64,000 nt of DNA from Thermoclostridium caenicola (lineage in GTDB: Bacteria; Bacillota; Clostridia; DSM-8532), in NCBI RefSeq assembly GCF_900142095.1, contig NZ_FQZP01000002.1:1-64000 (forward strand). The letters are read 5' to 3'. How positions within the stretch are numbered: the stretch's first letter is position 1; every line of letters starts with the position of its first letter. This document shows, in pieces, positions 1 through 64,000 of the stretch. Under the pieces are notes generated by a model. It was given only the letters and a program-made list of their open reading frames with translations, was not told where the DNA came from and did no database searches. A program made the position numbers and the translations under genes.

Positions 1-4
1 GTGT

Positions 5-36
5 AAAAAAGCAGATGATCTATGATGATCATCTGC
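5..36 (-). terminator. Rho-independent terminator of the glycosyltransferase gene
   Basis: A 10-bp inverted repeat (11-20 with 27-36) is followed on the minus strand by a run of six T (complement of 5-10). It lies about 115 bases past the stop of the minus-strand glycosyltransferase, the only upstream gene on that strand in view. Confidence 0.75.
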
Positions 37-149
37 CAACAATACATATGCTACTTCATTTTACTTGGTTCAACCCCAACATTTGACGTAGAGCCGCAAA
101 AAAGCGGCTATGCATGGCGCATAACCGCAACTTAAAGCTTCCGCAGGTT

Positions 150-1559
150 TCACTTCCATACCCTTTTGAGCCTGAAAACCTCCTGCGCATAACCCCAAAC
201 CGAAACCGGGGACATGATCATCTGGTAGCTCAGCATAAACAGTATGAATCCGGACAAGTTCTTCCTGACTCTTAAATTGAGCTTTCTGAACACATACTTC
301 TGATATTTGTATAGAATGGAATAGCTGGCAAACGTCAGCGGAAGCACCAGCAAAGTGGCAGGCCCAACAATCCAGAAGAAGCCAAAGCATGCCAGGATTA
401 GCCCGGGCAACCAAAAGAAAGTATAGGACACATCCATGTATGGAATGAGCAGGTTTACGCCCGTCAGGTATTTCGTATAAGCCTGAGGTTGCTGCCATGG
501 CTTGATTTCCTTAAGGGCTTCAATCATGCCCCGGGCCCAGCGGGATCGCTGCCTTGCAAAGGCACGGAAGGAATTCGGCACACTGGTAAATGCAACAGCC
601 AACGGCTCAAAGTACACCTTCCAGTGACGCTTCAGCAGGTTCCATGTCAGCACGATGTCCTCCCCTATTGCATCGGGCCACCCGCCGATTGCCCTCACAC
701 AATCCGTTTTGTATAAGCTGTAGGCCCCCTGGGCCACCAGGGTCCCCTGGTACAGCCCCTGTAGCCTTTTGATGGAAGCAATACCGAGAAAGTAATCCCA
801 TTCCTGTATCTTTGTGATAATGTTTTCACGGCTGTTGCGGACCAGCACCGAACCGGCAACGGCGCAAACATTTTCAGGCGCGCTTTCCATACGTGCCACA
901 AGATACCTCACAGCAGATGGATGCAGCAAGGTGTCAGCATCCAATGTGATGACCAGTTCGGTGGTGACGTGTTGCAATCCGGTATTTAAGGCATTGAATT
1001 TTCCCGGGTTCTCTTCGCGAATGCCCGTGATATCCAGATCCAGCTTTTTGCCCGATGTCAGAGCAACATGGGAAGTCTCATCGCTTGAACCATTGTCAAT
1101 GACGAAAACCTTGAGGTGACCGCCATAATCCTGTTTTGCAATATAGGACAGCGTATTCCCAATATTCTCCGCTTCATTTCTGGCCGCAATAAGGATGGTG
1201 ATATCTCTTATCGGGTTTTCATCCTTGAAAGGAGGCTGCCTGTCAAAAATCAGGCTGACCACCAGGAAGGCATTCACATAGCCGGGTATATAGGCGATTC
1301 CCGCGATGATAAGCAATGCCAGGGGCAAAGAAACGACCTCTGCCAGATCATTCACCCACGGGATGGATACATATATTGAAAATCCTGTCCATACCAAAGC
1401 CACCAGGTGACTGAGCGAAAACTTCGCTATAACCGGAATATAGCGGCTTTTTGTATGTACATTTGCTCGAATAGCCATTTCATCGTGTCTCAAAATCTTG
1501 ATAATCCGCCTTTCCAGTCTGATTTGCAAGGTGAATGCTTCATGAACATTGGATTTCAC
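150..1559 (-). CDS. Membrane family 2 glycosyltransferase (processive, PgaC/IcaA-like)
   Basis: Probably polymerises or transfers sugars from a nucleotide donor at the cytoplasmic face of the membrane, as in poly-N-acetylglucosamine or related exopolysaccharide synthases. Of 469 residues, two hydrophobic segments lie at about 45-105. A GT-A catalytic domain follows with the DADT metal motif at 207-210, GED at 299-301 and QRSRW at 337-341, the D,D,D,QxxRW signature of processive family 2 enzymes. Three or so C-terminal membrane helices complete the family layout. The listed start is a GTG without a clear ribosome binding site; an ATG at 1478 also lacks one, so the exact start is open. A strong promoter lies at 1663-1691. 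No accessory polysaccharide gene is adjacent, so the polymer cannot be named. Confidence 0.85.
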   Translation of the reverse strand: MKSNVHEAFTLQIRLERRIIKILRHDEMAIRANVHTKSRYIPVIAKFSLSHLVALVWTGFSIYVSIPWVNDLAEVVSLPLALLIIAGIAYIPGYVNAFLVVSLIFDRQPPFKDENPIRDITILIAARNEAENIGNTLSYIAKQDYGGHLKVFVIDNGSSDETSHVALTSGKKLDLDITGIREENPGKFNALNTGLQHVTTELVITLDADTLLHPSAVRYLVARMESAPENVCAVAGSVLVRNSRENIITKIQEWDYFLGIASIKRLQGLYQGTLVAQGAYSLYKTDCVRAIGGWPDAIGEDIVLTWNLLKRHWKVYFEPLAVAFTSVPNSFRAFARQRSRWARGMIEALKEIKPWQQPQAYTKYLTGVNLLIPYMDVSYTFFWLPGLILACFGFFWIVGPATLLVLPLTFASYSILYKYQKYVFRKLNLRVRKNLSGFILFMLSYQMIMSPVSVWGYAQEVFRLKRVWK

Positions 1560-1659
1560 TCAAGAGGAGCTTGCATATTTCCAATTGACGTGCAATCATC
1601 TGATTCTGTCATTAAAAGACAGGAAATTAACACACTCGCCTGATTTCGACTATAGTTGA

Positions 1660-1939
1660 TTCATTATACCCCATTGTGCATGGCATTTCAAATACAGATA
1701 TTTACTGCTAAAAGGAGATCTCCTGAAGCTAATCGGGGTTTTCTCTCTGAAAGAGATTTGCTTCTCGGACCTGGTCAGGCATCTGCCGTTTGCCAATGTG
1801 AAAAGGATAGTTTGGCTTTATGCCCTGCTGGCCTGATATCCATTACACCATGCAGGAATATGAAAAGGACCCGCTGTTCGTCAGAGGCGTACGCTGCGAT
1901 TTGGGCGATTTCAAGTTCCCTGAACTGTCCATTGCATAA
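1660..1939 (+). pseudogene. Possible decayed gene remnant of unknown family, frameshifted
   Basis: I do not recognise the family. Frame 1 is open from 1660 to a TGA at 1834 and reads protein-like (for example LLKLIGVFSLKEICFSDLV near 1720-1780). From about 1826 the reading continues sensibly in frame 2 through DPLFVRGVRCDLGDFKFPE to a TAA at 1937-1939, so one frameshift near 1830 would join them. There is no start codon or ribosome binding site, and the 5' part overlaps the minus-strand promoter at 1663-1691, which weakens that portion. A plus-strand terminator follows at 1973. It may be the C-terminal stump of a lost gene; chance open frames are the alternative. Confidence 0.3.
1663..1691 (-). 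promoter_or_regulatory. Sigma-A type promoter for the glycosyltransferase
   Basis: On the minus strand TTGAAA (complement of 1686-1691), a 17-bp spacer and TATAAT (complement of 1663-1668). The transcript would start near 1655, leaving a leader of about 95 bases. Confidence 0.7.
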
Positions 1940-1972
1940 TGCTTCGACAGTACAGCTCAAGTTCCTTCTCAG

Positions 1973-2005
1973 GGCTCTGCATCGAATATGCAGAGCCTTT
2001 TTTAT
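1973..2005 (+). terminator. Rho-independent terminator, plus strand
   Basis: Stem of 10 bp (1973-1982 with 1988-1997), 5-base loop, then seven T. No intact plus-strand gene lies upstream in this window, so it probably belonged to the remnant at 1660-1939. Confidence 0.8.
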
Positions 2006-2006
2006 A

Positions 2007-2357
2007 TTACTCCTGTTTGCCAATACTCCAGATGTATTTGTCAAACCAATACCTGCGGCCTGTGATGACCAGATCAATTTTGTCATCGTCCCGTATGATG
2101 CGCACCGGGATAAAAACGGTATGGTAGTCCCAGGAGATCTTGTCAACAGCCGACGCAAAATCAGCATGAAAATCGGGGTATTTCTCCTGGAGCAATGCGT
2201 TAAATTGATTCTGATTGGTATCAATCAGCCACTTTTTATAGCCGGTGGCACAGGTGGCGGCATCAAAAGAAACCGGCAAAGCATAACCAATAGCTAAAAT
2301 AAATATTAAAATGATGATTGACATGCGCAAGATAATCCTGATGCTTTTACTTCTCAT
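2007..2357 (-). CDS. Small exported protein of unknown function
   Basis: A 116-residue protein with a clear N-terminal signal or anchor: basic start (MRSKSIRIIL) followed by a hydrophobic helix to about residue 25, then a soluble domain rich in aromatic and acidic residues (IRDDDKIDLVITGRRYWFDKY near the end). No family recognised. The ATG at 2357 was chosen over the one at 2363 because the GAGG sequence just upstream is 7 bases from the former and almost touches the latter. It ends two bases from a plus-strand terminator, so transcription from both sides converges here. Confidence 0.6.
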   Translation of the reverse strand: MRSKSIRIILRMSIIILIFILAIGYALPVSFDAATCATGYKKWLIDTNQNQFNALLQEKYPDFHADFASAVDKISWDYHTVFIPVRIIRDDDKIDLVITGRRYWFDKYIWSIGKQE

Positions 2358-2450
2358 GGTCATACCTCAAACCAGCACAGCAATATAACAGTTTTTGTTT
2401 ATAATGTTAATATATATCGTGTCCAATAAGCAATAATATCTGCCAAAGTA

Positions 2451-2494
2451 AAAAAACACTTTCCCCGAATCCAGGTCATTGATGAGGGAAGTGT
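2451..2494 (-). terminator. Terminator of the beta-helix remnant
   Basis: On the minus strand ACACTTCCC (complement of 2486-2494) can pair with GGGAAAGTGT (complement of 2457-2466) with one bulged base, followed by a run of T. The stop codon of the remnant at 2476 lies in the loop. Confidence 0.6.
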
Positions 2495-2931
2495 TTTATG
2501 TTGGCGGGCGGAGACAGCATCAGTTTTTCTTTTCGCACGGAGCAATTGTCCGGCGTATCGGAACACCCGCCGCAAACAGCGTCTGGCGCTTCACAGGGTT
2601 CGCACGGCTTCTCCGTATTATTGACAAATTGATTGCCGTTGCCTATATCGGTTATATTCTCAGGAAGGTTGCATGCCAGGGTATTATCCATGGCAAGGCT
2701 GCGGTCCGAAACGAGGAAAAAACCTGAATTTCCGTTGTAAGAGATGGTGTTGCCCAGGTGTATTCCGGCTTCTCCCTGATCGAACAATCCTGCCTGGCGA
2801 CTGCATGTGATACGGTTTTCCCCGGTGAAGTGATTCCTGTAGCCGGCATTTATCGTAAAAGCATCTGACTTGCAGCCTTGAATCTTATTACCGATGGCCA
2901 CCGTACTGTTTCCCTCTCCCAGAACGACGCC
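2476..2931 (-). pseudogene. C-terminal remnant of a right-handed beta-helix repeat protein
   Basis: The 151 residues left show the turn pattern of parallel beta-helix proteins of the NosD/pectate-lyase-like type: repeats of asparagine- and glycine-rich turns such as GNKIQGCKSD, GENRITCSRQ, GNTISYNGNSG and DNTLACNLPENI. The frame is closed at its 5' side by a TAG at 2932-2934, directly before a residue run (GVVLGEGNSTV) that belongs to the same repeat, so the N-terminal part is missing rather than simply unstarted. The C-terminal tail has six cysteines in about 25 residues (CEPCEAPDAVCGGCSD), possibly a metal or anchoring tail. A GTG at 2901 behind a GGGAGAGGG could allow expression of a stub, so a functional short protein is not excluded. 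Confidence 0.6.
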
Positions 2932-3118
2932 CTATGATTACTGCCATCCGGACACATCCTTTCAAAAGAAACATGAACAAGCTTTACAGTACAATATATT
3001 CCTGGCGCGCCAATCTGCCACAGAACGCTTAGCGGCATGCGTCCTGCCGCCAGGCTTTGCGATATGAAGCATTGATTTTAATGACCGAATGGCAGAAAAA
3101 TTAACGGGTGACGTGGCA

Positions 3119-3152
3119 AGACCCCCAAACCGCCGTTACGGTTTGGAGGTCT
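3119..3152. terminator. Bidirectional-looking hairpin after the hydrolase remnant
   Basis: A 14-bp stem with one mismatch (3119-3132 with 3139-3152) and a 6-base loop. It directly follows the stop of the minus-strand hydrolase remnant, although only the plus-strand side carries a short T run. Confidence 0.55.
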
Positions 3153-3155
3153 TTA

Positions 3156-3674
3156 TCAATTGCTCAAATCCTGCTGCTGATCGATATACAGGAGTGTTCT
3201 CAGAAGAACATTGGTCCCCTTCAGGCAATTCTCGGCAGGTGTATACTCGAGCTCACAATGGCTGTGTCCTCCCAGGCTGGGAACAAAAATCATGGCGGTG
3301 GGAATCACGTCTACCACGTACTGGGCATCATGGCCTGGACCGCTGAACATCCTCATGTGCGTGTAACCATAATCCCCGGCGCTTTTCTCAACAAAATCCA
3401 CCAGTTCGGGCGTAAACCTGACGGTCTTGCGCGACCAGGCTTCCTTCCAGGAAACCTGGCACTTCTCCACCTCTTCGGGGATCCTGTTGATGATCTCCAG
3501 GACCTGCCGGATAACCGTCGGATCCTGATGCCTCGCATCAAGAGTGAACCTGACTTCTTCCGGGATGATGGTATGGATATTGGGGTGCGCGGAGATCTTG
3601 CCGGTGGTATACACCAGCCTGCTGTCCAGACGGTCAAACTCATCATCATGACGGGCTCTTGCAAAAAGCAGCAC
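3156..3674 (-). pseudogene. C-terminal fragment of an M20-type N-carbamoyl-L-amino acid / allantoate amidohydrolase
   Basis: The family (HyuC/AmaB/AllC) hydrolyses N-carbamoyl amino acids, allantoate or ureido compounds and is usually about 410 residues. Here only about 170 C-terminal residues remain. Visible are the lid/dimerisation part (IIPEEVRFTLDARHQDP), a GPGHDAQ segment and the C-terminal metal and substrate motif MIFVPSLGGHSHCELEYT. The N-terminal metal-binding half (His/Asp/Glu ligands) is absent, so it cannot be catalytic. The GTG start lies inside the terminator of the upstream DUF368 gene, at a sharp junction near 3670. That placement points to a deletion that removed the 5' half together with its promoter. 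Confidence 0.8.
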
Positions 3675-3697
3675 CGGGATTCTTCCCGATGCTGCTT
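3662..3697 (-). terminator. Terminator of the DUF368 gene
   Basis: On the minus strand a 13-bp stem with one mismatch (3684-3696 with 3667-3679) is followed by TTTTT (complement of 3663-3667). It begins 20 bases after the DUF368 stop codon. Confidence 0.8.
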
Positions 3698-3716
3698 TTA
3701 CAACCCTTTTCCCTGA

Positions 3717-4586
3717 TTAATCGTTTTGGAATCTGGACAAAGCCTTGATGGCCATAAATCCCAGGATAAGTGCCGCGACGGCCATTACGACGGTGCCGAT
3801 CCACCATAGCACATCTGCGCTTTCAGGGATTGCGGGCACGATTTTGTCCCGGAAAATCTCGTATGTGGATCCAAGAACAAACCCGATGATCATCCAATAG
3901 GTCTGATGGGGGAAGCTGTTGAGAATCCATTCGATGGGCTTTGTGATCAGGAAAACGCCGATGAGCGTTGCAACACCCAATATCCCGATATAAACCACAT
4001 CAAACTTCGTGATGGCATCGAGCATGGCATCATACATCCCCAGCACAAGCAGCATATGGGAGGTGCTGATGCCCGGAAGCACCAGGGCCAGAGCAATCAC
4101 CACCCCTGTCACCAGGAGCATCAGATAGTGCGTCAGGCCTGAATCAAAGCTGATATCTATGCTTCCTGCCGGAATAAAGCCAATGGATATCACAATAATG
4201 AAACCAAGCAGGAAATATAATCCCGAAGAAAACCTGAAGGGAGATTCCTTTGTCTTCTTATACAGCGCAGGTATGCCTCCCACAACCGCACCCAGGAAAA
4301 ACACCGATACAGGTATCGGGAACTTCTCCAGCAGCCATTTGATCAAAAATGAAAGGGTGCAAATTCCGGCGCCGGCCCCAATGCAAAACTTCAAAAGGAA
4401 TAAAACATTGCCTTTGATGTCCTTTAAAAACCTGCTGATGGAGCTGATAAGCCTGTCATAGATGCCCAGCAGGATTGCCATGGTACTGCCGCTCACGCCG
4501 GGAACGCTCATGGACGAGCCGATGATGTACCCCTTTAGCATGATCATCAAATCATCTTTCAACTTGCCCTTCATTTGTACAAACAC
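3717..4586 (-). CDS. DUF368 (PopT-type) membrane protein, probable undecaprenyl-phosphate translocase
   Basis: Members of DUF368 have been linked to recycling undecaprenyl phosphate across the membrane for cell wall polymer synthesis, alongside DedA proteins. The 289-residue protein has about eight hydrophobic helices in two related halves. Each half carries the family signature: VPGVSGSTMAILLGIYD near residue 25-40 and LPGISTSHMLLVLGMYD near 170-185. Substrate assignment rests on family knowledge. The listed start is a GTG with AGGAGG 15 bases away; the ATG at 4574 is an alternative. It is transcribed alone, with its own terminator at 3662-3697. Confidence 0.85.
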   Translation of the reverse strand: MFVQMKGKLKDDLMIMLKGYIIGSSMSVPGVSGSTMAILLGIYDRLISSISRFLKDIKGNVLFLLKFCIGAGAGICTLSFLIKWLLEKFPIPVSVFFLGAVVGGIPALYKKTKESPFRFSSGLYFLLGFIIVISIGFIPAGSIDISFDSGLTHYLMLLVTGVVIALALVLPGISTSHMLLVLGMYDAMLDAITKFDVVYIGILGVATLIGVFLITKPIEWILNSFPHQTYWMIIGFVLGSTYEIFRDKIVPAIPESADVLWWIGTVVMAVAALILGFMAIKALSRFQND

Positions 4587-4734
4587 ACCTTGAGGTGCGC
4601 CCCTCCTTCTCTTTTTTGCTCACTGACGAAAATTATAACATCACACTTGGGATATGTAAATTATTTCATCTTTAAAGGATCCGCATTATTGCCCGCCAGT
4701 ATTGCTTTAGCGACAACCGGAACTTATCCAGTTG

Positions 4735-4763
4735 TTGAATTATTATTCGTTTATATGTATAAT
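4735..4763 (+). promoter_or_regulatory. Sigma-A type promoter for the methyltransferase
   Basis: TTGAAT (4735-4740), 17-bp spacer, TATAAT (4758-4763), with the ATG 33 bases downstream. Confidence 0.7.
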
Positions 4764-4796
4764 TATACAAATTGATTCATTGAGAGGTGAACGGGT

Positions 4797-5537
4797 ATGC
4801 AGGTTAATTACAACGAAATTTCCAAGACCTATGATCAGGTCAGGGCAGAGAACAGGGATGTGATTGATTTATTCATCGACGAAGTCAGAATTTCAGATCA
4901 ATCAAAGGTATTGGATTTTGGCTGCGGAACAGGCAATTATGCCAACACCCTGCAGAAGCGTACAAAGGCTCAGGTTTATGGTGTGGAACCGTCAGATGGT
5001 ATGAGGGAAAAGGCTGCAGCAAAGAATCCCTATCTTACCGTTGTGAAAGGGAACCATGAACATATTCCTTTTGCAGATAATACCTTTGATTTTGTCTACA
5101 TGACAGATGTTATCCACCATGTTCCGGATCTGGGGATGATGTTCAGAGAGATCGGAAGGGTGCTGAAGAACGGCGGGCTGCTGTGCATCGTGACCGAATC
5201 CCACGAACAGATTGACAACAGGTTCTATGTGAAATACTTTCCCACCACTGCAACCGTTGATAAAGGAAGATATCCCGATATTGATGAAATCATTGGCAAG
5301 GCTCAGGAACAGTCCTTTCAACACGTCAAGAACGTTATTATAGGTGAGGGCATGGAGATTCCGGTAACAATCGATTTTGTAGAGCTTGTCAGAAATAAGG
5401 GGTATTCCATGTTTCATCTGATACCTGAGGATGAATATCAAGCCGGCCTAAAGCAGTTGGAGGACGATGTTTGCACCGGTCGCCTGAAAAAATCCAGGCA
5501 CTCCGGGGAAACATTGATATGGCTGCGGCTTCTGTGA
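4797..5537 (+). CDS. Class I SAM-dependent methyltransferase
   Basis: A 246-residue cytoplasmic methyltransferase of the UbiE/Methyltransf_11 type. The S-adenosylmethionine-binding loop is DFGCGTGNY at about residues 41-49, the second acidic strand ends at GVEPSDGM near 66, and the post-II motif is seen in FADNTFDFVYMTDVIHHV near 95-112. The C-terminal part, which sets the substrate, has no recognisable motif, so the methyl acceptor is unknown. The ATG is preceded by GAGAGGTGA at good spacing. It has its own promoter and shares a strand, but probably no function, with the PepSY gene downstream. Confidence 0.85.
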   Translation: MQVNYNEISKTYDQVRAENRDVIDLFIDEVRISDQSKVLDFGCGTGNYANTLQKRTKAQVYGVEPSDGMREKAAAKNPYLTVVKGNHEHIPFADNTFDFVYMTDVIHHVPDLGMMFREIGRVLKNGGLLCIVTESHEQIDNRFYVKYFPTTATVDKGRYPDIDEIIGKAQEQSFQHVKNVIIGEGMEIPVTIDFVELVRNKGYSMFHLIPEDEYQAGLKQLEDDVCTGRLKKSRHSGETLIWLRLL

Positions 5538-5633
5538 TCCTGCGTATCATGTATTTGCCGTATTCAAATTTGTAACACATGGTATGTTCATCAATATTAT
5601 GATAACATGAGCTTTCAGCCGAGAGGCTAAAAA

Positions 5634-5900
5634 ATGATGCATTTTGGGGCAGCGGGTTATCCGTATTATTATACCCTTTGGGATGGTTACTGGAGATGTC
5701 AGCGCATCAACAGCGAAGCAGCCATTCAGATCGCTTTGCAGCAAGTGCCCGGACAAGTCATAAAGGTTGAATTGGATGACGAAAATGGTGTACTGGTTTA
5801 TGAAATCGACATACGCACACCTTCGGGCATATTTGAAGTTCATGTCCATGCGGTGACCGGACAGATACTGAAAATCGAAAGAGAAGACGATCGGTATTAA
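5634..5900 (+). CDS. PepSY domain protein
   Basis: An 88-residue single PepSY domain: INSEAAIQIALQQVPGQVIKVELD starts the conserved strand-helix unit and HVHAVTGQILKIERE ends it. PepSY domains often act as inhibitors or folding partners of secreted peptidases, or are found in envelope proteins. This one has no obvious signal peptide, although the N-terminus is aromatic (YPYYYTLWDGYW) and unusual. The start has GAGAGG seven bases upstream and the gene ends just before a strong terminator. Confidence 0.75.
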   Translation: MMHFGAAGYPYYYTLWDGYWRCQRINSEAAIQIALQQVPGQVIKVELDDENGVLVYEIDIRTPSGIFEVHVHAVTGQILKIEREDDRY

Positions 5901-5904
5901 ACTG

Positions 5905-5945
5905 AAGGACGCCGAAGCCAAATTGCTCCGGCGTCCTTCTTTTCT
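5905..5945 (+). terminator. Rho-independent terminator after the PepSY gene
   Basis: A 10-bp stem (5905-5914 with 5929-5938) followed by a T-rich stretch. Confidence 0.85.
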
Positions 5946-5966
5946 TTGAGATGATATATCTGATCC

Positions 5967-7340
5967 TTACATAAATTTTTCGATATACCCCAGAATGAAG
6001 ATAATAGCTAAGAGGACCGGCAGGATGTAGGTAAGATAAAATCTCATTTTCTGCGGGAACTTGATGCCTTCTCCGCTGTTGGCTTCAGCGATAAAGTTCT
6101 CCCAACCCCAACCATACCGGCTGACGCAGAACAGGGCATAGAACAGGGCCCCTAATGGCAGGATATTGTTGCTGACAATAAAGTCCTCCAGGTCCAGGAT
6201 CGTGGAGCCCTCTCCCATGGGCTGAATACCGCTCCAGATATTAAAGCCGAACGCGCATGGCAGGGAGAGAATGATGATCAGCACCAAATTGACCAGCACA
6301 GCTTTCCTCCTTGACCAGCCAAGCAGGTCAATAGCAAATGAGATGATGTTCTCAAAGACCGCAATCACCGTGGAAAGGGCGGCAAAAACCATGAAGACAT
6401 AGAACAGCACACCCCAAAGCCGCCCAAGCGGCATCGCGTTGAATATATTGGGCAGCGTCAGGAACACCAGGCCCGGGCCGCTGCCGGGATTCACACCGAA
6501 CGAGAAGCAGGCCGGAAAGATGATAAGCCCTGCGGTAAAGGCAACAAAGGTGTCCAGGATAATAATGTTGATACTTTCACCCAGCAGGCTGCGTTCCCTG
6601 GGAAGATAACTTCCAAATATGGCCATGCTGCCTATGCCAATGCTCAGGGTAAAGAAAGCCTGCCCCATGGCTGCATAAATGGTCGTCCATATGCCGTTCT
6701 TCGTGAAGTTCTCCAGGTTGGGGGTAAGATAAAACTTAAGGCCTTCCCCGGCATTGGGCAGCGTCAGGGAACGGATGGCCAACACGATCATGATAATTAA
6801 GAGACAGGACATCATGACCTTCGTGATCCGCTCAACACCTTTTTGCAAGCCCAGGGAACAAACCAGGAATCCCAGGATGCATATGACGGCCATCCATAAT
6901 ACATTCGCTCCCGGATCAGAAACCAGTCCGCCGAAAATAGCCTCCACCTGCGACGGTGATGCCCCTGCAAAATCCCCCTTTATCATATAAAAGAGATAAG
7001 CCAGGATCCAACCGGATATGGTGGTATAAAACATCATCAACAGATAATTACCGGCCATTCCAGCCCATTTGAAAAGGTGCCATTTGCTCCCCTTTGGTTC
7101 CAATACGTCAAAGGACATGGCAACACTTCGCTTGCTGGCACGTCCCACGGAGAATTCCATGACCATGAGGGGTAGGCCAAAAATCAGAAGGAAGAGCAGG
7201 TATATGAGGACAAATATGCCTCCCCCATAGGCCCCCGTTATGTACGGGAACCGCCAGACATTTCCCAGGCCGATGGCGCACCCGGCAGAGATCAGGATGA
7301 ACCCAAGACGTGATTTGAAGGTTTCTCTGTCTTGTTGCAT
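5967..7340 (-). CDS. Sodium:neurotransmitter-symporter family (LeuT-fold) transporter
   Basis: A sodium-coupled importer of amino acids or related amines. The 457-residue sequence has about eleven or twelve membrane helices. The signature of helix 1 is intact (GCAIGLGNVWRFPYITG, the unwound segment that binds sodium and substrate), followed by GGGIFVLIYLLF in helix 2. The ATG at 7340 was chosen because AAGGCGGGTG lies six bases upstream; the in-frame ATG at 7358 has no ribosome binding site. The substrate cannot be read from the sequence. It stands alone between a plus-strand terminator and an empty stretch at 7359-7515. Confidence 0.9.
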   Translation of the reverse strand: MQQDRETFKSRLGFILISAGCAIGLGNVWRFPYITGAYGGGIFVLIYLLFLLIFGLPLMVMEFSVGRASKRSVAMSFDVLEPKGSKWHLFKWAGMAGNYLLMMFYTTISGWILAYLFYMIKGDFAGASPSQVEAIFGGLVSDPGANVLWMAVICILGFLVCSLGLQKGVERITKVMMSCLLIIMIVLAIRSLTLPNAGEGLKFYLTPNLENFTKNGIWTTIYAAMGQAFFTLSIGIGSMAIFGSYLPRERSLLGESINIIILDTFVAFTAGLIIFPACFSFGVNPGSGPGLVFLTLPNIFNAMPLGRLWGVLFYVFMVFAALSTVIAVFENIISFAIDLLGWSRRKAVLVNLVLIIILSLPCAFGFNIWSGIQPMGEGSTILDLEDFIVSNNILPLGALFYALFCVSRYGWGWENFIAEANSGEGIKFPQKMRFYLTYILPVLLAIIFILGYIEKFM

Positions 7341-7515
7341 ATTAACACCCGCCTTCATAGCATTTTAACCATATTGTACAGTATTTTCCCCAGTAATAGA
7401 ATAGGAATTTCAGATATTATACCGCTAAAGCAGCAGTATCTGTCCAGTTTATTTTGTCAGCCATTAACGCTGACGTATTGCATTCGAAGCCTGATATCCG
7501 GAAAGCTTCCGGCAC

Positions 7516-7555
7516 TAAAAAGCTCCTGCCGAAAACGCTTACGGCAAGAGCTCTT
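7516..7555 (-). terminator. Terminator of the sugar ABC operon
   Basis: On the minus strand AAGAGCTCTTGCCG pairs with CGGCAGGAGCTTTTT (stem 7542-7555 with 7517-7531, one mismatch) ending in a T run. It lies 75 bases after the permease stop. Confidence 0.8.
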
Positions 7556-7629
7556 AAAACCTTCTGGTTGGTTCTTTCCTGTCAAGGATACAAGCCAATA
7601 GCCTGTTTCAGGCATTACCGGCTCGATGC

Positions 7630-8481
7630 TTATTCCTTCATGCTTCCCAGAGCAACACCGGCAATAATGTATTTGGACAAAGCAAAGTAAACAATGAACA
7701 GTGGCAGCACTGTCAGAGTCAGGCCAAGATAAATAGCACCATACTCTGTTTTATAGATATCGCCTCTCAGCAAGCTGACCATGATCGGCATGGTGTATTT
7801 TGCCTTGTCGGTCAGCAGGATCATGGGCATAAACAGGTTGTTCCAGCTTCCAACAAACGCGAAGATGGCCTGGGTTGCCATTGCGGGTTTCATAATTGGA
7901 AGCACGATTCTGTTGAAGATATAGAATTCATTGGCTCCGTCTATTCTGGCGGAATTAACGATATCAATGGACAATGCGCCCAACAGGTACTGCCTCATAA
8001 AGAACACCATTGCCGGAGCGGCGATCGCAGGAAGAATCAGCGGGAGGTAGCTGTTTGTCCAGCCGATACGATACATGAACTGATAAAATCCTATACCGGA
8101 AACCTGAGCAGGAATCATCAGAACAGCCATGATGAATGTAAAGAACGGCTGTCTCAGTCTCCATTGGTAGGCTACCAGGGCATATGCGGTAAGGCATGAG
8201 AAATAGATTCCCAGGACCGTAGCACCACCGGCTATGATAAGGGAGTTCTTAAAGCCAACCAAAGGATTGAACGCTTTACCCTCAAAAACTTTGAAGTTGC
8301 TTATCAGATAAGTGGAAGGCAACAGAGAAATTGAATTCTGCTGGATCTCATATGTTCCGCGCGTGGCGTTCATCATCATGATCCAGAATGGCATAATGCT
8401 GAGTATAGCCAGAAAAATACAGACAATGTATTTGATGGTTTTTGAAACCGTACGGCCTACAAGTGTAGATTCACGTCTCAT
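7630..8481 (-). CDS. Carbohydrate ABC transporter permease, MalG-type (CUT1)
   Basis: One of two membrane subunits of an oligosaccharide importer. Its 283 residues span about six helices, and the cytoplasmic EAA-like loop that contacts the ATPase is visible as NSARIDGANEFYIFNRIVLPI near residue 190. It overlaps the upstream permease by four bases (ATGA), showing translational coupling, with AAGGAGGG seven bases before the ATG. It is the last gene of the binding protein-permease-permease operon, which carries no ATPase; family practice is to share an MsmX-type ATPase encoded elsewhere. Confidence 0.9.
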   Translation of the reverse strand: MRRESTLVGRTVSKTIKYIVCIFLAILSIMPFWIMMMNATRGTYEIQQNSISLLPSTYLISNFKVFEGKAFNPLVGFKNSLIIAGGATVLGIYFSCLTAYALVAYQWRLRQPFFTFIMAVLMIPAQVSGIGFYQFMYRIGWTNSYLPLILPAIAAPAMVFFMRQYLLGALSIDIVNSARIDGANEFYIFNRIVLPIMKPAMATQAIFAFVGSWNNLFMPMILLTDKAKYTMPIMVSLLRGDIYKTEYGAIYLGLTLTVLPLFIVYFALSKYIIAGVALGSMKE

Positions 8482-9455
8482 GCCTCTGCCCTCCTTGCTG
8501 CCTTCTGGGCTTTTTTGAGCTCTCTCATCTGTTTCTTGAGCTTACCTGCATCTTTGTCACGCAACAGATAGAAGAGGATACCCGACAAGATAGCGATGAT
8601 AACAAACAGGATCATACATGCTGCTGCTGCACGGTTGTACAGATAGCTTCCACTGAAGGCCTGGTTGTATATGAAAACGCTAACGGTCAACGTAGCGCTG
8701 TCCGGACCGCCATTCAGGAACAGTTTGGGTATGTCAAACATCTGCATACCACCGATCAAGCTGGTAACCAGCGTAAAGAGCATAATGGTTCTCAAACTCG
8801 GCAAGGTTATATGGAAGAAGACTTGCCGGCTCGTAGCGCCATCGATTTCCGCCGCCTCAAAGAGAGCAGGGTTGATACCCAGCACACCGGCAATAAGCAC
8901 AATCATGGTTTGTCCATACCACATCCAGAACTGAATGAATGATATGATACCTTTTGCCGTCCACTTGTCACGAAGGAACTCTGTTGGCCCATCTGCAATA
9001 CCCAGCATCTGGAACAAATCATTAACCGGCCCCAAAGGATACCCGAACAACGAATTGAACAGGATGGCTATGGTAGCAGCCGTTATGATATTGGGCATAT
9101 AGAACAGAACCTTGAACGCTCCCTGGCATCTCAGTTTCTGACGCTGGTTGGTGAACCATGCTGTAAGCAGGAGAGCCAGAAGGATCTGGGGTATAAAGTT
9201 GCATATCCATATGATAGCGGTATTCTCCAGCGATTTCTGGAAGGATGGGTTTTTCCAAACGGCTTCAAAGTTCTGGAGCGGGTTTTCCAAAAACTTGAAA
9301 TCCGTCTTTCCCAAGCCTTTCAGATCGGTAAAACCAATTACCGCGGTGTAAAAGATGGGATATGCCGTAAAGATCAAAAACGCGAGAACAAAGGGTATGG
9401 AAAATATGTATCCGTATTTGGCATAGCTGACACTCTTAAGTTTCTTTGGTCCCAT
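8478..9455 (-). CDS. Carbohydrate ABC transporter permease, MalF/UgpA-type (CUT1)
   Basis: The partner permease, 325 residues with six predicted helices. It has a clear EAA loop (EAAEIDGATSRQVFFHITLP near residue 210-230), and the C-terminal tail is strongly basic (KLKKQMRELKKAQKAARRAEA). The ATG at 9455 fits the GGAGGTGA nine bases upstream better than the ATG at 9461. It lies between the binding protein gene and the second permease; the 96-base gap to the binding protein holds a partial terminator (9497-9535) that should lower permease expression relative to the binding protein. Confidence 0.9.
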   Translation of the reverse strand: MGPKKLKSVSYAKYGYIFSIPFVLAFLIFTAYPIFYTAVIGFTDLKGLGKTDFKFLENPLQNFEAVWKNPSFQKSLENTAIIWICNFIPQILLALLLTAWFTNQRQKLRCQGAFKVLFYMPNIITAATIAILFNSLFGYPLGPVNDLFQMLGIADGPTEFLRDKWTAKGIISFIQFWMWYGQTMIVLIAGVLGINPALFEAAEIDGATSRQVFFHITLPSLRTIMLFTLVTSLIGGMQMFDIPKLFLNGGPDSATLTVSVFIYNQAFSGSYLYNRAAAACMILFVIIAILSGILFYLLRDKDAGKLKKQMRELKKAQKAARRAEA

Positions 9456-9496
9456 AAGCATTCACCTCCGGCAAAGAGTCACTGGCGCCTTGTTGA

Positions 9497-9535
9497 TAAA
9501 AAGTTGGGGCGAACGGAAAGGCATCCGCCCGCCCC
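9497..9535 (-). terminator. Intercistronic attenuating hairpin between binding protein and permease genes
   Basis: On the minus strand GGGGCG (complement of 9530-9535) pairs with CGCCCC (complement of 9506-9511) with inner CGGA/TCCG pairing, then AAC and five T. Such hairpins commonly keep the binding protein in excess over the permeases. Confidence 0.6.
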
Positions 9536-9551
9536 TCTTTACTTGCCAAAA

Positions 9552-11006
9552 TTATTCAACAATAACGTCGAGGTTGTCGGCAACCAACTGCTTGAAGTCA
9601 GCAATTGCCTGCTCCTTGGTCTTGTTGCCGTTTACATACTCACGAACCTGATCGGTGAAGTAGGTGTTGATGGTTTCGTCGTACTGGGTCATGTTGTCGC
9701 CCCTAGCGAACTCACCAGCGGGAACGAATACATCAAACATGTTCTGGCCTGCGAGGAAGTCGAGCTTACCGTCAGACTTCTTCATAACAGCACCGGAAGC
9801 AACAGTGTCCTTGGTTCCGCCAGGGCCTTCGAGAGTACCGTTAGCCCAGAAGTACTGGAGACCGGTCTCGGAGCTGTCGAGGGTGATCCATTCGATGATC
9901 TGACCGACAGTCTTAGGAATCTTGGTATCCTTGTTGGCCAGTACCCATGTGCCGCCCCAGAAGAATCCTACAGGAGCTTCGCAGATAGCCCAGTCACCAT
10001 ATGTACCTTCGCCGGGCTTGGAACCGCCGGAGTTACCAGCCATTACGTAGTTGATCAACCATGCAGGACCGAAGAATCCGAACACCTTCTTGGGACCGGC
10101 ATCCTTCATGTCAGCATACCAAGCGTCTGTCCAAGCAGTGGTGTCGTTGCTGTAACCGTTGTCCTTCAGCCTCTTAGCATAGTCGAAGAAGGCCTCACGG
10201 GCAGGATCGATGTACAGCTTGCCGTCAACGATCCAAGGCTTCTCAGCAGCGTTTCTTACAGGGTTCCACAGATCGCCGTCGCTGGACAGCATTACATAGC
10301 CCTTCTGCTTAACTTCCTCAGCAGCCTGGAAGAACTTCTCCCAGCCGGGACCGATTTTATCCTTAATAACGGCAGGATCATCGGTGCCCCATACATCCTT
10401 GGCGATGGAACGACGATAGATGAACGCACCGCCGGTAGCCTGATAGCCGAGACCTACCAGTTTGCCGTCGCTGGGCCTTGTACCGATGTCAACAGTGTAC
10501 TGAGCAATTTCAGATTCCTTCAGGAGCCTGTCAACATCGATGCCGAGATCCTTGTAAGCAGCGGCATAGTTGGCAGCGTCGCCCTGTGTGTACTTCAGAA
10601 CGAAAGCAGACTCAACGCAGTAGATGTCAGGAGCGTCAGCACCGCCGGAAGCGAGAGCCTGGTCCAGAGCGGGCTGATAAGCACCGTCAGTGGTAGCGAT
10701 GATGGTGGTCTTAATTTCGTACGGGAAATCCTGACCGGTTCTCTGCTTGTAGATTTCCTTGTACTTGTCCATCATCTTGGGAACCTCATCGGTGAAGCTC
10801 CACAGATTCAGAACCTTGACGTTGGGGTCATCGCTTACTTCCGGAGCGGGAGTGCTGGTATCAGCAGGAGCGGAGCTGGTCTGCTGTGCCGGAGCACTGG
10901 AGTCCGGAGAAGCAGGTGTCTGCTCGTTGCCGCCGCAGCCGGAAATACCGATTGCCAGCGTAAAGAGCATAGCAACAGACAGGACTAGAGCGAGAATACG
11001 TTTCAT
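9552..11006 (-). CDS. Sugar-binding lipoprotein of a CUT1 ABC importer
   Basis: The extracellular receptor of the importer: 484 residues with a lipoprotein signal peptide and lipobox ISGC near residue 21-24. A Ser/Pro/Thr/Ala-rich linker follows to about residue 60, then an extracellular solute-binding protein family 1 fold (LWSFTDEVPKMMDKY at the start of the mature domain). The stretch GGAFIYRRSIAKDVWGTDDP is nearly identical in the three genes at 56.8-61 kb, so this is the founding or sister copy of that array. AGGAGG stands seven bases from the ATG and a near-perfect promoter lies at 11046-11073. The ligand is unknown; nothing next to it encodes a glycosidase. Confidence 0.92.
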   Translation of the reverse strand: MKRILALVLSVAMLFTLAIGISGCGGNEQTPASPDSSAPAQQTSSAPADTSTPAPEVSDDPNVKVLNLWSFTDEVPKMMDKYKEIYKQRTGQDFPYEIKTTIIATTDGAYQPALDQALASGGADAPDIYCVESAFVLKYTQGDAANYAAAYKDLGIDVDRLLKESEIAQYTVDIGTRPSDGKLVGLGYQATGGAFIYRRSIAKDVWGTDDPAVIKDKIGPGWEKFFQAAEEVKQKGYVMLSSDGDLWNPVRNAAEKPWIVDGKLYIDPAREAFFDYAKRLKDNGYSNDTTAWTDAWYADMKDAGPKKVFGFFGPAWLINYVMAGNSGGSKPGEGTYGDWAICEAPVGFFWGGTWVLANKDTKIPKTVGQIIEWITLDSSETGLQYFWANGTLEGPGGTKDTVASGAVMKKSDGKLDFLAGQNMFDVFVPAGEFARGDNMTQYDETINTYFTDQVREYVNGNKTKEQAIADFKQLVADNLDVIVE

Positions 11007-11045
11007 AGTTATCCTCCTTTTTTTTTATATGTTTTGGCTGAATTC

Positions 11046-11073
11046 ATTATAGCAGATTGCACAATAATGTCAA
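11046..11073 (-). promoter_or_regulatory. Strong sigma-A promoter of the sugar ABC operon
   Basis: On the minus strand TTGACA (complement of 11068-11073), 16-bp spacer, TATAAT (complement of 11046-11051). Both hexamers are perfect consensus. Confidence 0.85.
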
Positions 11074-11344
11074 GTGCATATTGTTCAACGTACAGCAAAA
11101 ATACCTCAATCGCTTTAATTGATTTTATTGTATAAGCTGCCGCCAACCCCCGGGAATATTTTGTAGTGTTGCTGCAAAACAGCAATATGAAGGCTTCATG
11201 CACTGTTTTTATGCTCTGGATACTGAAGCAGACGGCCGGCATGGGATGCCGCCGGGAAATACCCGAGGAATCCCTGTCCGGTAACATCATTGGTAATTAT
11301 GCCGAATGATTTCATAATATTGGAAATCACTGCGATAAACTGGC
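11074..11344. other. Non-coding stretch upstream of the sugar operon promoter
   Basis: No open frame with a start and ribosome binding site. The only structure I see is a short stem TTGCTG/CAGCAA near 11169-11186. I found no clear catabolite-control (cre) palindrome. Confidence 0.5.
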
Positions 11345-11388
11345 ATAAAAAAACGCAGATCCCTGCGCATATTGCGGAATCTGCGTTT
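11345..11388 (-). terminator. Terminator of serC
   Basis: On the minus strand AACGCAGAT (complement of 11379-11387) pairs with ATCTGCGTT (complement of 11352-11360) and is followed by seven T. It starts 12 bases after the serC stop. Confidence 0.9.
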
Positions 11389-11398
11389 CTATTAAAGT

Positions 11399-12517
11399 CT
11401 ATCGGTTTTTGACCTCTTCATAGGCCCATTCAAGCCATTGGCACAATATTTCCAGGTCCGACTTCTCCACGGTGGCACCGCACCAGATTCTCAGCCCCAC
11501 AGGCGCCTCGCTGTATGAGTTGATATCATAGGCCACTTTTTCTTCGGCGAGCAGTTTGACCATGGCCTTGATCTGGTCAGCGGAGAGATCCACGCTGAGG
11601 CATACGCTGGTGTTGGAGCGGATAGCCTTGTCCTTTGCCAGGAAACGGATCCACGGATGACTTTCCACAAAGGCCTCCAGGACCTTCAGGTTTTCTTCGC
11701 TCTTTGCAATCAGGCCTTTGAGGCCGCCAATGGATTCCGCCCAGTCCAAAGCCTTCAGGTAGTCCTCATTGCAAAGCATGGAAGGCGTGTTGATGGTAGA
11801 ACCCTGGAAGATGCCCATGTCGAGGGCGCCCTTCTTCTTAAGCCGGAATACTTTCGGCAAGGGCCATGGCGGGTTATAGGTCTCAAGGCGCTGAACAGCC
11901 CGCGGTGAAAGAATCAGCATGCCGTGGGCAGCCTCTCCGCCGAGCACCTTCTGCCAGGAGAAGGTGAGGCCATCAATCTTGTGCCATGGGATCTCCATCG
12001 CAAAAACAGCAGAAGTGGCATCACAAAGGGTCAGACCTTCCCTGTCATCAGGAATCCAGTCGCCGTTGGGTACCTTGACACCGCTGGTGGTGCCATTCCA
12101 TGTGAAGACCACATCGTTCCTGAAATCTACCTTTGAAAGGTCGGGCAGCTCGCCGTATTCGGCTGTGTGCTTGTTGACATTCTCCAGCTTCAGTTCCTTT
12201 TCAATGTCATACGCCCAGCCCTTGCTGAAAGACTCGAAAACGATGACATCAACGCCCCTCGCGCCCAATACGTTCCACATCAGCATTTCGAAAGCTCCCG
12301 TATCGGACCCGGGCACGATGCCAACCAGATAGTCGTCGGGAATGCCAAGGATCTTCTTCGTCCTTTCGATGGATTCCTGCAGCTTGCCCTTTCCAAGGGT
12401 GCTGCGATGTGATCTGCCCAGCGGAGCATCCCTCAGCACATCGAGGGTATAGCCGGGGTACTTGGCGCACGGACCTGAAGAAAAGCATGGATTGACAGGC
12501 TTCTTGTTCGGTTTCAT
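11399..12517 (-). CDS. serC: Phosphoserine aminotransferase
   Basis: Converts 3-phosphohydroxypyruvate and glutamate to phosphoserine with pyridoxal phosphate, the second step of serine synthesis. The 372 residues match the branch of class V aminotransferases in which the N-terminus reads [14 protein letters not shown] and the substrate loop is GRSHRS near 35-40. The Schiff-base lysine lies in [14 protein letters not shown] near residue 190-200. The start at 12517 sits nine bases after GAGG; the in-frame GTG at 12532 is poorly spaced. The gene stands alone behind a serine-specific T-box leader, so it is expected to be made when uncharged serine tRNA accumulates. No serA neighbours it. Confidence 0.92.
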
Positions 12518-12568
12518 AGGACCATACCTCACTTTCCTTATATGACGCTTTACCCTGCTTGACTAGAT

Positions 12569-12835
12569 ATAATAAAAAACCCCCGTCCTGAAACGTTCAG
12601 GGACGAGAGAACAAACCCGCGGTGCCACCCATTTTAGCCGGAAAACCAGCTCACTTGATGCACGATAACCGGTGCTCCGGTCTGGCTCGTCGCCAGCGTC
12701 TTCGGAGTGGATTTCGACCCTCCGGCCGGCTGGTTTGCACCATCCACCAGCTCTCTGCTTCGGCTTAAGAAGGGCTACTTGCTCCTTCATTGACTTTGCA
12801 GTTTAAATTTTAAACCATATCTTTCCGTTCATCAA
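12569..12835 (-). promoter_or_regulatory. T-box riboswitch, serine-specific, upstream of serC
   Basis: The minus-strand leader ends in the antiterminator signature GGTGGCACCGCGGGTTT (complement of about 12612-12628) followed by the competing terminator hairpin and T run (12575-12606). Stem I elements AGAGAGCTGGTGG and GCAAACCAGC are visible upstream. In the specifier loop (GAAATCCACTCC) the triplet aligned with the codon position is TCC, complement of 12709-12711, a serine codon, followed by A. This matches the downstream serC gene: uncharged tRNA-Ser should stabilise the antiterminator and switch on expression. The specifier position is my alignment to known leaders, not a computed fold. Confidence 0.88.
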
Positions 12836-12951
12836 GATCTTTGATAATTTTTATACAAAGTGCTGCATATTTATCATGCCGCAGAATGGACTTTAACCAT
12901 AATGAACAAGGCAACTGCCGCTTTCTGAGCCGCTCCTTTGGCCATCCCCGG

Positions 12952-13932
12952 TTACATGTTTCCGGCCTTTGCCGGATAAGACGCGATCCGGCTGCTCCAC
13001 TTTCCGCACCGATCGCCAAAGCAGCCTATCTCCCGGCCGTTTTCATGGATCCTGGCAACCTCGCAGCGATTGGCACAGCCTTCGCATTCAAAGCCCCTGG
13101 ATTCAAACCGGTGCTCGGCAAGGGCAAAGCCCCGGAAACGTGTGCTGCCGGTCCTGCTCACCGCATCCTTTGCCAGGATGGCGGCCCCGATGGCGCCCAT
13201 CATCTTATGATGCTCCGGCACGATCACCTCAAAGCCCAGAGCCCGTTCAAAGGCCAGCTTCATCCCCTTGTTCGCCGCCACGCCTCCCTGGAAAAACACC
13301 TTCGGCCTGATGTCCTTGCCCTTCCCCACGTTGTTCAGATAATTCCTGACCAGCGCTTCGCAAAGCCCCATGATGATATCGGCCGGGTTGTAACCCATCT
13401 GCTGCTTGTGGATCATATCGCTTTCCGCAAAAACGGCGCAGCGACCGGCGATCCTGACGGGCATGCCCGCCTTGAGCGCATAATCCCCGAACTCTTCAAT
13501 GGGAATACCCATCCGCTCGGCCTGCCGGTCCAGAAAGGATCCGGTTCCCGCCGCACAAACCGTGTTCATGGCAAAATCCGAAACCACGCCGTTTCTGAGA
13601 AGGATGATCTTGGAGTCCTGTCCCCCGATCTCGATGATGGTCCTCACATCCCGGTCCAGTTCAAGGGCCGCAACGGCGTGGGCCGTAATCTCATTCTTGA
13701 CGGCGTCGGCGCCCACCAGGACGGAGGCGATCTGCCTGCCGCTCCCGGTGGTACCGCAGGCGGCCACATCCTCGTCCCGATACCGCTCCTTCAAGGTTCT
13801 GAGGCCTTCCTGCACGGCCCGGATGGGATTGCCCCGGGTTCTGAGATACAGCTTTTCAACCACCTGCAAATCATTGTCCAGCAGGACCAGATCGGTGCTC
13901 ACCGATCCCACGTCAATGCCGAGATACAGCAT
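12952..13932 (-). CDS. ATPase activator related to (R)-2-hydroxyacyl-CoA dehydratase activases (BcrAD/BadFG/HgdC family)
   Basis: Family members are ASKHA-fold ATPases with a [4Fe-4S] cluster bridging a dimer that inject one electron into a dehydratase or benzoyl-CoA reductase. The 326 residues show the phosphate loops DVGSVSTDLVLLD (6-18), GTTGSGR near 60 and IGGQDSK near 102. The cluster cysteines are NTVCAAGTGSFLDRQ and GRCAVFAES. An unusual C-terminal extension adds a cysteine set (CEGCANRCEV then CFGDRCGKW) that could bind a second cluster. Its start overlaps the end of the next upstream gene by 20 bases. The three genes 12952-15902 look like separated parts of the large fused activase/DUF2229 proteins of other Clostridia; the substrate is unknown. 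Confidence 0.85.
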   Translation of the reverse strand: MLYLGIDVGSVSTDLVLLDNDLQVVEKLYLRTRGNPIRAVQEGLRTLKERYRDEDVAACGTTGSGRQIASVLVGADAVKNEITAHAVAALELDRDVRTIIEIGGQDSKIILLRNGVVSDFAMNTVCAAGTGSFLDRQAERMGIPIEEFGDYALKAGMPVRIAGRCAVFAESDMIHKQQMGYNPADIIMGLCEALVRNYLNNVGKGKDIRPKVFFQGGVAANKGMKLAFERALGFEVIVPEHHKMMGAIGAAILAKDAVSRTGSTRFRGFALAEHRFESRGFECEGCANRCEVARIHENGREIGCFGDRCGKWSSRIASYPAKAGNM

Positions 13933-15010
13933 GCGACCGCCTCCTTTCCAGCATGTCTATGAATGCCTCGATCCGGGTGACATACCCGGCTTCGCCGGTC
14001 ATCTCGTCCACCACCAGGGACAGGACGGGAAAATCCTTATCCCTGGCTATGGCAGGAAGGATGGCCTTTGAGACGATTTCCGGCATGCAGCCCATGGGAA
14101 AGATCTGGATGGCCCCGTCAAAACCTTCTTTCCATGACAGGACGGCCTCCCCGACGCATTCCCGGGCATGCCCCCCGATATAGTAAGGCAGGTAATCCCG
14201 GGAAGCCATTCGTATGCCCGGGCTGTTGATCTTCAGAGGGGACATGATCGTATTGCCCATCCACCAGCTGGGCGTCATCATGCGTTTCGTGGATATCCCG
14301 TAATCCATGAGCTTGTCCTCGATATACAGGTTGGAAAAGGGTTCTATGACCGTATAAATCTCACCGATGATGGCAATTCTGATGGGCTTTGCCGAATTGT
14401 CGCACGGCACCTGGTCCAGTCTTCTGGAATACTCATGAAGGCATCGGAGCATCTCCCGGGGCGTTTTGCATCTGAAGGTCTCCTGCCTGCATGCATGGAG
14501 CAGGCGCTTGCAGGTTCCGCGCACCTTCTCATAGCCTGCCTTTTCATGGGCCTTGGCTTCTATGGCGTCCAACAGGTTCATGATCCTAACAGCCTGTGCC
14601 AGAGCACGCCATTTTTGTGCCCTGCTCCTGGGGCTTGCAGCAGCAACCCGGGCGATCCTTGCCATGAGCTCCTTCAAGCCAATGCATTTTGGCGCGTCAA
14701 TCACGATGAAGTCCACCTGGTAGCCCAGCCTCCTGAGCAGCTTCATCTGCATTTCGCAGTATTCACCGAACCGGCACGGGCCACAGCTTCCTGTAATAAT
14801 GACCGTATCCGCTCCCTGTTCAATGGCCTGGATGTAATTGCCCACCATGATCTTGAACGGAAGGCAGATCTCCTCGGGAGAATGGAGGGAGCCGATCTCC
14901 AGGGCGGCTTTGCTGTTCATGGGCGGGATGACATAATCCACGCCCAGCCCGTCAAACAGGGCTTTCGCAGCAAGATAGACGTTGCCCATGTGGGGAATGG
15001 TGATCTTCAA
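13913..15010 (-). CDS. 2-hydroxyacyl-CoA dehydratase component D-like protein (DUF2229-related)
   Basis: 365 residues. Conserved cysteine sites expected to hold an iron-sulfur cluster are visible: SPEEICLPFKIMVGNY near 55, ITGSCGPCRFGEYCEMQ near 85-100, and IFPMGCMPEIVSKAIL near 310. The C-terminus, VVDEMTGEAGYVTRIEAF, matches that of the gene at 14952-15902, showing common ancestry. The start is a TTG at 15010 with AAGGAG eight bases upstream; longer versions would lie further inside the preceding gene. It overlaps both neighbours (59 and 20 bases), so translation is coupled. By family knowledge it would be a cluster-bearing partner of the activase; an actual dehydratase activity is unproven. 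Confidence 0.8.
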   Translation of the reverse strand: MKITIPHMGNVYLAAKALFDGLGVDYVIPPMNSKAALEIGSLHSPEEICLPFKIMVGNYIQAIEQGADTVIITGSCGPCRFGEYCEMQMKLLRRLGYQVDFIVIDAPKCIGLKELMARIARVAAASPRSRAQKWRALAQAVRIMNLLDAIEAKAHEKAGYEKVRGTCKRLLHACRQETFRCKTPREMLRCLHEYSRRLDQVPCDNSAKPIRIAIIGEIYTVIEPFSNLYIEDKLMDYGISTKRMMTPSWWMGNTIMSPLKINSPGIRMASRDYLPYYIGGHARECVGEAVLSWKEGFDGAIQIFPMGCMPEIVSKAILPAIARDKDFPVLSLVVDEMTGEAGYVTRIEAFIDMLERRRSHAVSRH

Positions 15011-15902
15011 CCCTACCACTCCTTTCCAGCATGTCCGCAAAGGCTTCGATTCGGGTATCCACCCCCGCCTCCCCGGTATGCTCGTCGATTTTCAGCACCA
15101 GCATGGGAAAGTCCCCTATTCGATCCCGGACAAGTTCAAGGATTACGGAATCAATCCCGCAGGCAAAAGACGAGACGTAAACAATGCCCTGCACACGCTT
15201 TCCGGCAACCGAGGCGGAGATGAAACCGTAAGTTTTCCTGGCAAAGGTCCAGAAGGGTTTCTTGAACAGGGATGCAACCTCTGGCGCCATCTCTTCCTCA
15301 TCCATGCTCTCCTCGGTAACGACTCCGATACCAAGCCTGTTGAGCTTCTTCCGGACATTCATATTGATAAATGTGTCATAAAGATTGTAGGGATGCCCGG
15401 CCAGAGCCACCCGGATGGGATATCCCTGATCGTCGTATCCGGTTTTGAAACGCAACTGTTCGGCAATTGCCGCTTCCAGGGCAGCCTTAATCCTTCGCCG
15501 GTCACGGGTAATCCGCGCTCCTGCTCGCAGAGCCCACTTTCGGAGCCCGGCCATGGAATCCGCGTAAAAGGGTTCCGTGATGGTTTCGGGAAGTCCGTAT
15601 ATGCTGTTGAGCACCATCTCGGGCAAGCCGCAGAATTTCGGGCATATATACTCGCCCCTGTACAGTCGCATGATCCTGGGGATGAACAGCAGATCGCACT
15701 GAGCCTTCAGACAGGATACATGGCCGTGGAAGACCTTCACCGGCAGGCAGGCCTCGTCCACACAGCATTGGATCCCCGCATCCAGGATGGCCCTGTTCGT
15801 AGGGGGCGATACGGCCAGTTCCGCTCCAAGTTCAGTAAAAAAGCGTGTGAAAAAGGGGTGGTATTGATCATACAGCAACCCTCTGGGTATTCCAACTTTC
15901 AT
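14952..15902 (-). CDS. 2-hydroxyacyl-CoA dehydratase component D-like protein, paralogue of its neighbour
   Basis: 316 residues beginning KVGIPRGLLYDQYHPFF, the typical N-terminus of the DUF2229/HgdB-like module in activase-related proteins. Cysteine sites include DEACLPVKVFHGHVSCLK near 50-65, EYICPKFCGLPEM near 90 and YVSSFACGIDSVI near 240. The C-terminus LKIDEHTGEAGVDTRIEAFADMLER is repeated in the following gene. The ATG at 15902 has GGGAG seven bases upstream. First gene of the three-gene overlapping cluster, so probably transcribed from the repeat-rich region upstream (15903-16227), in which I see no clear promoter. Confidence 0.8.
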   Translation of the reverse strand: MKVGIPRGLLYDQYHPFFTRFFTELGAELAVSPPTNRAILDAGIQCCVDEACLPVKVFHGHVSCLKAQCDLLFIPRIMRLYRGEYICPKFCGLPEMVLNSIYGLPETITEPFYADSMAGLRKWALRAGARITRDRRRIKAALEAAIAEQLRFKTGYDDQGYPIRVALAGHPYNLYDTFINMNVRKKLNRLGIGVVTEESMDEEEMAPEVASLFKKPFWTFARKTYGFISASVAGKRVQGIVYVSSFACGIDSVILELVRDRIGDFPMLVLKIDEHTGEAGVDTRIEAFADMLERSGRVEDHHSPHGQRLSCCESPV

Positions 15903-15987
15903 ATCCTTCTCCCTGATGCTTTTCATTAAGTAGTTGTACGGGAATTGAAAACCCAGGCGCAGCGTGCTCTCAGCCGTCTCCGGGCGC

Positions 15988-16032
15988 CGTAAAGCCCGGT
16001 TGCTGTGATGCACGGCTGCAAAACAGCAACTG
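15988..16032. repeat. Copy of a 45-bp interspersed repeat shared with 33231-33276
   Basis: Read in reverse complement, this segment (CAGTTGCTGTTTTGCAGCCG onward) matches the right part of the MITE-like element at 33115-33284 with about five differences. It ends in the same CTTTACGG end sequence. Confidence 0.75.
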
Positions 16033-16138
16033 AGATTGCCTCGTCACTTCGTTCCTCGCAATGACATGAGGGATATGGCAGTAGAGTCCATTCCGGGATG
16101 TCTTTGCGAGCGGAGCGTCAACGCAGCGCGGCAATCTC
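16032..16138. repeat. Palindromic interspersed repeat of the caatgac/gcaatctc type
   Basis: Two half-elements face each other: GAGATTGCCTCGTC...CTCGCAATGAC (16032-16065) and GTCTTTGCGAGCGG...GGCAATCTC (16099-16137). The same halves in opposite order make up the repeats at 32889-32994 and 33297-33402. It lies in the 325-base stretch 15903-16227, which otherwise holds no gene. Confidence 0.75.
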
Positions 16139-16227
16139 CGTGAAGCCCGTTAACCCTGGCCATTGCACTACACGACTGAATAACAGTATGGAGGAAATCC
16201 TCCCCGCGATGGCGGGCGCTTTCCGCC

Positions 16228-17049
16228 TCACAACTCCGGCATGTCTTCTTCCGCCTCTTTGCGCGGCACGGCTACTTCCTCAAAATTTTCAGCCAAATAC
16301 GCCAGGTGGTCTTCCAGTTCCCGGCCGCCCATGGGCTTGCCGTGGCTGGGTATGACCAGCGCCGGATTGAGCCCCTTCAGCTGAGCGACAGAATTCCTGG
16401 CCCTTTCCCAGTCCATGGTCATATAGGCCGGGGGACCCTTAATCTTTTCCCTGCCCGCCAAAGCCGACAGCAGGGACTCCTGTTTGGTGGTGGTGAAAGC
16501 GTCACCTGCAATCAGGGTCCTGTCGCTCTCCCTGAACAGGGAAATATGACCCTCGGTGTGGCCCGGGGTATGGATCCATCTCCACCCTTTTATTCCGGGC
16601 ACGCTGCCGTCCTCAGGCAGGGGTGTCAGGCGGAAACCCAGGTTAATGGCCGTGTGGGGAAACCAGGGTGACATTTTGGCAACCAGCCCTTCATCCGTTG
16701 AGGCATCCGCCTGCGGATAGTCCTTCTTGCCTGACAGATAGGGCATTTCCAGGGGATGGGCGTAGATGGGGACATCCCAGTATTCTGCAAGCCTTTCCAG
16801 GGATCCCACATGGTCAAAATGACCGTGGGTCAGGATGATGGCCGCCGGGCACCTGCTGAATCGCTTCAGGGTTGTTTCCAGGATGAATGCTTCCGAATTG
16901 GACAGGCCGGCATCCACCATGACCCATTCGTCATTGGTGCCCACAGCACAGGCGTTGACGATGGTGAAATCAAAAAGCAGAACGTCAGGAAGGATTTCCT
17001 GTGTTTTTGCAGTGAGTTTGGAAAGAAGCTGAACCAGTTTGTTGACCAT
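16228..17049 (-). CDS. MBL-fold metallo-hydrolase
   Basis: A 273-residue metallo-beta-lactamase fold hydrolase with the two-metal site intact: THGHFDHVG near 75-83, HTPGHTEGHI near 160, GDAF near 180 and SHGKPM near 240. The family includes lactonases, glyoxalase II-like and RNA-processing enzymes; nothing visible narrows the substrate. The ATG at 17049 has TGGAGG five bases upstream; an upstream TTG would lie within that ribosome binding site. It follows the alcohol dehydrogenase on the same strand 75 bases on, so the two may be cotranscribed; an aldehyde or thioester detoxification link would be inference only. Confidence 0.85.
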   Translation of the reverse strand: MVNKLVQLLSKLTAKTQEILPDVLLFDFTIVNACAVGTNDEWVMVDAGLSNSEAFILETTLKRFSRCPAAIILTHGHFDHVGSLERLAEYWDVPIYAHPLEMPYLSGKKDYPQADASTDEGLVAKMSPWFPHTAINLGFRLTPLPEDGSVPGIKGWRWIHTPGHTEGHISLFRESDRTLIAGDAFTTTKQESLLSALAGREKIKGPPAYMTMDWERARNSVAQLKGLNPALVIPSHGKPMGGRELEDHLAYLAENFEEVAVPRKEAEEDMPEL

Positions 17050-17124
17050 TTGAACCTCCAAAGCCTTTCATGTGTCATGCCCCATTTCAGCACAGGTAAG
17101 GCACCGGGGCAATCTGTGCCCATG

Positions 17125-18255
17125 TCAGGGCCTGAGCACGACCTTGATGCAATGGTCCTTCTTTTCATCAAACAGTTCATAGGCCAGTTCTCCCTTGTCC
17201 AGGGGCAGCCTGTGCGTGATGATGTCGGTGGCATCGATGACGCCATCCTTTATGAGGGAGAGTATGGGTCTGATGTATTTCTGAACCGGGCATTGTCCCA
17301 TTTTCAGCGTGATGTTGCGCGCGAAAAAATCACCCAGGGGAAACATGTTGTAGCGGGCGCCGTAAACACCCACCAGTGAGACGGTACCTCCCTTTCTGAC
17401 CGCCCGGGCGGCAATCTCTATGGCGGATTTGGATCCCCCCTGGAGTTTCAGCGCCGTTTCAATCTTCTCCATGAGGCTCATCCGACCATCCATGCCGACG
17501 CAGTCCACCACCACATCGGCCCCTCCGTTCGTAATCTCCCGGATGTACTCGCCGGTATTGTCATGGGCCTCAATATTCACGGTTTCCACACCATAGTGCT
17601 TTCTGGCATGTTCCAGGCGATAGTCCAGGGCATCCACCGCAATGATGCGTTTTGCCCCCATGAAGGCCGCCCACTTCACCGACAGAAGGCCAACAGGCCC
17701 ACAGCCCAGGATCACCACGGTATCGTCCTTTCCCACGCCGCCCATTTCCACACCCCAGTAGGAAGTGGGCAATATGTCCGTCAAAAAGAGCACCTGCTCA
17801 TCGGACAGTTCCTCTGGGACCACGACAGGGCCCACATTGGCATAGGGAACCCGTACATATTCGGCCTGACCGCCCTCATACCCGCCAAAAGTGTTGCCGT
17901 AACCAAAATAGGCACCGGACTCGCCGTGGGGATTGGAGTTGTCGCATTGGGACCAGAGCCCATGATTGCAATACCAGCAATGCCCGCATGAAACGGTAAA
18001 GGGGATGATGACCCTGTCCCCCTTTTTCAGCCGGGTAACGCCTTTCCCTGCTTCCTCAACAATGCCCATGGCCTCATGACCCAGGATGAATCCCTTGGGC
18101 AGGTTGGGGATCATGCCGTGGATCAGGTGGAGATCCGAACCGCAGATGGAAGTGGCCGTCACCCTGACGATGATATCATCGTCATTCTGTATCTCAGGAT
18201 CGCCCACATTTTTCACCTGGACATCCCTGATGCCTTCATATACCAGTGCTTTCAA
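17125..18255 (-). CDS. Zinc-dependent alcohol dehydrogenase (glutathione-independent formaldehyde dehydrogenase-like)
   Basis: NAD(P)-dependent medium-chain dehydrogenase, about 376 residues. The catalytic zinc ligands are in TSICGSDLHLIHG (Cys) and GHEAMG (His-Glu), the structural zinc cysteines in CGHCWYCNHGLWSQC, and the Rossmann motif is GCGPVGLL near 185. The segment GYGNTFGGYEGGQAEYVRVP is typical of the formaldehyde dehydrogenase-like subgroup. The start is uncertain: the TTG at 18255 begins exactly where homologues begin (KALVYEGI) but its ribosome binding site is weak. Longer in-frame starts (18310, 18304, 18298) exist, and the longest, 18333, falls inside the upstream terminator. 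Confidence 0.85.
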   Translation of the reverse strand: MKALVYEGIRDVQVKNVGDPEIQNDDDIIVRVTATSICGSDLHLIHGMIPNLPKGFILGHEAMGIVEEAGKGVTRLKKGDRVIIPFTVSCGHCWYCNHGLWSQCDNSNPHGESGAYFGYGNTFGGYEGGQAEYVRVPYANVGPVVVPEELSDEQVLFLTDILPTSYWGVEMGGVGKDDTVVILGCGPVGLLSVKWAAFMGAKRIIAVDALDYRLEHARKHYGVETVNIEAHDNTGEYIREITNGGADVVVDCVGMDGRMSLMEKIETALKLQGGSKSAIEIAARAVRKGGTVSLVGVYGARYNMFPLGDFFARNITLKMGQCPVQKYIRPILSLIKDGVIDATDIITHRLPLDKGELAYELFDEKKDHCIKVVLRP

Positions 18256-18322
18256 GGCGCAATCATTCCTTTTCCAAAGAGCGTTATCCTGAGATAGCAT
18301 TTCCATCCCCATGGAAAATATG

Positions 18323-18358
18323 CAAAAAGCCATAAGCCCGGTTAGCCGGCTTATGGCA
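18323..18358 (-). terminator. Terminator of the LysM/GH18 gene
   Basis: A 10-bp perfect stem (18348-18357 with 18329-18338) followed by five T on the minus strand, about 30 bases past the stop codon. Confidence 0.85.
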
Positions 18359-18388
18359 TGTTTTTATTTCTGAAATATTGCTCCCGTG

Positions 18389-19669
18389 TCAAAGCACCTT
18401 CCGGATATTGTAAACTGCGTTCAGGACCAGATAATACTGGGGCGAATACCTGCCGATGGTCCACAGGCTGATGCCGCCCAACCGGTACTCGTTGACCAGG
18501 GCCAGCGAGGCATAGATGCTTCTGGCATCCGAAAACCAGACCTCATGCTGTCTTGCCGATTCGTCATAATACCGGAAATAGGGCGCCTGTGCCAGCTCAT
18601 CGAACTGAATGAAAGCACCCACCCTTCTGGCCAGATCCACGGCCCCCGTATTGGATATGGTGGTTGCCGCAGAGCCCTCCCTGAAGGGGAGCGTCCAGTT
18701 ATAACCGTAATTGGGAATGCCCATGAGAATCTTCCGTCTGGGGATAACGGACACCGCATAATCCAAAACCCGCCTCACCTCGTTCAGGGGCGCCACCGCC
18801 CTCGGCGGACTGTAGGTATATCCCCATTCATAGGTCATGAGAATCACATGGTCGGCCAATGCGCCGTGAACCGGATAATCATGGGCTTCATAAAGCAGTC
18901 CCATCTGTTCCCCCGAAATTTTCGGCGCCAGCGCCGTGGTGAGCGAGTAGCCCAACGGCCGTATTCTTTCGGAAACCTTTCTCAGAAAATTGTTGTAGTT
19001 CTCCCGATCCCGGGGATAAAGGTATTCAAAATCGATATCCAAACCGTAATAGTTCTTTTCCCTCATGATGCGCAGCACATTGTCGATCAGGGTGTCCTGG
19101 ACCTGCTCGTTGGTCAGGATTTGATTGGCCAGATCGCTGGAAAAGCTTCCCCCTTCTTCGATGTTGGTGATCACCATGAAGGGTGCCACCCTGGCCGCCC
19201 TGGCCGCCTGGATGAGCGGTTCGTCATCTATGGTGTTCAGGCTTCCGTCGGGTCTGACTTCATAGCTGAAAATGCTGAGAAATGAGAGGGACGGCAAGGT
19301 TTTCCGCAGGACTTCGCGGTCGATTTCCGGGAAGGCATAGCCATTGACCAGGATCTCTCCGAAATTGATTTCTCTCGGTGGGATGTTAATTTCCTGCCCC
19401 ACCTGCAGAACGGCGGGATTGGTAATGCCTGGATTGGCTTCGAGCAGATCGGCCACGGTAACCCCGTAGCGCCTGGCAATGGTGAAGATGGAATCCCCGG
19501 GCCTGACCGTATACTGCCTGGTCCCCTCAAGAATGACCAGGGTCTGCCCCGGCACCAGTTGTTCAGGGTTTTCCAGTTCGTTGTCGCTGATAATCCTTTC
19601 GCTGGGAACATCATACAGTCTGGCAATCGAATAGATGCTCTCCCCCGGCCTGACAACATGGATTCTCAT
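18389..19669 (-). CDS. LysM-GH18 spore cortex-lytic type protein (YaaH/SleL-like)
   Basis: Likely an N-acetylglucosaminidase acting on spore cortex peptidoglycan during germination or bound in the spore coat. Its 426 residues start with two LysM domains (about 1-45 and 50-95, each beginning with the pattern V-R-P-G-[ED]-S-I). A family 18 glycosidase domain follows with the catalytic motif YYGLDIDFEYL near 215 (DxDxE form). There is no signal peptide, as in SleL and YaaH, which are made in the mother cell. A minus-strand CATATTGT with TCATAA about 13 bases upstream loosely resembles a sigma-E promoter. The germination operon lies 600 bases away on the other strand. Confidence 0.9.
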   Translation of the reverse strand: MRIHVVRPGESIYSIARLYDVPSERIISDNELENPEQLVPGQTLVILEGTRQYTVRPGDSIFTIARRYGVTVADLLEANPGITNPAVLQVGQEINIPPREINFGEILVNGYAFPEIDREVLRKTLPSLSFLSIFSYEVRPDGSLNTIDDEPLIQAARAARVAPFMVITNIEEGGSFSSDLANQILTNEQVQDTLIDNVLRIMREKNYYGLDIDFEYLYPRDRENYNNFLRKVSERIRPLGYSLTTALAPKISGEQMGLLYEAHDYPVHGALADHVILMTYEWGYTYSPPRAVAPLNEVRRVLDYAVSVIPRRKILMGIPNYGYNWTLPFREGSAATTISNTGAVDLARRVGAFIQFDELAQAPYFRYYDESARQHEVWFSDARSIYASLALVNEYRLGGISLWTIGRYSPQYYLVLNAVYNIRKVL

Positions 19670-19763
19670 ATGGCAGTCACGCTCCTGTTCCTGTATGCCT
19701 GCATACGTTCAAAAAACACTATTACACAATATGCGCAAATGCTGGTTTATGACTTATCTATAT

Positions 19764-19997
19764 TTAACGGGGGCAGCGGCTGAACGCCGGACCTCCCCTG
19801 GTTCTTTTTCTCCCTGATGGAAGCCTGATTCTGTTCCTGGGCCTGGCCGTGAGCATGGTTTGTCCGATGGAGATGATGAAATTGCCAAGAGCAGCCTTTT
19901 CTTCGCTGTTCAGCGCAAAGTTGAGAAGCACCCCGAGGAATGCCGCCAACAGCGCGAACTGATTGGGCGGCAGCTTGTTGAAGGCATACATGTCCAT
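19764..19997 (-). CDS. Small conserved clostridial protein
   Basis: 77 residues. The first 50 have one amphipathic or membrane helix (QFALLAAFLGVLLNFAL) and a second half with LGNFIISIGQTMLTA, followed by a basic, proline-rich tail (RPRNRIRLPSGRKRTRGG). Short proteins with this two-part pattern are common in Clostridia and have no known function. The ATG at 19997 is preceded by TTGGGTG; the GTG at 20000 and ATG at 19991 are alternatives. Confidence 0.55.
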   Translation of the reverse strand: MDMYAFNKLPPNQFALLAAFLGVLLNFALNSEEKAALGNFIISIGQTMLTARPRNRIRLPSGRKRTRGGPAFSRCPR

Positions 19998-20171
19998 CAC
20001 CCAAGAACAGATTCAGCAATAACATTATATTTAGCGGCTGCGGTTTTGTGCCGCGCCTATCTATATCCGATTGTGCTTTACGCCCGGACGTCCGCAAGTT
20101 TATAGACCGGTATTATGGCAGCCGGCACGGGTTTCAGGTCCTGCAGGCCACTCGCATTTTTTCCGTTACAT

Positions 20172-20200
20172 GTATATCCCAGCCATGAGCTGCCATACTA
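20172..20200 (+). promoter_or_regulatory. Sigma-G (forespore) promoter of the germination operon
   Basis: GTATA (20172-20176), 17-bp spacer, CATACTA (20194-20200), matching the sigma-G consensus GHATR-N17-CATNHTA. It precedes the gerAA start by about 60 bases, as expected for a forespore-expressed germinant receptor. Confidence 0.7.
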
Positions 20201-20256
20201 ACCCTATAGCGTGCAGTCTTGTTCAGCTAAATCAATCCTTGGAGAGTGAGTTTTGG

Positions 20257-22056
20257 GTGGACATCAAATCGATGATAAAAAGCCTGTTACTCTTCCATGA
20301 ACCTCAAGTGAAAAAGCCCTTTATTCTGACAGAGGACAGTGGAAACGTAAACAGCGGCAACACCAACACCGGTGAAGACAGTGCCAAAACCGGCGAAAAC
20401 AAGGAACCTTCAAGGAGGAAGAAGAATGAGAACCTGCTGCTGAAAAAAGTAGAGAAGATCAAACTGACCGACAGAAGGGAGCGTAATCAAAAGGATCAGA
20501 AATCTGATATCAGCAGGCAGTTGTCTGAAAACCTGAAAACCATTGAGGAACGCTTTTCGGCGTCCCTCAACGGAGACCTGATCATCCGCCAGTTCGACAT
20601 CACAGTCAAGGACTCGACCATCGCAGCGTTTCTGGTCTTTTTTGACGGACTGGTCAATACGAAGGTCATCGACGATGATATCCTTCAGCCTCTGATGCTT
20701 TTGTCCAATCTGGACATCAAGGGTGACAGAGATGACATCCTGAAATACATCCGGAGCCATATCCTGCCCCATAATCAGCTCAAGGAGGTGCGCACCCACC
20801 AGGAGCTTATCGATGAGGTTTATTTCGGGGGCTGCGGCCTGTATATCGACGGGCTGGACGCGGCCTTTGCCGCCGATGTGAAGGATCTTCCCGGCAGAAG
20901 CGTGGAAAGACCCAATAATGAGCTTGTCATAAGGGGGCCGCAGGAAGGATTCACCGAAAACCTGAGGGCCAACACGGGACTGATACGGAAGCGGCTCATG
21001 GACCAGAACCTGATCGCAGAAAACATCATCATCGGTAACAGGAGCAAGACCCCCTGTTCCATCATGTACATCAAAGATATCGCCAACGAGACCCTGGTAA
21101 ACGAGGTCAAACGTCGCCTCAAGAACATCGATGTGGATTACATCATGGATACCGGTGAGCTGGAGCAGTTCATCGAGGATAATCCCACCCTGCCCGCTCC
21201 CCAGATACTTGCCACCGAAAGGCCCGACAGGGTCTGCACCATGCTGGCCGAAGGCAGGGTGGCCATCATCATGCATGGCAGCCCCTTTGCCCTGGTGGTG
21301 CCCATCACCAGCAATGACATCATGTACTCTGCCGAGGACCAGTTTTTGCGTTTCCCCTATTCCAACCTGCTGCGCTTTATCCGGATACTGGCCATCCTGA
21401 TGTCGCTGCTGCTGCCGGGAATTTACCTGGCCATCACCAATTACCACCACGAGATGATACCCACCGATCTGTTGCTGGCCATTATGTCTGCCCGGGAAAA
21501 GGTTCCTTTTCCTTCGGTGGTTGAGGTGTTCCTGATGGAGATCTCCTTCGAGCTCATCCGTGAAGCGGGCATCCGGATTCCCGGGCCCATCGGACCCACC
21601 CTGGGCATCATCGGTGCCCTGATTCTAGGGCAGGCGGCCGTTGAAGCAAATATCGTAAGCCCGATTCTCATCATTGTCGTGGCCGTCACCGGTCTGGGAT
21701 CCTTTGCCATTCCCAATTTTTCGGCGGGGTTCGCCTTCAGAATCCTCCGCTTCGCTTTTATCATGCTCGCCGCATTATCAGGCTTTTTGGGGATAACTGT
21801 CGGACTGATTCTCATCGGGCTTTGGATGGTCAGCGCCAAATCCTTTGGTGTTCCCTATTTCGCACCGATTGCACCCAGAACATCGGGCGGTTTCACCGAT
21901 GCGATCTTTAAGAGCCCGGCATGGAAGCAGGAGAAACGCCCGGACTATATCAACGCAAAACAGCAAAAAATGCAACCCAGAATCAGCCGGAAATGGGCTT
22001 TGGCCAATGAAAACAACCAAGCCGGCGGTGATAACACGGGTGATCAAAATGGATAG
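20257..22056 (+). CDS. gerAA: Spore germinant receptor subunit A (GerA family)
   Basis: A subunit of the inner-membrane germinant receptor that senses small molecules and triggers spore germination. 599 residues: a variable Asn/Gly/Thr-rich segment (about 20-50), a soluble N-terminal domain (ERFSASLNGDLIIRQF onward to about 370), and four or five helices with the family motif IREAGIRIPGPIGPTLGIIGAL near 445. The GTG at 20257 has GGAGAG ten bases upstream; the ATG at 20272 is a close alternative. The stop overlaps the start of subunit C by eight bases. Gene order here is A-C-small protein-B. Confidence 0.92.
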   Translation: MDIKSMIKSLLLFHEPQVKKPFILTEDSGNVNSGNTNTGEDSAKTGENKEPSRRKKNENLLLKKVEKIKLTDRRERNQKDQKSDISRQLSENLKTIEERFSASLNGDLIIRQFDITVKDSTIAAFLVFFDGLVNTKVIDDDILQPLMLLSNLDIKGDRDDILKYIRSHILPHNQLKEVRTHQELIDEVYFGGCGLYIDGLDAAFAADVKDLPGRSVERPNNELVIRGPQEGFTENLRANTGLIRKRLMDQNLIAENIIIGNRSKTPCSIMYIKDIANETLVNEVKRRLKNIDVDYIMDTGELEQFIEDNPTLPAPQILATERPDRVCTMLAEGRVAIIMHGSPFALVVPITSNDIMYSAEDQFLRFPYSNLLRFIRILAILMSLLLPGIYLAITNYHHEMIPTDLLLAIMSAREKVPFPSVVEVFLMEISFELIREAGIRIPGPIGPTLGIIGALILGQAAVEANIVSPILIIVVAVTGLGSFAIPNFSAGFAFRILRFAFIMLAALSGFLGITVGLILIGLWMVSAKSFGVPYFAPIAPRTSGGFTDAIFKSPAWKQEKRPDYINAKQQKMQPRISRKWALANENNQAGGDNTGDQNG

Positions 22057-23341
22057 AGGGAAACGCCTTATCGCAATCATCATGCTGGTCGCCATCTGCC
22101 CTCTTCTGGCATCCTGTTATGATGCCAGAGAGGTGGATGACCTGGGATTTGTCATCGCCATGGGCCTGGACAGAGGAAAAACCAACACCCTGAGGATGAC
22201 CCTGCAGATAGCCAAGCCCATGGCGGGCGCAGACGGCGGAGGCTCCGGTGATGACTTGCCTTACGAACAGTTCAGTGTTGAAGCACCCGCCGTTTTTTCG
22301 GGCCTTAACATGATCAATACCTTCGCCAGCAAGCAAATCAGCCTCACCCATCTCAAGGTGGTTGTCTTTTCGAGCGAGCTGGCACGGGAAGGGCTGAAGC
22401 CCTATCTCAACGCCATGCTGCGGGGCAAGGAATTCAGGCCCAACATGCCCATCGTCGTGGCAAGGCATACGGCGGAGGAATACCTGCAAAGCGTTGATCC
22501 CAAACTGGTGACCAACGCGGCCAAGTATTACGAATTGGTGTTTCAGAGCTATAAGTATACCGGGCTGATTCCGAAGGTGGAATTCCATGATTTTTACCTT
22601 GCATCCAAAAGCCCATGCAGGAACCCGGTGGCCATACTGGGAGACGCCGGCAAGTTCCTGTCCGCCGAAGAGTTTGACATCAAGAACTCAACCTACATGG
22701 ATCATCATCGTTCCATGCCGTTTGAAGGAGATTTCTTCGCCGGGGATATTCCCGCCCTTGGCGGCGCACGGGCGGGGAACGTCGGACTTGCCGTGTTTGA
22801 AGGCGACAAAATGGTTGGCGAACTGGACGGCACCAATACGACCATGTACCTGTTGTGCACGGGAGATTATATCCATTCCTACTGGACCTTCCCCGATCCT
22901 CTGGCCGAAGGACGATATGTGTTGATGGACGTCAAGCAGAGCAGAAAACCCAAGCATCGGGTGGAATTTGTGGACGGGAAGCCCAGGATCGATATCATGC
23001 TCAATCTGGAAGGCGATCTGGTAGCCGTCCAGAGCGATATCGACTATGAGACCGGCGATAATTCCCTGGTCCTGGAATCGGCTGCGGAAGACTATATCAA
23101 AGACCATGTCCAGAAATTCCTGGACAAGACCATCAATGAGTTCCAGTCAGACATCTGCGGTTTCGGGGCATACGCACGGGCGCATTTCATGACATGGGCA
23201 GAGTGGGAAGCCTATAACTGGCATACCAAATACAAGGATGCCACCTTTAACCTGACTGTAAATTTCAAGGTCAGAAGGCCTGGCCTAATCCTGAGAAGCG
23301 GAACGTCTGAGGCCATGGAAAGCAGGAGAGATGATCAATGA
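22049..23341 (+). CDS. gerAC: Spore germinant receptor subunit C lipoprotein (GerAC family)
   Basis: Lipid-anchored subunit exposed on the outer face of the spore inner membrane. 430 residues with a lipoprotein signal peptide and lipobox LLASC near residue 18-22, then YDAREVDDLGFVIAMGLDR, the typical start of the mature GerAC domain. The start ATG overlaps the gerAA stop; longer in-frame starts lie within gerAA and would bury the signal peptide. Its last codon overlaps the next small gene (ATGA). Confidence 0.92.
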   Translation: MDRGKRLIAIIMLVAICPLLASCYDAREVDDLGFVIAMGLDRGKTNTLRMTLQIAKPMAGADGGGSGDDLPYEQFSVEAPAVFSGLNMINTFASKQISLTHLKVVVFSSELAREGLKPYLNAMLRGKEFRPNMPIVVARHTAEEYLQSVDPKLVTNAAKYYELVFQSYKYTGLIPKVEFHDFYLASKSPCRNPVAILGDAGKFLSAEEFDIKNSTYMDHHRSMPFEGDFFAGDIPALGGARAGNVGLAVFEGDKMVGELDGTNTTMYLLCTGDYIHSYWTFPDPLAEGRYVLMDVKQSRKPKHRVEFVDGKPRIDIMLNLEGDLVAVQSDIDYETGDNSLVLESAAEDYIKDHVQKFLDKTINEFQSDICGFGAYARAHFMTWAEWEAYNWHTKYKDATFNLTVNFKVRRPGLILRSGTSEAMESRRDDQ

Positions 23342-23517
23342 TGTCAATCGGATATATCGCTTTAATTGGTTTATTGCTGTGCATTGCCACTTATACGGCA
23401 AGCTTCGGGGTTTGGACCTGGAAGCGGAAGAACCGTTTCGGCGCCTTCATGATTTTCCTGGTCGCCGTTACCGTCGTGGCTCTTCCCGTTTATATCCTGC
23501 TGTTCAGAGAGGCATGA
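23338..23517 (+). CDS. 59-residue two-helix membrane protein within the germination operon
   Basis: Starts with ATGATG overlapping the gerAC stop by four bases and ends three bases before the gerAB start, so it is translationally coupled on both sides. The protein has two hydrophobic helices (IALIGLLLCIATYTASFGVW and FGAFMIFLVAVTVVALPVYILL) separated by a basic turn (KRKNR). Small two-helix D subunits are known beside some GerA-type operons in Bacillus and Clostridium and tune germination; this is probably one, placed between C and B. It is too short to appear in many annotations. Confidence 0.8.
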   Translation: MMSIGYIALIGLLLCIATYTASFGVWTWKRKNRFGAFMIFLVAVTVVALPVYILLFREA

Positions 23518-23520
23518 ACT

Positions 23521-24639
23521 ATGAAGAAGAAAACCATATTCGGACACTGGGAAGCATCAGCCATCATCATGAACCTGATTTGTACCAAGATATTCCTGAA
23601 CTTCCCGCGGATGGCCGTTGAAGAAGGCGGTACAGCCGCATGGATTTTTGCAATATATATCGCCATCCTGGCCATCCTGGGCTTCACCGTCATCCAGAAG
23701 CTTTACAAGCCCTTTGAGGGCAAGGATTTGCTGGATGTTGCGGAGCTTGCGGCAGGTAACATCGGAAGGATTCTGGTCGGGTTTGTGATCCTCTTTTGCC
23801 TGGGCTGGGGTACCGTCGCCTATATGCGCATGTTCAGCGAAAACATGAAGCTCATATCCCTCACCACATCGCCTTTAAGCTATGTGGAACTGTACTTTGT
23901 GGTGTGTCTTGTAACAGGAGCCTACTTTGGGATCGAAGCCCTGTCCCGGCTCCATGCCTTTGTTGTGCCCGTCATTACCGTGGGGTTCCTGCTGATCATG
24001 CTGGGCGCCGTCAATTACATCGATCCGGGAAACCTTATGCCCCTCCTTGGAAACGGTCTCAGTGCCATTTTCATAAAAGGCGCCCAGAAGGTATCGGACT
24101 ATTCCGAAATACTCGTGCTGTTCCTGCTGGCATCATTCCTGAAAAAATACGAAGTCATGAAAAGCACGGGCTACTGGAGCCTGGTACTTGCATCGGTGTT
24201 CCTTGTGATATCGGTGTTGGTATTCTCCACCGTTTTCCCCTATCCCAGCTCCCTGGAGATCACTATCCCCATCTTTCATGTGGCCCGGCTTATCAAGCTT
24301 GGAAGGTTCTTTCAGAGGGTGGAATCGGTGTTCCTGTTTATCTGGGCTGCTTCCTCCCTGCTCTACATCACCGTGAACTTTTACCTGATCCTGTTCACCT
24401 TCCAGAAAGCCTTCCGGCTGGATTATTACAAGCCCCTCATCATACCTTTGTCCATCATTGTCATGAGCCTCAGCTTTCTGCCCTCGGACTTTGCCGAGGT
24501 GGTGACCTATGAGGTGGAGCTGTTCAGAAGCTGGTCATGGGTTCCCGCTTTTGTCATGCCCATCCTGCTCTTGATCCTTGCCCGGCGGAAACACAGGAAA
24601 TCTGCCGAGTCCGGCGGAAACGAGCCGCAGGACAGCTGA
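23521..24639 (+). CDS. gerAB: Spore germinant receptor subunit B (GerAB family, APC-superfamily fold)
   Basis: Integral membrane subunit that resembles amino-acid permeases and forms the germinant-binding or ion-conducting part of the receptor. 372 residues with about ten helices; it begins with KKKTIFGHWEASAIIMNLI and has the conserved FPRMAVEEGGTAAW near 30-43. AGAGAGG lies eight bases before the ATG. It ends the operon and converges with the Crp/Fnr gene eight bases further on, with no obvious terminator between them. Confidence 0.92.
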   Translation: MKKKTIFGHWEASAIIMNLICTKIFLNFPRMAVEEGGTAAWIFAIYIAILAILGFTVIQKLYKPFEGKDLLDVAELAAGNIGRILVGFVILFCLGWGTVAYMRMFSENMKLISLTTSPLSYVELYFVVCLVTGAYFGIEALSRLHAFVVPVITVGFLLIMLGAVNYIDPGNLMPLLGNGLSAIFIKGAQKVSDYSEILVLFLLASFLKKYEVMKSTGYWSLVLASVFLVISVLVFSTVFPYPSSLEITIPIFHVARLIKLGRFFQRVESVFLFIWAASSLLYITVNFYLILFTFQKAFRLDYYKPLIIPLSIIVMSLSFLPSDFAEVVTYEVELFRSWSWVPAFVMPILLLILARRKHRKSAESGGNEPQDS

Positions 24640-24647
24640 ACAAGTCC

Positions 24648-25349
24648 TCAGCCGCCTTCGTCGAGCGCACGCTCCAACGCCGGTATGTCCAGGAGCCGGA
24701 TGGATGAAAGATGATAGTCGATGAGCCCTTCCTCCTTCATCCTGGCCAGTTCCCGCGACATGGAGGGCCTGGAGACATTCAGAAAATCGGCCAGTTGGTT
24801 GCGGTTCATGCTGAGCGTAAAGGTGGCGTGCCCCTCCCTCCGGTATTGATCGAGGAAAAAGGCACAGAGCTTGCCGCGCATGCTCTTGATGGTCAGGATC
24901 TCAAGCCGTTTGTTCAGCATCAGTGCGCGGTTGGACACGATTCGAAGCATGTTCCGGATAATGGCCCGGTGCCAGGGGCACAAGCGCTGGCACTCGCCAA
25001 TGATTTTCTCCCTGGGGATGAAAAGCGCCACGGCATCCTCCATGGCCTGTACCGTTGCCGGCCAGACCGATTGATCCGAAAAGGCGATGATCTCACCGAA
25101 CATATCCCCGGGTTTGAGCATGTGAAGGACGATCCTGCTACCGGAAGGAGACTCCTTGCTCACAGACGCCTCCCCTTTCAGCAGGAGGCCAATGCCGGTA
25201 AAAGGCTCTCCCGCAAGGGTAATCAGGTCGTTCTTCCTGTATTGCCTGACAAGGGGATCGAGGCAATGGAGCATCCCTTCTATTTCTTCCGGTTTAATCC
25301 CCCTGAACAGGACCGAACGGCTGATGACAGCCAGATAATTCCTCAGCAA
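24648..25349 (-). CDS. Crp/Fnr family transcription regulator
   Basis: 233 residues. A cyclic-nucleotide-binding-type beta roll occupies about 15-130 (GLLLKGEASV and LKPGDMFGEI), followed by a helix-turn-helix (LSMNRNQLADFLNVSRPSMSRELARMKEEGLI near 180-210). There is no Fnr-type N-terminal cysteine cluster. Many clostridial regulators of this subgroup control redox or nitrosative stress genes such as hybrid-cluster proteins; the DUF1858/DUF438 genes nearby would suit that, but no link is shown. The start is TTG with AGGGGG seven bases upstream. Confidence 0.88.
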   Translation of the reverse strand: MLRNYLAVISRSVLFRGIKPEEIEGMLHCLDPLVRQYRKNDLITLAGEPFTGIGLLLKGEASVSKESPSGSRIVLHMLKPGDMFGEIIAFSDQSVWPATVQAMEDAVALFIPREKIIGECQRLCPWHRAIIRNMLRIVSNRALMLNKRLEILTIKSMRGKLCAFFLDQYRREGHATFTLSMNRNQLADFLNVSRPSMSRELARMKEEGLIDYHLSSIRLLDIPALERALDEGG

Positions 25350-25402
25350 GGTTTAACCCCCTTCATGTTTCTATAGATCCGCATACCGGCATTGAAGGCA
25401 TC

Positions 25403-25858
25403 TCAGGCCTGTCCGTCGGAACGACTGTTTTCATCCACACTGCAATCCCGGCAGTACCCAAACAGCTCCAGCCTGTGGCCGGTGATGCTGAAATCAAACT
25501 GTTCTTCCAGCCTGCTGGCATAATCATGGAAGGGACAGCCTGTCACAGGGATGATTTTCCTGCATCTGATGCAGACCAGATGGTGCTTGTGTCCTTCCTG
25601 CCTGATTTCATACAGGCTCCTGTTATTATCGGTAAAATCGGTCTTGGAGATGATATTCTTTTCCACCAGCACATCCAGCGCACGGTAAACCGTGGACAGG
25701 CTGATGGAGATGCCCTTGTCCTTCAGCGCCAGGTAAAGCCTCTCTGCCGAAACGGGTTCACCAAAGCCCTCAAGGGCTTCCAGTATGGACTGCCGATGGT
25801 TTGTGCTGCGCAGGTTTTCCTTTTTCAGCAGCTTTCTGTACCGGTTGCTTTCCGCCAA
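25403..25858 (-). CDS. zur: Fur-family metal regulator, probably Zur
   Basis: 151 residues: winged-helix DNA-binding half (RQSILEALEGFGEPVSAERLY, then the recognition segment SLSTVYRALDVLVE near 55-68). The dimer half carries metal sites HKHHLVCIRCRK and structural-zinc cysteines CIRC and CRDC. It is the last gene after znuA-znuC-znuB on the same strand, which makes a zinc sensor far more likely than Fur or PerR. The start is TTG with AAGGTG seven bases upstream. It presumably represses its own operon; the promoter at 28499-28527 is the expected target. Confidence 0.85.
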   Translation of the reverse strand: MAESNRYRKLLKKENLRSTNHRQSILEALEGFGEPVSAERLYLALKDKGISISLSTVYRALDVLVEKNIISKTDFTDNNRSLYEIRQEGHKHHLVCIRCRKIIPVTGCPFHDYASRLEEQFDFSITGHRLELFGYCRDCSVDENSRSDGQA

Positions 25859-25897
25859 AGCCTTTCACCTTCATTTAAACGATAAATCCCCCTGCGG

Positions 25898-26755
25898 CTA
25901 TGCCGACCGACGCCGTGCAAGAAGCGTCAGCAGGAAGATAACGGCTGTAATGAGCACAATGGTCGCCCCGGAAGCCGTTTCAGTATAATAGGAAGCGATC
26001 AAGCCCGAAACGCCTGAAAACAGGGATATGGCAACGGCTATCAGGTGATACTGCCTCTGGTTGCGTGCCAGATTGCGGGCAGCCGCAGCCGGGAGCACCA
26101 GGAAGGAGTTGATAACCAAAAGGCCAATCCAGGACATGGACACGGTGACCAGCACGGCTATGGCCATGCTGAACAGGGTTTCCAGCCAGAAGGTGCGCAC
26201 CCCCCTGCTCCTGGCAAGCACCGGGTTGATGCTGGCAAAGAGCAGTCTGTTGAAGAAAAAGTACCAGTAGATCAGGACGAGCACCAGGATGACGGCGATG
26301 ATCCCGATCTCGGAAGGGGTGATGCTCAGGATGCTTCCCACCAGGTAGGAATTGAGCTTGGCGAAGCTCTTCCCGCCCAAAGTGGCCAGGAAAATGCCCG
26401 CCGCCACCGCAAAGGACGAGAAAACGCCGATGATGGTGTCACTGGACATCCTGGTCTTGTGATGGACCACCGATATGCCTACCGAAAAAACAAGGGAAAA
26501 AGCAACAGCCGACCACATGGGCTGCAGAAAACCTGCAAGCCCGCCTATGACGATCCCGGTAAAGGCACCGTGACCTAAGGCATCCGAAAAGAAGGCCATC
26601 TGGTTGTTGACGATCATGGTTCCCAGGGTACCAAAGATGGGAGCCAAAAGGATAATGGCCAGCAAGGCGTTCTTCATAAAGAGCATCCTGCCGGGCTCAG
26701 CCCATTCAAAGGGCAGCAGATCCACCAGGTTGTACCAAAGTTCCATAGCTATCAC
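25898..26755 (-). CDS. znuB: Zinc/manganese ABC transporter permease
   Basis: 285-residue ABC-3 family membrane subunit of a zinc (or manganese) importer with about eight helices; ALGHGAFTGIVIGGL near 75-90 is the family's conserved segment. It overlaps the end of the ATPase gene by four bases (GTGA-type overlap). The order binding protein, ATPase, permease, zur within one operon supports zinc as substrate. Confidence 0.9.
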   Translation of the reverse strand: MIAMELWYNLVDLLPFEWAEPGRMLFMKNALLAIILLAPIFGTLGTMIVNNQMAFFSDALGHGAFTGIVIGGLAGFLQPMWSAVAFSLVFSVGISVVHHKTRMSSDTIIGVFSSFAVAAGIFLATLGGKSFAKLNSYLVGSILSITPSEIGIIAVILVLVLIYWYFFFNRLLFASINPVLARSRGVRTFWLETLFSMAIAVLVTVSMSWIGLLVINSFLVLPAAAARNLARNQRQYHLIAVAISLFSGVSGLIASYYTETASGATIVLITAVIFLLTLLARRRSA

Positions 26756-27516
26756 GACATCCCCGCAAAAATCTTTCTGAAACTCTCACTCGCCATAACC
26801 TCCCGGGGCGTGCCGCTGGCCAGCACCGTACGGTTCAGCAGAACAAGCCTGTCCGCATGGCGCGCCACCAGGTCGAGATCATGGGAAACCATGATGATGG
26901 AGAGGTCATAGTCCTTTCTGATATCCGAAAGCAGGTTGTAGAACATTTCCAGTCCGTTCTGGTCAATCCCGGATACCGGTTCATCCAGAAGGAGCAGCTC
27001 CGGAACAGGCTCCAGCGCAAGGGCCACCAGGACCCTCTGGAGCTCGCCTCCGGAAAGGGCGCCCAGCCTTTTGTCCAATAAATGATCCGCCTGAGCCCGG
27101 GAAAGACATTCTTTGGCCTTGTGCCTGACCTTGTCCGGAATCCTGAGCCACGCCGGGCTTTTGCTGCAGCAAACGGCATAGAGATCCAGCACACTGGTCG
27201 GACTGGTGGCATCCAGGTTCAGGTGCTGCGGCACATAGCCGATGATCGGCCGTTCCTTTCTCACGCCGCTGCTTCTCAGGAACTTCAGGGAACCGGTATG
27301 CCTGACTTCTCCCAGGATGGCTTTCAGCAGCGTGCTCTTCCCTGCTCCATTGGGGCCGATGATGGCCGTGAGCTCGCCGCAGTGGACGTGGAGGTTGACA
27401 TCGCTCAGGATGGTGTCACTGCCAATGGTCACCCCCAGATTTTCAATCCGTGTGCAGCACAGGCCGCAGTTGGGCCCTTCGCATGCTCTTGTCACATTAA
27501 TGCCATGATGGTTCAT
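26752..27516 (-). CDS. znuC: Zinc/manganese ABC transporter ATPase
   Basis: 254 residues with an intact nucleotide-binding site: Walker A GPNGAGKST near 58-66, Q-loop in VPQHLN, signature LSGGELQRV near 157, Walker B LLLLDEPVSGID and H-loop VSHD. The N-terminus carries an unusual cysteine-rich leader before the usual start (CEGPNCGLCC, residues 13-22), which could bind metal. It overlaps the binding protein gene by four bases. The leader is part of the reading frame, although the true start could be internal, near residue 28. Confidence 0.9.
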   Translation of the reverse strand: MNHHGINVTRACEGPNCGLCCTRIENLGVTIGSDTILSDVNLHVHCGELTAIIGPNGAGKSTLLKAILGEVRHTGSLKFLRSSGVRKERPIIGYVPQHLNLDATSPTSVLDLYAVCCSKSPAWLRIPDKVRHKAKECLSRAQADHLLDKRLGALSGGELQRVLVALALEPVPELLLLDEPVSGIDQNGLEMFYNLLSDIRKDYDLSIIMVSHDLDLVARHADRLVLLNRTVLASGTPREVMASESFRKIFAGMS

Positions 27517-28454
27517 TTCAACGCCTCGATCAAAGTTTGCAGATTTTTTTCCATGGTTTCCACATAGCTGTCCGGGTCGGCTTCCTTCGGCCCGGTGACC
27601 AACGGATCCAAAAAGTACACCTTGGCACCCGTTTCGGAAGCTATGGTCTCGGCCGCTCTCGCCGAGTATTGGGGCTCGGCAAATATGGCTTTGACACCGA
27701 GCGTTTTTATGATATCAATGGTCTCTCTGAGTTCCGCGGCGCTGGGTTCGGTGCCCGGTTCCCGCTCGATGACCGCAACGATATTCAGGCCGAACTCCTG
27801 CGCAAAATAGGGAAAAGCCTCATGGAAGGTCACAATATCCCTTGACCGGATATCTTTCAGCGCCTCGTGCATCCTTTCCTTCTGCGCTTCCAGCTTGCTC
27901 CTGAATGCCTCTGCGTTGCGCCTGTAGGCTTCCGCATGGGCCGGATCCGCTTCCGCCAGGGCTTCTTCGATATTTTCAACCTGTCGGATAGCGTTTGAGA
28001 TGCTCACCCAGACATGGGGATTGGCCTCCCCGGTGTGTTCATCCATGATGAGCGGAATATCCTTCGCCGCCTCCACAACCGGCAGATCGGGATAAACATC
28101 CCGAATCTGATCCACAAAGGTTTCCATACCTGCGCCGTTTATCAGGAACAGGTCGGCATTCTCCAGCGTCTTCATATCTGCCGGGCTGAGCTCATAATCA
28201 TGGAGACAGCCCGACTGGGGTTCGGTCATATTGGTGACGCGCACCCCCGGTATCCCCCCTGCCACGTTGATGGTCAGCACGTAGATGGGATAGAACGAGG
28301 TCACGATATGAAAATCGTCGCCCGTATCGCCAGTCAAAGCCTTACCAGCGGTACTGCCCGGGTCGGACGTGATATCCGATTTATTGGAAGCTCCGCACGC
28401 GGTCAAAAGCAAAATGCACAGGAGCAGGCCCAGAAAGGCCTTTATGGATTTCAA
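27513..28454 (-). CDS. znuA: Zinc-binding lipoprotein of the ZnuA family
   Basis: 313 residues: signal peptide and lipobox LLTAC near 16-20, then the cluster A-I metal-binding protein fold. Candidate zinc ligands are His in GCLHDYEL, His in NPHVWVS, His in TFHEAFPYF and the acidic residue in FLDPL. No histidine-rich loop of the ZnuA type is present; the linker at about 25-45 is Ser/Thr/Gly-rich instead. Start is TTG with AGGAGG seven bases upstream; a closer ATG is out of frame. First gene of the zinc operon, with a good promoter at 28499-28527. Confidence 0.9.
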   Translation of the reverse strand: MKSIKAFLGLLLCILLLTACGASNKSDITSDPGSTAGKALTGDTGDDFHIVTSFYPIYVLTINVAGGIPGVRVTNMTEPQSGCLHDYELSPADMKTLENADLFLINGAGMETFVDQIRDVYPDLPVVEAAKDIPLIMDEHTGEANPHVWVSISNAIRQVENIEEALAEADPAHAEAYRRNAEAFRSKLEAQKERMHEALKDIRSRDIVTFHEAFPYFAQEFGLNIVAVIEREPGTEPSAAELRETIDIIKTLGVKAIFAEPQYSARAAETIASETGAKVYFLDPLVTGPKEADPDSYVETMEKNLQTLIEALK

Positions 28455-28498
28455 GCATATTCCTCCTTAATGGGATTGATTCGCATTTGCATGTAGTA

Positions 28499-28527
28499 AT
28501 TGTACACCAGTATTATGGCATCTTCAA
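28499..28527 (-). promoter_or_regulatory. Promoter of the znuA-znuC-znuB-zur operon
   Basis: On the minus strand TTGAAG (complement of 28522-28527), 17-bp spacer, TACAAT (complement of 28499-28504). An 8-bp palindrome GCATTTGC-like sequence lies at about 28484-28491, downstream of the -10, and may be part of a Zur site, but it does not match the usual Firmicute Zur box well. Confidence 0.6.
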
Positions 28528-28551
28528 CCCCGGATCTATACGGTGCAATAT

Positions 28552-28609
28552 GGCAGAAAAACAGCATCAGGCCGGCAGCCGCTTCATGACAGAAGCTCGG
28601 CTGCCGGCC
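28552..28609 (-). terminator. Strong hairpin terminator after the DUF438/DUF1858 genes
   Basis: On the minus strand GGCCGGCAGCCG (complement of 28598-28609) pairs perfectly with CGGCTGCCGGCC (complement of 28570-28581), with further inner pairing, followed after a few bases by TTTTT. Confidence 0.8.
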
Positions 28610-28655
28610 CGATAGTTATTGGCAACGGCTTGTTGAAAGCCGCATGCATCAATGA

Positions 28656-28847
28656 TTAAAGCTCATTGTTAAGCCTGGCCAGCATCTCATCGATATCGAG
28701 GCCATGAACTTCCGCTGCTTCCTCCAATGTCTCGGCCTGCGAAGCGGGGCAGCTGACGCAGCCCAAACCCATGCCGATCAGGATTCGCGCAGCTTCGGGG
28801 TTCTGCCTGATAACTTCCCCGATGGTCATATCCTTGGTCGCTTTCAT
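28656..28847 (-). CDS. DUF1858 protein
   Basis: A 63-residue DUF1858 domain: DMTIGEVIRQNPEAARILIGMGLGCVSCPASQAETLEEAA, with the conserved GC..CP pair (CVSCP). The cysteines may bind a metal or redox partner; the domain is often next to hybrid-cluster proteins or DUF438 proteins in anaerobes. The ATG at 28847 has GGAGG eight bases upstream. Longer in-frame starts run back into the DUF438 gene and are not credible. It follows that gene by 100 bases on the same strand. Confidence 0.9.
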   Translation of the reverse strand: MKATKDMTIGEVIRQNPEAARILIGMGLGCVSCPASQAETLEEAAEVHGLDIDEMLARLNNEL

Positions 28848-28947
28848 CGCTCGTTCCTCCTTTTTTATAGTATCATACATGAATCCCAGGGTTCTTGCAA
28901 ATGTCAGGTTATCCCACAACTTGATGCAAACGTCGCTCACCTTGCTC

Positions 28948-30183
28948 TTATTCGGAAAGAAGCCTTTTCTCACCCTCAAGTTCCTGGATGGGTTTGATGT
29001 TCTGGGTGATCTCCGCAACGCCCAGGTACTCGCCTTTGTCATTTCTTACAGCGTAATACCGGATGTAAGCCGTCACCTTATCGCCCATCCTGATCCAGAA
29101 GTCCTCGTGATCCTTTTTGCCGCTCTTAAAGTCCTCAACGATCTTCTCAACGATATGAACGCTGCCGGGTGGATGGCAGTTCTGAACCTTCCGTCCGATA
29201 ACACTCCTGGGTCGGGCGAAGATGCGTTCCTTACCCTGGGTAAAATAGCGCACCGTGTCGTCCTTGCCCACAAAGGTGATATCAAAGGGAAGGGTGTTCA
29301 GCAGGGCGTTAATCTCTTCATGGGTCATGGCACCTGCGTCAAACCGGACGATATTCTCTGCCGGTTCCCCCTCCTCTTTGGCCTGCTGCACCGGATCGAC
29401 CCGCTCAGGTTTCCACGGCGTGTCCGGCTGGATCAGGCAATAACCGATTTCATCGCTGTCCTCCAGGATCTTCTTCCACTCATCCTCCGAAAGGGTATCC
29501 ATGGCCATGGGGAACAGGATATTCTCTTCCTTGAAGATCATCTCCCTGACCTTGCCGATGGCTTCGTCGGCCTTTTGGAGCAAGGTTTCCCGGCTGCCGT
29601 CATAGTTTTCCAGCAACCGTATGGTTTCCTTGATGGCAGCACGGATCTCATCGTCCACACCCCACATAACCTTGGGCGGCGCGGTTATCCCATACTTCTC
29701 CAGGTAGGGGAAGAGCAGGTTCTCCTTTCTGGCATAGTGCTTGCCCACCTCAAGCAATTGCCTGAAGCCTTCCAGGAGCCTTCCGGCAGCGTCCCGGTCA
29801 TCGGCAGTCCGAAGCTTTGCCAGAAGCGGCTCCAGCTTTCCTTCGATCAGCTTCTCTATTTCCCTGTTCTCCTGCTTGAATATCTGGACGGGATGTCCTG
29901 CCGCCTTAACCGCTTCCGGTTCCCTGTGGATATCCTCAATGGAACCCCTGAACACCGATGCGTGGACATCGCAAAGCCTCTGAACCTCGGTTACGGGCAT
30001 ACCCTCCATGATGAGGGCCTGCTCCATCTCGGCTATCTCACTGGATGAAACACCCTTGATCAGCTCTTCAAACCTGGGTTTTACCTCCTCCACGGTCTTA
30101 CCGTTGTGGAGTTCCTTAATAATTTCCTTCAGCACCTTCTGCCTGTATTCGCGGTTATTGATCATTTCGCTCAATCGTACCAC
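28948..30183 (-). CDS. DUF438/hemerythrin/PAS sensor protein
   Basis: 411 residues in three parts: DUF438 at about 1-75 (with an embedded DUF1858-like EVKPRFEELIKGVS segment), a hemerythrin HHE domain at about 90-235 (His in GHPVQIFKQEN, GKHYARKENLLFPYLEK, with E-E-N-ILFP in the last helix), and a C-terminal PAS domain at about 285-395 (DITFVGKDDTVRYFTQGKERIF, including HPPGSVHIVEKIV). Hemerythrin-like domains bind di-iron, so an oxygen, nitric oxide or iron sensing or repair role is likely. Starts with GTG just after GGGG; a TTG at 30174 has better spacing. Confidence 0.88.
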   Translation of the reverse strand: MVRLSEMINNREYRQKVLKEIIKELHNGKTVEEVKPRFEELIKGVSSSEIAEMEQALIMEGMPVTEVQRLCDVHASVFRGSIEDIHREPEAVKAAGHPVQIFKQENREIEKLIEGKLEPLLAKLRTADDRDAAGRLLEGFRQLLEVGKHYARKENLLFPYLEKYGITAPPKVMWGVDDEIRAAIKETIRLLENYDGSRETLLQKADEAIGKVREMIFKEENILFPMAMDTLSEDEWKKILEDSDEIGYCLIQPDTPWKPERVDPVQQAKEEGEPAENIVRFDAGAMTHEEINALLNTLPFDITFVGKDDTVRYFTQGKERIFARPRSVIGRKVQNCHPPGSVHIVEKIVEDFKSGKKDHEDFWIRMGDKVTAYIRYYAVRNDKGEYLGVAEITQNIKPIQELEGEKRLLSE

Positions 30184-30261
30184 CCCCTGTATTGTTCACT
30201 TTTTTAAAGGTTTTTATGAATCATTTCCGGTTTCAGTCATGCATGGAAGGGATGCTGTTTT

Positions 30262-30289
30262 TTTAAAAAAGACCGGCCCGGGGCCGGTC
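30262..30289 (-). terminator. Terminator after the cysteine-rich mini-gene
   Basis: A GACCGGCC...GGCCGGTC stem (30271-30289) is followed on the minus strand by six T. It lies 35 bases past the stop of the 49-residue gene at 30324-30473, supporting that gene as the end of a transcript. Confidence 0.85.
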
Positions 30290-30323
30290 TCATGCAATTC
30301 ATGGTGAGCGTCAGCATCTTCGT

Positions 30324-30473
30324 CTAAATGACCAGAAACAGCAATGCAAGAGCAAGCCATCTATTCCGGTTGCAATGGCACCTGGAGCAGGATTCGCGGC
30401 ATTTCTTGCAGCGGCAGTAACGCTCTCGCCGACAATAAAGCTCACGCTGTTTTCTGCTTACTTCATCACACAC
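30324..30473 (-). CDS. Putative 49-residue cysteine-rich, C-terminally anchored protein
   Basis: Open frame from a GTG at 30473 (AAGGGGTG five bases upstream) to TAG at 30324-30326. Eight of the first 34 residues are cysteine, in a dense basic block (YCRRERYCRCKKCRESC then SRCHC). A short hydrophobic C-terminus (WLALALLFLVI) could anchor it in the membrane. It sits 70 bases after the CopZ-like gene on the same strand and 35 bases before a strong terminator. The cysteine spacing suggests a metal-binding (copper, zinc or iron-sulfur) role next to a copper chaperone. I know no named family for it. It falls in an otherwise empty 360-base gap. Confidence 0.55.
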   Translation of the reverse strand: MCDEVSRKQRELYCRRERYCRCKKCRESCSRCHCNRNRWLALALLFLVI

Positions 30474-30543
30474 AACAGCACCCCTTAAATAACTTGTCCT
30501 GGTACATGCTATTCATAAGACCGGAATAGTGTTCTGAAGCGCA

Positions 30544-30753
30544 TCACACCACGTCATACCCCTGATCTTCGATGGCTTCCCTGATCTGTTCGAGGGAAAC
30601 TATTCCATTGTCGAAAACCACTGTTACCGATTTGCCCTTCAGGTCAACCGTAACGCTCTCAACACCGGGCAAGCCGCCTACCGCTTTCCTGACAGCATTT
30701 TCGCAATGGCTGCAGGACATGCCCTCGACCTTTATCGCTCTCGTTTCCATCAT
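30544..30753 (-). CDS. Heavy-metal-associated domain protein, CopZ-like copper chaperone
   Basis: 69 residues forming one HMA domain with the metal motif GMSCSHC near residue 11-17 and the usual beta-alpha-beta ends (AVRKAVGGLPGVESVTVDL and IREAIEDQGYDVV). Such proteins carry Cu(I) to P-type ATPases or regulators; no copper ATPase is in this window. The ATGATG at 30753 lies eight bases from GGGAGG; an upstream in-frame start at 30774 would include that sequence. Probably cotranscribed with the cysteine-rich mini-gene. Confidence 0.9.
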   Translation of the reverse strand: MMETRAIKVEGMSCSHCENAVRKAVGGLPGVESVTVDLKGKSVTVVFDNGIVSLEQIREAIEDQGYDVV

Positions 30754-31009
30754 CAAGCATACCTCCCTTATCATCAGCGGGCGACAACCTCCGGTCGCTC
30801 CGCCTGGAAAATCCTGTTTCTATGTTATATAGCCTTAAAGCCAGGCAGATTATTCATCTGCAACAATAATTTTTCTTTTGAAATCATTATAGCACGCTGA
30901 CCTGTCCATGTCGGTAGCCTCGGTTACATAATTCTGCCACTTACAGGGCTTCGTACGCATAAGCCGGGGACAATCAACGAAAGATAAGGAGGAAAAAGGA
31001 GGGGAAGCC

Positions 31010-31858
31010 ATGCATACCATGTGGAAAGGCTCGATCAGCTTCGGCCTGGTCAACATACCGGTCAAGATGTTCGCAGCCACCGAAGACAAGGATATCCGGT
31101 TCAAAACCCTGCATAAGAAATGCCGGACCCCCATCAGGCAGGAACGGGTCTGCCCCACCTGCCAGGAAACAATAAGCCCCGATGACCTGGTCCGGGGCTT
31201 CGAGTATGAGCCGGGAAGATTTGTACTCATCGATGATGAAGACCTGGAAGCCATCAAACCGGCTACCGCAAAAACTGCAGAGATCCTGGACTTTGTGGAT
31301 CTGCGCGAGATCGATCCCATCTATTTTGACAAATCCTATTATCTCGCACCCCAGGAAAACAGCGGCCACAAAGCCTACAGCCTTCTGTGCCAGGCCATGC
31401 AGAAAACGGGAAGGATAGCGGTGGCCAAAATAACCATCCGGAACAAGCAATCCCTGGCCGTTATCCGGGTGCTCAACAATATTCTCATACTGGAGACCAT
31501 ATTCTATCCCGATGAGGTCCGGCCCGTAAGCCTCATTCCCGGCATCCCTCAGGATGTCAGAATCGAGGAACGGGAGCTTGCCATGGCCGAACAACTGATA
31601 GAAAACCTGACCACTGAATTCAGGCCGGAAAAATACAGGGACGAATACCGGGAGGAACTCCTGGAGCTTATCCGGAAGAAGGCCGAAGGCGAAGAAATCG
31701 TTTCCGCTCCGGAAGCGCCCCAGCGCAATGTGGTGGATCTCATGGCAGCCCTTCAGGCCAGCCTGCAACAAACCCAGGAAATGAGAAAGCAGGGCAAAAC
31801 ACCCCCGGGCAAGGAACGCGCCAGGAAGGGCAAAAAGCAGCCCATCGAGGCAGGTTGA
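31010..31858 (+). CDS. ku: Ku protein of bacterial non-homologous end joining
   Basis: Binds double-strand DNA ends as a homodimer ring and recruits the ligase. 282 residues with the family start MWKGSISFGLVNIPVKMF, zinc-like cysteines (CRTPIRQERVCPTC) and the usual core ending near 250, plus a lysine-rich tail (KQGKTPPGKERARKGKKQ) typical of bacterial Ku C-termini. AAGGAGG is well spaced before the ATG. It starts the operon, four bases before the ligase gene. End joining is most useful in dormant spores, where no sister chromosome is available. Confidence 0.93.
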   Translation: MHTMWKGSISFGLVNIPVKMFAATEDKDIRFKTLHKKCRTPIRQERVCPTCQETISPDDLVRGFEYEPGRFVLIDDEDLEAIKPATAKTAEILDFVDLREIDPIYFDKSYYLAPQENSGHKAYSLLCQAMQKTGRIAVAKITIRNKQSLAVIRVLNNILILETIFYPDEVRPVSLIPGIPQDVRIEERELAMAEQLIENLTTEFRPEKYRDEYREELLELIRKKAEGEEIVSAPEAPQRNVVDLMAALQASLQQTQEMRKQGKTPPGKERARKGKKQPIEAG

Positions 31859-31862
31859 GTCC

Positions 31863-32804
31863 ATGGATTGGATTGAGCCCATGGAGCCCATTCTTAGGCC
31901 AGATGTGGTCACAGGATGCCAGTGGATTCACCAGGTCAAATGGGATGGCGTAAGAATCCTCTGCCGGGTGGAGAACGGGAAGTTGCGGCTTTTTACAAAG
32001 AACCGGCGCGAGCGCACGGGTTTTTACCCGGAACTGGACGAGGTCCCCGGGCTTCTGAAGGCAACAAGTGCCTGGCTGGACGGCGAAATCATTGTCCTTG
32101 ACCAGGACCAGAAGCCGTCCTTTTACCATGTGCTCACCCGGGAGAGGCTGGGTAATCCCGCCAGGGCATCCCTCTATGCCAGGCAGAATCCGGTCCGGTA
32201 CATCGTATTCGATATCCTGAGCCTGGACGGCAAAGACTTAAGAGAACACCCCTTAAGGCAGCGGAAGGCCATCCTGGAAGAAAGGCTGATGCCAGGCCGG
32301 AATGTGGCCATTACCGACGATTTCTCCGACGGGGACGCCCTTTTCGATCTGATGAAGCAGAAAGGATGGGAAGGCATCGTCTCCAAGCGGGCCGACAGTC
32401 CTTATACCGGCGGCAAAAACCACAGGGACTGGTACAAGACTAAGCTGCAAAAAAAGCTCCTTGCCGCAGTATGCGGCCTTTCCATGAAGGCAGGTTTCCC
32501 CAACGCCCTCCTTTTGGGCATCAGGCCTGACAGGGAATGGATCTATATTGGAAAAGCCTCATCAGGACTGACCCAGGAGCATTTCCGCCTTCTGCGGGAG
32601 AACATGAGCTATATGGCTTCCGAATCATCCCCGTTTCCGGCAGTCCCATCAGGCACGGAAGACATTGTGTGGTTCAAGCCCGCCCTGACATGCTGGGTCA
32701 GTTTCCTGGAATGGACCCACGACGGGGTCCTCAGGCATCCCAAGATCCTGGGGTTCAACCGCAGCAGTCCCGATGAGGCCAACGGGACGGAGTATGTGGA
32801 ATGA
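31863..32804 (+). CDS. ATP-dependent DNA ligase (LigD ligase domain as a stand-alone protein)
   Basis: Seals the joined ends. 313 residues: adenylation motif QVKWDGVR with the catalytic lysine near residue 25, motif III/IIIa (DGEIIVLD and YIVFDIL), motif IV (EGIVSKRADSPYTGG), motif V (DWYKTKLQK), then an OB-fold domain. The polymerase and nuclease domains fused in other LigD proteins are missing; the polymerase is encoded separately 660 bases on. The stop codon is overlapped by the first repeat of the cluster at 32803-33402. Confidence 0.92.
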   Translation: MDWIEPMEPILRPDVVTGCQWIHQVKWDGVRILCRVENGKLRLFTKNRRERTGFYPELDEVPGLLKATSAWLDGEIIVLDQDQKPSFYHVLTRERLGNPARASLYARQNPVRYIVFDILSLDGKDLREHPLRQRKAILEERLMPGRNVAITDDFSDGDALFDLMKQKGWEGIVSKRADSPYTGGKNHRDWYKTKLQKKLLAAVCGLSMKAGFPNALLLGIRPDREWIYIGKASSGLTQEHFRLLRENMSYMASESSPFPAVPSGTEDIVWFKPALTCWVSFLEWTHDGVLRHPKILGFNRSSPDEANGTEYVE

Positions 32805-32861
32805 TTGCCACGCTGCGTCTGTCAGATTACGAACGAAGCATCAAAGGAAAGCGGCAATCTC
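32803..32861. repeat. Degenerate copy of the gattgcc/ggcaatc palindromic repeat
   Basis: Begins inside the ligase stop codon (GATTGCC at 32803-32809) and ends with GGCAATC at 32853-32859. The middle is diverged from the better copies that follow. Confidence 0.5.
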
Positions 32862-32888
32862 AGGGAGCCCGTAAAACAGTACCCGGAT

Positions 32889-32994
32889 GTCATTACGAGC
32901 GGAACGCAGTGAAGCGCGGCAATCTCCTAATACTTCAAAGGCGACCATGGGAGTGATTGAGATTGCTTCGTCGGCTATACCTCCTCGCAATGAC
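32889..32994. repeat. 106-bp palindromic repeat, copy 1
   Basis: Ends GTCATTACGAG and CTCGCAATGAC are inverted repeats, with inner GGCAATCTC and GAGATTGC facing each other. Nearly identical (two or three differences) to 33297-33402. Confidence 0.85.
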
Positions 32995-33028
32995 GTGGTG
33001 GTACGGCTTGCGGAGTATATCCATAGGT

Positions 33029-33103
33029 GTCATTGTGAGCGCAGGGCAGCAGAGCGTGGCAATCCCAGGGCATGGAGGGATTGCTATGCTCACTCGCAAC
33101 GAC
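33029..33103. repeat. 75-bp palindromic repeat of the same family
   Basis: Ends GTCATTGTGAG and CTCGCAACGAC are inverted repeats, with inner GGCAATCCC and GGGATTGC. It is a shorter, diverged relative of the 106-bp elements on either side. Confidence 0.75.
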
Positions 33104-33114
33104 ACCTGCATAAA

Positions 33115-33284
33115 AAGGGAACCCGTAAAGGTTAAGGCCGCATTGCGATAAGGCGCCAAAACAGCCTGCGAGAATGGGATGAGGGCGGCTGCTGTTTGAG
33201 CGCAGCGAGTTCAGCCGCCCCCTATTCGAGCAGCTGCTGTTTTGCAGCCGTGCAGCACAGCGGCCGGGCTTTACGGGTTCCCTT
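33115..33284. mobile_element. 170-bp MITE-like element with 16-bp terminal inverted repeats
   Basis: AAGGGAACCCGTAAAG (33115-33130) is the exact inverse complement of CTTTACGGGTTCCCTT (33269-33284). CCTGCA occurs just outside both ends (33105-33110 and 33285-33290), as expected for a target duplication, although four extra bases lie on the left. The interior has a hairpin (GGGCGGCTG with CAGCCGCCC) and no coding capacity. The right part recurs at 15988-16032. Together with the flanking repeats it fills the 663-base gap between the ligase and polymerase genes. Confidence 0.65.
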
Positions 33285-33296
33285 CCTGCACCAGGT

Positions 33297-33402
33297 ATCA
33301 TTACGAGCGGAACGCAGTGAAGCGCGGCAATCTCCTAATACTTCAAAGGCGACCATGGGAGTGATTGAGATTGCTTCGTCGGCTATGCCTCCTTGCAATG
33401 AC
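33297..33402. repeat. 106-bp palindromic repeat, copy 2
   Basis: Same sequence and orientation as 32889-32994 with only a few substitutions, 408 bases further on. Ends 66 bases before the polymerase start. Confidence 0.85.
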
Positions 33403-33467
33403 GTGGTGAAGACGGCATAGTGCCGCCCCTCAATGGCGGCAAGAATAAAAAAGGAAGTGTCCATGCT

Positions 33468-34373
33468 ATGCCCGACGCGGAAATCATTATTGTTGAGGGC
33501 AAAAAGATCAAGTTCAGCAACCCGGAAAAGCCGCTCTGGCCCGAGGCCGGCATCAGGAAGATCGACTACCTGGCCAGGATGATGGAGTTGGCCCCCTATA
33601 TTCTGCCCCATTCACAGGACAGGCTCCTCACATCCATCCGGTACCCCCACGGAGCCGGCGGCGAATCCTTTTACCAGAAAAACGCCCCGGAACATACCCC
33701 CGAATGGGTGAACACGCATACCTGGAACAATGTTTCCTATATCCTGCTGGACTCCCTGCCCACCCTGGCCTGGCTGGTGAACCTGGCAGCATTGGAATTC
33801 CATACTTCCTTCAACACCTGGCAGCGGGAAAACCATCCCACCGCCATCGTCTTTGATCTGGATCCCTCTGAAGGACAACGGTTCGAGGATGTGGCGGAAG
33901 TGGCCCTGCTGGTGAAGGAGACCCTGGATTCCCTCTCCATCACGAGCTTTATTAAAACCTCCGGCGCCACGGGCCTTCAGATCTACATCCCGGTCGGAGG
34001 CCGCTACGATTACGATAAGGCACGACGGATCAACACCTTCTTCGGTAGTTATTTCAGCCAGAAGCACCCTGATAAGATCACCATTGAGCGCATGATCGAA
34101 AAGAGGGGGACGAGGGTCTATTTCGATTACCTGCAAATGTGGCAGGGCAAGACCATCGCCATGGTCTACACACCGAGGGCCACCCAACAGGCAACCGTTT
34201 CCATGCCCATCCGGTGGGAGGAACTGAAAAAGGGCGTACGCCCGGAGGATTTTACGCTCAACAATGCCCTGGAAAGATTAAAAAAGGAGGGCGATCTTTT
34301 CGCCCCCCTTCTTGAAGACCGGAGCCAGGAAAGCCTGGACAGCCTGTTGGCCTACGCGGAAAAGGTTACTTAA
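33468..34373 (+). CDS. LigD polymerase domain (primase-polymerase) as a stand-alone protein
   Basis: Fills gaps during end joining, adding ribo- or deoxynucleotides. 301 residues of the archaeo-eukaryotic primase-like LigD polymerase family. Visible are VEGKKIKFSNPEKPLWPEAG at the start, the phosphate-binding ESFYQKNAPEHTPEW, the metal aspartates in VFDLDPSEG near 125 and KTSGATGLQIYIP near 165. The ATG at 33468 has GGAAGTG nine bases upstream. It is separated from ku and the ligase by a repeat cluster, so it may have lost or gained its own promoter. The stop overlaps the end of leuA on the other strand by four bases. Confidence 0.92.
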   Translation: MPDAEIIIVEGKKIKFSNPEKPLWPEAGIRKIDYLARMMELAPYILPHSQDRLLTSIRYPHGAGGESFYQKNAPEHTPEWVNTHTWNNVSYILLDSLPTLAWLVNLAALEFHTSFNTWQRENHPTAIVFDLDPSEGQRFEDVAEVALLVKETLDSLSITSFIKTSGATGLQIYIPVGGRYDYDKARRINTFFGSYFSQKHPDKITIERMIEKRGTRVYFDYLQMWQGKTIAMVYTPRATQQATVSMPIRWEELKKGVRPEDFTLNNALERLKKEGDLFAPLLEDRSQESLDSLLAYAEKVT

Positions 34374-35932
34374 ACCACCGCCTGCTCACGTTTTGAAACC
34401 ATCTCATCGACAACTGCCATGTTCACTGCGTTGACGAAAGCCAGGGCGCTGGCCTTGAGGATATCGGTGTCAATGGCCTTGGACGAATAGTTCTTGCCGT
34501 TGCGGCTGACCTTGATGCTGACCCTTCCCAAAGCTTCCTTGCCCCTGGAAATGCTGTTCAGCTTGTATTCCAAGAGGTTCAGCTCAACACCCGTCGCCTC
34601 GCGGATAGCGGTGTAGAGCGCATCAACAGCACCATCGCCCACGTTGCTGGCGGTGAGAATTTCGTCGCCCTTCTTGATCTTCACGCTGGCGGACGGGAAG
34701 TTGTTGTTGATAACAACCTGCATATCCGCAAGCTCGTAGAGATCTTTCAGTTCGGGACCTTCTGCGTTATCCCGCCTGATGGTGCTCTGGACGATATGGA
34801 ACAGGTCGTGGTTGTAGACTTCCTTCTTGGCATCGGCCAGCTCAAGGAATTTGGCAAAGATCTGCTCGAATTCCTCATCGGTATAGTTGGTGAATCCGAC
34901 CTGGGCCAGGGCGTTCTTAACGGCATGGCGCCCGGATCTTGCAGTAAGAATGATTTCCATGTCGTCCACACCAACATCCTCAGGATGGATGACCTCATAG
35001 GCATCCCTGGATTTCAGAAGACCATCCTGGTGGATACCGGAAGAATGGGCAAACGCGTTATCGCCCACAATCGCCTTGTTGACCTGGACATCAAGGCCCA
35101 TCAGCGAGCTGACGAGGCGGGATGTTTTCTTGAGTTCGGTGGTCTTGATGCCGGTGGTAGCCTGGTAATAGTCCTTCCTCAGGAAGAGCCCCATGACAAC
35201 TTCTTCAAGGGCCGCATTACCCGCCCTTTCACCGATGCCGTTGATGGTGCACTCCACCTTGTCGGCGCCGTTCTTGATGGCCGCCAGGGTGTTGGCCGTG
35301 GCAAGACCTGTGTCATTATGGCAATGAACGCTTAAGATGACGTCGGGATTGAGGTTCTTGAGCCGTTCATTAATCTTTCTGATCAACTCGCCGAATTCCT
35401 CGGGAACCGCATAACCAACCGTATCGGGTATGTTGATCATGGTGGCCCCGGCTTTCACAACCGCTTCAATGGTCTGCCAGAGATACTCGAAATCCGACCT
35501 GGAAGCATCCTCGGTGGAATACTGGACATTCGGGCACAAGGACTTGGCGTACTTCACAGCCTCCACGCCCTGTTCCAGAATCTGCTCCCTGGTCTTTCTG
35601 AACTTCTTCTGCACATGCACGTCGGATGTGCCGAGAACGATATGAATCAAGGGCTGTTCGGCATGCTTGACGCTGTGGTAAACAGCGTCAATATCGCTTT
35701 TTACCGCTCTGGCCAGGGCGGTGATCATCACCTTGTCGCCGACCTTTTTGGCGATCTCCTCCACGGCCTTGAAATCTCCGGCCGACGAAGCCGGGAATCC
35801 GGCCTCAATGATGTCCACGTTCAGGTTTTTGAGCTGGTTTGCAATCTCCAGCTTCTCGTAAAGATTCAATTTTGCACCGGGAACCTGCTCGCCGTCCCTC
35901 AAAGTTGTATCCAGCACAATTATTTTACGCAT
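34370..35932 (-). CDS. leuA: 2-isopropylmalate synthase
   Basis: Condenses acetyl-CoA with 2-oxoisovalerate in the first step of leucine synthesis. 520 residues: [15 protein letters not shown] at the start of the TIM barrel with the metal aspartate, metal histidines in [15 protein letters not shown] near 200-215, and [15 protein letters not shown] near 235. A C-terminal LeuA regulatory domain (about 390-510) should give leucine feedback inhibition. It stands alone behind a leucine T-box and a good promoter; leuBCD are not in the window. Confidence 0.95.
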
Positions 35933-36027
35933 GATCTGACAACCTCCGTTTCAATCATGATATTTTCTTTTTATATCTGCGCAGATAGTTCCCCTTTGTT
36001 TGCGGGGAAATTTTCTTTATTGGAATT

Positions 36028-36290
36028 AAAAAACCTCGTCTCCGTGTAAGAGACGAGGTTGATATCCCGCGGTACCACTCTTATTGATTCATAAATAATA
36101 TGAATCCCCTTTTTTCGATGGCCATCACCATCTATCCCTTTAACGGTGGAACTCCGTCTTACCCTACATTATCGGGCAGAAGCTCATGGACGAGTTCGAT
36201 GAACCTGAAATTACCGTCTCTCACCTGCCACGGCTCTCTGTGAATTTCGCAATTCATCTACTACTTCCAATCATCGCTTTTCAAACGATA
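36028..36290 (-). promoter_or_regulatory. T-box riboswitch, leucine-specific, upstream of leuA
   Basis: The minus-strand leader holds the antiterminator core GAGTGGTACCGCGGGATAT (complement of about 36058-36076) and the terminator AACCTCGTCTC...GAGACGAGGTT with a T run (36028-36060). In the specifier loop (CATCGAACTCGTCC) the codon position reads CTC (complement of 36192-36194), a leucine codon. It fits leuA. Confidence 0.9.
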
Positions 36291-36302
36291 TAGTTTGATA
36301 TT

Positions 36303-36332
36303 ATTTTATGACACCATCCACTATCTTGTCAA
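36303..36332 (-). promoter_or_regulatory. Sigma-A promoter of the leuA T-box transcript
   Basis: On the minus strand TTGACA (complement of 36327-36332), 18-bp spacer, TAAAAT (complement of 36303-36308). Confidence 0.7.
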
Positions 36333-36452
36333 GCACTTTTTCCCATACAACCATTATTTTTTCCATTCGTGCCTGCCGGGTGCCCCCGTCCTGAAAGGCC
36401 AGGTACCAGGCCGTCAGGCAGTCCGACCTTTTCCGGACATTTGATCCGGAAT

Positions 36453-37076
36453 CTATCTTTTTGCAGGTACGGAATTGCATTTTTCCATAAACAGCCTGAT
36501 GTTTTCTTCCTCTCTGGCCTCGTCACGGCCCGGCCTTCCCAGGCGGTCGCAGAGGGCCAACAGGCCGATCTCACGAATGGATACCTGGCTTTTCATCTTT
36601 TCAATCTCGGCAAAGGGAAGATGATTGATCACAAAGAGCGCCTGCATATGCCATCGGACCAGCGCGGAAACTGCCCGGATGAATGCCTCCTCCTGCCCGC
36701 AGGCTTTCAGGAACTCAACCGCCAGCTTCTCTCCTGCCTTGTCATGATCATAGGCCGTGATCCTTCCCTTTCGCAGCCGTGTGGTGACCGCTTTTCCGAT
36801 GTCATGGAGCAGGGCGGCCCACATGAACGCCCGGGGATTCTCGCTCTTTTCTCTTCGCCTGGCCGCCTGATCCACCACCAGCATGGTATGGTTCCAGACA
36901 TTGCCTTCGGGGTGGTGAACCGGGGATTGCTCCACATCCTCAAGGCGCTTCAGGTAGACAAAGGGGAAACTCCGCATCTCAGGCCTGTTCCTGGATTCTT
37001 CCAAAAACACCGAGGGCTTTTCATCCTTCATCAAATGCTCCTCAATTTGGTTGAAAAATGCCCGCACTTCATCCAT
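36453..37076 (-). CDS. HD-domain phosphohydrolase
   Basis: 207 residues with the HD metal site: HPEGNVWNHTMLVVD near 55-70 (first His), then ALLHDIGKAVTTR near 90 (His-Asp) and later ICR/ALVRWHMQ. The spacing resembles the HD domain fused to tRNA nucleotidyltransferases, here without the transferase half. The likely activity is a 2',3'-cyclic phosphatase or nucleotide phosphohydrolase; the substrate is unknown. The ATG at 37076 has GGGGAGG about ten bases upstream. It follows mutY at 138 bases on the same strand. Confidence 0.8.
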   Translation of the reverse strand: MDEVRAFFNQIEEHLMKDEKPSVFLEESRNRPEMRSFPFVYLKRLEDVEQSPVHHPEGNVWNHTMLVVDQAARRREKSENPRAFMWAALLHDIGKAVTTRLRKGRITAYDHDKAGEKLAVEFLKACGQEEAFIRAVSALVRWHMQALFVINHLPFAEIEKMKSQVSIREIGLLALCDRLGRPGRDEAREEENIRLFMEKCNSVPAKR

Positions 37077-37213
37077 GGCTATATATCCTCCCGGGGAAAG
37101 GTTTGTGTCAGGCACAAAACAGCGTCGTTATCAGTCCTTGCCGTACATTGGCACCGTGCCTGTCCGGCTTTAGTTATATACCTTTTTGACTCAATCAATA
37201 CCTCAATGGCTCA

Positions 37214-38251
37214 TCAGGCACCGGCATCATCCAACTGCCGGATGACTTTGCGGAAAACGGTGGGCACGGGCAGCCGCTGCATCTGTTCCGGTGTCTGGAA
37301 GCCACCCAGATCCGCCGGAACGCTGAAGTCAATGGGCAAGGTGCCGCAACTTTCGCTTACCTCTATCAATACCGGCTCCAACTCCCAGCGGCGGTGGGTA
37401 AACACGTGGCAAACCCGCTTCAATATGCGCTTTTTTTCCAGCATGGGCTCAACCAGTCTCCACTGCTCCTCCCCTATGAGCGGAAAGCCCCAAAGCCCGG
37501 CAAGCAGGCCCTCGCCAGGGCGCTTTTCCATCCAGTAACTTCCGCTCCGACAGATGACCAGGACCCGGTATCGCTCGGTAACGGGCTTGGGTCTTCCGGC
37601 TTTGACCGGGTATTGCTCAACGGTGTTTCTTTTATATGCCTGGCAGAAGCCGTTTACAGGACATACCGGGCAATCGGGTTTCCTGGGCGTGCATACCAGG
37701 GCACCAAGTTCCATCATGGCCTGGTTGAATACTCCCGGATCCCCCTTAAGAAGCGACATCACCTTTTCTTCAAAGGCCGGCCTGGATTTTGCCTGCCCGA
37801 CATCCTGTTCCATCAGGAACAGGCGGGACAGAACCCGCATGACGTTCCCGTCCACTGCCGGAGCCGGTATGCCAAAGGCAATGCTCAGGACCGCGCCTGC
37901 GGTATAGGCACCGATTCCGGGGATTTTCCGCAAGGCAGCCGGATCAACGGGAAAATGCCCGCCATGCTGCTCCATAATATACCTGGCGCCTCTGTGCAGG
38001 TTCTCTGCGCGCTTGTAATAGCCCAATCCCTGCCACAGGGCAAGAACCTCCTCCAGGCTTGCCCGGGCCAGGGCCTCAACACTCGGAAAACGCTTCATAA
38101 AGCGCTCATAATAGGGAATAACCGTATCCACCTGGGTTTGCTGCAGCATGATCTCGGAAACCCAGATGCTGTACGGATCCCGGGTATGACGCCAGGGCAT
38201 GTCCCGCATATTCTCCGAAAACCATGAGCACAGCCGATCTGCAAAATCCAT
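37214..38251 (-). CDS. mutY: Adenine DNA glycosylase
   Basis: Removes adenine mispaired with 8-oxoguanine. 345 residues: helix-hairpin-helix LRKIPGIGAYTAGAVLSIAFG near 110-130 with the catalytic aspartate in VDGNVMRVLSRL. The [4Fe-4S] cluster motif C-x6-C-x2-C-x5-C is intact near 190-207, and a C-terminal Nudix-like domain has HVFTHRRWELEP, the 8-oxoguanine-recognising loop. The catalytic glutamate is in WVSEIMLQQTQV near 36. The ATG at 38251 (MDFADRLCSWF) matches family starts, with AAGGCGG seven bases upstream; an ATG at 38275 is possible. Confidence 0.93.
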   Translation of the reverse strand: MDFADRLCSWFSENMRDMPWRHTRDPYSIWVSEIMLQQTQVDTVIPYYERFMKRFPSVEALARASLEEVLALWQGLGYYKRAENLHRGARYIMEQHGGHFPVDPAALRKIPGIGAYTAGAVLSIAFGIPAPAVDGNVMRVLSRLFLMEQDVGQAKSRPAFEEKVMSLLKGDPGVFNQAMMELGALVCTPRKPDCPVCPVNGFCQAYKRNTVEQYPVKAGRPKPVTERYRVLVICRSGSYWMEKRPGEGLLAGLWGFPLIGEEQWRLVEPMLEKKRILKRVCHVFTHRRWELEPVLIEVSESCGTLPIDFSVPADLGGFQTPEQMQRLPVPTVFRKVIRQLDDAGA

Positions 38252-38458
38252 ATGGTATACCGCCTTGCCGTTCATTCTTTTCGGATTATACCCAAAGAGC
38301 CGTTCCCAAGGCAAATCAAATACTGGAAACCCAAACGCCAGATCTCCGGCTTTCCGCCGGCACAAGGTAGCCGTAACCAATATACAGGGATCCTCATATG
38401 TTGGTTTAGGGAAAAATTTTTAACCCCGGCTAAAACCGGACAAAAAGGGGTCATTCCA

Positions 38459-38725
38459 ATGAAGCAGAAGACAGATTCACTCATCAGTCCGGGACATATC
38501 ATGCCCCTCAGTTTTCTGCCCACCGGGAGGAAAGCAAGGGTGAAGGCTCTGATGTCCAACGGCATTTCCAGGCGAAGGATGCTGGATCTTGGCCTGATAT
38601 CGGATACGATCATCGAAGCGCTTCAAAAAAGCCCGTCCGGCGACCCCGTGGCTTACCTTATCCGGGGAGCCGTTATTGCGCTCCGTTCCGAAGAGGCATC
38701 ACAAATCATCGTAGAAGCTGTATAA
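38459..38725 (+). CDS. feoA: FeoA-type ferrous iron transport accessory protein
   Basis: 88 residues forming one SH3-like FeoA domain (PLSFLPTGRKARVKALMSNG, then RRRMLDLGLISDTIIEALQKSPSGDPVAYLIRGAVIALRSEEASQIIV). It assists FeoB in iron(II) uptake. AAAAGGGGT lies about nine bases before the ATG. Longer in-frame starts extend back into the mutY gene and are rejected. feoB follows 38 bases later. Confidence 0.9.
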   Translation: MKQKTDSLISPGHIMPLSFLPTGRKARVKALMSNGISRRRMLDLGLISDTIIEALQKSPSGDPVAYLIRGAVIALRSEEASQIIVEAV

Positions 38726-38763
38726 AACCACGACTCATGAACGCATAAGGAGGGCAAGGCAAG

Positions 38764-40914
38764 ATGGGTCTTTCAAACCAATCCACCGGGTGCTGCGTTC
38801 TTTCTGATGCACTGCATGTGGAACGTGTGTCACCCGGACAGAAAGTCATCGCACTGGCGGGTAATCCTAATGTGGGAAAAAGCACTGTGTTCAACAGCCT
38901 GACCGGTATGCGGCAGCATACCGGCAACTGGCCTGGAAAAACCGTCACTATCGCCCAGGGAAACTTCACCCACGGAGACACCCAGTTCATCCTCGTGGAT
39001 ATTCCGGGTACCTATTCCCTGATGGCTAACTCGGTGGAAGAAGAAGTAGCCCGTGATTTTATCTGCTTCGGGAATCCGGATGCCGTTATCGTGGTCGCGG
39101 ACGCCACCTGTCTTGAGCGCAACCTGAACCTGATCCTGCAGACCCTGGAGGCTACCTCCAATGTGGTGGTCTGTGTCAATCTCATGGATGAGGCACGTCG
39201 CAAAAAGATACGCATCGATCTGGAGGAACTGTCGCACCAGTTGGGTGTACCGGTGGCAGGAACCAGCGCCAGGAACGGAAAGGGATTGGACATACTCATG
39301 GACGAGGTTTGGAAAGTTACATCCGCAAAAACCGATGGTTCCCCGCTGGTCATTCAATACCCTGAAGTCATTGAGTCGGCGGTAAGTTTTCTGGAACCTG
39401 CGCTGAAGGGTGTCGTCAAGGGCGGGCTGAATCCGCGGTGGGTGGCGTTACGGCTTCTGGAAGACGACGAGAGGTTGCTGAAGGCCATCAATAACTATCT
39501 GGGCTATGACCTGATGCGCTTCGAAGCCATTGCCGATGGTTTCCGGAAAGCTAAAGAAACCCTCGATGCCGCAGGGATTCAACCGGACCTTTACAAAGAC
39601 ATGATCGTTTCAGGGATTGTCCGCAAGGCTGAGGCGATCAGCCGCCGGGTGGTAACCGTTGAAAAGCCCGGCTACAATATGCGGGACCAGCGCATTGACA
39701 GGATACTCACATCCCGGATCTATGGTATTCCCATCATGATCGGGCTTTTGGGCATCATCTTCTGGATAACCATCACCGGGGCCAATTACCCATCCTCGGT
39801 TCTGGCAGACGGCCTGTTCTGGGTGGAGGAGCAACTGACGGACTTATTTATGGCCATCGGCGCCCCGGCCTGGCTGCATGGCCTTTTGGTAGCCGGCATG
39901 TACAGGACCCTGGCCTGGGTGGTCTCGGTGATGCTGCCGCCCATGGCCATCTTCTTCCCGCTGTTCACGCTCCTTGAGGATTTGGGGTACCTGCCCAGGG
40001 TCGCTTTCAACCTGGACAATTTTTTCAAGAAGGCCTGCGCCCACGGCAAACAGGCCCTCACCATGTGCATGGGCTTTGGATGCAACGCAGCGGGCGTTGT
40101 GGGATGCCGGATCATTGATTCCCCAAGAGAAAGGCTTGTAGCCACCATTACCAATAATTTTGTTCCCTGCAACGGGCGGTTTCCCACCCTCATCGCGATT
40201 ATCACCATGTTCTTTGCCGGCATGCTGAGCGGGCCTTTCCAAAGCATCGTCTCCACGCTGATACTGACCGGGGTGATAATACTAGGTATTATAATGACCC
40301 TAGTGATCTCCAGGCTGCTTTCCAGGACCATCCTTAAAGGGCTTCCCTCCTCCTTCACGCTGGAACTTCCACCATACAGGAAGCCCCAGGCGGGAAGAAT
40401 CATCGTCCGTTCCATCTTAGACAGGACCCTGTTTGTGCTGGGAAGGGCCGTCATGGTGGCTGCTCCGGCAGGCCTGATCATATGGGCAATGGCCAATATT
40501 CACGCGGGAGGCATGAGCCTTCTTTCCCACTCGGCCAACTTCCTGGATCCCTTCGCCAGGCTGTTCGGCATGGACGGCTACATCCTGATGGCCTTCATCC
40601 TGGGGTTCCCGGCCAATGAGATCGTCATCCCCATCCTCATTATGAGCTACATGGCCGAAGGAAGCATGATGGAATTTGAAAGCCTCATCCAGTTGCGGGA
40701 ACTATTGGTGGCCAACGGCTGGACCTGGCTCACAGCCATATGCGTGATGCTGTTTTCCCTGATGCACTGGCCCTGCAGCACCACCTGCCTGACCATCAGG
40801 AAGGAAACCCAAAGCTGGAAATGGACGCTGGTTTCCATTCTCGTTCCCACTCTGACCGGACTTTGTGTGTGTTTCGTTGTGGCCAACGGCGCACGGCTTC
40901 TGGGTCTTGCCTGA
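38764..40914 (+). CDS. feoB: Ferrous iron transporter FeoB
   Basis: Iron(II) importer with a cytoplasmic GTPase and a gated membrane domain. 716 residues: G1 GNPNVGKST near 33-41, G2/G3 region VDIPGTYSLMAN, G4 NLMDEA and G5 SARNGKG, then two Gate domains with about eight to ten helices. Conserved cysteines are in MCMGFGCNAAGVVGCR near 435 and PCNGRFPTLI near 460. A CC pair near the N-terminus (STGCCVLSD) is an added feature. Ends 20 bases before a strong terminator. Confidence 0.95.
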   Translation: MGLSNQSTGCCVLSDALHVERVSPGQKVIALAGNPNVGKSTVFNSLTGMRQHTGNWPGKTVTIAQGNFTHGDTQFILVDIPGTYSLMANSVEEEVARDFICFGNPDAVIVVADATCLERNLNLILQTLEATSNVVVCVNLMDEARRKKIRIDLEELSHQLGVPVAGTSARNGKGLDILMDEVWKVTSAKTDGSPLVIQYPEVIESAVSFLEPALKGVVKGGLNPRWVALRLLEDDERLLKAINNYLGYDLMRFEAIADGFRKAKETLDAAGIQPDLYKDMIVSGIVRKAEAISRRVVTVEKPGYNMRDQRIDRILTSRIYGIPIMIGLLGIIFWITITGANYPSSVLADGLFWVEEQLTDLFMAIGAPAWLHGLLVAGMYRTLAWVVSVMLPPMAIFFPLFTLLEDLGYLPRVAFNLDNFFKKACAHGKQALTMCMGFGCNAAGVVGCRIIDSPRERLVATITNNFVPCNGRFPTLIAIITMFFAGMLSGPFQSIVSTLILTGVIILGIIMTLVISRLLSRTILKGLPSSFTLELPPYRKPQAGRIIVRSILDRTLFVLGRAVMVAAPAGLIIWAMANIHAGGMSLLSHSANFLDPFARLFGMDGYILMAFILGFPANEIVIPILIMSYMAEGSMMEFESLIQLRELLVANGWTWLTAICVMLFSLMHWPCSTTCLTIRKETQSWKWTLVSILVPTLTGLCVCFVVANGARLLGLA

Positions 40915-40932
40915 TTTTAGCACTTTCGGGCC

Positions 40933-40967
40933 ACGATCCTGGAAAATTTTGTTCAGGATCGTTTTTT
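40933..40967 (+). terminator. Terminator of the feoAB operon
   Basis: A 9-bp stem (40933-40941 with 40954-40962) continuing into six T. Confidence 0.9.
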
Positions 40968-41107
40968 CATTCCCCCAAGGAAATTCAATTTCATCCCGAA
41001 TGATGCAAAATATTTGCCGAATCAACAGGAGAAGCTAAGAATAAGGCGATGTGTTGGCAGTTTTCGCCGTTTATCGCCAATTTTTAGGCTGAAAGGAGGT
41101 AATGGTT

Positions 41108-41320
41108 TTGTTTAAATGGGTGGTCGCCTTTTTTGTTTTAGCCATCATATCCGCCTTGTTCGGATTTGGTCTTATCGCCAACCTGACTTTCGGAATCGCC
41201 AAGATACTGTTTTATGTTTTCCTTGTGCTTGGCGTGCTTAGCCTCATTTTCGGAAACCGCATGTTCAGCACCAGAGATGACCGTGGTGAAACGGATGAGA
41301 TGCGTGAAATGCGTGAATAA
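41108..41320 (+). CDS. DUF1328-type small membrane protein
   Basis: 70 residues with two hydrophobic helices (WVVAFFVLAIISALFGFGLI and ILFYVFLVLGVLSLIFG) and a charged tail (DDRGETDEMREMRE); family function unknown, often stress-linked. The start is read as TTG at 41108 because AAAGGAGG is eight bases upstream; the ATG at 41102 is only two bases from the same site. The next small gene follows 23 bases later. Confidence 0.8.
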   Translation: MFKWVVAFFVLAIISALFGFGLIANLTFGIAKILFYVFLVLGVLSLIFGNRMFSTRDDRGETDEMREMRE

Positions 41321-41343
41321 CACTGTTTTCGGAGGTGCTGACA

Positions 41344-41511
41344 GTGGCAAAGAATAAATATAAGGAAAAGCATATGGCCATGCCCATAGAAAAACATGAT
41401 ACCGCCGCATGGGCCAATATTGAGAGGAAAAAGCCGGAATCAGGCGTGACAGAGCCCAGTGAATTCCAGGTCAGAAACGCCAAGGACTACGTGGATGCCA
41501 ACCAGAAGTAA
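41344..41511 (+). CDS. DUF3787-like small acidic-basic protein
   Basis: 55 residues from a GTG with GGAGG eight bases upstream: begins AKNKYKEKHMAMPIEKHDT, then AAWANIERKKPESGV and ends NAKDYVDANQK. The pattern PIEKH.T.AWAN...V.NAKDWVD.NQK recalls DUF3787 proteins of Clostridia, whose role is unknown. Soluble, no membrane segment. Together with the DUF1328 gene it forms a small operon. Confidence 0.7.
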   Translation: MAKNKYKEKHMAMPIEKHDTAAWANIERKKPESGVTEPSEFQVRNAKDYVDANQK

Positions 41512-41538
41512 ATAATCCCCCTTTTGATTCTTGACCAG

Positions 41539-41572
41539 GGAGGGTGCCTCAAGGTTGATTGAGGCACCCTCC
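41539..41572 (+). terminator. Hairpin terminator after the small-protein operon
   Basis: A perfect 14-bp stem (41539-41552 with 41559-41572) and 6-base loop, but only a weak T run follows. Confidence 0.7.
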
Positions 41573-41592
41573 ATATTTACTGAAGATAGACT

Positions 41593-41631
41593 AATGGCCC
41601 GGCTTCGGCCGAATGCCGAAACCAGGCCATT
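41593..41631 (-). terminator. Hairpin after nifJ
   Basis: AATGGCC (41593-41599) pairs with GGCCATT (41625-41631) with a long inner stem (GGCTTCGGC with GCCGAAACC). It lies 80 bases past the nifJ stop. No T run follows on either strand, so termination is inferred from the structure and position. Confidence 0.5.
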
Positions 41632-41710
41632 TACAGTTTGCCTGCTTCGATTTACCCCCTGTCAGCTTGGCTAGCACAGTTTTACCGAAACAGTGCGTTC
41701 ATTATCCGGT

Positions 41711-44700
41711 CTATTGCTCAGAACTGCCCGCAGTCACGCCGACCAGGCGTTTGTAATTCTCCAGGCGCTCCTTCGCATGTTGTTCGGAAACCTCGAACAT
41801 CTGCTGGGCAATGTCCGGGAACACATTGAACAGCGCTTCATAACGCAGTTCGCCATGGAGGAAGTCCTGGTAAGGGATCTTGGGATCCTTGGAGTCAAGC
41901 TGGAACGGGTTCTTACCCTGCTCCTTGAGGGCCGGGTTATACCGGTAAAGATGCCAGTACCCGGATTCCACAGCCAGTTTTTCTTCCTCAATACTGCTGC
42001 CCATGCCCTTCCTGATACCGTGGCTGACACAGGGCGAATAAGCGATGATCAGCGACGGTCCGGGGTAGCTCTCGGCCTCGGTGATGGCCCGGATGGTCTG
42101 GTTCATATCGGCGCCCATGGCGATCTGGGCCACATAGACATAGCCATAGCTCATGGCCATCATGCCCAGATCTTTCTTGCGGACCTTCTTGCCGCCTGCG
42201 GCAAATTTTGCCACGGCAGAAGCGGGCGTCGCCTTGGAGGATTGTCCGCCGGTGTTGGAGTAGATCTCGGTATCCATCACGAACAGGTTGACGTCATCCC
42301 CCATGGCAAGGACATGGTCCAGGCCGCCGAACCCGATGTCGTAGGCCCAGCCGTCCCCTCCGATGATCCAGAAGGATCGCTTGACCAGGAAATCCTTTCG
42401 CTCCATGATCTGCCGTAACAGATCGCTCTTTTTCCATTTATCCTTGATGGCATCCAGAACAGCCCTGGAAGCCGCTTTTGAGGCTTCGCCATCGTCTTTT
42501 GCCTCAAGCCATCTGCTGAAGGCCTCCTTAACATCCTCCGGCAGATCGGTCTTCAGGGCTTCCTGCATCAACTCTGCCAGCTTCTCACGGATCTGCCTGA
42601 CGCCAAGATACATGCCGTAGCCATACTCGGCGTTGTCCTCAAACAGGGAGTTGGCCCAGGCCGGACCCTTGCCCTCCGCATTGGTGGTATAGGCAATGGA
42701 AGGAGCGCTGGCTCCCCAGATGGATGAGCAGCCGGTGGCATTGGCGATCATCATCCTGTCTCCGAAAAGCTGCGTCAACAGGCGGATATAGGGCGTTTCG
42801 CCGCAACCGGGGCATGCGCCGTTGAATTCCAGCAACGGCCTTAAGAACTGGCTGCCTTTCACGGTCCTGGGGTTCATCACGTTCTCCTTGGCCCTCACCG
42901 TCATGGCAAACTCCCAGTTCTCCGCCTGGGCGAGGATCTGTTCCTCCGCCGGCTTCATGATAAGCGCCTTTTCCTTGGCCGGGCAGACATTGGCGCAGTT
43001 GGAGCATCCCGTGCAGTCCAGCGGGGCCACCTGGATGCGGTACTGGTAGCTTTCAAGGCCTTTCCCGGTGGCCTGCTTGGTCAGGAAGCTTTCCGGCGCC
43101 CGTTTCTTTTCCTCCTCGTCCAAAAGGAACGGACGGATGGTGGCATGGGGGCACACATAGGAGCATTGGTTGCACTGGATGCAGTTATCGATCTGCCATT
43201 CAGGGATCATCACGGCTATGCCGCGCTTTTCATAGGCCGTGGTTCCCGACGGCCAGGAACCGTCCTCCATGCCCTTGAAGGCGCTGACGGGCAGCTCGTC
43301 GCCTTCCATCCTGGACATAACCTTGTGGACCCGCTTGATGAATTCGGGCTCATCCTTGACGGGCTGTTGCTCATCTTCGGCATCTTTCCAGGACTCGGGA
43401 ACCTCCACTTCAACAAGCCTTTCAATGCCCATATCCACTGCCTTTTTATTCATGTCCACGATCTTCTGGCCCTTTTTGCCGTACATTTTTTCGATCATAT
43501 CCTTCAGGTACCTGACCGCGTCCTCCACGGGAATGATATTGGCCAGTTTGAAGAAGGCCGCCTGCATGATCATGTTGATCCTGTTGCCCAGGCCGATTTC
43601 ACCCGCAATGCTGATGGCGTCGACGATATAGAACCTGATTTTCTCCCTGGCGATAAAGCGCTTCAGGTACGCCGGCAGCTCCTTGTCAAGCTCCTCCGGC
43701 GTCCAGGGGCAGTTCAGCACGAAGGTGCCGCCCGGCTTCAGGCCTTTCAGGATGTCATAATTATAAATAAAGGATTTATTATGGCAGGCGATATAATCGG
43801 CTCTGTAAACCAGATAGGGTGATCGCAGCGGTTTGGGCCCGAACCTTAAGTGGGAGACCGTGGTTCCGCCTGATTTCTTGCTGTCATAGGAGAAATAAGC
43901 CTGAACATACAGGTTGGTATTGTCCCCGATAATCTTGATGGCGCTCTTGTTGGCCCCCACCGTTCCGTCCGAACCCAGGCCGTAGAATTTGCAGCTGATG
44001 GTACCCGCAGGTGTGGTCTCTATCGGTTCGCCCTCAGGCAGGGATGTTCCTGTCACATCATCTACGATGCCGATGGTGAAATGATCCTTGGGTATCTTCT
44101 GCTTGAGGTTTTCAAACACGGCCAGGATTTGCGAGGGCCTTGTGTCCTTGGATCCCAGTCCGTAGCGCCCGCCAACGATAAGGGGCTTTGCGCCCTTATC
44201 GTAGAACACTTTGACCACATCCAGATAGAGGGGCTCTCCGGTTGCGCCAGGTTCCTTGGTCCTGTCGAGGACGGCGATGCGTTTGACGGTTCTGGGCAGC
44301 ACATCAAAGAAGTGCTTTGCAGAGAAGGGCCGGTACAGGCGGACCTTGATGAGGCCTACCTTTTCGCCCCGGTTCATCAGGTAATCCACCGTCTCCTCAA
44401 TGGTGTCGCAAACCGAGCCCATGGCCACGATCACGTATTCGGCATCCCTGGCGCCGTAATAGTCGAAAGGCCTGTATAGCCGCCCGGTAATGCTGTGGAT
44501 ATCCTGCATCACCTTGTCCACGATTTTGGGCACCTGATCAAAGAACCGGTTCTGGACTTCCCGGCCCTGGAAGTAGATGTCCGGGTTCTGGGCCGTTCCC
44601 CTGATCTTGGGATGCTCAGGGTTCAGCGCGCTTTCCCTGAAGGCTTTGATGGCATCATAGTCCAGGATCCGCTCCAGATCCTCGTAATCGATGACACTGA

Positions 44701-45244
44701 TCTTCTGGTACTCATGGGAGGTCCTGAAACCGTCAAAGAAGTGAATGAAGGGAAGCCTGCACTTGATGGCGGCCAGATGGGCCACGCAGGCCAGGTCCAT
44801 AACCTCCTGGACGTTGGAGGACACCAGCATGGGCGCGCCGGTCTGGCGACAGGCCATCACATCCTGGTGGTCACCAAAGATGGACAGGGCATGGGTCGCA
44901 ATGGCCCTGGCCGATACATGCAATACACCGGGCAGGAGCTCTCCGACCATCTTGTAGATGTTGGGTATCATCAAAAGAAGTCCCTGGGAGGCCGTATAGG
45001 TGGTGGTGAGGGAGCCTGCGGCAAGGGAGCCGTGCATGGCACCGGCAGCGCCGGCCTCCGACTGCATCTCCACCACTTTCACAGGTTGTCCGAACAGGTT
45101 CTTCTTCCCATGGGCCGACCATTCATCAACGGTTTCCGCCATGGGAGACGAGGGAGTTATGGGATAGATGGCCGCTACCTCAGTAAAAGCATAGGATGCA
45201 TAGGCAGCAGCCTGGTTGCCGTCCATGGTTTCCAGTCTTGCCAT
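41711..45244 (-). CDS. nifJ: Pyruvate:ferredoxin (flavodoxin) oxidoreductase
   Basis: Oxidises pyruvate to acetyl-CoA and CO2 with reduction of ferredoxin, the central step of clostridial fermentation. 1177 residues in the single-chain homodimer form: domain I with YPITPSSPMAE near 27 and the QSEAGAAGAMHG loop near 60, and domains II-III to about 630. A two-cluster ferredoxin domain follows (CIQCNQCSYVCP and CTGCSNCANVCP, about 690-760), then the thiamine pyrophosphate domain with NGACPGCGETPY near 815 and GDGWAYDIGFGG near 965, and the extra cysteine near the C-terminus (YSPCVSHGI). GGAG is eight bases from the ATG. Its upstream region is shared with uxuA, which is divergent. Confidence 0.97.
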   Translation of the reverse strand: MARLETMDGNQAAAYASYAFTEVAAIYPITPSSPMAETVDEWSAHGKKNLFGQPVKVVEMQSEAGAAGAMHGSLAAGSLTTTYTASQGLLLMIPNIYKMVGELLPGVLHVSARAIATHALSIFGDHQDVMACRQTGAPMLVSSNVQEVMDLACVAHLAAIKCRLPFIHFFDGFRTSHEYQKISVIDYEDLERILDYDAIKAFRESALNPEHPKIRGTAQNPDIYFQGREVQNRFFDQVPKIVDKVMQDIHSITGRLYRPFDYYGARDAEYVIVAMGSVCDTIEETVDYLMNRGEKVGLIKVRLYRPFSAKHFFDVLPRTVKRIAVLDRTKEPGATGEPLYLDVVKVFYDKGAKPLIVGGRYGLGSKDTRPSQILAVFENLKQKIPKDHFTIGIVDDVTGTSLPEGEPIETTPAGTISCKFYGLGSDGTVGANKSAIKIIGDNTNLYVQAYFSYDSKKSGGTTVSHLRFGPKPLRSPYLVYRADYIACHNKSFIYNYDILKGLKPGGTFVLNCPWTPEELDKELPAYLKRFIAREKIRFYIVDAISIAGEIGLGNRINMIMQAAFFKLANIIPVEDAVRYLKDMIEKMYGKKGQKIVDMNKKAVDMGIERLVEVEVPESWKDAEDEQQPVKDEPEFIKRVHKVMSRMEGDELPVSAFKGMEDGSWPSGTTAYEKRGIAVMIPEWQIDNCIQCNQCSYVCPHATIRPFLLDEEEKKRAPESFLTKQATGKGLESYQYRIQVAPLDCTGCSNCANVCPAKEKALIMKPAEEQILAQAENWEFAMTVRAKENVMNPRTVKGSQFLRPLLEFNGACPGCGETPYIRLLTQLFGDRMMIANATGCSSIWGASAPSIAYTTNAEGKGPAWANSLFEDNAEYGYGMYLGVRQIREKLAELMQEALKTDLPEDVKEAFSRWLEAKDDGEASKAASRAVLDAIKDKWKKSDLLRQIMERKDFLVKRSFWIIGGDGWAYDIGFGGLDHVLAMGDDVNLFVMDTEIYSNTGGQSSKATPASAVAKFAAGGKKVRKKDLGMMAMSYGYVYVAQIAMGADMNQTIRAITEAESYPGPSLIIAYSPCVSHGIRKGMGSSIEEEKLAVESGYWHLYRYNPALKEQGKNPFQLDSKDPKIPYQDFLHGELRYEALFNVFPDIAQQMFEVSEQHAKERLENYKRLVGVTAGSSEQ

Positions 45245-45274
45245 ATGTCAAGTCTCCTTTGTGTTTTGGGTAGT

Positions 45275-45303
45275 TTGATACAACATACTATTATTGCTAT
45301 AAT
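45275..45303 (+). promoter_or_regulatory. Sigma-A type promoter reading toward uxuA
   Basis: TTGATA (45275-45280), 17-bp spacer, TATAAT (45298-45303). It lies in the 236-base divergent region between nifJ and uxuA and would give a leader of about 170 bases. Confidence 0.6.
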
Positions 45304-45366
45304 TGATACCAATATTCACAAATGGGCGTCGGCGAAACTTTTTCTGCATAAATTCGGCCAAAACCA

Positions 45367-45397
45367 TTGCCTCAGATATATTAGTATGTTAATATAC
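45367..45397 (+). promoter_or_regulatory. Proximal uxuA promoter with overlapping operator candidate
   Basis: TTGCCT (45367-45372), 17-bp spacer, TAATAT (45390-45395). The near-palindrome GTATGTTAATATAC (45384-45397, one mismatched pair) covers the -10. The 9-mer TATATTAGT at 45377-45385 recurs upstream of the GntR gene (46657-46665), suggesting a shared regulator site. Confidence 0.5.
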
Positions 45398-45480
45398 AAA
45401 GGAAGGCTTCTTTACCCTGGAAATGCCTCCGCATCATATGGCAGCGCGTACAGGATTGCTGCAGGAATGGAGAATTGTGT

Positions 45481-46578
45481 ATGAAGCTGACTTTGAGATG
45501 GTTTGGTACCGGTTATGACAGCGTTACGCTGGAACAGATCAGACAAATCCCCGGAGTAAAGGGCGTCATCACAACCCTGTACGATGTTCCGGCAGGAGAT
45601 GAGTGGCCCCTTGAGCGCATACAGGCACTGAAAGAGGAAGTGGAATCTTACGGATTGAAAATTCTGGGCATCGAAAGCGTTAACGTCCATGATGCCATCA
45701 AGGCTGGGCTTCCCGAAAGGGACCGGTACATAGAAAACTACATCAAAACCCTGGAAAGGCTCGCAGCCTGTGATATCCGGCTTGTATGCTACAATTTCAT
45801 GCCGGTATTTGACTGGGTAAGATCCGATCTGGCCAAGCCCCGCGAGGATGGAACCACCGTCCTGTCCTATGAGCAGTCGGTCATAGACAGGATCGAGCCA
45901 ACGCGGATATTCAGCAGGATGGACTCGGGATCCAACGGATTCATCCTCCCCGGCTGGGAGCCTGAGCGATTGGCCGATATCCGCAAACTGTTCGAACTAT
46001 ACAGCGATGTGGACGATCAGAAGCTCTTTGAGCATATGGTATACTTCCTGAAAGCCGTCATGCCCACCTGCGAAAAATACGACATCATGATGGCTGTCCA
46101 TCCCGATGATCCGGCGTGGCCCGTATTTGGGCTTCCCAGAATCGTCACCAACCTGGAAAACCTGAACAAGCTTTTTGATGCCGTTGGCAGCCCCTGCAAC
46201 GGCGTAACCCTCTGCACCGGATCCCTTGGCTCCAATCCGGAGAACAATATTCCCGAAATCATCCGATCGCTCAAGGGAAGGATTTTCTTCGCCCATGTCA
46301 GGAATCTCAAACATCAGGGGCCACGCAGCTTCGATGAGGCGGCACATCTGTCGGAAGACGGCTCCCTGGACATGTTTGAGATCATGAAAGCATTCTATGA
46401 CATCGGTTTTGATGGTCCTTTCCGTCCTGATCACGGAAGAGCCATCTGGGGCGAAAAAGCCATGCCGGGATACGGGCTTTTCGACAGGGCTTTGGGTGCG
46501 ACATATCTGAACGGTCTTTGGGAAGCCATCTCAAAGATGGATAGGCTCAGCAGGGCTTCCTTCCCGGGTAACAGGTAA
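45481..46578 (+). CDS. uxuA: Mannonate dehydratase
   Basis: Dehydrates D-mannonate to 2-keto-3-deoxygluconate in the glucuronate pathway. 365 residues in the xylose-isomerase-like TIM-barrel fold: start KLTLRWFGTGYDSVTLEQIRQIPGVKGV is the family signature. Metal ligands are expected at AVHPDDPAWP near 205, LCTGSLGSNPENN near 245, the His in FAHVRNLK near 275 and DGPFRPDHGR near 320. GGAG lies eight bases before the ATG. It is the first gene of uxuA-gntR-uxuB-uxaC, all on the plus strand. Confidence 0.95.
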   Translation: MKLTLRWFGTGYDSVTLEQIRQIPGVKGVITTLYDVPAGDEWPLERIQALKEEVESYGLKILGIESVNVHDAIKAGLPERDRYIENYIKTLERLAACDIRLVCYNFMPVFDWVRSDLAKPREDGTTVLSYEQSVIDRIEPTRIFSRMDSGSNGFILPGWEPERLADIRKLFELYSDVDDQKLFEHMVYFLKAVMPTCEKYDIMMAVHPDDPAWPVFGLPRIVTNLENLNKLFDAVGSPCNGVTLCTGSLGSNPENNIPEIIRSLKGRIFFAHVRNLKHQGPRSFDEAAHLSEDGSLDMFEIMKAFYDIGFDGPFRPDHGRAIWGEKAMPGYGLFDRALGATYLNGLWEAISKMDRLSRASFPGNR

Positions 46579-46633
46579 GGCATGCTTTCTCCCTGCACCT
46601 GGAATTGGTTCAGCCCGGACTAAAAAGATATAG

Positions 46634-46672
46634 TATAATTATTACTGACATGTTACTATATTAGTGAACATT
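46634..46672 (+). promoter_or_regulatory. -10 element and operator candidate upstream of the GntR gene
   Basis: TATAAT at 46634-46639 is followed by ATGTTACTATATTAGTGAACAT (46651-46672 region), which has ATGTT/AACAT outer arms and an ACTA/TAGT inner pair and contains the same TATATTAGT 9-mer found before uxuA. No good -35 is seen. Confidence 0.45.
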
Positions 46673-46703
46673 CGACCAATTCTTACGAGCGAGGAGATTT
46701 GCC

Positions 46704-47441
46704 ATGATATCTGATCGGGCCCTGTTGCAAAAGCACTCATCCTTTAATATTGGGGACGGCGTCTATTACAGTCTCCGCAAGAACATTATCACCCTCAACC
46801 TGAAGCCGGGTGAGCCTCTGAACATCAAAACGATCTCAGAAAAGCTCAACGTGAGCAGGACTCCCGTGAGGGACGCGCTGATCAAGCTGGCCAAGGAGGG
46901 TTTGGTGGATGTTGTTCCCCAAAAAGGTACCAGTGTTTCGAAGATTGATCTCAAGCGCGTTGAAGAAGAAAGGTTTTTGAGGGAAAGCCTGGAGCTACGG
47001 GCTATTGAGATGTTCATGGGCATCAAGAAGGAGAGCGATATTGTCCGCCTGCAGAGCATCCTGGACATGCAGAAGGAATGCGTCATAAACAACGATCTGA
47101 TCGCACTCCAGGAATATGACGACGAGTTCCACAAGGTCTTCTTCACCACCACTGAGAAGAACACCTGTTGGGAGATCATTCAAAGCATGTCCGGTCATTA
47201 CAGGCGCATACGACTGATATCCCTTTGGGAGAGACCCATTATCACGAAGGTCATTGATGAACACAAAAAGATTCTGGACAGCATTGTCAAGGGCGATGTG
47301 CAGGAGGCAATTTCCTTATTTAAAGACCATTCCTCAAGGATCATCGTTGAGGAGAAGGAACTGATGCAGAAATATCCTGAGTACTTCAGGCTGCAGTCCG
47401 AAGATAATTTCCTTATCAAGGATTTCCTGAGCATGATGTAA
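46704..47441 (+). CDS. GntR-family regulator with FCD domain, probably of hexuronate genes
   Basis: 245 residues: winged helix (LKPGEPLNIKTISEKLNVSRTPVRDALIKLAKEGLVDVVPQKG, about 30-75, the typical GntR pattern) and an all-helical FCD ligand domain with the metal-type residues DDEFHKVFF near 135 and a His in KDHSSRI near 215. In FadR/UxuR-type proteins this domain binds a sugar acid that releases the operator. Its place between uxuA and uxuB makes fructuronate, mannonate or glucuronate the likely effector. GAGGAG precedes the ATG. Confidence 0.9.
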   Translation: MISDRALLQKHSSFNIGDGVYYSLRKNIITLNLKPGEPLNIKTISEKLNVSRTPVRDALIKLAKEGLVDVVPQKGTSVSKIDLKRVEEERFLRESLELRAIEMFMGIKKESDIVRLQSILDMQKECVINNDLIALQEYDDEFHKVFFTTTEKNTCWEIIQSMSGHYRRIRLISLWERPIITKVIDEHKKILDSIVKGDVQEAISLFKDHSSRIIVEEKELMQKYPEYFRLQSEDNFLIKDFLSMM

Positions 47442-47446
47442 CGGAG

Positions 47447-49069
47447 ATGAGGGCTTTGAAACTGTGTGACTCCGAACTGAAAAACCGGCCTGTCTGGCAG
47501 AAGGCAGGCTATGTTTTGCCTGCCTTTGATCGTGAAAAAATCAGGAAAGCCACAATCGATGAACCCATATGGGTTCATTTTGGTGCAGGCAACATTTTCA
47601 GGGCTTTTCCGGCCGTACTGCAGCAACAGCTTTTGGATGCCGGCTTAAGCCGGAAGGGGATCATCGTCTGCGAGGGATATGATTACGAAATCATCCGGCG
47701 TTTGTACAAACCCTACGATGATCTGAGCCTCCTTGTGGTGCTGAAGCCCGACGGACGGATCGAAAAGCGGGTGGTCGCCAGCGTGACAGAATCGCTGGTG
47801 GCGGACACAGACGCCGCATCCGACTGGCAAAGACTGAAGGAAATCTTCCGTAAGCCATCCCTCCAGATGGCCAGCTTTACCATTACCGAAAAGGGCTATA
47901 GTGTATCCGATCCACAAGGCCGGTATTATCCCGAAGTTCTGGAGGACTTCAGCGCAGGACCCGCATCCCCTGTCAGCTTCATGGGCAAGATTGCTTCCCT
48001 GTGTTACGAAAGATATAAGGCCGGCGAACTGCCGTTGTCCTGGGTCAGCATGGACAATTGCTCCCATAATGGCGAAAAGCTTTACCATGCCATAAGCACC
48101 TTTGCCCGTGAATGGGCGAATCGCGGCCTGGTGGAACCCGGCTTTCCCGAATACGTGGATGACCCCGGAAAGGCAGCCTTCCCCTGGAGCATGATCGACA
48201 AGATCACGCCGCGCCCTGATGAAAATATCAAGAACCAGCTGGAAAAGGAAGGCTTTGAGAGCACCGAGATCATCTGCACCGACAAAAAGACCTACGCGGC
48301 TCCCTTCGTGAATGCGGAGGAGCCCCAGTACCTCGTCATTGAGGATATCTTCCCCAACGGACGGCCGCCCCTGGAAAAGGCCGGTGTCATCTTCACCGAC
48401 CGGGATACGGTAAACCGGGTGGAAAAGATGAAGGTCTGTACCTGCCTGAATCCGCTCCATACCGCCCTGGCCATATTCGGCTGCCTGCTTGGCTATACCT
48501 CCATTTCTGCGGAGATGGCGGATCCAAGGCTAAAAAGGCTGGTGGAAAGGATTGGCTACGACGAGGGCCTGCCGGTGGTAGTGGATCCGGGCATCATCAA
48601 TCCCGGCGAGTTCCTGCGGGAAGTCATCCAGATTCGGCTGCCCAACCGCTTTGTCCCCGATACGCCGCAGCGTATCGCCACCGACACTTCCCAGAAACTG
48701 CCCATCCGCTTCGGCGAAACCCTCAAGGCCTATATGCAGTCCGGCGAGGGTGCTTCCCACCTCACCTATATTCCCCTGGTCTTTGCCGGATGGTGCCGTT
48801 ACCTGATGGGAATCGACGATAGCGGCCGGACCTTTGAGCCAAGCCCTGATCCGCTTCTGGATCAGGTGAAGCAGCACCTGGAAGGCATTGCCCTGGGCGC
48901 AACGGGTCCTTTTGAGGACCGGCTGCGTCCCATCCTGAACGATCCAAAACTTTTCGGCGTCAGCCTTTATGACGCCGGCCTGGCGGATAAGGTCCTGCAG
49001 TATTTTGCCCGCATGGTTTCCGGGCCGGGAGCAGTAGCCGCGTTGCTGTCCGAACTGTTTGACGCATGA
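47447..49069 (+). CDS. uxuB: Fructuronate reductase (mannonate oxidoreductase), mannitol dehydrogenase family
   Basis: Reduces D-fructuronate to D-mannonate with NADH. 540 residues: Rossmann part WVHFGAGNIFRAFPAVL near 42-58, the family's SMDNCSHNGEKLYHAI near 205 and catalytic lysine region FVNAEEPQYLVIEDIFPNGRPPLEKAG plus KMKVCTCLNPLHTALAIFGCLLGY near 325-348. It starts five bases after the GntR stop, so the two are coupled. Product feeds uxuA. Confidence 0.93.
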   Translation: MRALKLCDSELKNRPVWQKAGYVLPAFDREKIRKATIDEPIWVHFGAGNIFRAFPAVLQQQLLDAGLSRKGIIVCEGYDYEIIRRLYKPYDDLSLLVVLKPDGRIEKRVVASVTESLVADTDAASDWQRLKEIFRKPSLQMASFTITEKGYSVSDPQGRYYPEVLEDFSAGPASPVSFMGKIASLCYERYKAGELPLSWVSMDNCSHNGEKLYHAISTFAREWANRGLVEPGFPEYVDDPGKAAFPWSMIDKITPRPDENIKNQLEKEGFESTEIICTDKKTYAAPFVNAEEPQYLVIEDIFPNGRPPLEKAGVIFTDRDTVNRVEKMKVCTCLNPLHTALAIFGCLLGYTSISAEMADPRLKRLVERIGYDEGLPVVVDPGIINPGEFLREVIQIRLPNRFVPDTPQRIATDTSQKLPIRFGETLKAYMQSGEGASHLTYIPLVFAGWCRYLMGIDDSGRTFEPSPDPLLDQVKQHLEGIALGATGPFEDRLRPILNDPKLFGVSLYDAGLADKVLQYFARMVSGPGAVAALLSELFDA

Positions 49070-49172
49070 TACCGGTTTATATGAGTCATTCCTGTGCGCA
49101 TCGCATTCGGGAAAATCCTTATTATCCCCGGTTTCTGGCACTTCTATTCCTGTGAGATTTGGAGGGGTTGGC

Positions 49173-50573
49173 ATGTCCCGGTTTATCCATGAAGATTTCC
49201 TTCTGCAGAACGAAACGGCCAGGATTCTCTACCACGAATACGCAGCGCATCTTCCCATCATCGATTACCATTGCCACCTGGATCCCGGAGAGATCGCCCG
49301 GGACAAACGTTTCCGCAATATCACCGAGGTCTGGCTCGGCGGAGATCATTACAAATGGCGGGCCATGCGCACCAATGGCGTTGAGGAAAACGCCGTTACC
49401 GGAAACGCTCCGGACAAGGAGAAGTTCCTCAAATGGGCGGAAACCGTGCCTTACCTTATCGGCAATCCCCTCTATCACTGGACCCATCTGGAACTCAAGC
49501 GCTATTTCGATATCGACCTGCTTCTCGGTCCTGACACCGCCGAGGCCATCTGGGAACACTGCAATAAAAGGCTCAGTGAGCCGGATTTCTCCGCGCGCGG
49601 TATCATCAGAAAATCCCGCGTTGAAGTCATCTGCACCACCGATGACCCTGTGGATACCCTGGAATACCACAAGCAGCTCCAATTCGATCCGACCTTTGAT
49701 GCCAAGGTGCTACCTACCTTCAGGCCGGACCGGGCTGTGAACATTGAAAAGCCGGATTTCAGGGACTACGTGCAGTTGCTTTCGGCGGCATCCGGCATAC
49801 CGATTCGTTCCTTTGAAGACTTTCTGGCTGCCCTGGAAAGCCGGATCGTCTACTTCCACGAAAACGGGTGCAGGCTGTCGGACCACGGCCTGGAACCCCC
49901 TGTATTCATTCCGGGAACCGAGAAGGAAGCCGCAACGGTTTTCCGGAAGGCCTTGGCAGGCGAGGAACTGACCGGGCATGAGATTGCCCTGTTCAAGACA
50001 AGGATCATGCTCTTTCTGGGCAGGCAATATGCCGAGTGGGGATGGGTCATGCAGCTCCATATCGGTACCCAGCGCGACAACAACACCCGGATGTTCGAAA
50101 AGCTGGGCCCGAACACCGGGTATGACATGATGTCGGATGATATCTATTCACGACCCCTGGCCAGGTACATGGACGCCCTGGACAGAAACGGCCTTCTGCC
50201 GAAGACCATCCTCTATGTCATCAACCCGAGGGATAACGAGATGATAACCACCCTGGCAGGATGTTTCCAGGGGGATGGCATACCGGGCAAAATTCAGTTT
50301 GGATCGGGCTGGTGGTTCAATGATCAGAAGGACGGCTTGGTACGCCAGATGACCGCGCTGGCCAGTATGGGACTGTTAAGCCGTTTTGTGGGCATGCTCA
50401 CCGATTCAAGAAGCTTCCTTTCCTACACCAGGCATGAATATTTCAGGAGAATCCTCTGTAACCTCCTGGGAACCTGGGTAGAAAACGGAGAGGCCCCCAA
50501 CGATATGACGCTGCTGGGAAGAATGGTACAGGATATTTCCTACTACAACGCCAGGCGCTATTTTCAGCTATAA
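49173..50573 (+). CDS. uxaC: Glucuronate isomerase
   Basis: Interconverts D-glucuronate and D-fructuronate, the entry step of the pathway. 466 residues of the amidohydrolase-like family: IIDYHCHLDPGEIA near 29-42 (metal His-x-His), TTDDPVDTLEYH near 152, LQFDPTFDAKVLPTFRPD and HIGTQRDNN near 295, with GWWFNDQKDG near 395. The ATG at 49173 has GGAGGGG six bases upstream; the longer in-frame start at 49059 overlaps uxuB and is rejected. Last gene of the hexuronate operon; no kdgK or kdgA follows in this window. Confidence 0.95.
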   Translation: MSRFIHEDFLLQNETARILYHEYAAHLPIIDYHCHLDPGEIARDKRFRNITEVWLGGDHYKWRAMRTNGVEENAVTGNAPDKEKFLKWAETVPYLIGNPLYHWTHLELKRYFDIDLLLGPDTAEAIWEHCNKRLSEPDFSARGIIRKSRVEVICTTDDPVDTLEYHKQLQFDPTFDAKVLPTFRPDRAVNIEKPDFRDYVQLLSAASGIPIRSFEDFLAALESRIVYFHENGCRLSDHGLEPPVFIPGTEKEAATVFRKALAGEELTGHEIALFKTRIMLFLGRQYAEWGWVMQLHIGTQRDNNTRMFEKLGPNTGYDMMSDDIYSRPLARYMDALDRNGLLPKTILYVINPRDNEMITTLAGCFQGDGIPGKIQFGSGWWFNDQKDGLVRQMTALASMGLLSRFVGMLTDSRSFLSYTRHEYFRRILCNLLGTWVENGEAPNDMTLLGRMVQDISYYNARRYFQL

Positions 50574-50648
50574 GGCTTCTGAAGGCATCATTATACTGTG
50601 ATGGCCTTTATCAGCAGAAAGCAGCCCAAAACAGCCAAAAACCCCAGA

Positions 50649-50677
50649 TTGATTTTTACCGGCGGTTGCTGTATAAT
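50649..50677 (+). promoter_or_regulatory. Promoter of the tRNA-Val gene
   Basis: TTGATT (50649-50654), 17-bp spacer, TATAAT (50672-50677), ten bases before the mature tRNA 5' end. Confidence 0.75.
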
Positions 50678-50686
50678 CGCTTTGTC

Positions 50687-50762
50687 GGGATTTTAGCTCA
50701 GCTGGGAGAGCACTACACTCACATTGTAGGGGTCACTGGTTCGAGTCCAGTAAGTCCCACCA
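50687..50762 (+). tRNA. tRNA-Val, anticodon CAC
   Basis: Full cloverleaf in 76 bases: acceptor GGGATTT with AAGTCCC (one G-T pair), D arm GCTC/GAGC, anticodon stem CTACA/TGTAG with loop CTCACAT giving anticodon CAC, T arm ACTGG/CCAGT with loop TTCGAGT, and encoded ACCA end. It reads GTG valine codons. Stands alone with its own promoter and terminator. Confidence 0.95.
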
Positions 50763-50764
50763 TA

Positions 50765-50813
50765 AGCTAACCCCTCCGGAACACCTGTTCCGGAGGGGTT
50801 AGCTCTGCTTTTA
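50765..50813 (+). terminator. Terminator of the tRNA-Val gene
   Basis: A perfect 18-bp stem (50765-50782 with 50787-50804) with a 4-base loop, then CTGCTTTT. It can also serve the minus-strand chemoreceptor gene, which ends at 50855. Confidence 0.9.
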
Positions 50814-50854
50814 GCCCCTTTTTCGCATCTTCGTCCAAAAGACCGGACTTTTTC

Positions 50855-52966
50855 CTATTCCATTTTAAACTTGCTGATGGAATCGTTCAGTACCCTGGCA
50901 ACTGTTTCAAGCTGCTCCGCATACCTGGACAGCTGCTCGATAGCCGAAAGCTGTTCCTGTGAGGATGCGGTCACCTCCTGGGTGGAAGCGGCGATCTGCT
51001 GGGATACCGAGGAAATATTTTGAATGGCCAGCAGCACGTCCGTTTTGTAGAGGTTCATGTCGGTAATTCCGTTGAGGATCTGCTCAACCTTGGCGGCAAG
51101 CTGATCCATGGAGGCCGATATCCTGTTGAACGTTTCCGTGGTATCGCTGACCGCTTTATTCTGGGAACTGATAGTTTCGTTGGCCGAGAGGGCTCTTTTA
51201 GCCAACTGAGCTGTTTGACTGCGATTGCTTTCGATAATCCTGGCGATCTCGCCGGTAGCGGTTACCGATTGCTCAGCCAGTTTCCGGATCTCATCGGCAA
51301 CAACTGCGAATCCTCTTCCCGATTCTCCGGCCCTTGCCGCTTCAATGGCAGCGTTAAGGGCAAGCAGGTTTGTCTGGTCCGCAATCTGATCAATCACCGC
51401 GATGATCTTGCCGATGGATTGTGAGTTCTTATCCAGCACCTGGATATCCGATATGATCGCCTGTCCGATTTCTGTGGTCTCCTTCGAGGCGTTTTCGAGA
51501 TTTTCCACGGCAGCCAGTCCCTGTTTTGTCAGGCGAATGGTTTCCGAAGTGAAAGTGCCGATTTCATTGGCATATCCCGAAACAGCGTTGATCCTTTCTT
51601 CGAGATCCCCCATTTTCTTATTGCACTGTTCCGCATCCCCGGCCTGATCCGCAGCTCCGGCAGCAATCTCCTCCACGGCCTTGGCAACCTCCCGGGACAC
51701 AACAGCCGCTTCCCTGGAAGTGTCGGCTATGGTCTGGGCGGACGCATTCACCTGTGAGGCCGATTCGGTGACATTCCCGATCATGTGCCTCATATTCTCT
51801 ATCACGACATTGAATGCCTTGGCCAGGGTGCCAAACTCATTCCTGCGCCCGCCGTTAAACCTTACGGTCAGATCACCCTCGGAGACTTGCCTGGATACCT
51901 GCAAGACATGGCTCACAGCCCGGCTTATCCCTATTGCCATCAGGAGGCCGACGGCAACAGCGAAAGCCGAAACCAGGACGGTCAGAATCAGGGTGATCTG
52001 GCGGATGTCCGCCGCCCTGGCTGAGAAATTCGACGTGGGTATCAGGCCGACCAGGTTATATCCGGTTTCTCCAATGGTACTGTATACGGTAAGATACTCG
52101 CCGTTCTTGTATGCAGTGACTTCGGAACCCTTTCCGGCTTCATTGGCAACAATATCAGCATAAAGGGCAGTGTTGACCACCTGGTTCTCCGGGACGGAGG
52201 TGTCCATAACCTCGCTGGCACCGTCTTTCATCATATAGGCTATATCCCGGCCGTCCGGACTGATGAGATGCAGTTCGCTGCCGTCTCCCAGCTGGACGTC
52301 CATGAGCGCATTGGAAACCAGGTTGGTTTTCACGGTAATAACAAGGATTCCCTGTATCTCAGAGGTATAGGGATTCTTGATGAGCCTTGCCAGCGCCATG
52401 GCATAGGATGCCATGTCGGGCACCTGGCCCTCAAGTTCATAAAGGGATCCGACCCAGAAGGCATAACCGTCCTTCTCCTTTGCCAGGCTGAACAGTTGCC
52501 CATCCTTTATGTTTTCCAGGGCTGCCTTTTCCACCTTCCTGAAGGAGGCCGATACAGGTTTTTTCCCTTCCAGCAGGAGAATGATGTCATCGATCAGCGC
52601 ATTCTCCAGCTTGATGCTTGACATGAATTCAGTCAGGTTCATCTGGAGATTGGCATCGTCCTCCTTGGCGGTGACATACTTTATGAAATTGGTATTCATG
52701 ATAATCTGGTTGCAATCGGCTTCCACGCCCGAATAGGAAAGCTGCAGGTATTTTCCGACCTGCTCAATGATTTGAAAGGTGGATTCCTCGGCAGTCTGCC
52801 TGATGGACTTAAAAGCCCGGTTATACGAAAACAAGCCCAGGAAAACAATGGGAATAATCATGAACAGCACTGCCGCAAGCAACCGGGTCCGTATGCTGTA
52901 AAACCATTGCGACATGCCGCCTCCGGTCTTGAAATATTTCTTGAGTTCCCTGAAAACGTTCATCAT
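50855..52966 (-). CDS. Methyl-accepting chemotaxis protein with Cache-type sensor
   Basis: 703 residues: cytoplasmic start, first membrane helix about 28-50 ([18 protein letters not shown]), an extracellular double-Cache-like domain to about 320 (with [13 protein letters not shown] and [13 protein letters not shown]), a second helix about 325-350, HAMP to about 400, and the signalling coiled coil. The hairpin tip [21 protein letters not shown] and [18 protein letters not shown] are intact, so it can talk to CheA/CheW. The ligand is unknown. The other chemotaxis genes are not in the window. The start ATGATG has only a weak ribosome binding site. Confidence 0.92.
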
Positions 52967-53162
52967 CCGTCAACCTACTTTCTGTATACATAGTGAGCGG
53001 GCTTTAGATGCCTGATCCTATTTACCAACTCCTGACCAGGTTGAATCAAAAAATTAGGAATTCTCGCGGATAATCTGTCAAAAAATAGTATACCCAGGAA
53101 CGTTCCCCATATGGGCTTCCCGGGTATAATGGCTGTATAAAACCTTTTTCGGTTTTCCTGGG

Positions 53163-53981
53163 CTAGATGAACAACAACAGGCTGACAGCCATGACGAGCA
53201 TGCCTGCCACCAGGCCATAAATGGACAGATGGGCCTCGCCGTATTCGCGTGCCGTTGGCAGCAGTTCGTCCAGAGAAATAAAGACCATGATGCCTGCAAC
53301 GCCGGCGAAAAGAATTCCGTAAACCGCATCATTGAAGAACCGATACAGGATCAGGTAGCCGATGATGGCACCCAGGGGTTCCGACAGGCCTGACAGGAAC
53401 GAGAGGGAAAAAGCTTTTTTTCTGCTGCCCGTTGCATAGTAGACAGGCACGGAAACCGCTATTCCCTCGGGAATATTATGGATGGCTATGGCCACCGCTA
53501 TCGCAACGCCGAGCGTGGGATCCTTGACGGCGGAGGTAAAGGTGGCAAGGCCTTCGGGAAAATTGTGAATGGCAATGGCCAGCGCCGTAAACAGCCCCAT
53601 CCGCATCAGGACACCCTGGCATTTGGCCGCCTCAGGCGAGTTGATGTCCTCGATCATGCGGCATTCGTGAGGATTTTCAGTGGACGGAACCAGTTTGTCA
53701 ATCAGCCCGATCAAAAGCATTCCGCCAAAGAATGCCGCCACGGTTATCCATGACCCCGTTTTCTCCCCATACACCCTGATCAGGGAATCCTTGGCCTTGA
53801 AAAAGATTTCTATCATGGACACATAGATCATGACGCCGGCCGAAAAACCCAATGCCACCGAAAGGAACCGGGTATTCGTCTTTTTGGCAAAGAAGGCCAG
53901 TGCGCTTCCGATTCCTGTGGACAAACCCGCAAGCAGCGTCAGACCAAAAGCGTACAGCAGGTTTTCAAAGTTGAGATCCAT
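53163..53981 (-). CDS. zupT: ZIP-family metal transporter (ZupT-like)
   Basis: Takes up zinc or other divalent metals. 272 residues with about eight helices; metal-binding motifs [10 protein letters not shown] near 155-165 and [12 protein letters not shown] near 185-197 are both intact, with [10 protein letters not shown] in the following helix. The ATG at 53981 has GGGGG six bases upstream; longer in-frame starts are unlikely. Single gene. Confidence 0.92.
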
Positions 53982-54121
53982 GGACATCCCCCTTTCACCA
54001 CGGAGCATCAGTCGCCCCAAACACGCATGCAATTATCTGAAACATCGCAGCAGGGTCGATTCCCTGCGTTTGGAAACGTTTTTCGGGAAGCCCTGCCGGT
54101 AATCATTGCTCTTTTGTCCGC

Positions 54122-55561
54122 TCAAACGACCGAGTATTTTTCAAGCAGCTTATTCTTGGTATCCCACAGGGGTTTGGACAGGTCCACATAGTACTCATGA
54201 GGATTCTCGAAGCGCTTCACTTCATCCCAAAGACTATCAATCTGCTCCATGCAGTATTGCCGGATAGCTTTGAGCGGCGGGCTCTGGTAGACGCACTCGC
54301 CGTTTATGAAGATAGGCTCCAGTAGTTTCCTGGCCCGGAAATTCACCAGGGTCTTGCGCTTCCAGGTATAGTCGGGGTCGAAAATCTCGTAAGGCCGTGT
54401 ATCATCAATGACCTCGTCATGGTGGGTCAGAACATCGGCCAGGGCCTTGCCGCTTTCCCTGTCGTAAAGCCGCCAGACCTGCTTGAAACCGGGATTGGTT
54501 ATCTTGCCCACATTCTCGCTCAGCTTGATCTTGGGGATGATTTTGTCCCCTTCGATGATGGCGGCCAGTTTGTAAACCCCGCCGAATACCGGCTCCGAGC
54601 GTGATGTGATCAGGCGTTCGCCGACGCCGAACATATCCACCCTCGCTCCCTGGATCAGGATGTCACGGATGATATACTCATCCAGCGAGTTTGAGGCCAT
54701 GATCCTGCAATCCGGGAAACCGGCTTCATCCAGCATTTTCCTGGCTACATTGGACAGGTAGGTGATATCGCCCGAATCAATCCGAATGGCCTTCGGCCTG
54801 TAGCCCATGGGCACAACCACCTCGTTGAAGGTGCGGATGGCATTGGGGACCCCTGATTTCAGGACATTGTAGGTATCCACCAGCAGGACGCAGTTATCCG
54901 GATAGGCCCTGGCATAGGCCTTGAAAGCCTCCAGCTCGGAATCGAACATCTGGATCCAACTGTGGGCCATGGTCCCCATGGCGGGAATATTGAATTCCCT
55001 CTCGCAGATGGTGCAGGAAGTTCCGATGCATCCGCCGATATAGGCAGCCCGGGCTCCATAGATGGCCCCGTCGTAGCCCTGGGCCCTCCTGGAGCCGAAC
55101 TCAACCACCGGACGTCCCTTGGCGGCGCGCACGATGCGGTTGGCCTTGGTGGCAATCAGCGACTGGTGGTTGATGGTCAAAAGGATCATGGTTTCAATGA
55201 GCTGTGCCTGAATAACCGGCCCCCTGACCACCACGATGGGCTCGTTGGGAAATATGGGCGTACCTTCCGGGATTGCCCATACATCACAGGAGAAACGGAA
55301 GTTCTTCAGATAGTCCAGGAAGGCTTCGTCGCACCCCTTCTGGCGAAGAAAGGCGATATCCTCATCCTTGAACTCAAGGTTTTTCAGATACTCGATCAGC
55401 TGCTCCACGCCGGCCATTATGGCAAAACCACCGTTATCCGGCACTTTTCTGAAAAACATATCGAATATGGCCGTCCGTTCCCCGAGGCCATTCTTCAGAT
55501 AGCCGTTTCCCATACTGAGTTCGTAAAAGTCAGTCAGCATTGTCAGGTTTTTTCCTTCCAT
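54122..55561 (-). CDS. pncB: Nicotinate phosphoribosyltransferase
   Basis: Salvages nicotinate into NAD by making nicotinate mononucleotide. 479 residues: MLTDFYELSMGNGYL near 8-22, VEFGSRRAQGYDGAIYGARAAYIGG near 152 with the catalytic His later in GTMAHSWIQMF near 200, and IRIDSGDITYLSN near 260. It lies downstream of an NrtR-like Nudix regulator on the same strand, which points to regulation by NAD status. Confidence 0.95.
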   Translation of the reverse strand: MEGKNLTMLTDFYELSMGNGYLKNGLGERTAIFDMFFRKVPDNGGFAIMAGVEQLIEYLKNLEFKDEDIAFLRQKGCDEAFLDYLKNFRFSCDVWAIPEGTPIFPNEPIVVVRGPVIQAQLIETMILLTINHQSLIATKANRIVRAAKGRPVVEFGSRRAQGYDGAIYGARAAYIGGCIGTSCTICEREFNIPAMGTMAHSWIQMFDSELEAFKAYARAYPDNCVLLVDTYNVLKSGVPNAIRTFNEVVVPMGYRPKAIRIDSGDITYLSNVARKMLDEAGFPDCRIMASNSLDEYIIRDILIQGARVDMFGVGERLITSRSEPVFGGVYKLAAIIEGDKIIPKIKLSENVGKITNPGFKQVWRLYDRESGKALADVLTHHDEVIDDTRPYEIFDPDYTWKRKTLVNFRARKLLEPIFINGECVYQSPPLKAIRQYCMEQIDSLWDEVKRFENPHEYYVDLSKPLWDTKNKLLEKYSVV

Positions 55562-55659
55562 GATTTGCGCCTCTTTCTGTCAGATTTCAGTTTTTGATAA
55601 GTATTTCAGCGACACCGGCCGATATCCTGCCGGCCATACACGTCAACCGGGATATTGGT

Positions 55660-56586
55660 TCAGCCGCTCCCTCTCTCCCAGTCTTCAGCATTCAGAATTC
55701 CCCGGTACATATAGAGCTTGGACGGCCTGTGTCCCGCATCCTTTTTATACCGATTGGTTTCCACAACCCGGTCGGCTATCTTTCTCCGGAAATTGGCCTT
55801 GAGAAGCTCCCTGTCCAGGATGACTTCGTATACCTGCTGGAGCTCGGTCAGGGTGAAGTACTGCGGCATCAGGTTAAAGGCAATATCCGTATACTCCACC
55901 TTGTTCCTCAGGCGCTCAATCCCGTACGCAATGATCCGCGCATGATCAAAGGCGATTCCTCCCGGATCCTCAATGGTGGTCTCCCACCGGCTGATCTTCC
56001 CTTCGGTTTTCAGGGTTTGCTTGAGCACAGCCGTCAGGGTCTCATTTTCATGATGGAGGGTCAGCCGGCAATAGCGCTCACAGGTTGTATTGTCTCCGTC
56101 CATCGTTTTTTCTTCCTTGAAGACCCTGTAGGTTACCGTAAACCACCGGGCATCATCGGCATCATCGCTGGCTTTGATGTCCAGCACGGAGCTGTCGGTC
56201 AGCGACAGGTACGAGGTGCTGATGATCCTGGTCCTCGGGTCCCTGTTGGGATCACCCCAGGTATACAGTTGTTCCAGATAGACATTTTCAATACCGGTTT
56301 CTTCCTTGAGCTCCCTGTAGGCGGCCTCCTCCAGGCTCTCGTGCATGCCGACAAAACCTCCCGGCAGAGCCCATTGACCAATGCAGGGGTGATCTCCCCT
56401 CTTGATCATCAGAAGTTTCAGCGCCTTTTCCGGGAGCTTTCTGTAATTGTCGCTCACTTCGTTGGTTACCGTGAAAATAAGCATGTCAACTGTTACTGAA
56501 GGCCTGTCGTACTTTGCAGGATCGTAACTGGCCAAAAACTCTTCTTCGGTGAGGCCCATCTTGTTCACAGCTTGATTACGGCTCAT
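55660..56586 (-). CDS. NrtR-like Nudix transcription regulator / Nudix hydrolase
   Basis: 308 residues: Nudix domain with an intact box, GGFVGMHESLEEAAYRELKE continuing ETGI near 80-105. A C-terminal domain (ITEDP... EYTDIAFNLMPQYFTLTELQQVYEVILDR and REL-KANFRRKI near 225-260) is the winged helix of the NrtR family. NrtR regulators sense ADP-ribose or related NAD metabolites and repress NAD genes; adjacency to pncB supports this. The intact Nudix box means hydrolysis may be retained, for example of ADP-ribose. The ATG at 56586 is preceded by GAGGG/ACGGAG; the GTG at 56604 has no ribosome binding site. Confidence 0.85.
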   Translation of the reverse strand: MSRNQAVNKMGLTEEEFLASYDPAKYDRPSVTVDMLIFTVTNEVSDNYRKLPEKALKLLMIKRGDHPCIGQWALPGGFVGMHESLEEAAYRELKEETGIENVYLEQLYTWGDPNRDPRTRIISTSYLSLTDSSVLDIKASDDADDARWFTVTYRVFKEEKTMDGDNTTCERYCRLTLHHENETLTAVLKQTLKTEGKISRWETTIEDPGGIAFDHARIIAYGIERLRNKVEYTDIAFNLMPQYFTLTELQQVYEVILDRELLKANFRRKIADRVVETNRYKKDAGHRPSKLYMYRGILNAEDWERGSG

Positions 56587-56608
56587 GGCTCCGTATACCC
56601 TCACTTGT

Positions 56609-56624
56609 TATTATAATGATAATA
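56609..56624. promoter_or_regulatory. Operator candidate for the NrtR-like regulator
   Basis: Inverted repeat TATTAT-AATG-ATAATA between the promoter and the start of the Nudix regulator, in the position expected for autoregulation. Confidence 0.45.
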
Positions 56625-56641
56625 TCAATTTATTAATATGG

Positions 56642-56670
56642 ATTATACCTTTCCCTGATACATCCGTCAA
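56642..56670 (-). promoter_or_regulatory. Sigma-A promoter of the Nudix regulator-pncB genes
   Basis: On the minus strand TTGACG (complement of 56665-56670), 17-bp spacer, TATAAT (complement of 56642-56647). Confidence 0.8.
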
Positions 56671-56697
56671 TAGCCTAATCAATGACGGACGCGTTAT

Positions 56698-56732
56698 AAG
56701 TCTTTTAAAAGACTTACAAATAATGCTATAAT
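56698..56732 (+). promoter_or_regulatory. Promoter and 18-bp palindrome upstream of the binding-protein array
   Basis: AAGTCTTTTAAAAGACTT (56698-56715) is a perfect palindrome that covers the -35 region (TTTAAA at 56704-56709); TATAAT follows at 56727-56732 with a 17-bp spacer. The position suggests a repressor or activator site. Confidence 0.5.
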
Positions 56733-56809
56733 ATCATTAACCATACACGATGCCTTGTTCCAGGGATCGATGCACGGGACAGGCATACCACCCACAAGGA
56801 GGTTCCGTC

Positions 56810-58327
56810 GTGAAGCGTTTTGCAGCCGTGTTACTGGGTTTTATGATCATGATATCGCTGTCAGGATGCGGCAGGATGAATGCCGGTCCGGAAGACCCGG
56901 ATATTCCGGTGGCATCCGAAGACTTTGTCCCGGCAGAATTGCTTGATGATCCCATCAAACATACCGCTGAAAACACAGTTATTGATCCCGGCATCATCAA
57001 TGATAACGCTAACGATAGCAACGATGCTGCGGATGATCCTCATGAGGATTCCGAAACAGCCCCGCATTCCCCCGGCAGAAATTTCATCAATGTCTATTGG
57101 GCAACAGAGGAACTCTATCAAATCGTTATGCGATATAAGGAACTGCATCCCGATTTTCCCTATGAAATCAGGGCAAAAGAATTAAGCGTCCTGCCTGATG
57201 AATATTATCCGGCCCTTGACAAACTGCTTGAGGCCGACAATGATGATATGCCTGATATCTATTGCATTGAGAGCTCATATGTGAAGGCATATACTCAGGG
57301 GGACAAATCCCGGTATGCGGCAACCTATAAGGAACTTGGGCTTGACGTGGATAATCTTTTGAAAAAGGCAGATATTCCTCAGTATGTCATTGATATGGGT
57401 ACAAACGCTGACGGTGAGGTGGTTGCCCTCGGTTATCTGGGAACCGGCGGCGCTTTCATCTATCGCCGCTCCATCGCCAAGGATGTTTGGGGTACCGACA
57501 ACCCTGAAATCATCAAAAGCAAAATCGGTCCCGGCTGGGACAGGTTTTTCAAAGCAGCAGCCGAGTTAAAAAATAAGGGATATGCCATCGTGTCCGGATA
57601 CAATGACGTTTGGTATTGCGTCGAAGGCAGTGCGGAAAAGCCCTGGGTTATTGACGGCAAGTTATATATAGACCCTGCGCGAGAAGCCTTCCTTGACATC
57701 GCCAAGCGTCTTTATGATAACGAATACATTAACCATACGATCCCATGGAGAGACGACTGGTTTGCCGACATGATGGATACCGGACCAAAGAAAGTCTTCG
57801 GGTACTTCGGCCCGGCATGGCTGATTAACTATGTCATAAAAAATTCATGCGGCGGCGAAAAGCCCGGGGAAGGAACCTATGGCGACTGGGCGGTGTGCGA
57901 ACCTCCGGCGGGTTTCTTCTGGGGTGGCAACTGGATCTTCGTCAACAAGCATTCACCCTTTAAGGAGGATTTGGCCCGCCTGGTCGAATGGATTACCCTT
58001 GACTGTTCAGAAAACGGATTCCAGTATGCATGGGCCAGCGGCACTTTCCCTGGCAATTATGGGTATCTGGAGGCGGTTCCTTCCGGTACTGTTATGAGGA
58101 ATGTATCAGGCGTTATGGATTTTCTGGGCAACCAGGATATGTTTGATATGCTTGACAAGTGTGCCAGGCTTGCAAACGGCAGGAACAAAAGCCCGTATGA
58201 TGAAACCATCAACTATCACTGGCTTACTGCTGTCCGTACATATGTGGAAGGCTGGAAAACAAGGGAACGGGCTATAGCAGACTTTAAGCGAGCGGTAGAA
58301 AACGAACTTGGCATTAAAGCTGAATAA
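56810..58327 (+). CDS. Orphan sugar-binding lipoprotein, array copy 1
   Basis: 505 residues: signal peptide and lipobox LSGC near 18-21, then an unusually long acidic and Asn/Asp/Ile-rich linker (to about 80) and an extracellular solute-binding protein family 1 domain. It shares long blocks with the 9552-11006 protein (GGAFIYRRSIAKDVWGTDNP and KPGEGTYGDWAVCEPPAGFF), so it is a paralogue. GTG start with AGGAGG seven bases upstream. No permease or ATPase is adjacent; it may feed the permeases at 7630-9455 or act as a sensor or scavenging receptor. The next copy follows after 17 bases. Confidence 0.9.
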   Translation: MKRFAAVLLGFMIMISLSGCGRMNAGPEDPDIPVASEDFVPAELLDDPIKHTAENTVIDPGIINDNANDSNDAADDPHEDSETAPHSPGRNFINVYWATEELYQIVMRYKELHPDFPYEIRAKELSVLPDEYYPALDKLLEADNDDMPDIYCIESSYVKAYTQGDKSRYAATYKELGLDVDNLLKKADIPQYVIDMGTNADGEVVALGYLGTGGAFIYRRSIAKDVWGTDNPEIIKSKIGPGWDRFFKAAAELKNKGYAIVSGYNDVWYCVEGSAEKPWVIDGKLYIDPAREAFLDIAKRLYDNEYINHTIPWRDDWFADMMDTGPKKVFGYFGPAWLINYVIKNSCGGEKPGEGTYGDWAVCEPPAGFFWGGNWIFVNKHSPFKEDLARLVEWITLDCSENGFQYAWASGTFPGNYGYLEAVPSGTVMRNVSGVMDFLGNQDMFDMLDKCARLANGRNKSPYDETINYHWLTAVRTYVEGWKTRERAIADFKRAVENELGIKAE

Positions 58328-58344
58328 AAGAAGGAGGTTCCCGT

Positions 58345-59778
58345 ATGAAACGTTTTAAAGCCCTATTGCTTTCTTGTCTTATCCTCATACCCTTGTCAGC
58401 ATGCAACACAGCAAGCCAGGTTCCGGGAAGCCCTGATACAACTCCTGCCCTAACCGAGGATGCTGTGCCTTCTGAACCGGCAGATAGTGCCGATAAAGAT
58501 GCTGATAACAGGCCGGATGCGCCTGCGAGAAAACATCTCAACGTTTACAGCGCATCATATGATTCGTTTAGGATCGTAGAAAAATATAAGGAACTCCATC
58601 CTGAATTCCCCTATGATCTAAAGTTTAACACCTTTGCCACTATGGATGGCGACTTCCATGTGGCGCTGGATGAGTGTCTTAAAGCGAACAATGACCTGAC
58701 ACCCGATATCTACTTCATAAAAAGCGTACAGGTGAAGCGATATGTCGAAGGGGAGCAATCCCACTATGCGCTGCCATACAAAGAGCTGGGGATCGATGTG
58801 GATAATCTCATAAAGGAAGCCGATATCCCCCAGTATGTCATCGACATGGGCACCAATGCCGAGGGGCAGATCGTTGCCCTCGGTTATGAGGGAACCGGCG
58901 GTGCTTTCATCTATCGTCGCTCCATTGCAAAGGATGTCTGGGGCACCGACGATCCGGAAATCATCAAAGACAAAATCGGTCCGGGCTGGGATAAATTCCT
59001 GGAAGCTGCGGCCCAACTGAAAGCCAGGGGATATGGCATCCTATCCTCATATGAGGATATTTGGCCGCCTGTAATAGGCAGTGCGGAAGTACCATGGGTC
59101 GTTGACGGCAAACTCACCATTGATCCGAAGCGCGAGGCCTTCCTTGACCTGGCAAAGCAGCTCCATGACAACGGGTACACCAATAACACCGAACCCTGGA
59201 TGGGAGAATGGGTTGCGGATATGATGGATGCCGGCGGGAAAAAAATCTTCGGTTACTTCGGGCCTTCATGGTTCGTCAATTATGTTTTGAATTTAAAAGG
59301 GGCATGCGGCGGGGAAAAGCTGGGTGAAGGCACCTACGGCGACTGGGCTGTTTGCGAACCTCCTATGGGCTTCTTCTGGGGCGGCGAATGGGTTTTTGTC
59401 AATAAAAACTCGCCGCTTAAAGAGGAGCTGGGCGACTTAATCAAATGGATTACCCTGGACAGTTCCGAGACCGGTTTTCAGTATTTCCTGGCTAATGGCT
59501 TATTCGATGATGGGATACGGAATGCGGTCACATCGGGCGCTGTGATGCAGAAAGTCTCCGGAACCTCGGATTTTGTCGGTTATCAGGATATGTTTCAGGT
59601 ATTCGGCAAGGCAGCAAAGCTCGCAAACGGTAAAAACATAACTCAATACGATGAATTCATCAATGCGTATTTTCGTGAACAGGTAAGAGAATATGCGGAA
59701 GGGCGAAAAACCAGGAAGCAGGCTATAACGGACTTTAAACAGGCCGTAATGGACAATCTGGGCATAGATGTGGAATAG
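58345..59778 (+). CDS. Orphan sugar-binding lipoprotein, array copy 2
   Basis: 477 residues, close paralogue of copy 1. The lipobox is LSAC near 18-21 and a short linker rich in Asp, Ala and Pro follows. The binding domain keeps GGAFIYRRSIAKDVWGTDDP and LGEGTYGDWAVCEPPMGFFW. The leader (GAAGGAGGTTCCCGT before ATG) is nearly identical to that of copy 1, which points to duplication of the whole unit. The middle of the protein (PDIYFIKSVQVKRYVEG) differs most between copies, the part likely to line the binding site. Confidence 0.9.
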   Translation: MKRFKALLLSCLILIPLSACNTASQVPGSPDTTPALTEDAVPSEPADSADKDADNRPDAPARKHLNVYSASYDSFRIVEKYKELHPEFPYDLKFNTFATMDGDFHVALDECLKANNDLTPDIYFIKSVQVKRYVEGEQSHYALPYKELGIDVDNLIKEADIPQYVIDMGTNAEGQIVALGYEGTGGAFIYRRSIAKDVWGTDDPEIIKDKIGPGWDKFLEAAAQLKARGYGILSSYEDIWPPVIGSAEVPWVVDGKLTIDPKREAFLDLAKQLHDNGYTNNTEPWMGEWVADMMDAGGKKIFGYFGPSWFVNYVLNLKGACGGEKLGEGTYGDWAVCEPPMGFFWGGEWVFVNKNSPLKEELGDLIKWITLDSSETGFQYFLANGLFDDGIRNAVTSGAVMQKVSGTSDFVGYQDMFQVFGKAAKLANGKNITQYDEFINAYFREQVREYAEGRKTRKQAITDFKQAVMDNLGIDVE

Positions 59779-59864
59779 AAACCACACACTCCCACCCAGA
59801 GCGGAGCCCTATCTTTACCAGTTTGCTGATGAAGGTTATCATTCAAACTTGAAGAGGTTCTTTC

Positions 59865-61033
59865 ATGAAACGCTTTGCAGTCTTGTTTACATGTTTTCTG
59901 CTTCTCATGCAGCTATACGGTGGCGCTTGACGAAAGCCTCACCGCCGGGCGTGATGACGCGCCGGATATTTACGTTGTCGAATCCGCAGACATAAGAAAA
60001 TATGCCGCAGGGGATATGGCCCGGTACGCGGCGCCGTACAAAGACCTTGGCCTCGATATGGATACTCTCGTCAAAGAAGCCGACATTGCCCGTTACGTCC
60101 TGGATATTGGACCAATCCGGACGGGGAGATCGTAGCCCTTTCCTATGAAGGAACCGGCGGCGCTTTCATCTATCGTCGTTCCATCGCAAAGGATGTCTGG
60201 GGCACCGACGACCCGGAGACCATCAAAGATAAAATTGGACCGGACTGGGATAAATTCCTGGAAGCGGCGGCCAAGCTGAAAGCCAGGGGTTACAGCATCG
60301 TGTCCGGATACGATGATATCTGGTACGCTGTATATAACAGCGCGGAAATACCCTGGATCGTTGACGGCAAACTGACCATAGACCCAAGCGCGCGGCCTTC
60401 CTGGATCTGGCAAAACAGCTCCATAACAAGGGATACACCAATAATACCCTCAGTTGGACCGATGATTGGTATGCCGGTATGAAAGACGCCGGTCCGAAGA
60501 AGGTCTTTGGATACCTGGGGCCATCATGGTTTGTGGACTATGTATTGAAGGGGAACTGCGGCGGTGAAGCAATCGGCGAAGGAACCTATGGCGATTGGGC
60601 GGTATGTGAGCCTCCGGTGGGCTTCTTCTGGGGTGGTGAATGGATCTTTGCCAATAAGCACTCTCCGCACAAGGAAGCCTTAGGCGTAATCATCAGGTGG
60701 ATTACCCTGGATACTTCTGAGACCGGCCTGCAATACTTATGGGCCAATGGCCAAATCGACCGGCAGGGCGAGCAGATGGCGGCAGTGTCCGGCACGGTCA
60801 TGCGGAAGGTTTCCGCAGAAACAGATATTCTCGGTTACCAGGATATGTTTGATGTCTTTGACCGGGCTGCCAGGCTCGCCAGGGGTGATAACGCCACACA
60901 TTACGACGTGTTGATCAACAGCTATTGGCTTCAGCAGGTCGGTGAATACGCGGAAGGCCGGAAGACCAGGGCGCAGGCCATCGCAGACTTCAAGCAGGCC
61001 GTAAAGGACAACCTGGATATAACCGTGGAATAA
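59865..61033 (+). pseudogene. Orphan sugar-binding lipoprotein, array copy 3, broken
   Basis: Starts with a normal signal peptide (MKRFAVLFTCFLLLM) but runs into a stop near 59928. An internal deletion of about 90 codons joins it out of frame to the region homologous to residue 100 of copy 2 (YTVALDESL). Two further single-base deletions are evident by comparison with copy 2: near 60110 (after LDIG) and near 60385 (after LTIDP). The final frame (MKDAGPKKVFGYLGPSWF to ITVE) is intact to the stop at 61033. With three frame breaks and no lipobox it cannot make a functional receptor. The C-terminal 184 residues remain clean, so decay is recent. Confidence 0.9.
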
Positions 61034-61059
61034 AGCCTTGAAACCATGGTAAAAGGACC

Positions 61060-61428
61060 TCACATGACACTGAGATTGTCCCAGGTTTCTCGGATCAGAT
61101 AAACCATGGCCAGAGCCTGGGACTTGTTTTGTGTTTCCAAATAGGCTCCCAGCATGACGAAGTAATCCTCAATGTCGTTCACATAATCGTGATCTACATC
61201 GAGCTGCAGCAGGGGCTTTATCCTTTGCCATACCTTAAAGGCCTCTTCCCGCTCAACCAACGCCTTCTCCCAATTGTTGTCCCTGATATGGTTTTCCATG
61301 GCGTCAAGATGTTCGCTGAACCCGTTCTTTTTATCAATGCTGCCGATAAAGAGCGTGCAGGAGCTGAGGAAAACGGAGAGCATCAGGAACATCGCCATAT
61401 AAAAAACTGCTTTTTTCAAGCTCTTCAC
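61060..61428 (-). CDS. DUF4363 family protein
   Basis: 122 residues: N-terminal membrane anchor or lipoprotein-type signal (FLMLSVFLSSC), then a helical domain (HLDAMENHIRDNNWEKALVEREEAFKVWQRI and NDIEDYFVMLGAYLETQ) typical of DUF4363. Function unknown; members usually sit beside a DUF421 gene, as here, where the ATG overlaps that gene's end by four bases. Confidence 0.85.
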   Translation of the reverse strand: MKSLKKAVFYMAMFLMLSVFLSSCTLFIGSIDKKNGFSEHLDAMENHIRDNNWEKALVEREEAFKVWQRIKPLLQLDVDHDYVNDIEDYFVMLGAYLETQNKSQALAMVYLIRETWDNLSVM

Positions 61429-62144
61429 CCCTCTTCCCTGGTATGGATGACATAAGGCTTCTCGTCATCCACCAAATCAACAAACAGATTGCCCCTGGTG
61501 TCCAACTGAGCCAGGATGACCCGTTCAACCTCCCGGATATTCCGCCTGCCCAACTGGAACATCAGCCATGACCTGGAAAGCTTCAAGGCATTAAGCGTAT
61601 CCTGCCGTATGCGCCCATTCACGATGAGGTTGGCGGGCAGTCCGTCATACTGGGTATCCAATTTGAGGTCCGCCGGTGTCAGCGGCTGCTTCTGGGATTT
61701 CTTTTGCACGCTGAGCTGTCCGTTGGGTTCAAAAATGGCATATTCCACATCGCTGATATTGAAAACACCCTGAATCCTCAGCTGTGACATCAGCTCATCT
61801 ATGGTAATCCTCAGTCTCTTCAGGTTTCTGATCCTCAGGTGGCCGTTCTCAATCACCACCGAAGGTTTGCCCTCGGCAAGTTTACGCAGCCATGGGCAAT
61901 GGATATCGGCAAAAGCCAGAAGCAGGGCCAACAGAGCCCAGATGACCATGCCCCATATGGTGGCCAGCGAATTCTCATTCAACTGTACCGACAAAGTGCT
62001 GGCAAAGGAACCGATGGTGATGCCCAATACATAATCGAAGAAGGTCAGTTGGGAGACCTGCTGCTTCCCGATGATGCGTATAAGCACCAGGAGTATCAGG
62101 AAAGCCAACAGCGAGCGTATGGTTACCACAAGGATGATCGGCAC
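61425..62144 (-). CDS. DUF421 (YetF/YcaP-like) membrane protein
   Basis: 239 residues: three N-terminal helices, the motif RIIGKQQVSQLTFFDYVLGITIGS near 18-40, then a cytoplasmic domain with GKPSVVIENGHLRIRNLKRLRITIDELMSQLR. Found in many spore-formers, function unclear. The GTG at 62144 has GAGGGG seven bases upstream, better than the ATG at 62168. Forms a two-gene operon with DUF4363. Confidence 0.88.
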   Translation of the reverse strand: MPIILVVTIRSLLAFLILLVLIRIIGKQQVSQLTFFDYVLGITIGSFASTLSVQLNENSLATIWGMVIWALLALLLAFADIHCPWLRKLAEGKPSVVIENGHLRIRNLKRLRITIDELMSQLRIQGVFNISDVEYAIFEPNGQLSVQKKSQKQPLTPADLKLDTQYDGLPANLIVNGRIRQDTLNALKLSRSWLMFQLGRRNIREVERVILAQLDTRGNLFVDLVDDEKPYVIHTREEG

Positions 62145-62291
62145 TGTACTACCCCTCTTTTCTGTCATCAGCCGAAAGGCATTCCAGACATTTCAATGCC
62201 AAACTATAGGATTCATAATAAGTCCCCGGGTTATGTATCGCAGGATGGTTTTCCTGAAGCCAAAGCGTATTTTGCAAGGGGTTCCGGTCTG

Positions 62292-62320
62292 CACAGACTT
62301 GTCCCACAATGCATAGGATG
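62292..62320 (+). promoter_or_regulatory. Weak sigma-K-like promoter before the multicopper oxidase
   Basis: CACA at 62292-62295, 16-base gap, CATAGGATG at 62312-62320, one base from the CATANNNTA consensus. Spore-coat laccases such as CotA are sigma-K dependent, so the site is plausible but only partly matches. Confidence 0.3.
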
Positions 62321-62350
62321 TAGCAGAAAAACGATTAAGGAGGGGAATCA

Positions 62351-63937
62351 ATGCGAATAAGTTTAAGGCCATTTGTGGATCCGCTGCCCATTCCAAGGGT
62401 GCTGCAGCCCCTGGAAAGGTGTAAAGATAAAACATACTATGAGGTGAGGATGAAAGAATTCTTCCACCAGTTCCACAGCCAGCTTCCGCCCACCAGGGTC
62501 TGGGGTTATGAGGGACAAGTCCCCGGTCCCACTATAGAAGTGGAGGAAGGCGAATGCACACAGGTACTCTGGATAAACGAACTGCCGGACAAGCATTTCC
62601 TGCCCGTTGACAGAACGCTTCACGGATCCGGTCACGATATGCCGGAGGTGCGCACCGTGGTCCATCTTCATGGCGCGTCGGTTGAGCCTGAAAGCGACGG
62701 ATACCCGGACGCCTGGTACACCAACGGTTTTAAAAAATGCGGGCCGAGGTTCTCCCAGAAGGTTTACACCTACCCCAACAAACAGCGTCCGGCCATGCTC
62801 TGGTACCATGACCATGCCCTTGGCATCACCCGCCTCAATGTTTATGCCGGGCTTGCGGGATTGTACATCATCCGCAATGAAGCGGAACGCGCACTGAATC
62901 TCCCGTCGGGCATCTATGAGATACCCCTGGTGATTCAGGACAAGAGCTTTAACAGCGACGGCTCGCTGTTCTATCCCTCAACGGTTGATGTGCAGGATCC
63001 TCCGCCCGATTTTCCCGATCCATCCATCACGCCGGGTTTTGCGGGCAACACCATCATCGTCAACGGAAAGGCCTGGCCATACCTTGAGGTGGAGCAGAGG
63101 AAATACCGCTTCCGCGTGCTCAATGCTTCCAATGAGAGGTTCTACCGCATGAAACTGGACAACGGTCAGCCATTCATCCAGATCGGTTCGGACGGCGGGC
63201 TTCTCCAGAGACCTTACACAACCGATGAAATCGTGATAGGGCCCGCAGAGCGCTGCGACCTGGTGATTGACTTCTCCAGCCAGCCGGCTGGTACTACCAT
63301 CACGCTCCTGAACACAGCCAGGACGCCCTTTGACTTCGGCGCGGAGCCCGACCCGTTCACGGACGGAAGGATCATGCAGTTCAGGGTGATTGAGAGGACA
63401 TCCGAGGACACCAGCACTGTCCCGCAGTTCCTGAGCAGCATCCCCAGAATGGACGAGTTTGCCGCCACCAGGACGAGGGATATTTCATTCGACGTGACAA
63501 CCGACCGCTACAACCGGTTCCTGTTCCTTCTGAACAACCATGACTACATGGACGGGGTTACAGAAGATCCGGTTGTGGGAGAAACGGAAATCTGGAGGCT
63601 CATCAACCCCGGATTGGGTGTCCATCCGTTCCATGTCCACCAGATCCAGTTCCAGGTTCTGGACAGGATCCCCTTTGATACGGCGCTCTATGCCCAGACC
63701 GGGTACATCCGGTATACCGGTGAACCCGAGCTGCCTTCGCCGGGCGAAAGGGGCTGGAAGGACACGATCCAGGCATACCCCGGGTATGTGACCCGCCTCA
63801 TCATGCGCTTCGGTCCCTATACCGGAAGGTATGTCTATCATTGCCACATCCTCGAGCATGAGGACCACGACATGATGCGTCCCTTCGATGTGGTTGCCCG
63901 GAAATGCCCGCCGGTCAGGGATGAATGCAAGAAGTAA
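62351..63937 (+). CDS. CotA-like multicopper oxidase
   Basis: 528 residues with all four copper-binding segments: HLHGA near 98-102, WYHDHALG near 150, HPFHVHQIQF near 425 and YHCHILEHEDHDM near 497-509, giving the type 1 site and the trinuclear centre. Start NPRPFVDPLPIPRVLQP-type sequence and length match the CotA/bilirubin oxidase group, which oxidises phenols, bilirubin or Mn(II) with O2 and in Bacillus sits in the spore coat. No signal peptide, as in CotA. AAGGAGGGG precedes the ATG. An O2-using oxidase in an apparent anaerobe fits a spore-coat role. Confidence 0.92.
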   Translation: MRISLRPFVDPLPIPRVLQPLERCKDKTYYEVRMKEFFHQFHSQLPPTRVWGYEGQVPGPTIEVEEGECTQVLWINELPDKHFLPVDRTLHGSGHDMPEVRTVVHLHGASVEPESDGYPDAWYTNGFKKCGPRFSQKVYTYPNKQRPAMLWYHDHALGITRLNVYAGLAGLYIIRNEAERALNLPSGIYEIPLVIQDKSFNSDGSLFYPSTVDVQDPPPDFPDPSITPGFAGNTIIVNGKAWPYLEVEQRKYRFRVLNASNERFYRMKLDNGQPFIQIGSDGGLLQRPYTTDEIVIGPAERCDLVIDFSSQPAGTTITLLNTARTPFDFGAEPDPFTDGRIMQFRVIERTSEDTSTVPQFLSSIPRMDEFAATRTRDISFDVTTDRYNRFLFLLNNHDYMDGVTEDPVVGETEIWRLINPGLGVHPFHVHQIQFQVLDRIPFDTALYAQTGYIRYTGEPELPSPGERGWKDTIQAYPGYVTRLIMRFGPYTGRYVYHCHILEHEDHDMMRPFDVVARKCPPVRDECKK

Positions 63938-63955
63938 AGGATTAGCCAAAAAGGC

Positions 63956-63994
63956 AGGAGAGGCTGTGATTCGTAATCATGCCTCTCCTTTTCT
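63956..63994 (+). terminator. Terminator of the multicopper oxidase gene
   Basis: AGGAGAGGC (63956-63964) pairs with GCCTCTCCT (63981-63989), followed by a T-rich run. Confidence 0.9.
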
Positions 63995-64000
63995 TTATGG

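Follow-up and report, generated by a model that had tools for sequence, protein, structure and literature searches.

A conserved small cysteine-rich gene beside copper genes in Thermoclostridium caenicola lies within a split hairpin

A copper locus of Thermoclostridium caenicola carries a conserved protein gene of fewer than 50 codons that belongs to no known family. The gene is kept under coding constraint and in a conserved order of neighbours, and its whole transcription unit is located between the two arms of a hairpin that is intact in congeneric genomes without the gene. The window analyzed here is a stretch of 64,000 nucleotides (contig NZ_FQZP01000002.1, positions 1 to 64,000), and the features of the locus are given below in the direction of transcription.

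30544 to 30774, minus strand: CopZ-like HMA metallochaperone, 76 aa (Pfam HMA, E=1.9e-19); copA at the equivalent place in four congeners
30511 to 30527, minus strand: left arm of the ancestral hairpin, TTCCGGTCTTATGAAT; one intact hairpin in G003 and G004
30489 to 30512, minus strand: conserved leader dyad ATAGCATGT-ACCAGG-ACAAGTTAT, RNA hairpin or operator
30481 to 30486, minus strand: Shine-Dalgarno sequence AAGGGG, 7 nt ahead of the GTG; AAAGAGG in relatives
30324 to 30473, minus strand: small ORF, 49 aa, basic Cys-rich protein, GTG start, TAG stop; orthologues in G001 and G002, top-scoring of six frames against G001
30261 to 30290, minus strand: strong intrinsic terminator of the small gene; stem retained with altered sequence in relatives
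30225 to 30239, minus strand: right arm of the ancestral hairpin, TGACTGAAACCGGAA; the small-gene unit lies between the arms
28948 to 30183, minus strand: DUF438-hemerythrin-PAS protein, conserved neighbour downstream of the small gene

The preliminary description had placed a 49-residue ORF at 30324-30473 without giving a strand, and we find it on the minus strand with the product MCDEVSRKQRELYCRRERYCRCKKCRESCSRCHCNRNRWLALALLFLVI. The eight cysteines, described as packed into 34 residues, are indeed located at positions 2, 14, 20, 22, 25, 29, 32 and 34, but the motif proposed for them has to be corrected at its start, as the protein reads Y-C-x4-Y-C instead of Y-C-x5-Y-C and both aromatic residues are phenylalanine in the relatives. 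The expected ribosome binding site is present as AAGGGG 7 nt before the GTG, and the strong terminator predicted after the stop was recovered as the G+C-rich stem AGACCGGCCC-G-GGGCCGGTCT followed by a T-run, which begins 33 nt past the stop and is missing from the output of a simple terminator scan of the window. The assignment directly downstream of a CopZ-like gene holds as well, with the 76-residue HMA protein encoded upstream on the same strand and a gap of 70 nt between both genes. Of the 504 window ORFs with a length of 30-80 aa, only this one has at least eight cysteines. In a simulation of 60 windows (46,548 ORFs) 23 ORFs reached at least eight cysteines, and none had a hydrophobic tail as well. 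The small ORF is unusual on composition alone, which is no proof of a gene.

Syntenic orthologues are present in two of four congeneric genomes (G001 and G002, MAGs labelled Clostridiaceae bacterium DTU059 and AS24abBPME_51) with 54-55% identity and E values of about 1e-11. A six-frame comparison of the window with G001 yielded the best protein similarity for the annotated frame, and no internal stop interrupts it in either species. The members of the family have 49-52 aa, eight cysteines and a conserved CxCxxC; seven of the cysteines are invariant and the eighth has moved to a different position, so that the count of eight is kept. In the DNA alignment the Shine-Dalgarno sequence is conserved and the start (GTG or TTG) is found at one common position, and a 1-nt indel between the window and its relatives directly 5' of this position supports the chosen start. 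A 9-nt indel within the gene is in frame and the reading frame is kept, and the terminators of the orthologues differ in sequence and share the same stem. The synonymous-biased substitutions expected for conserved homologues were found in G001 and G002 with NG86, both for the whole ORF (dN 0.28, dS 0.99; dN/dS about 0.28) and for its N-terminal part (dN 0.15, dS 1.24; ratio 0.12), whereas YN00 (dN 0.41, dS 0.38) gave no signal of dN<dS, given the short sequences. As two of the three small-gene sequences are nearly identical, the comparison is effectively one of two independent sequences. A neutral simulation gave sequences as similar as the observed ones and free of stops in 1.9% of its runs, and the retention of the cysteines has a P of about 0.009. 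We are confident that the small ORF is a real protein gene.

In G003 and G004, which do not carry the small gene, one hairpin (CGGTTTCATGACCGGTTAATGAAACCG in G003) follows copA and precedes the DUF438 gene. In the three carriers the arms of this hairpin are apart and flank the small-gene unit of roughly 0.25 kb. When the unit was inspected for the target duplication and terminal inverted repeats of a mobile element, both edges showed a 5-bp repeat (ATGAA/TGAAT) in G001 and G002, which has decayed in the window, and a partial AGGACAA/TTGTCCT was seen only in these two relatives. The unit occurs as a single copy in each of the carriers (G000, G001 and G002) and therefore is not a multiplying element, unlike a MITE or an IS-derived element, for which further copies would be expected in relatives. 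Since the carriers group together in the protein tree with 84% support, one insertion explains the data, which suggests that the unit was inserted into the hairpin a single time. One loss in G003 and G004 is equally parsimonious on the tree, yet it leaves the split hairpin unexplained. The locus provides an example of a whole small transcription unit arising between two stable neighbours. In a speculative extension, to which we give little credence, leader dyad, Cys-rich membrane peptide and terminator would form a self-contained mini gene cassette that a single event brought into the 3' hairpin and that then turned into a copper component specific to the genus.

The gene order Ku, copper gene, small gene, DUF438/hemerythrin/PAS, DUF1858, znuABC, fur and fnr is conserved, and the neighbour of the small gene is a copper gene in all three carriers (copZ in the case of the window, copA in that of G001 and G002). 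The copA relative of the window's own genome sits elsewhere. The nearest relatives of the window copZ (30544-30774; about 65%) are found in other genera of the family. As this copZ occupies the place where four congeners have copA, it seems that the copper gene was swapped and the small gene stayed. On the downstream side, the DUF438-hemerythrin-PAS, DUF1858, ZnuABC, Fur and Fnr-type genes form a conserved cluster (24648-30183) that looks like a cluster for NO/iron-sulphur and metal stress.

The N-terminal part of the small protein is basic, has CxCxxC spacing and lacks a signal peptide, and the C-terminus is a hydrophobic tail (LALALLFLVI / AVVLLLLFL) of 11-12 residues, which is short for a transmembrane span. 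AlphaFold2 predicts a helix from 37 to 48 at about 76 pLDDT; the mean pLDDT is 54 and the remainder of the model is unreliable. If the positive-inside rule is applied to the basic N-terminal part, the cysteines are expected on the cytoplasmic side and in reduced form, as there is no export signal. The small gene forms its own short unit of leader, Shine-Dalgarno sequence, ORF and terminator, and was probably placed in the 3' hairpin of a copper gene (copA or copZ) in the ancestor of three of the five sampled congeners. The protein would stay in the reducing cytoplasm and lean on the inner membrane via the hydrophobic helix of 11-12 residues, and its eight cysteines could bind a soft metal as free thiolates. 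This metal would probably be Cu(I), a specificity read from the neighbourhood alone, because a Cu(I) chaperone or a Cu P-type ATPase is encoded next to the small gene in all three carriers, and the protein may act as a buffer near the CopA/CopZ export route. The most likely role is thus that of a putative cytoplasmic buffer that leans on the membrane and binds metal by its thiols close to the Cu(I) route, but we propose it only tentatively, as no metal-binding family matches and G003 and G004 do without the gene despite having the same copA.

Bacterial metallothioneins such as SmtA/BmtA and MymT have about 50 residues and eight or so cysteines including CxC and CxxC. The small protein resembles them in size, in its cysteine content with these motifs and in the probable cytoplasmic binding of metal by thiols, but it matches no metallothionein family model in Pfam or NCBIfam, is strongly basic and has the hydrophobic C-terminal tail. 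If metal binding is true, a tail-bearing and strongly basic type joins the few known bacterial metallothionein-like proteins. The small protein is encoded next to a CopZ/HMA metallochaperone and, as proposed, would share Cu(I)-thiolate chemistry with this class, whereas an HMA domain match and an MxCxxC motif are absent.

The 44-nt leader is more conserved than the third codon positions of the gene, with 39/44 identical nucleotides versus 20/29. Upstream of the Shine-Dalgarno sequence all carriers have the imperfect dyad ATAGCATGT-ACYAGG-ACAAGTTAT, which may act as an operator or fold into an RNA hairpin. The predicted fold of the leader is no better than that of shuffled sequences (z -0.8), and it has no Rfam match. 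A search for a regulon found one copy of the motif without mismatch in the window's genome, as in G001 and G002, and no second copy within 3 mismatches; partial matches elsewhere are mostly coding or lie before unrelated genes, for example ahead of a GlpP-like gene or in the rplJ-rplL region. A sporulation sigma promoter was also considered, but the spacing was not convincing when inspected by eye.

The small protein might instead serve another stress or stage, either nitrosative or iron-sulphur damage together with DUF438-hemerythrin and DUF1858 or as a spore or envelope peptide, with the copper neighbours being incidental. The downstream cluster with DUF438-hemerythrin-PAS, DUF1858, znuABC, fur and fnr is conserved in the genus, in line with such a role, which we regard as unlikely though worth considering; the terminator of the small gene separates it from this cluster, the cluster is intact in G003, a genome without the gene, and a regulon-wide leader motif is lacking. 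A regulatory upstream peptide, whose translation would change with metal or cysteine/arginine supply and so decide whether transcription passes the terminator and enters the DUF438-hemerythrin gene, appears rather improbable to us. There is a precedent in CruR (DUF2946), a copper-responsive upstream ORF encoding a copper-sensing nascent peptide (PMC9426467), and the small ORF is likewise short, contains cysteines (it is rich in Cys and Arg) and is located at a copper locus, with a conserved leader dyad and a terminator between it and the DUF438 gene. However, neither a DUF2946 match (Pfam/NCBIfam) nor the C-terminal RAPP arrest motif is present, the gene lies downstream of the copper genes instead of heading the operon, its own intrinsic terminator starts 33 nt after the stop codon, no antiterminator was seen, and two congeners do without the ORF.

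It is also conceivable, but very improbable, that the unit is no functional protein gene but an inserted DNA element with an accidental ORF that was kept by short divergence. The split hairpin and the flanking 5-bp repeat resemble the traces of an insertion, the neutral simulation of identity without a stop gave a P of about 0.02 and the dN/dS of YN00 is not below 1. Against this stand the conserved start position, Shine-Dalgarno sequence, in-frame indel, stop, terminator and cysteine count, the single copy per genome and the kept cysteines (P about 0.009).

The small gene is restricted to the genus, with three carriers, all related anaerobic clostridia, among five sampled congeners so far. 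GTDB-220 contigs contained two loci, both in the MAGs already known as carriers, and searches of 32 genomes of the family, 391 of the class, GTDB-220 contigs, viral contigs and plasmids found no further credible relatives. Profile matches in the 391 class genomes (E 5e-5 to 0.01) did not extend the family, as those read back were fragments in other frames without a Cys-rich small ORF. The spread of comparable ORFs that had been expected across clostridial HMA loci was not seen beside the other HMA genes fetched from the family. Scans of the three members against Pfam and NCBIfam gave no family up to E=10, and PHROGs and PDB gave no match. Therefore, the protein represents an orphan family, undescribed as first noted within the libraries searched (Pfam, NCBIfam, PHROGs and PDB), and literature searches found no description of it. 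A phage or plasmid origin was rejected after negative results with PHROGs, viral contigs and plasmids. The narrow spread limits the wider importance of the gene.

As a separate observation, the stretch between the two LigD genes of the window, one ligase-type and one polymerase-type, contains a 118-nt direct repeat (32883-33000 and 33291-33408, 96% identical), and G001 seems to have a related repeat-like sequence at the equivalent spot.
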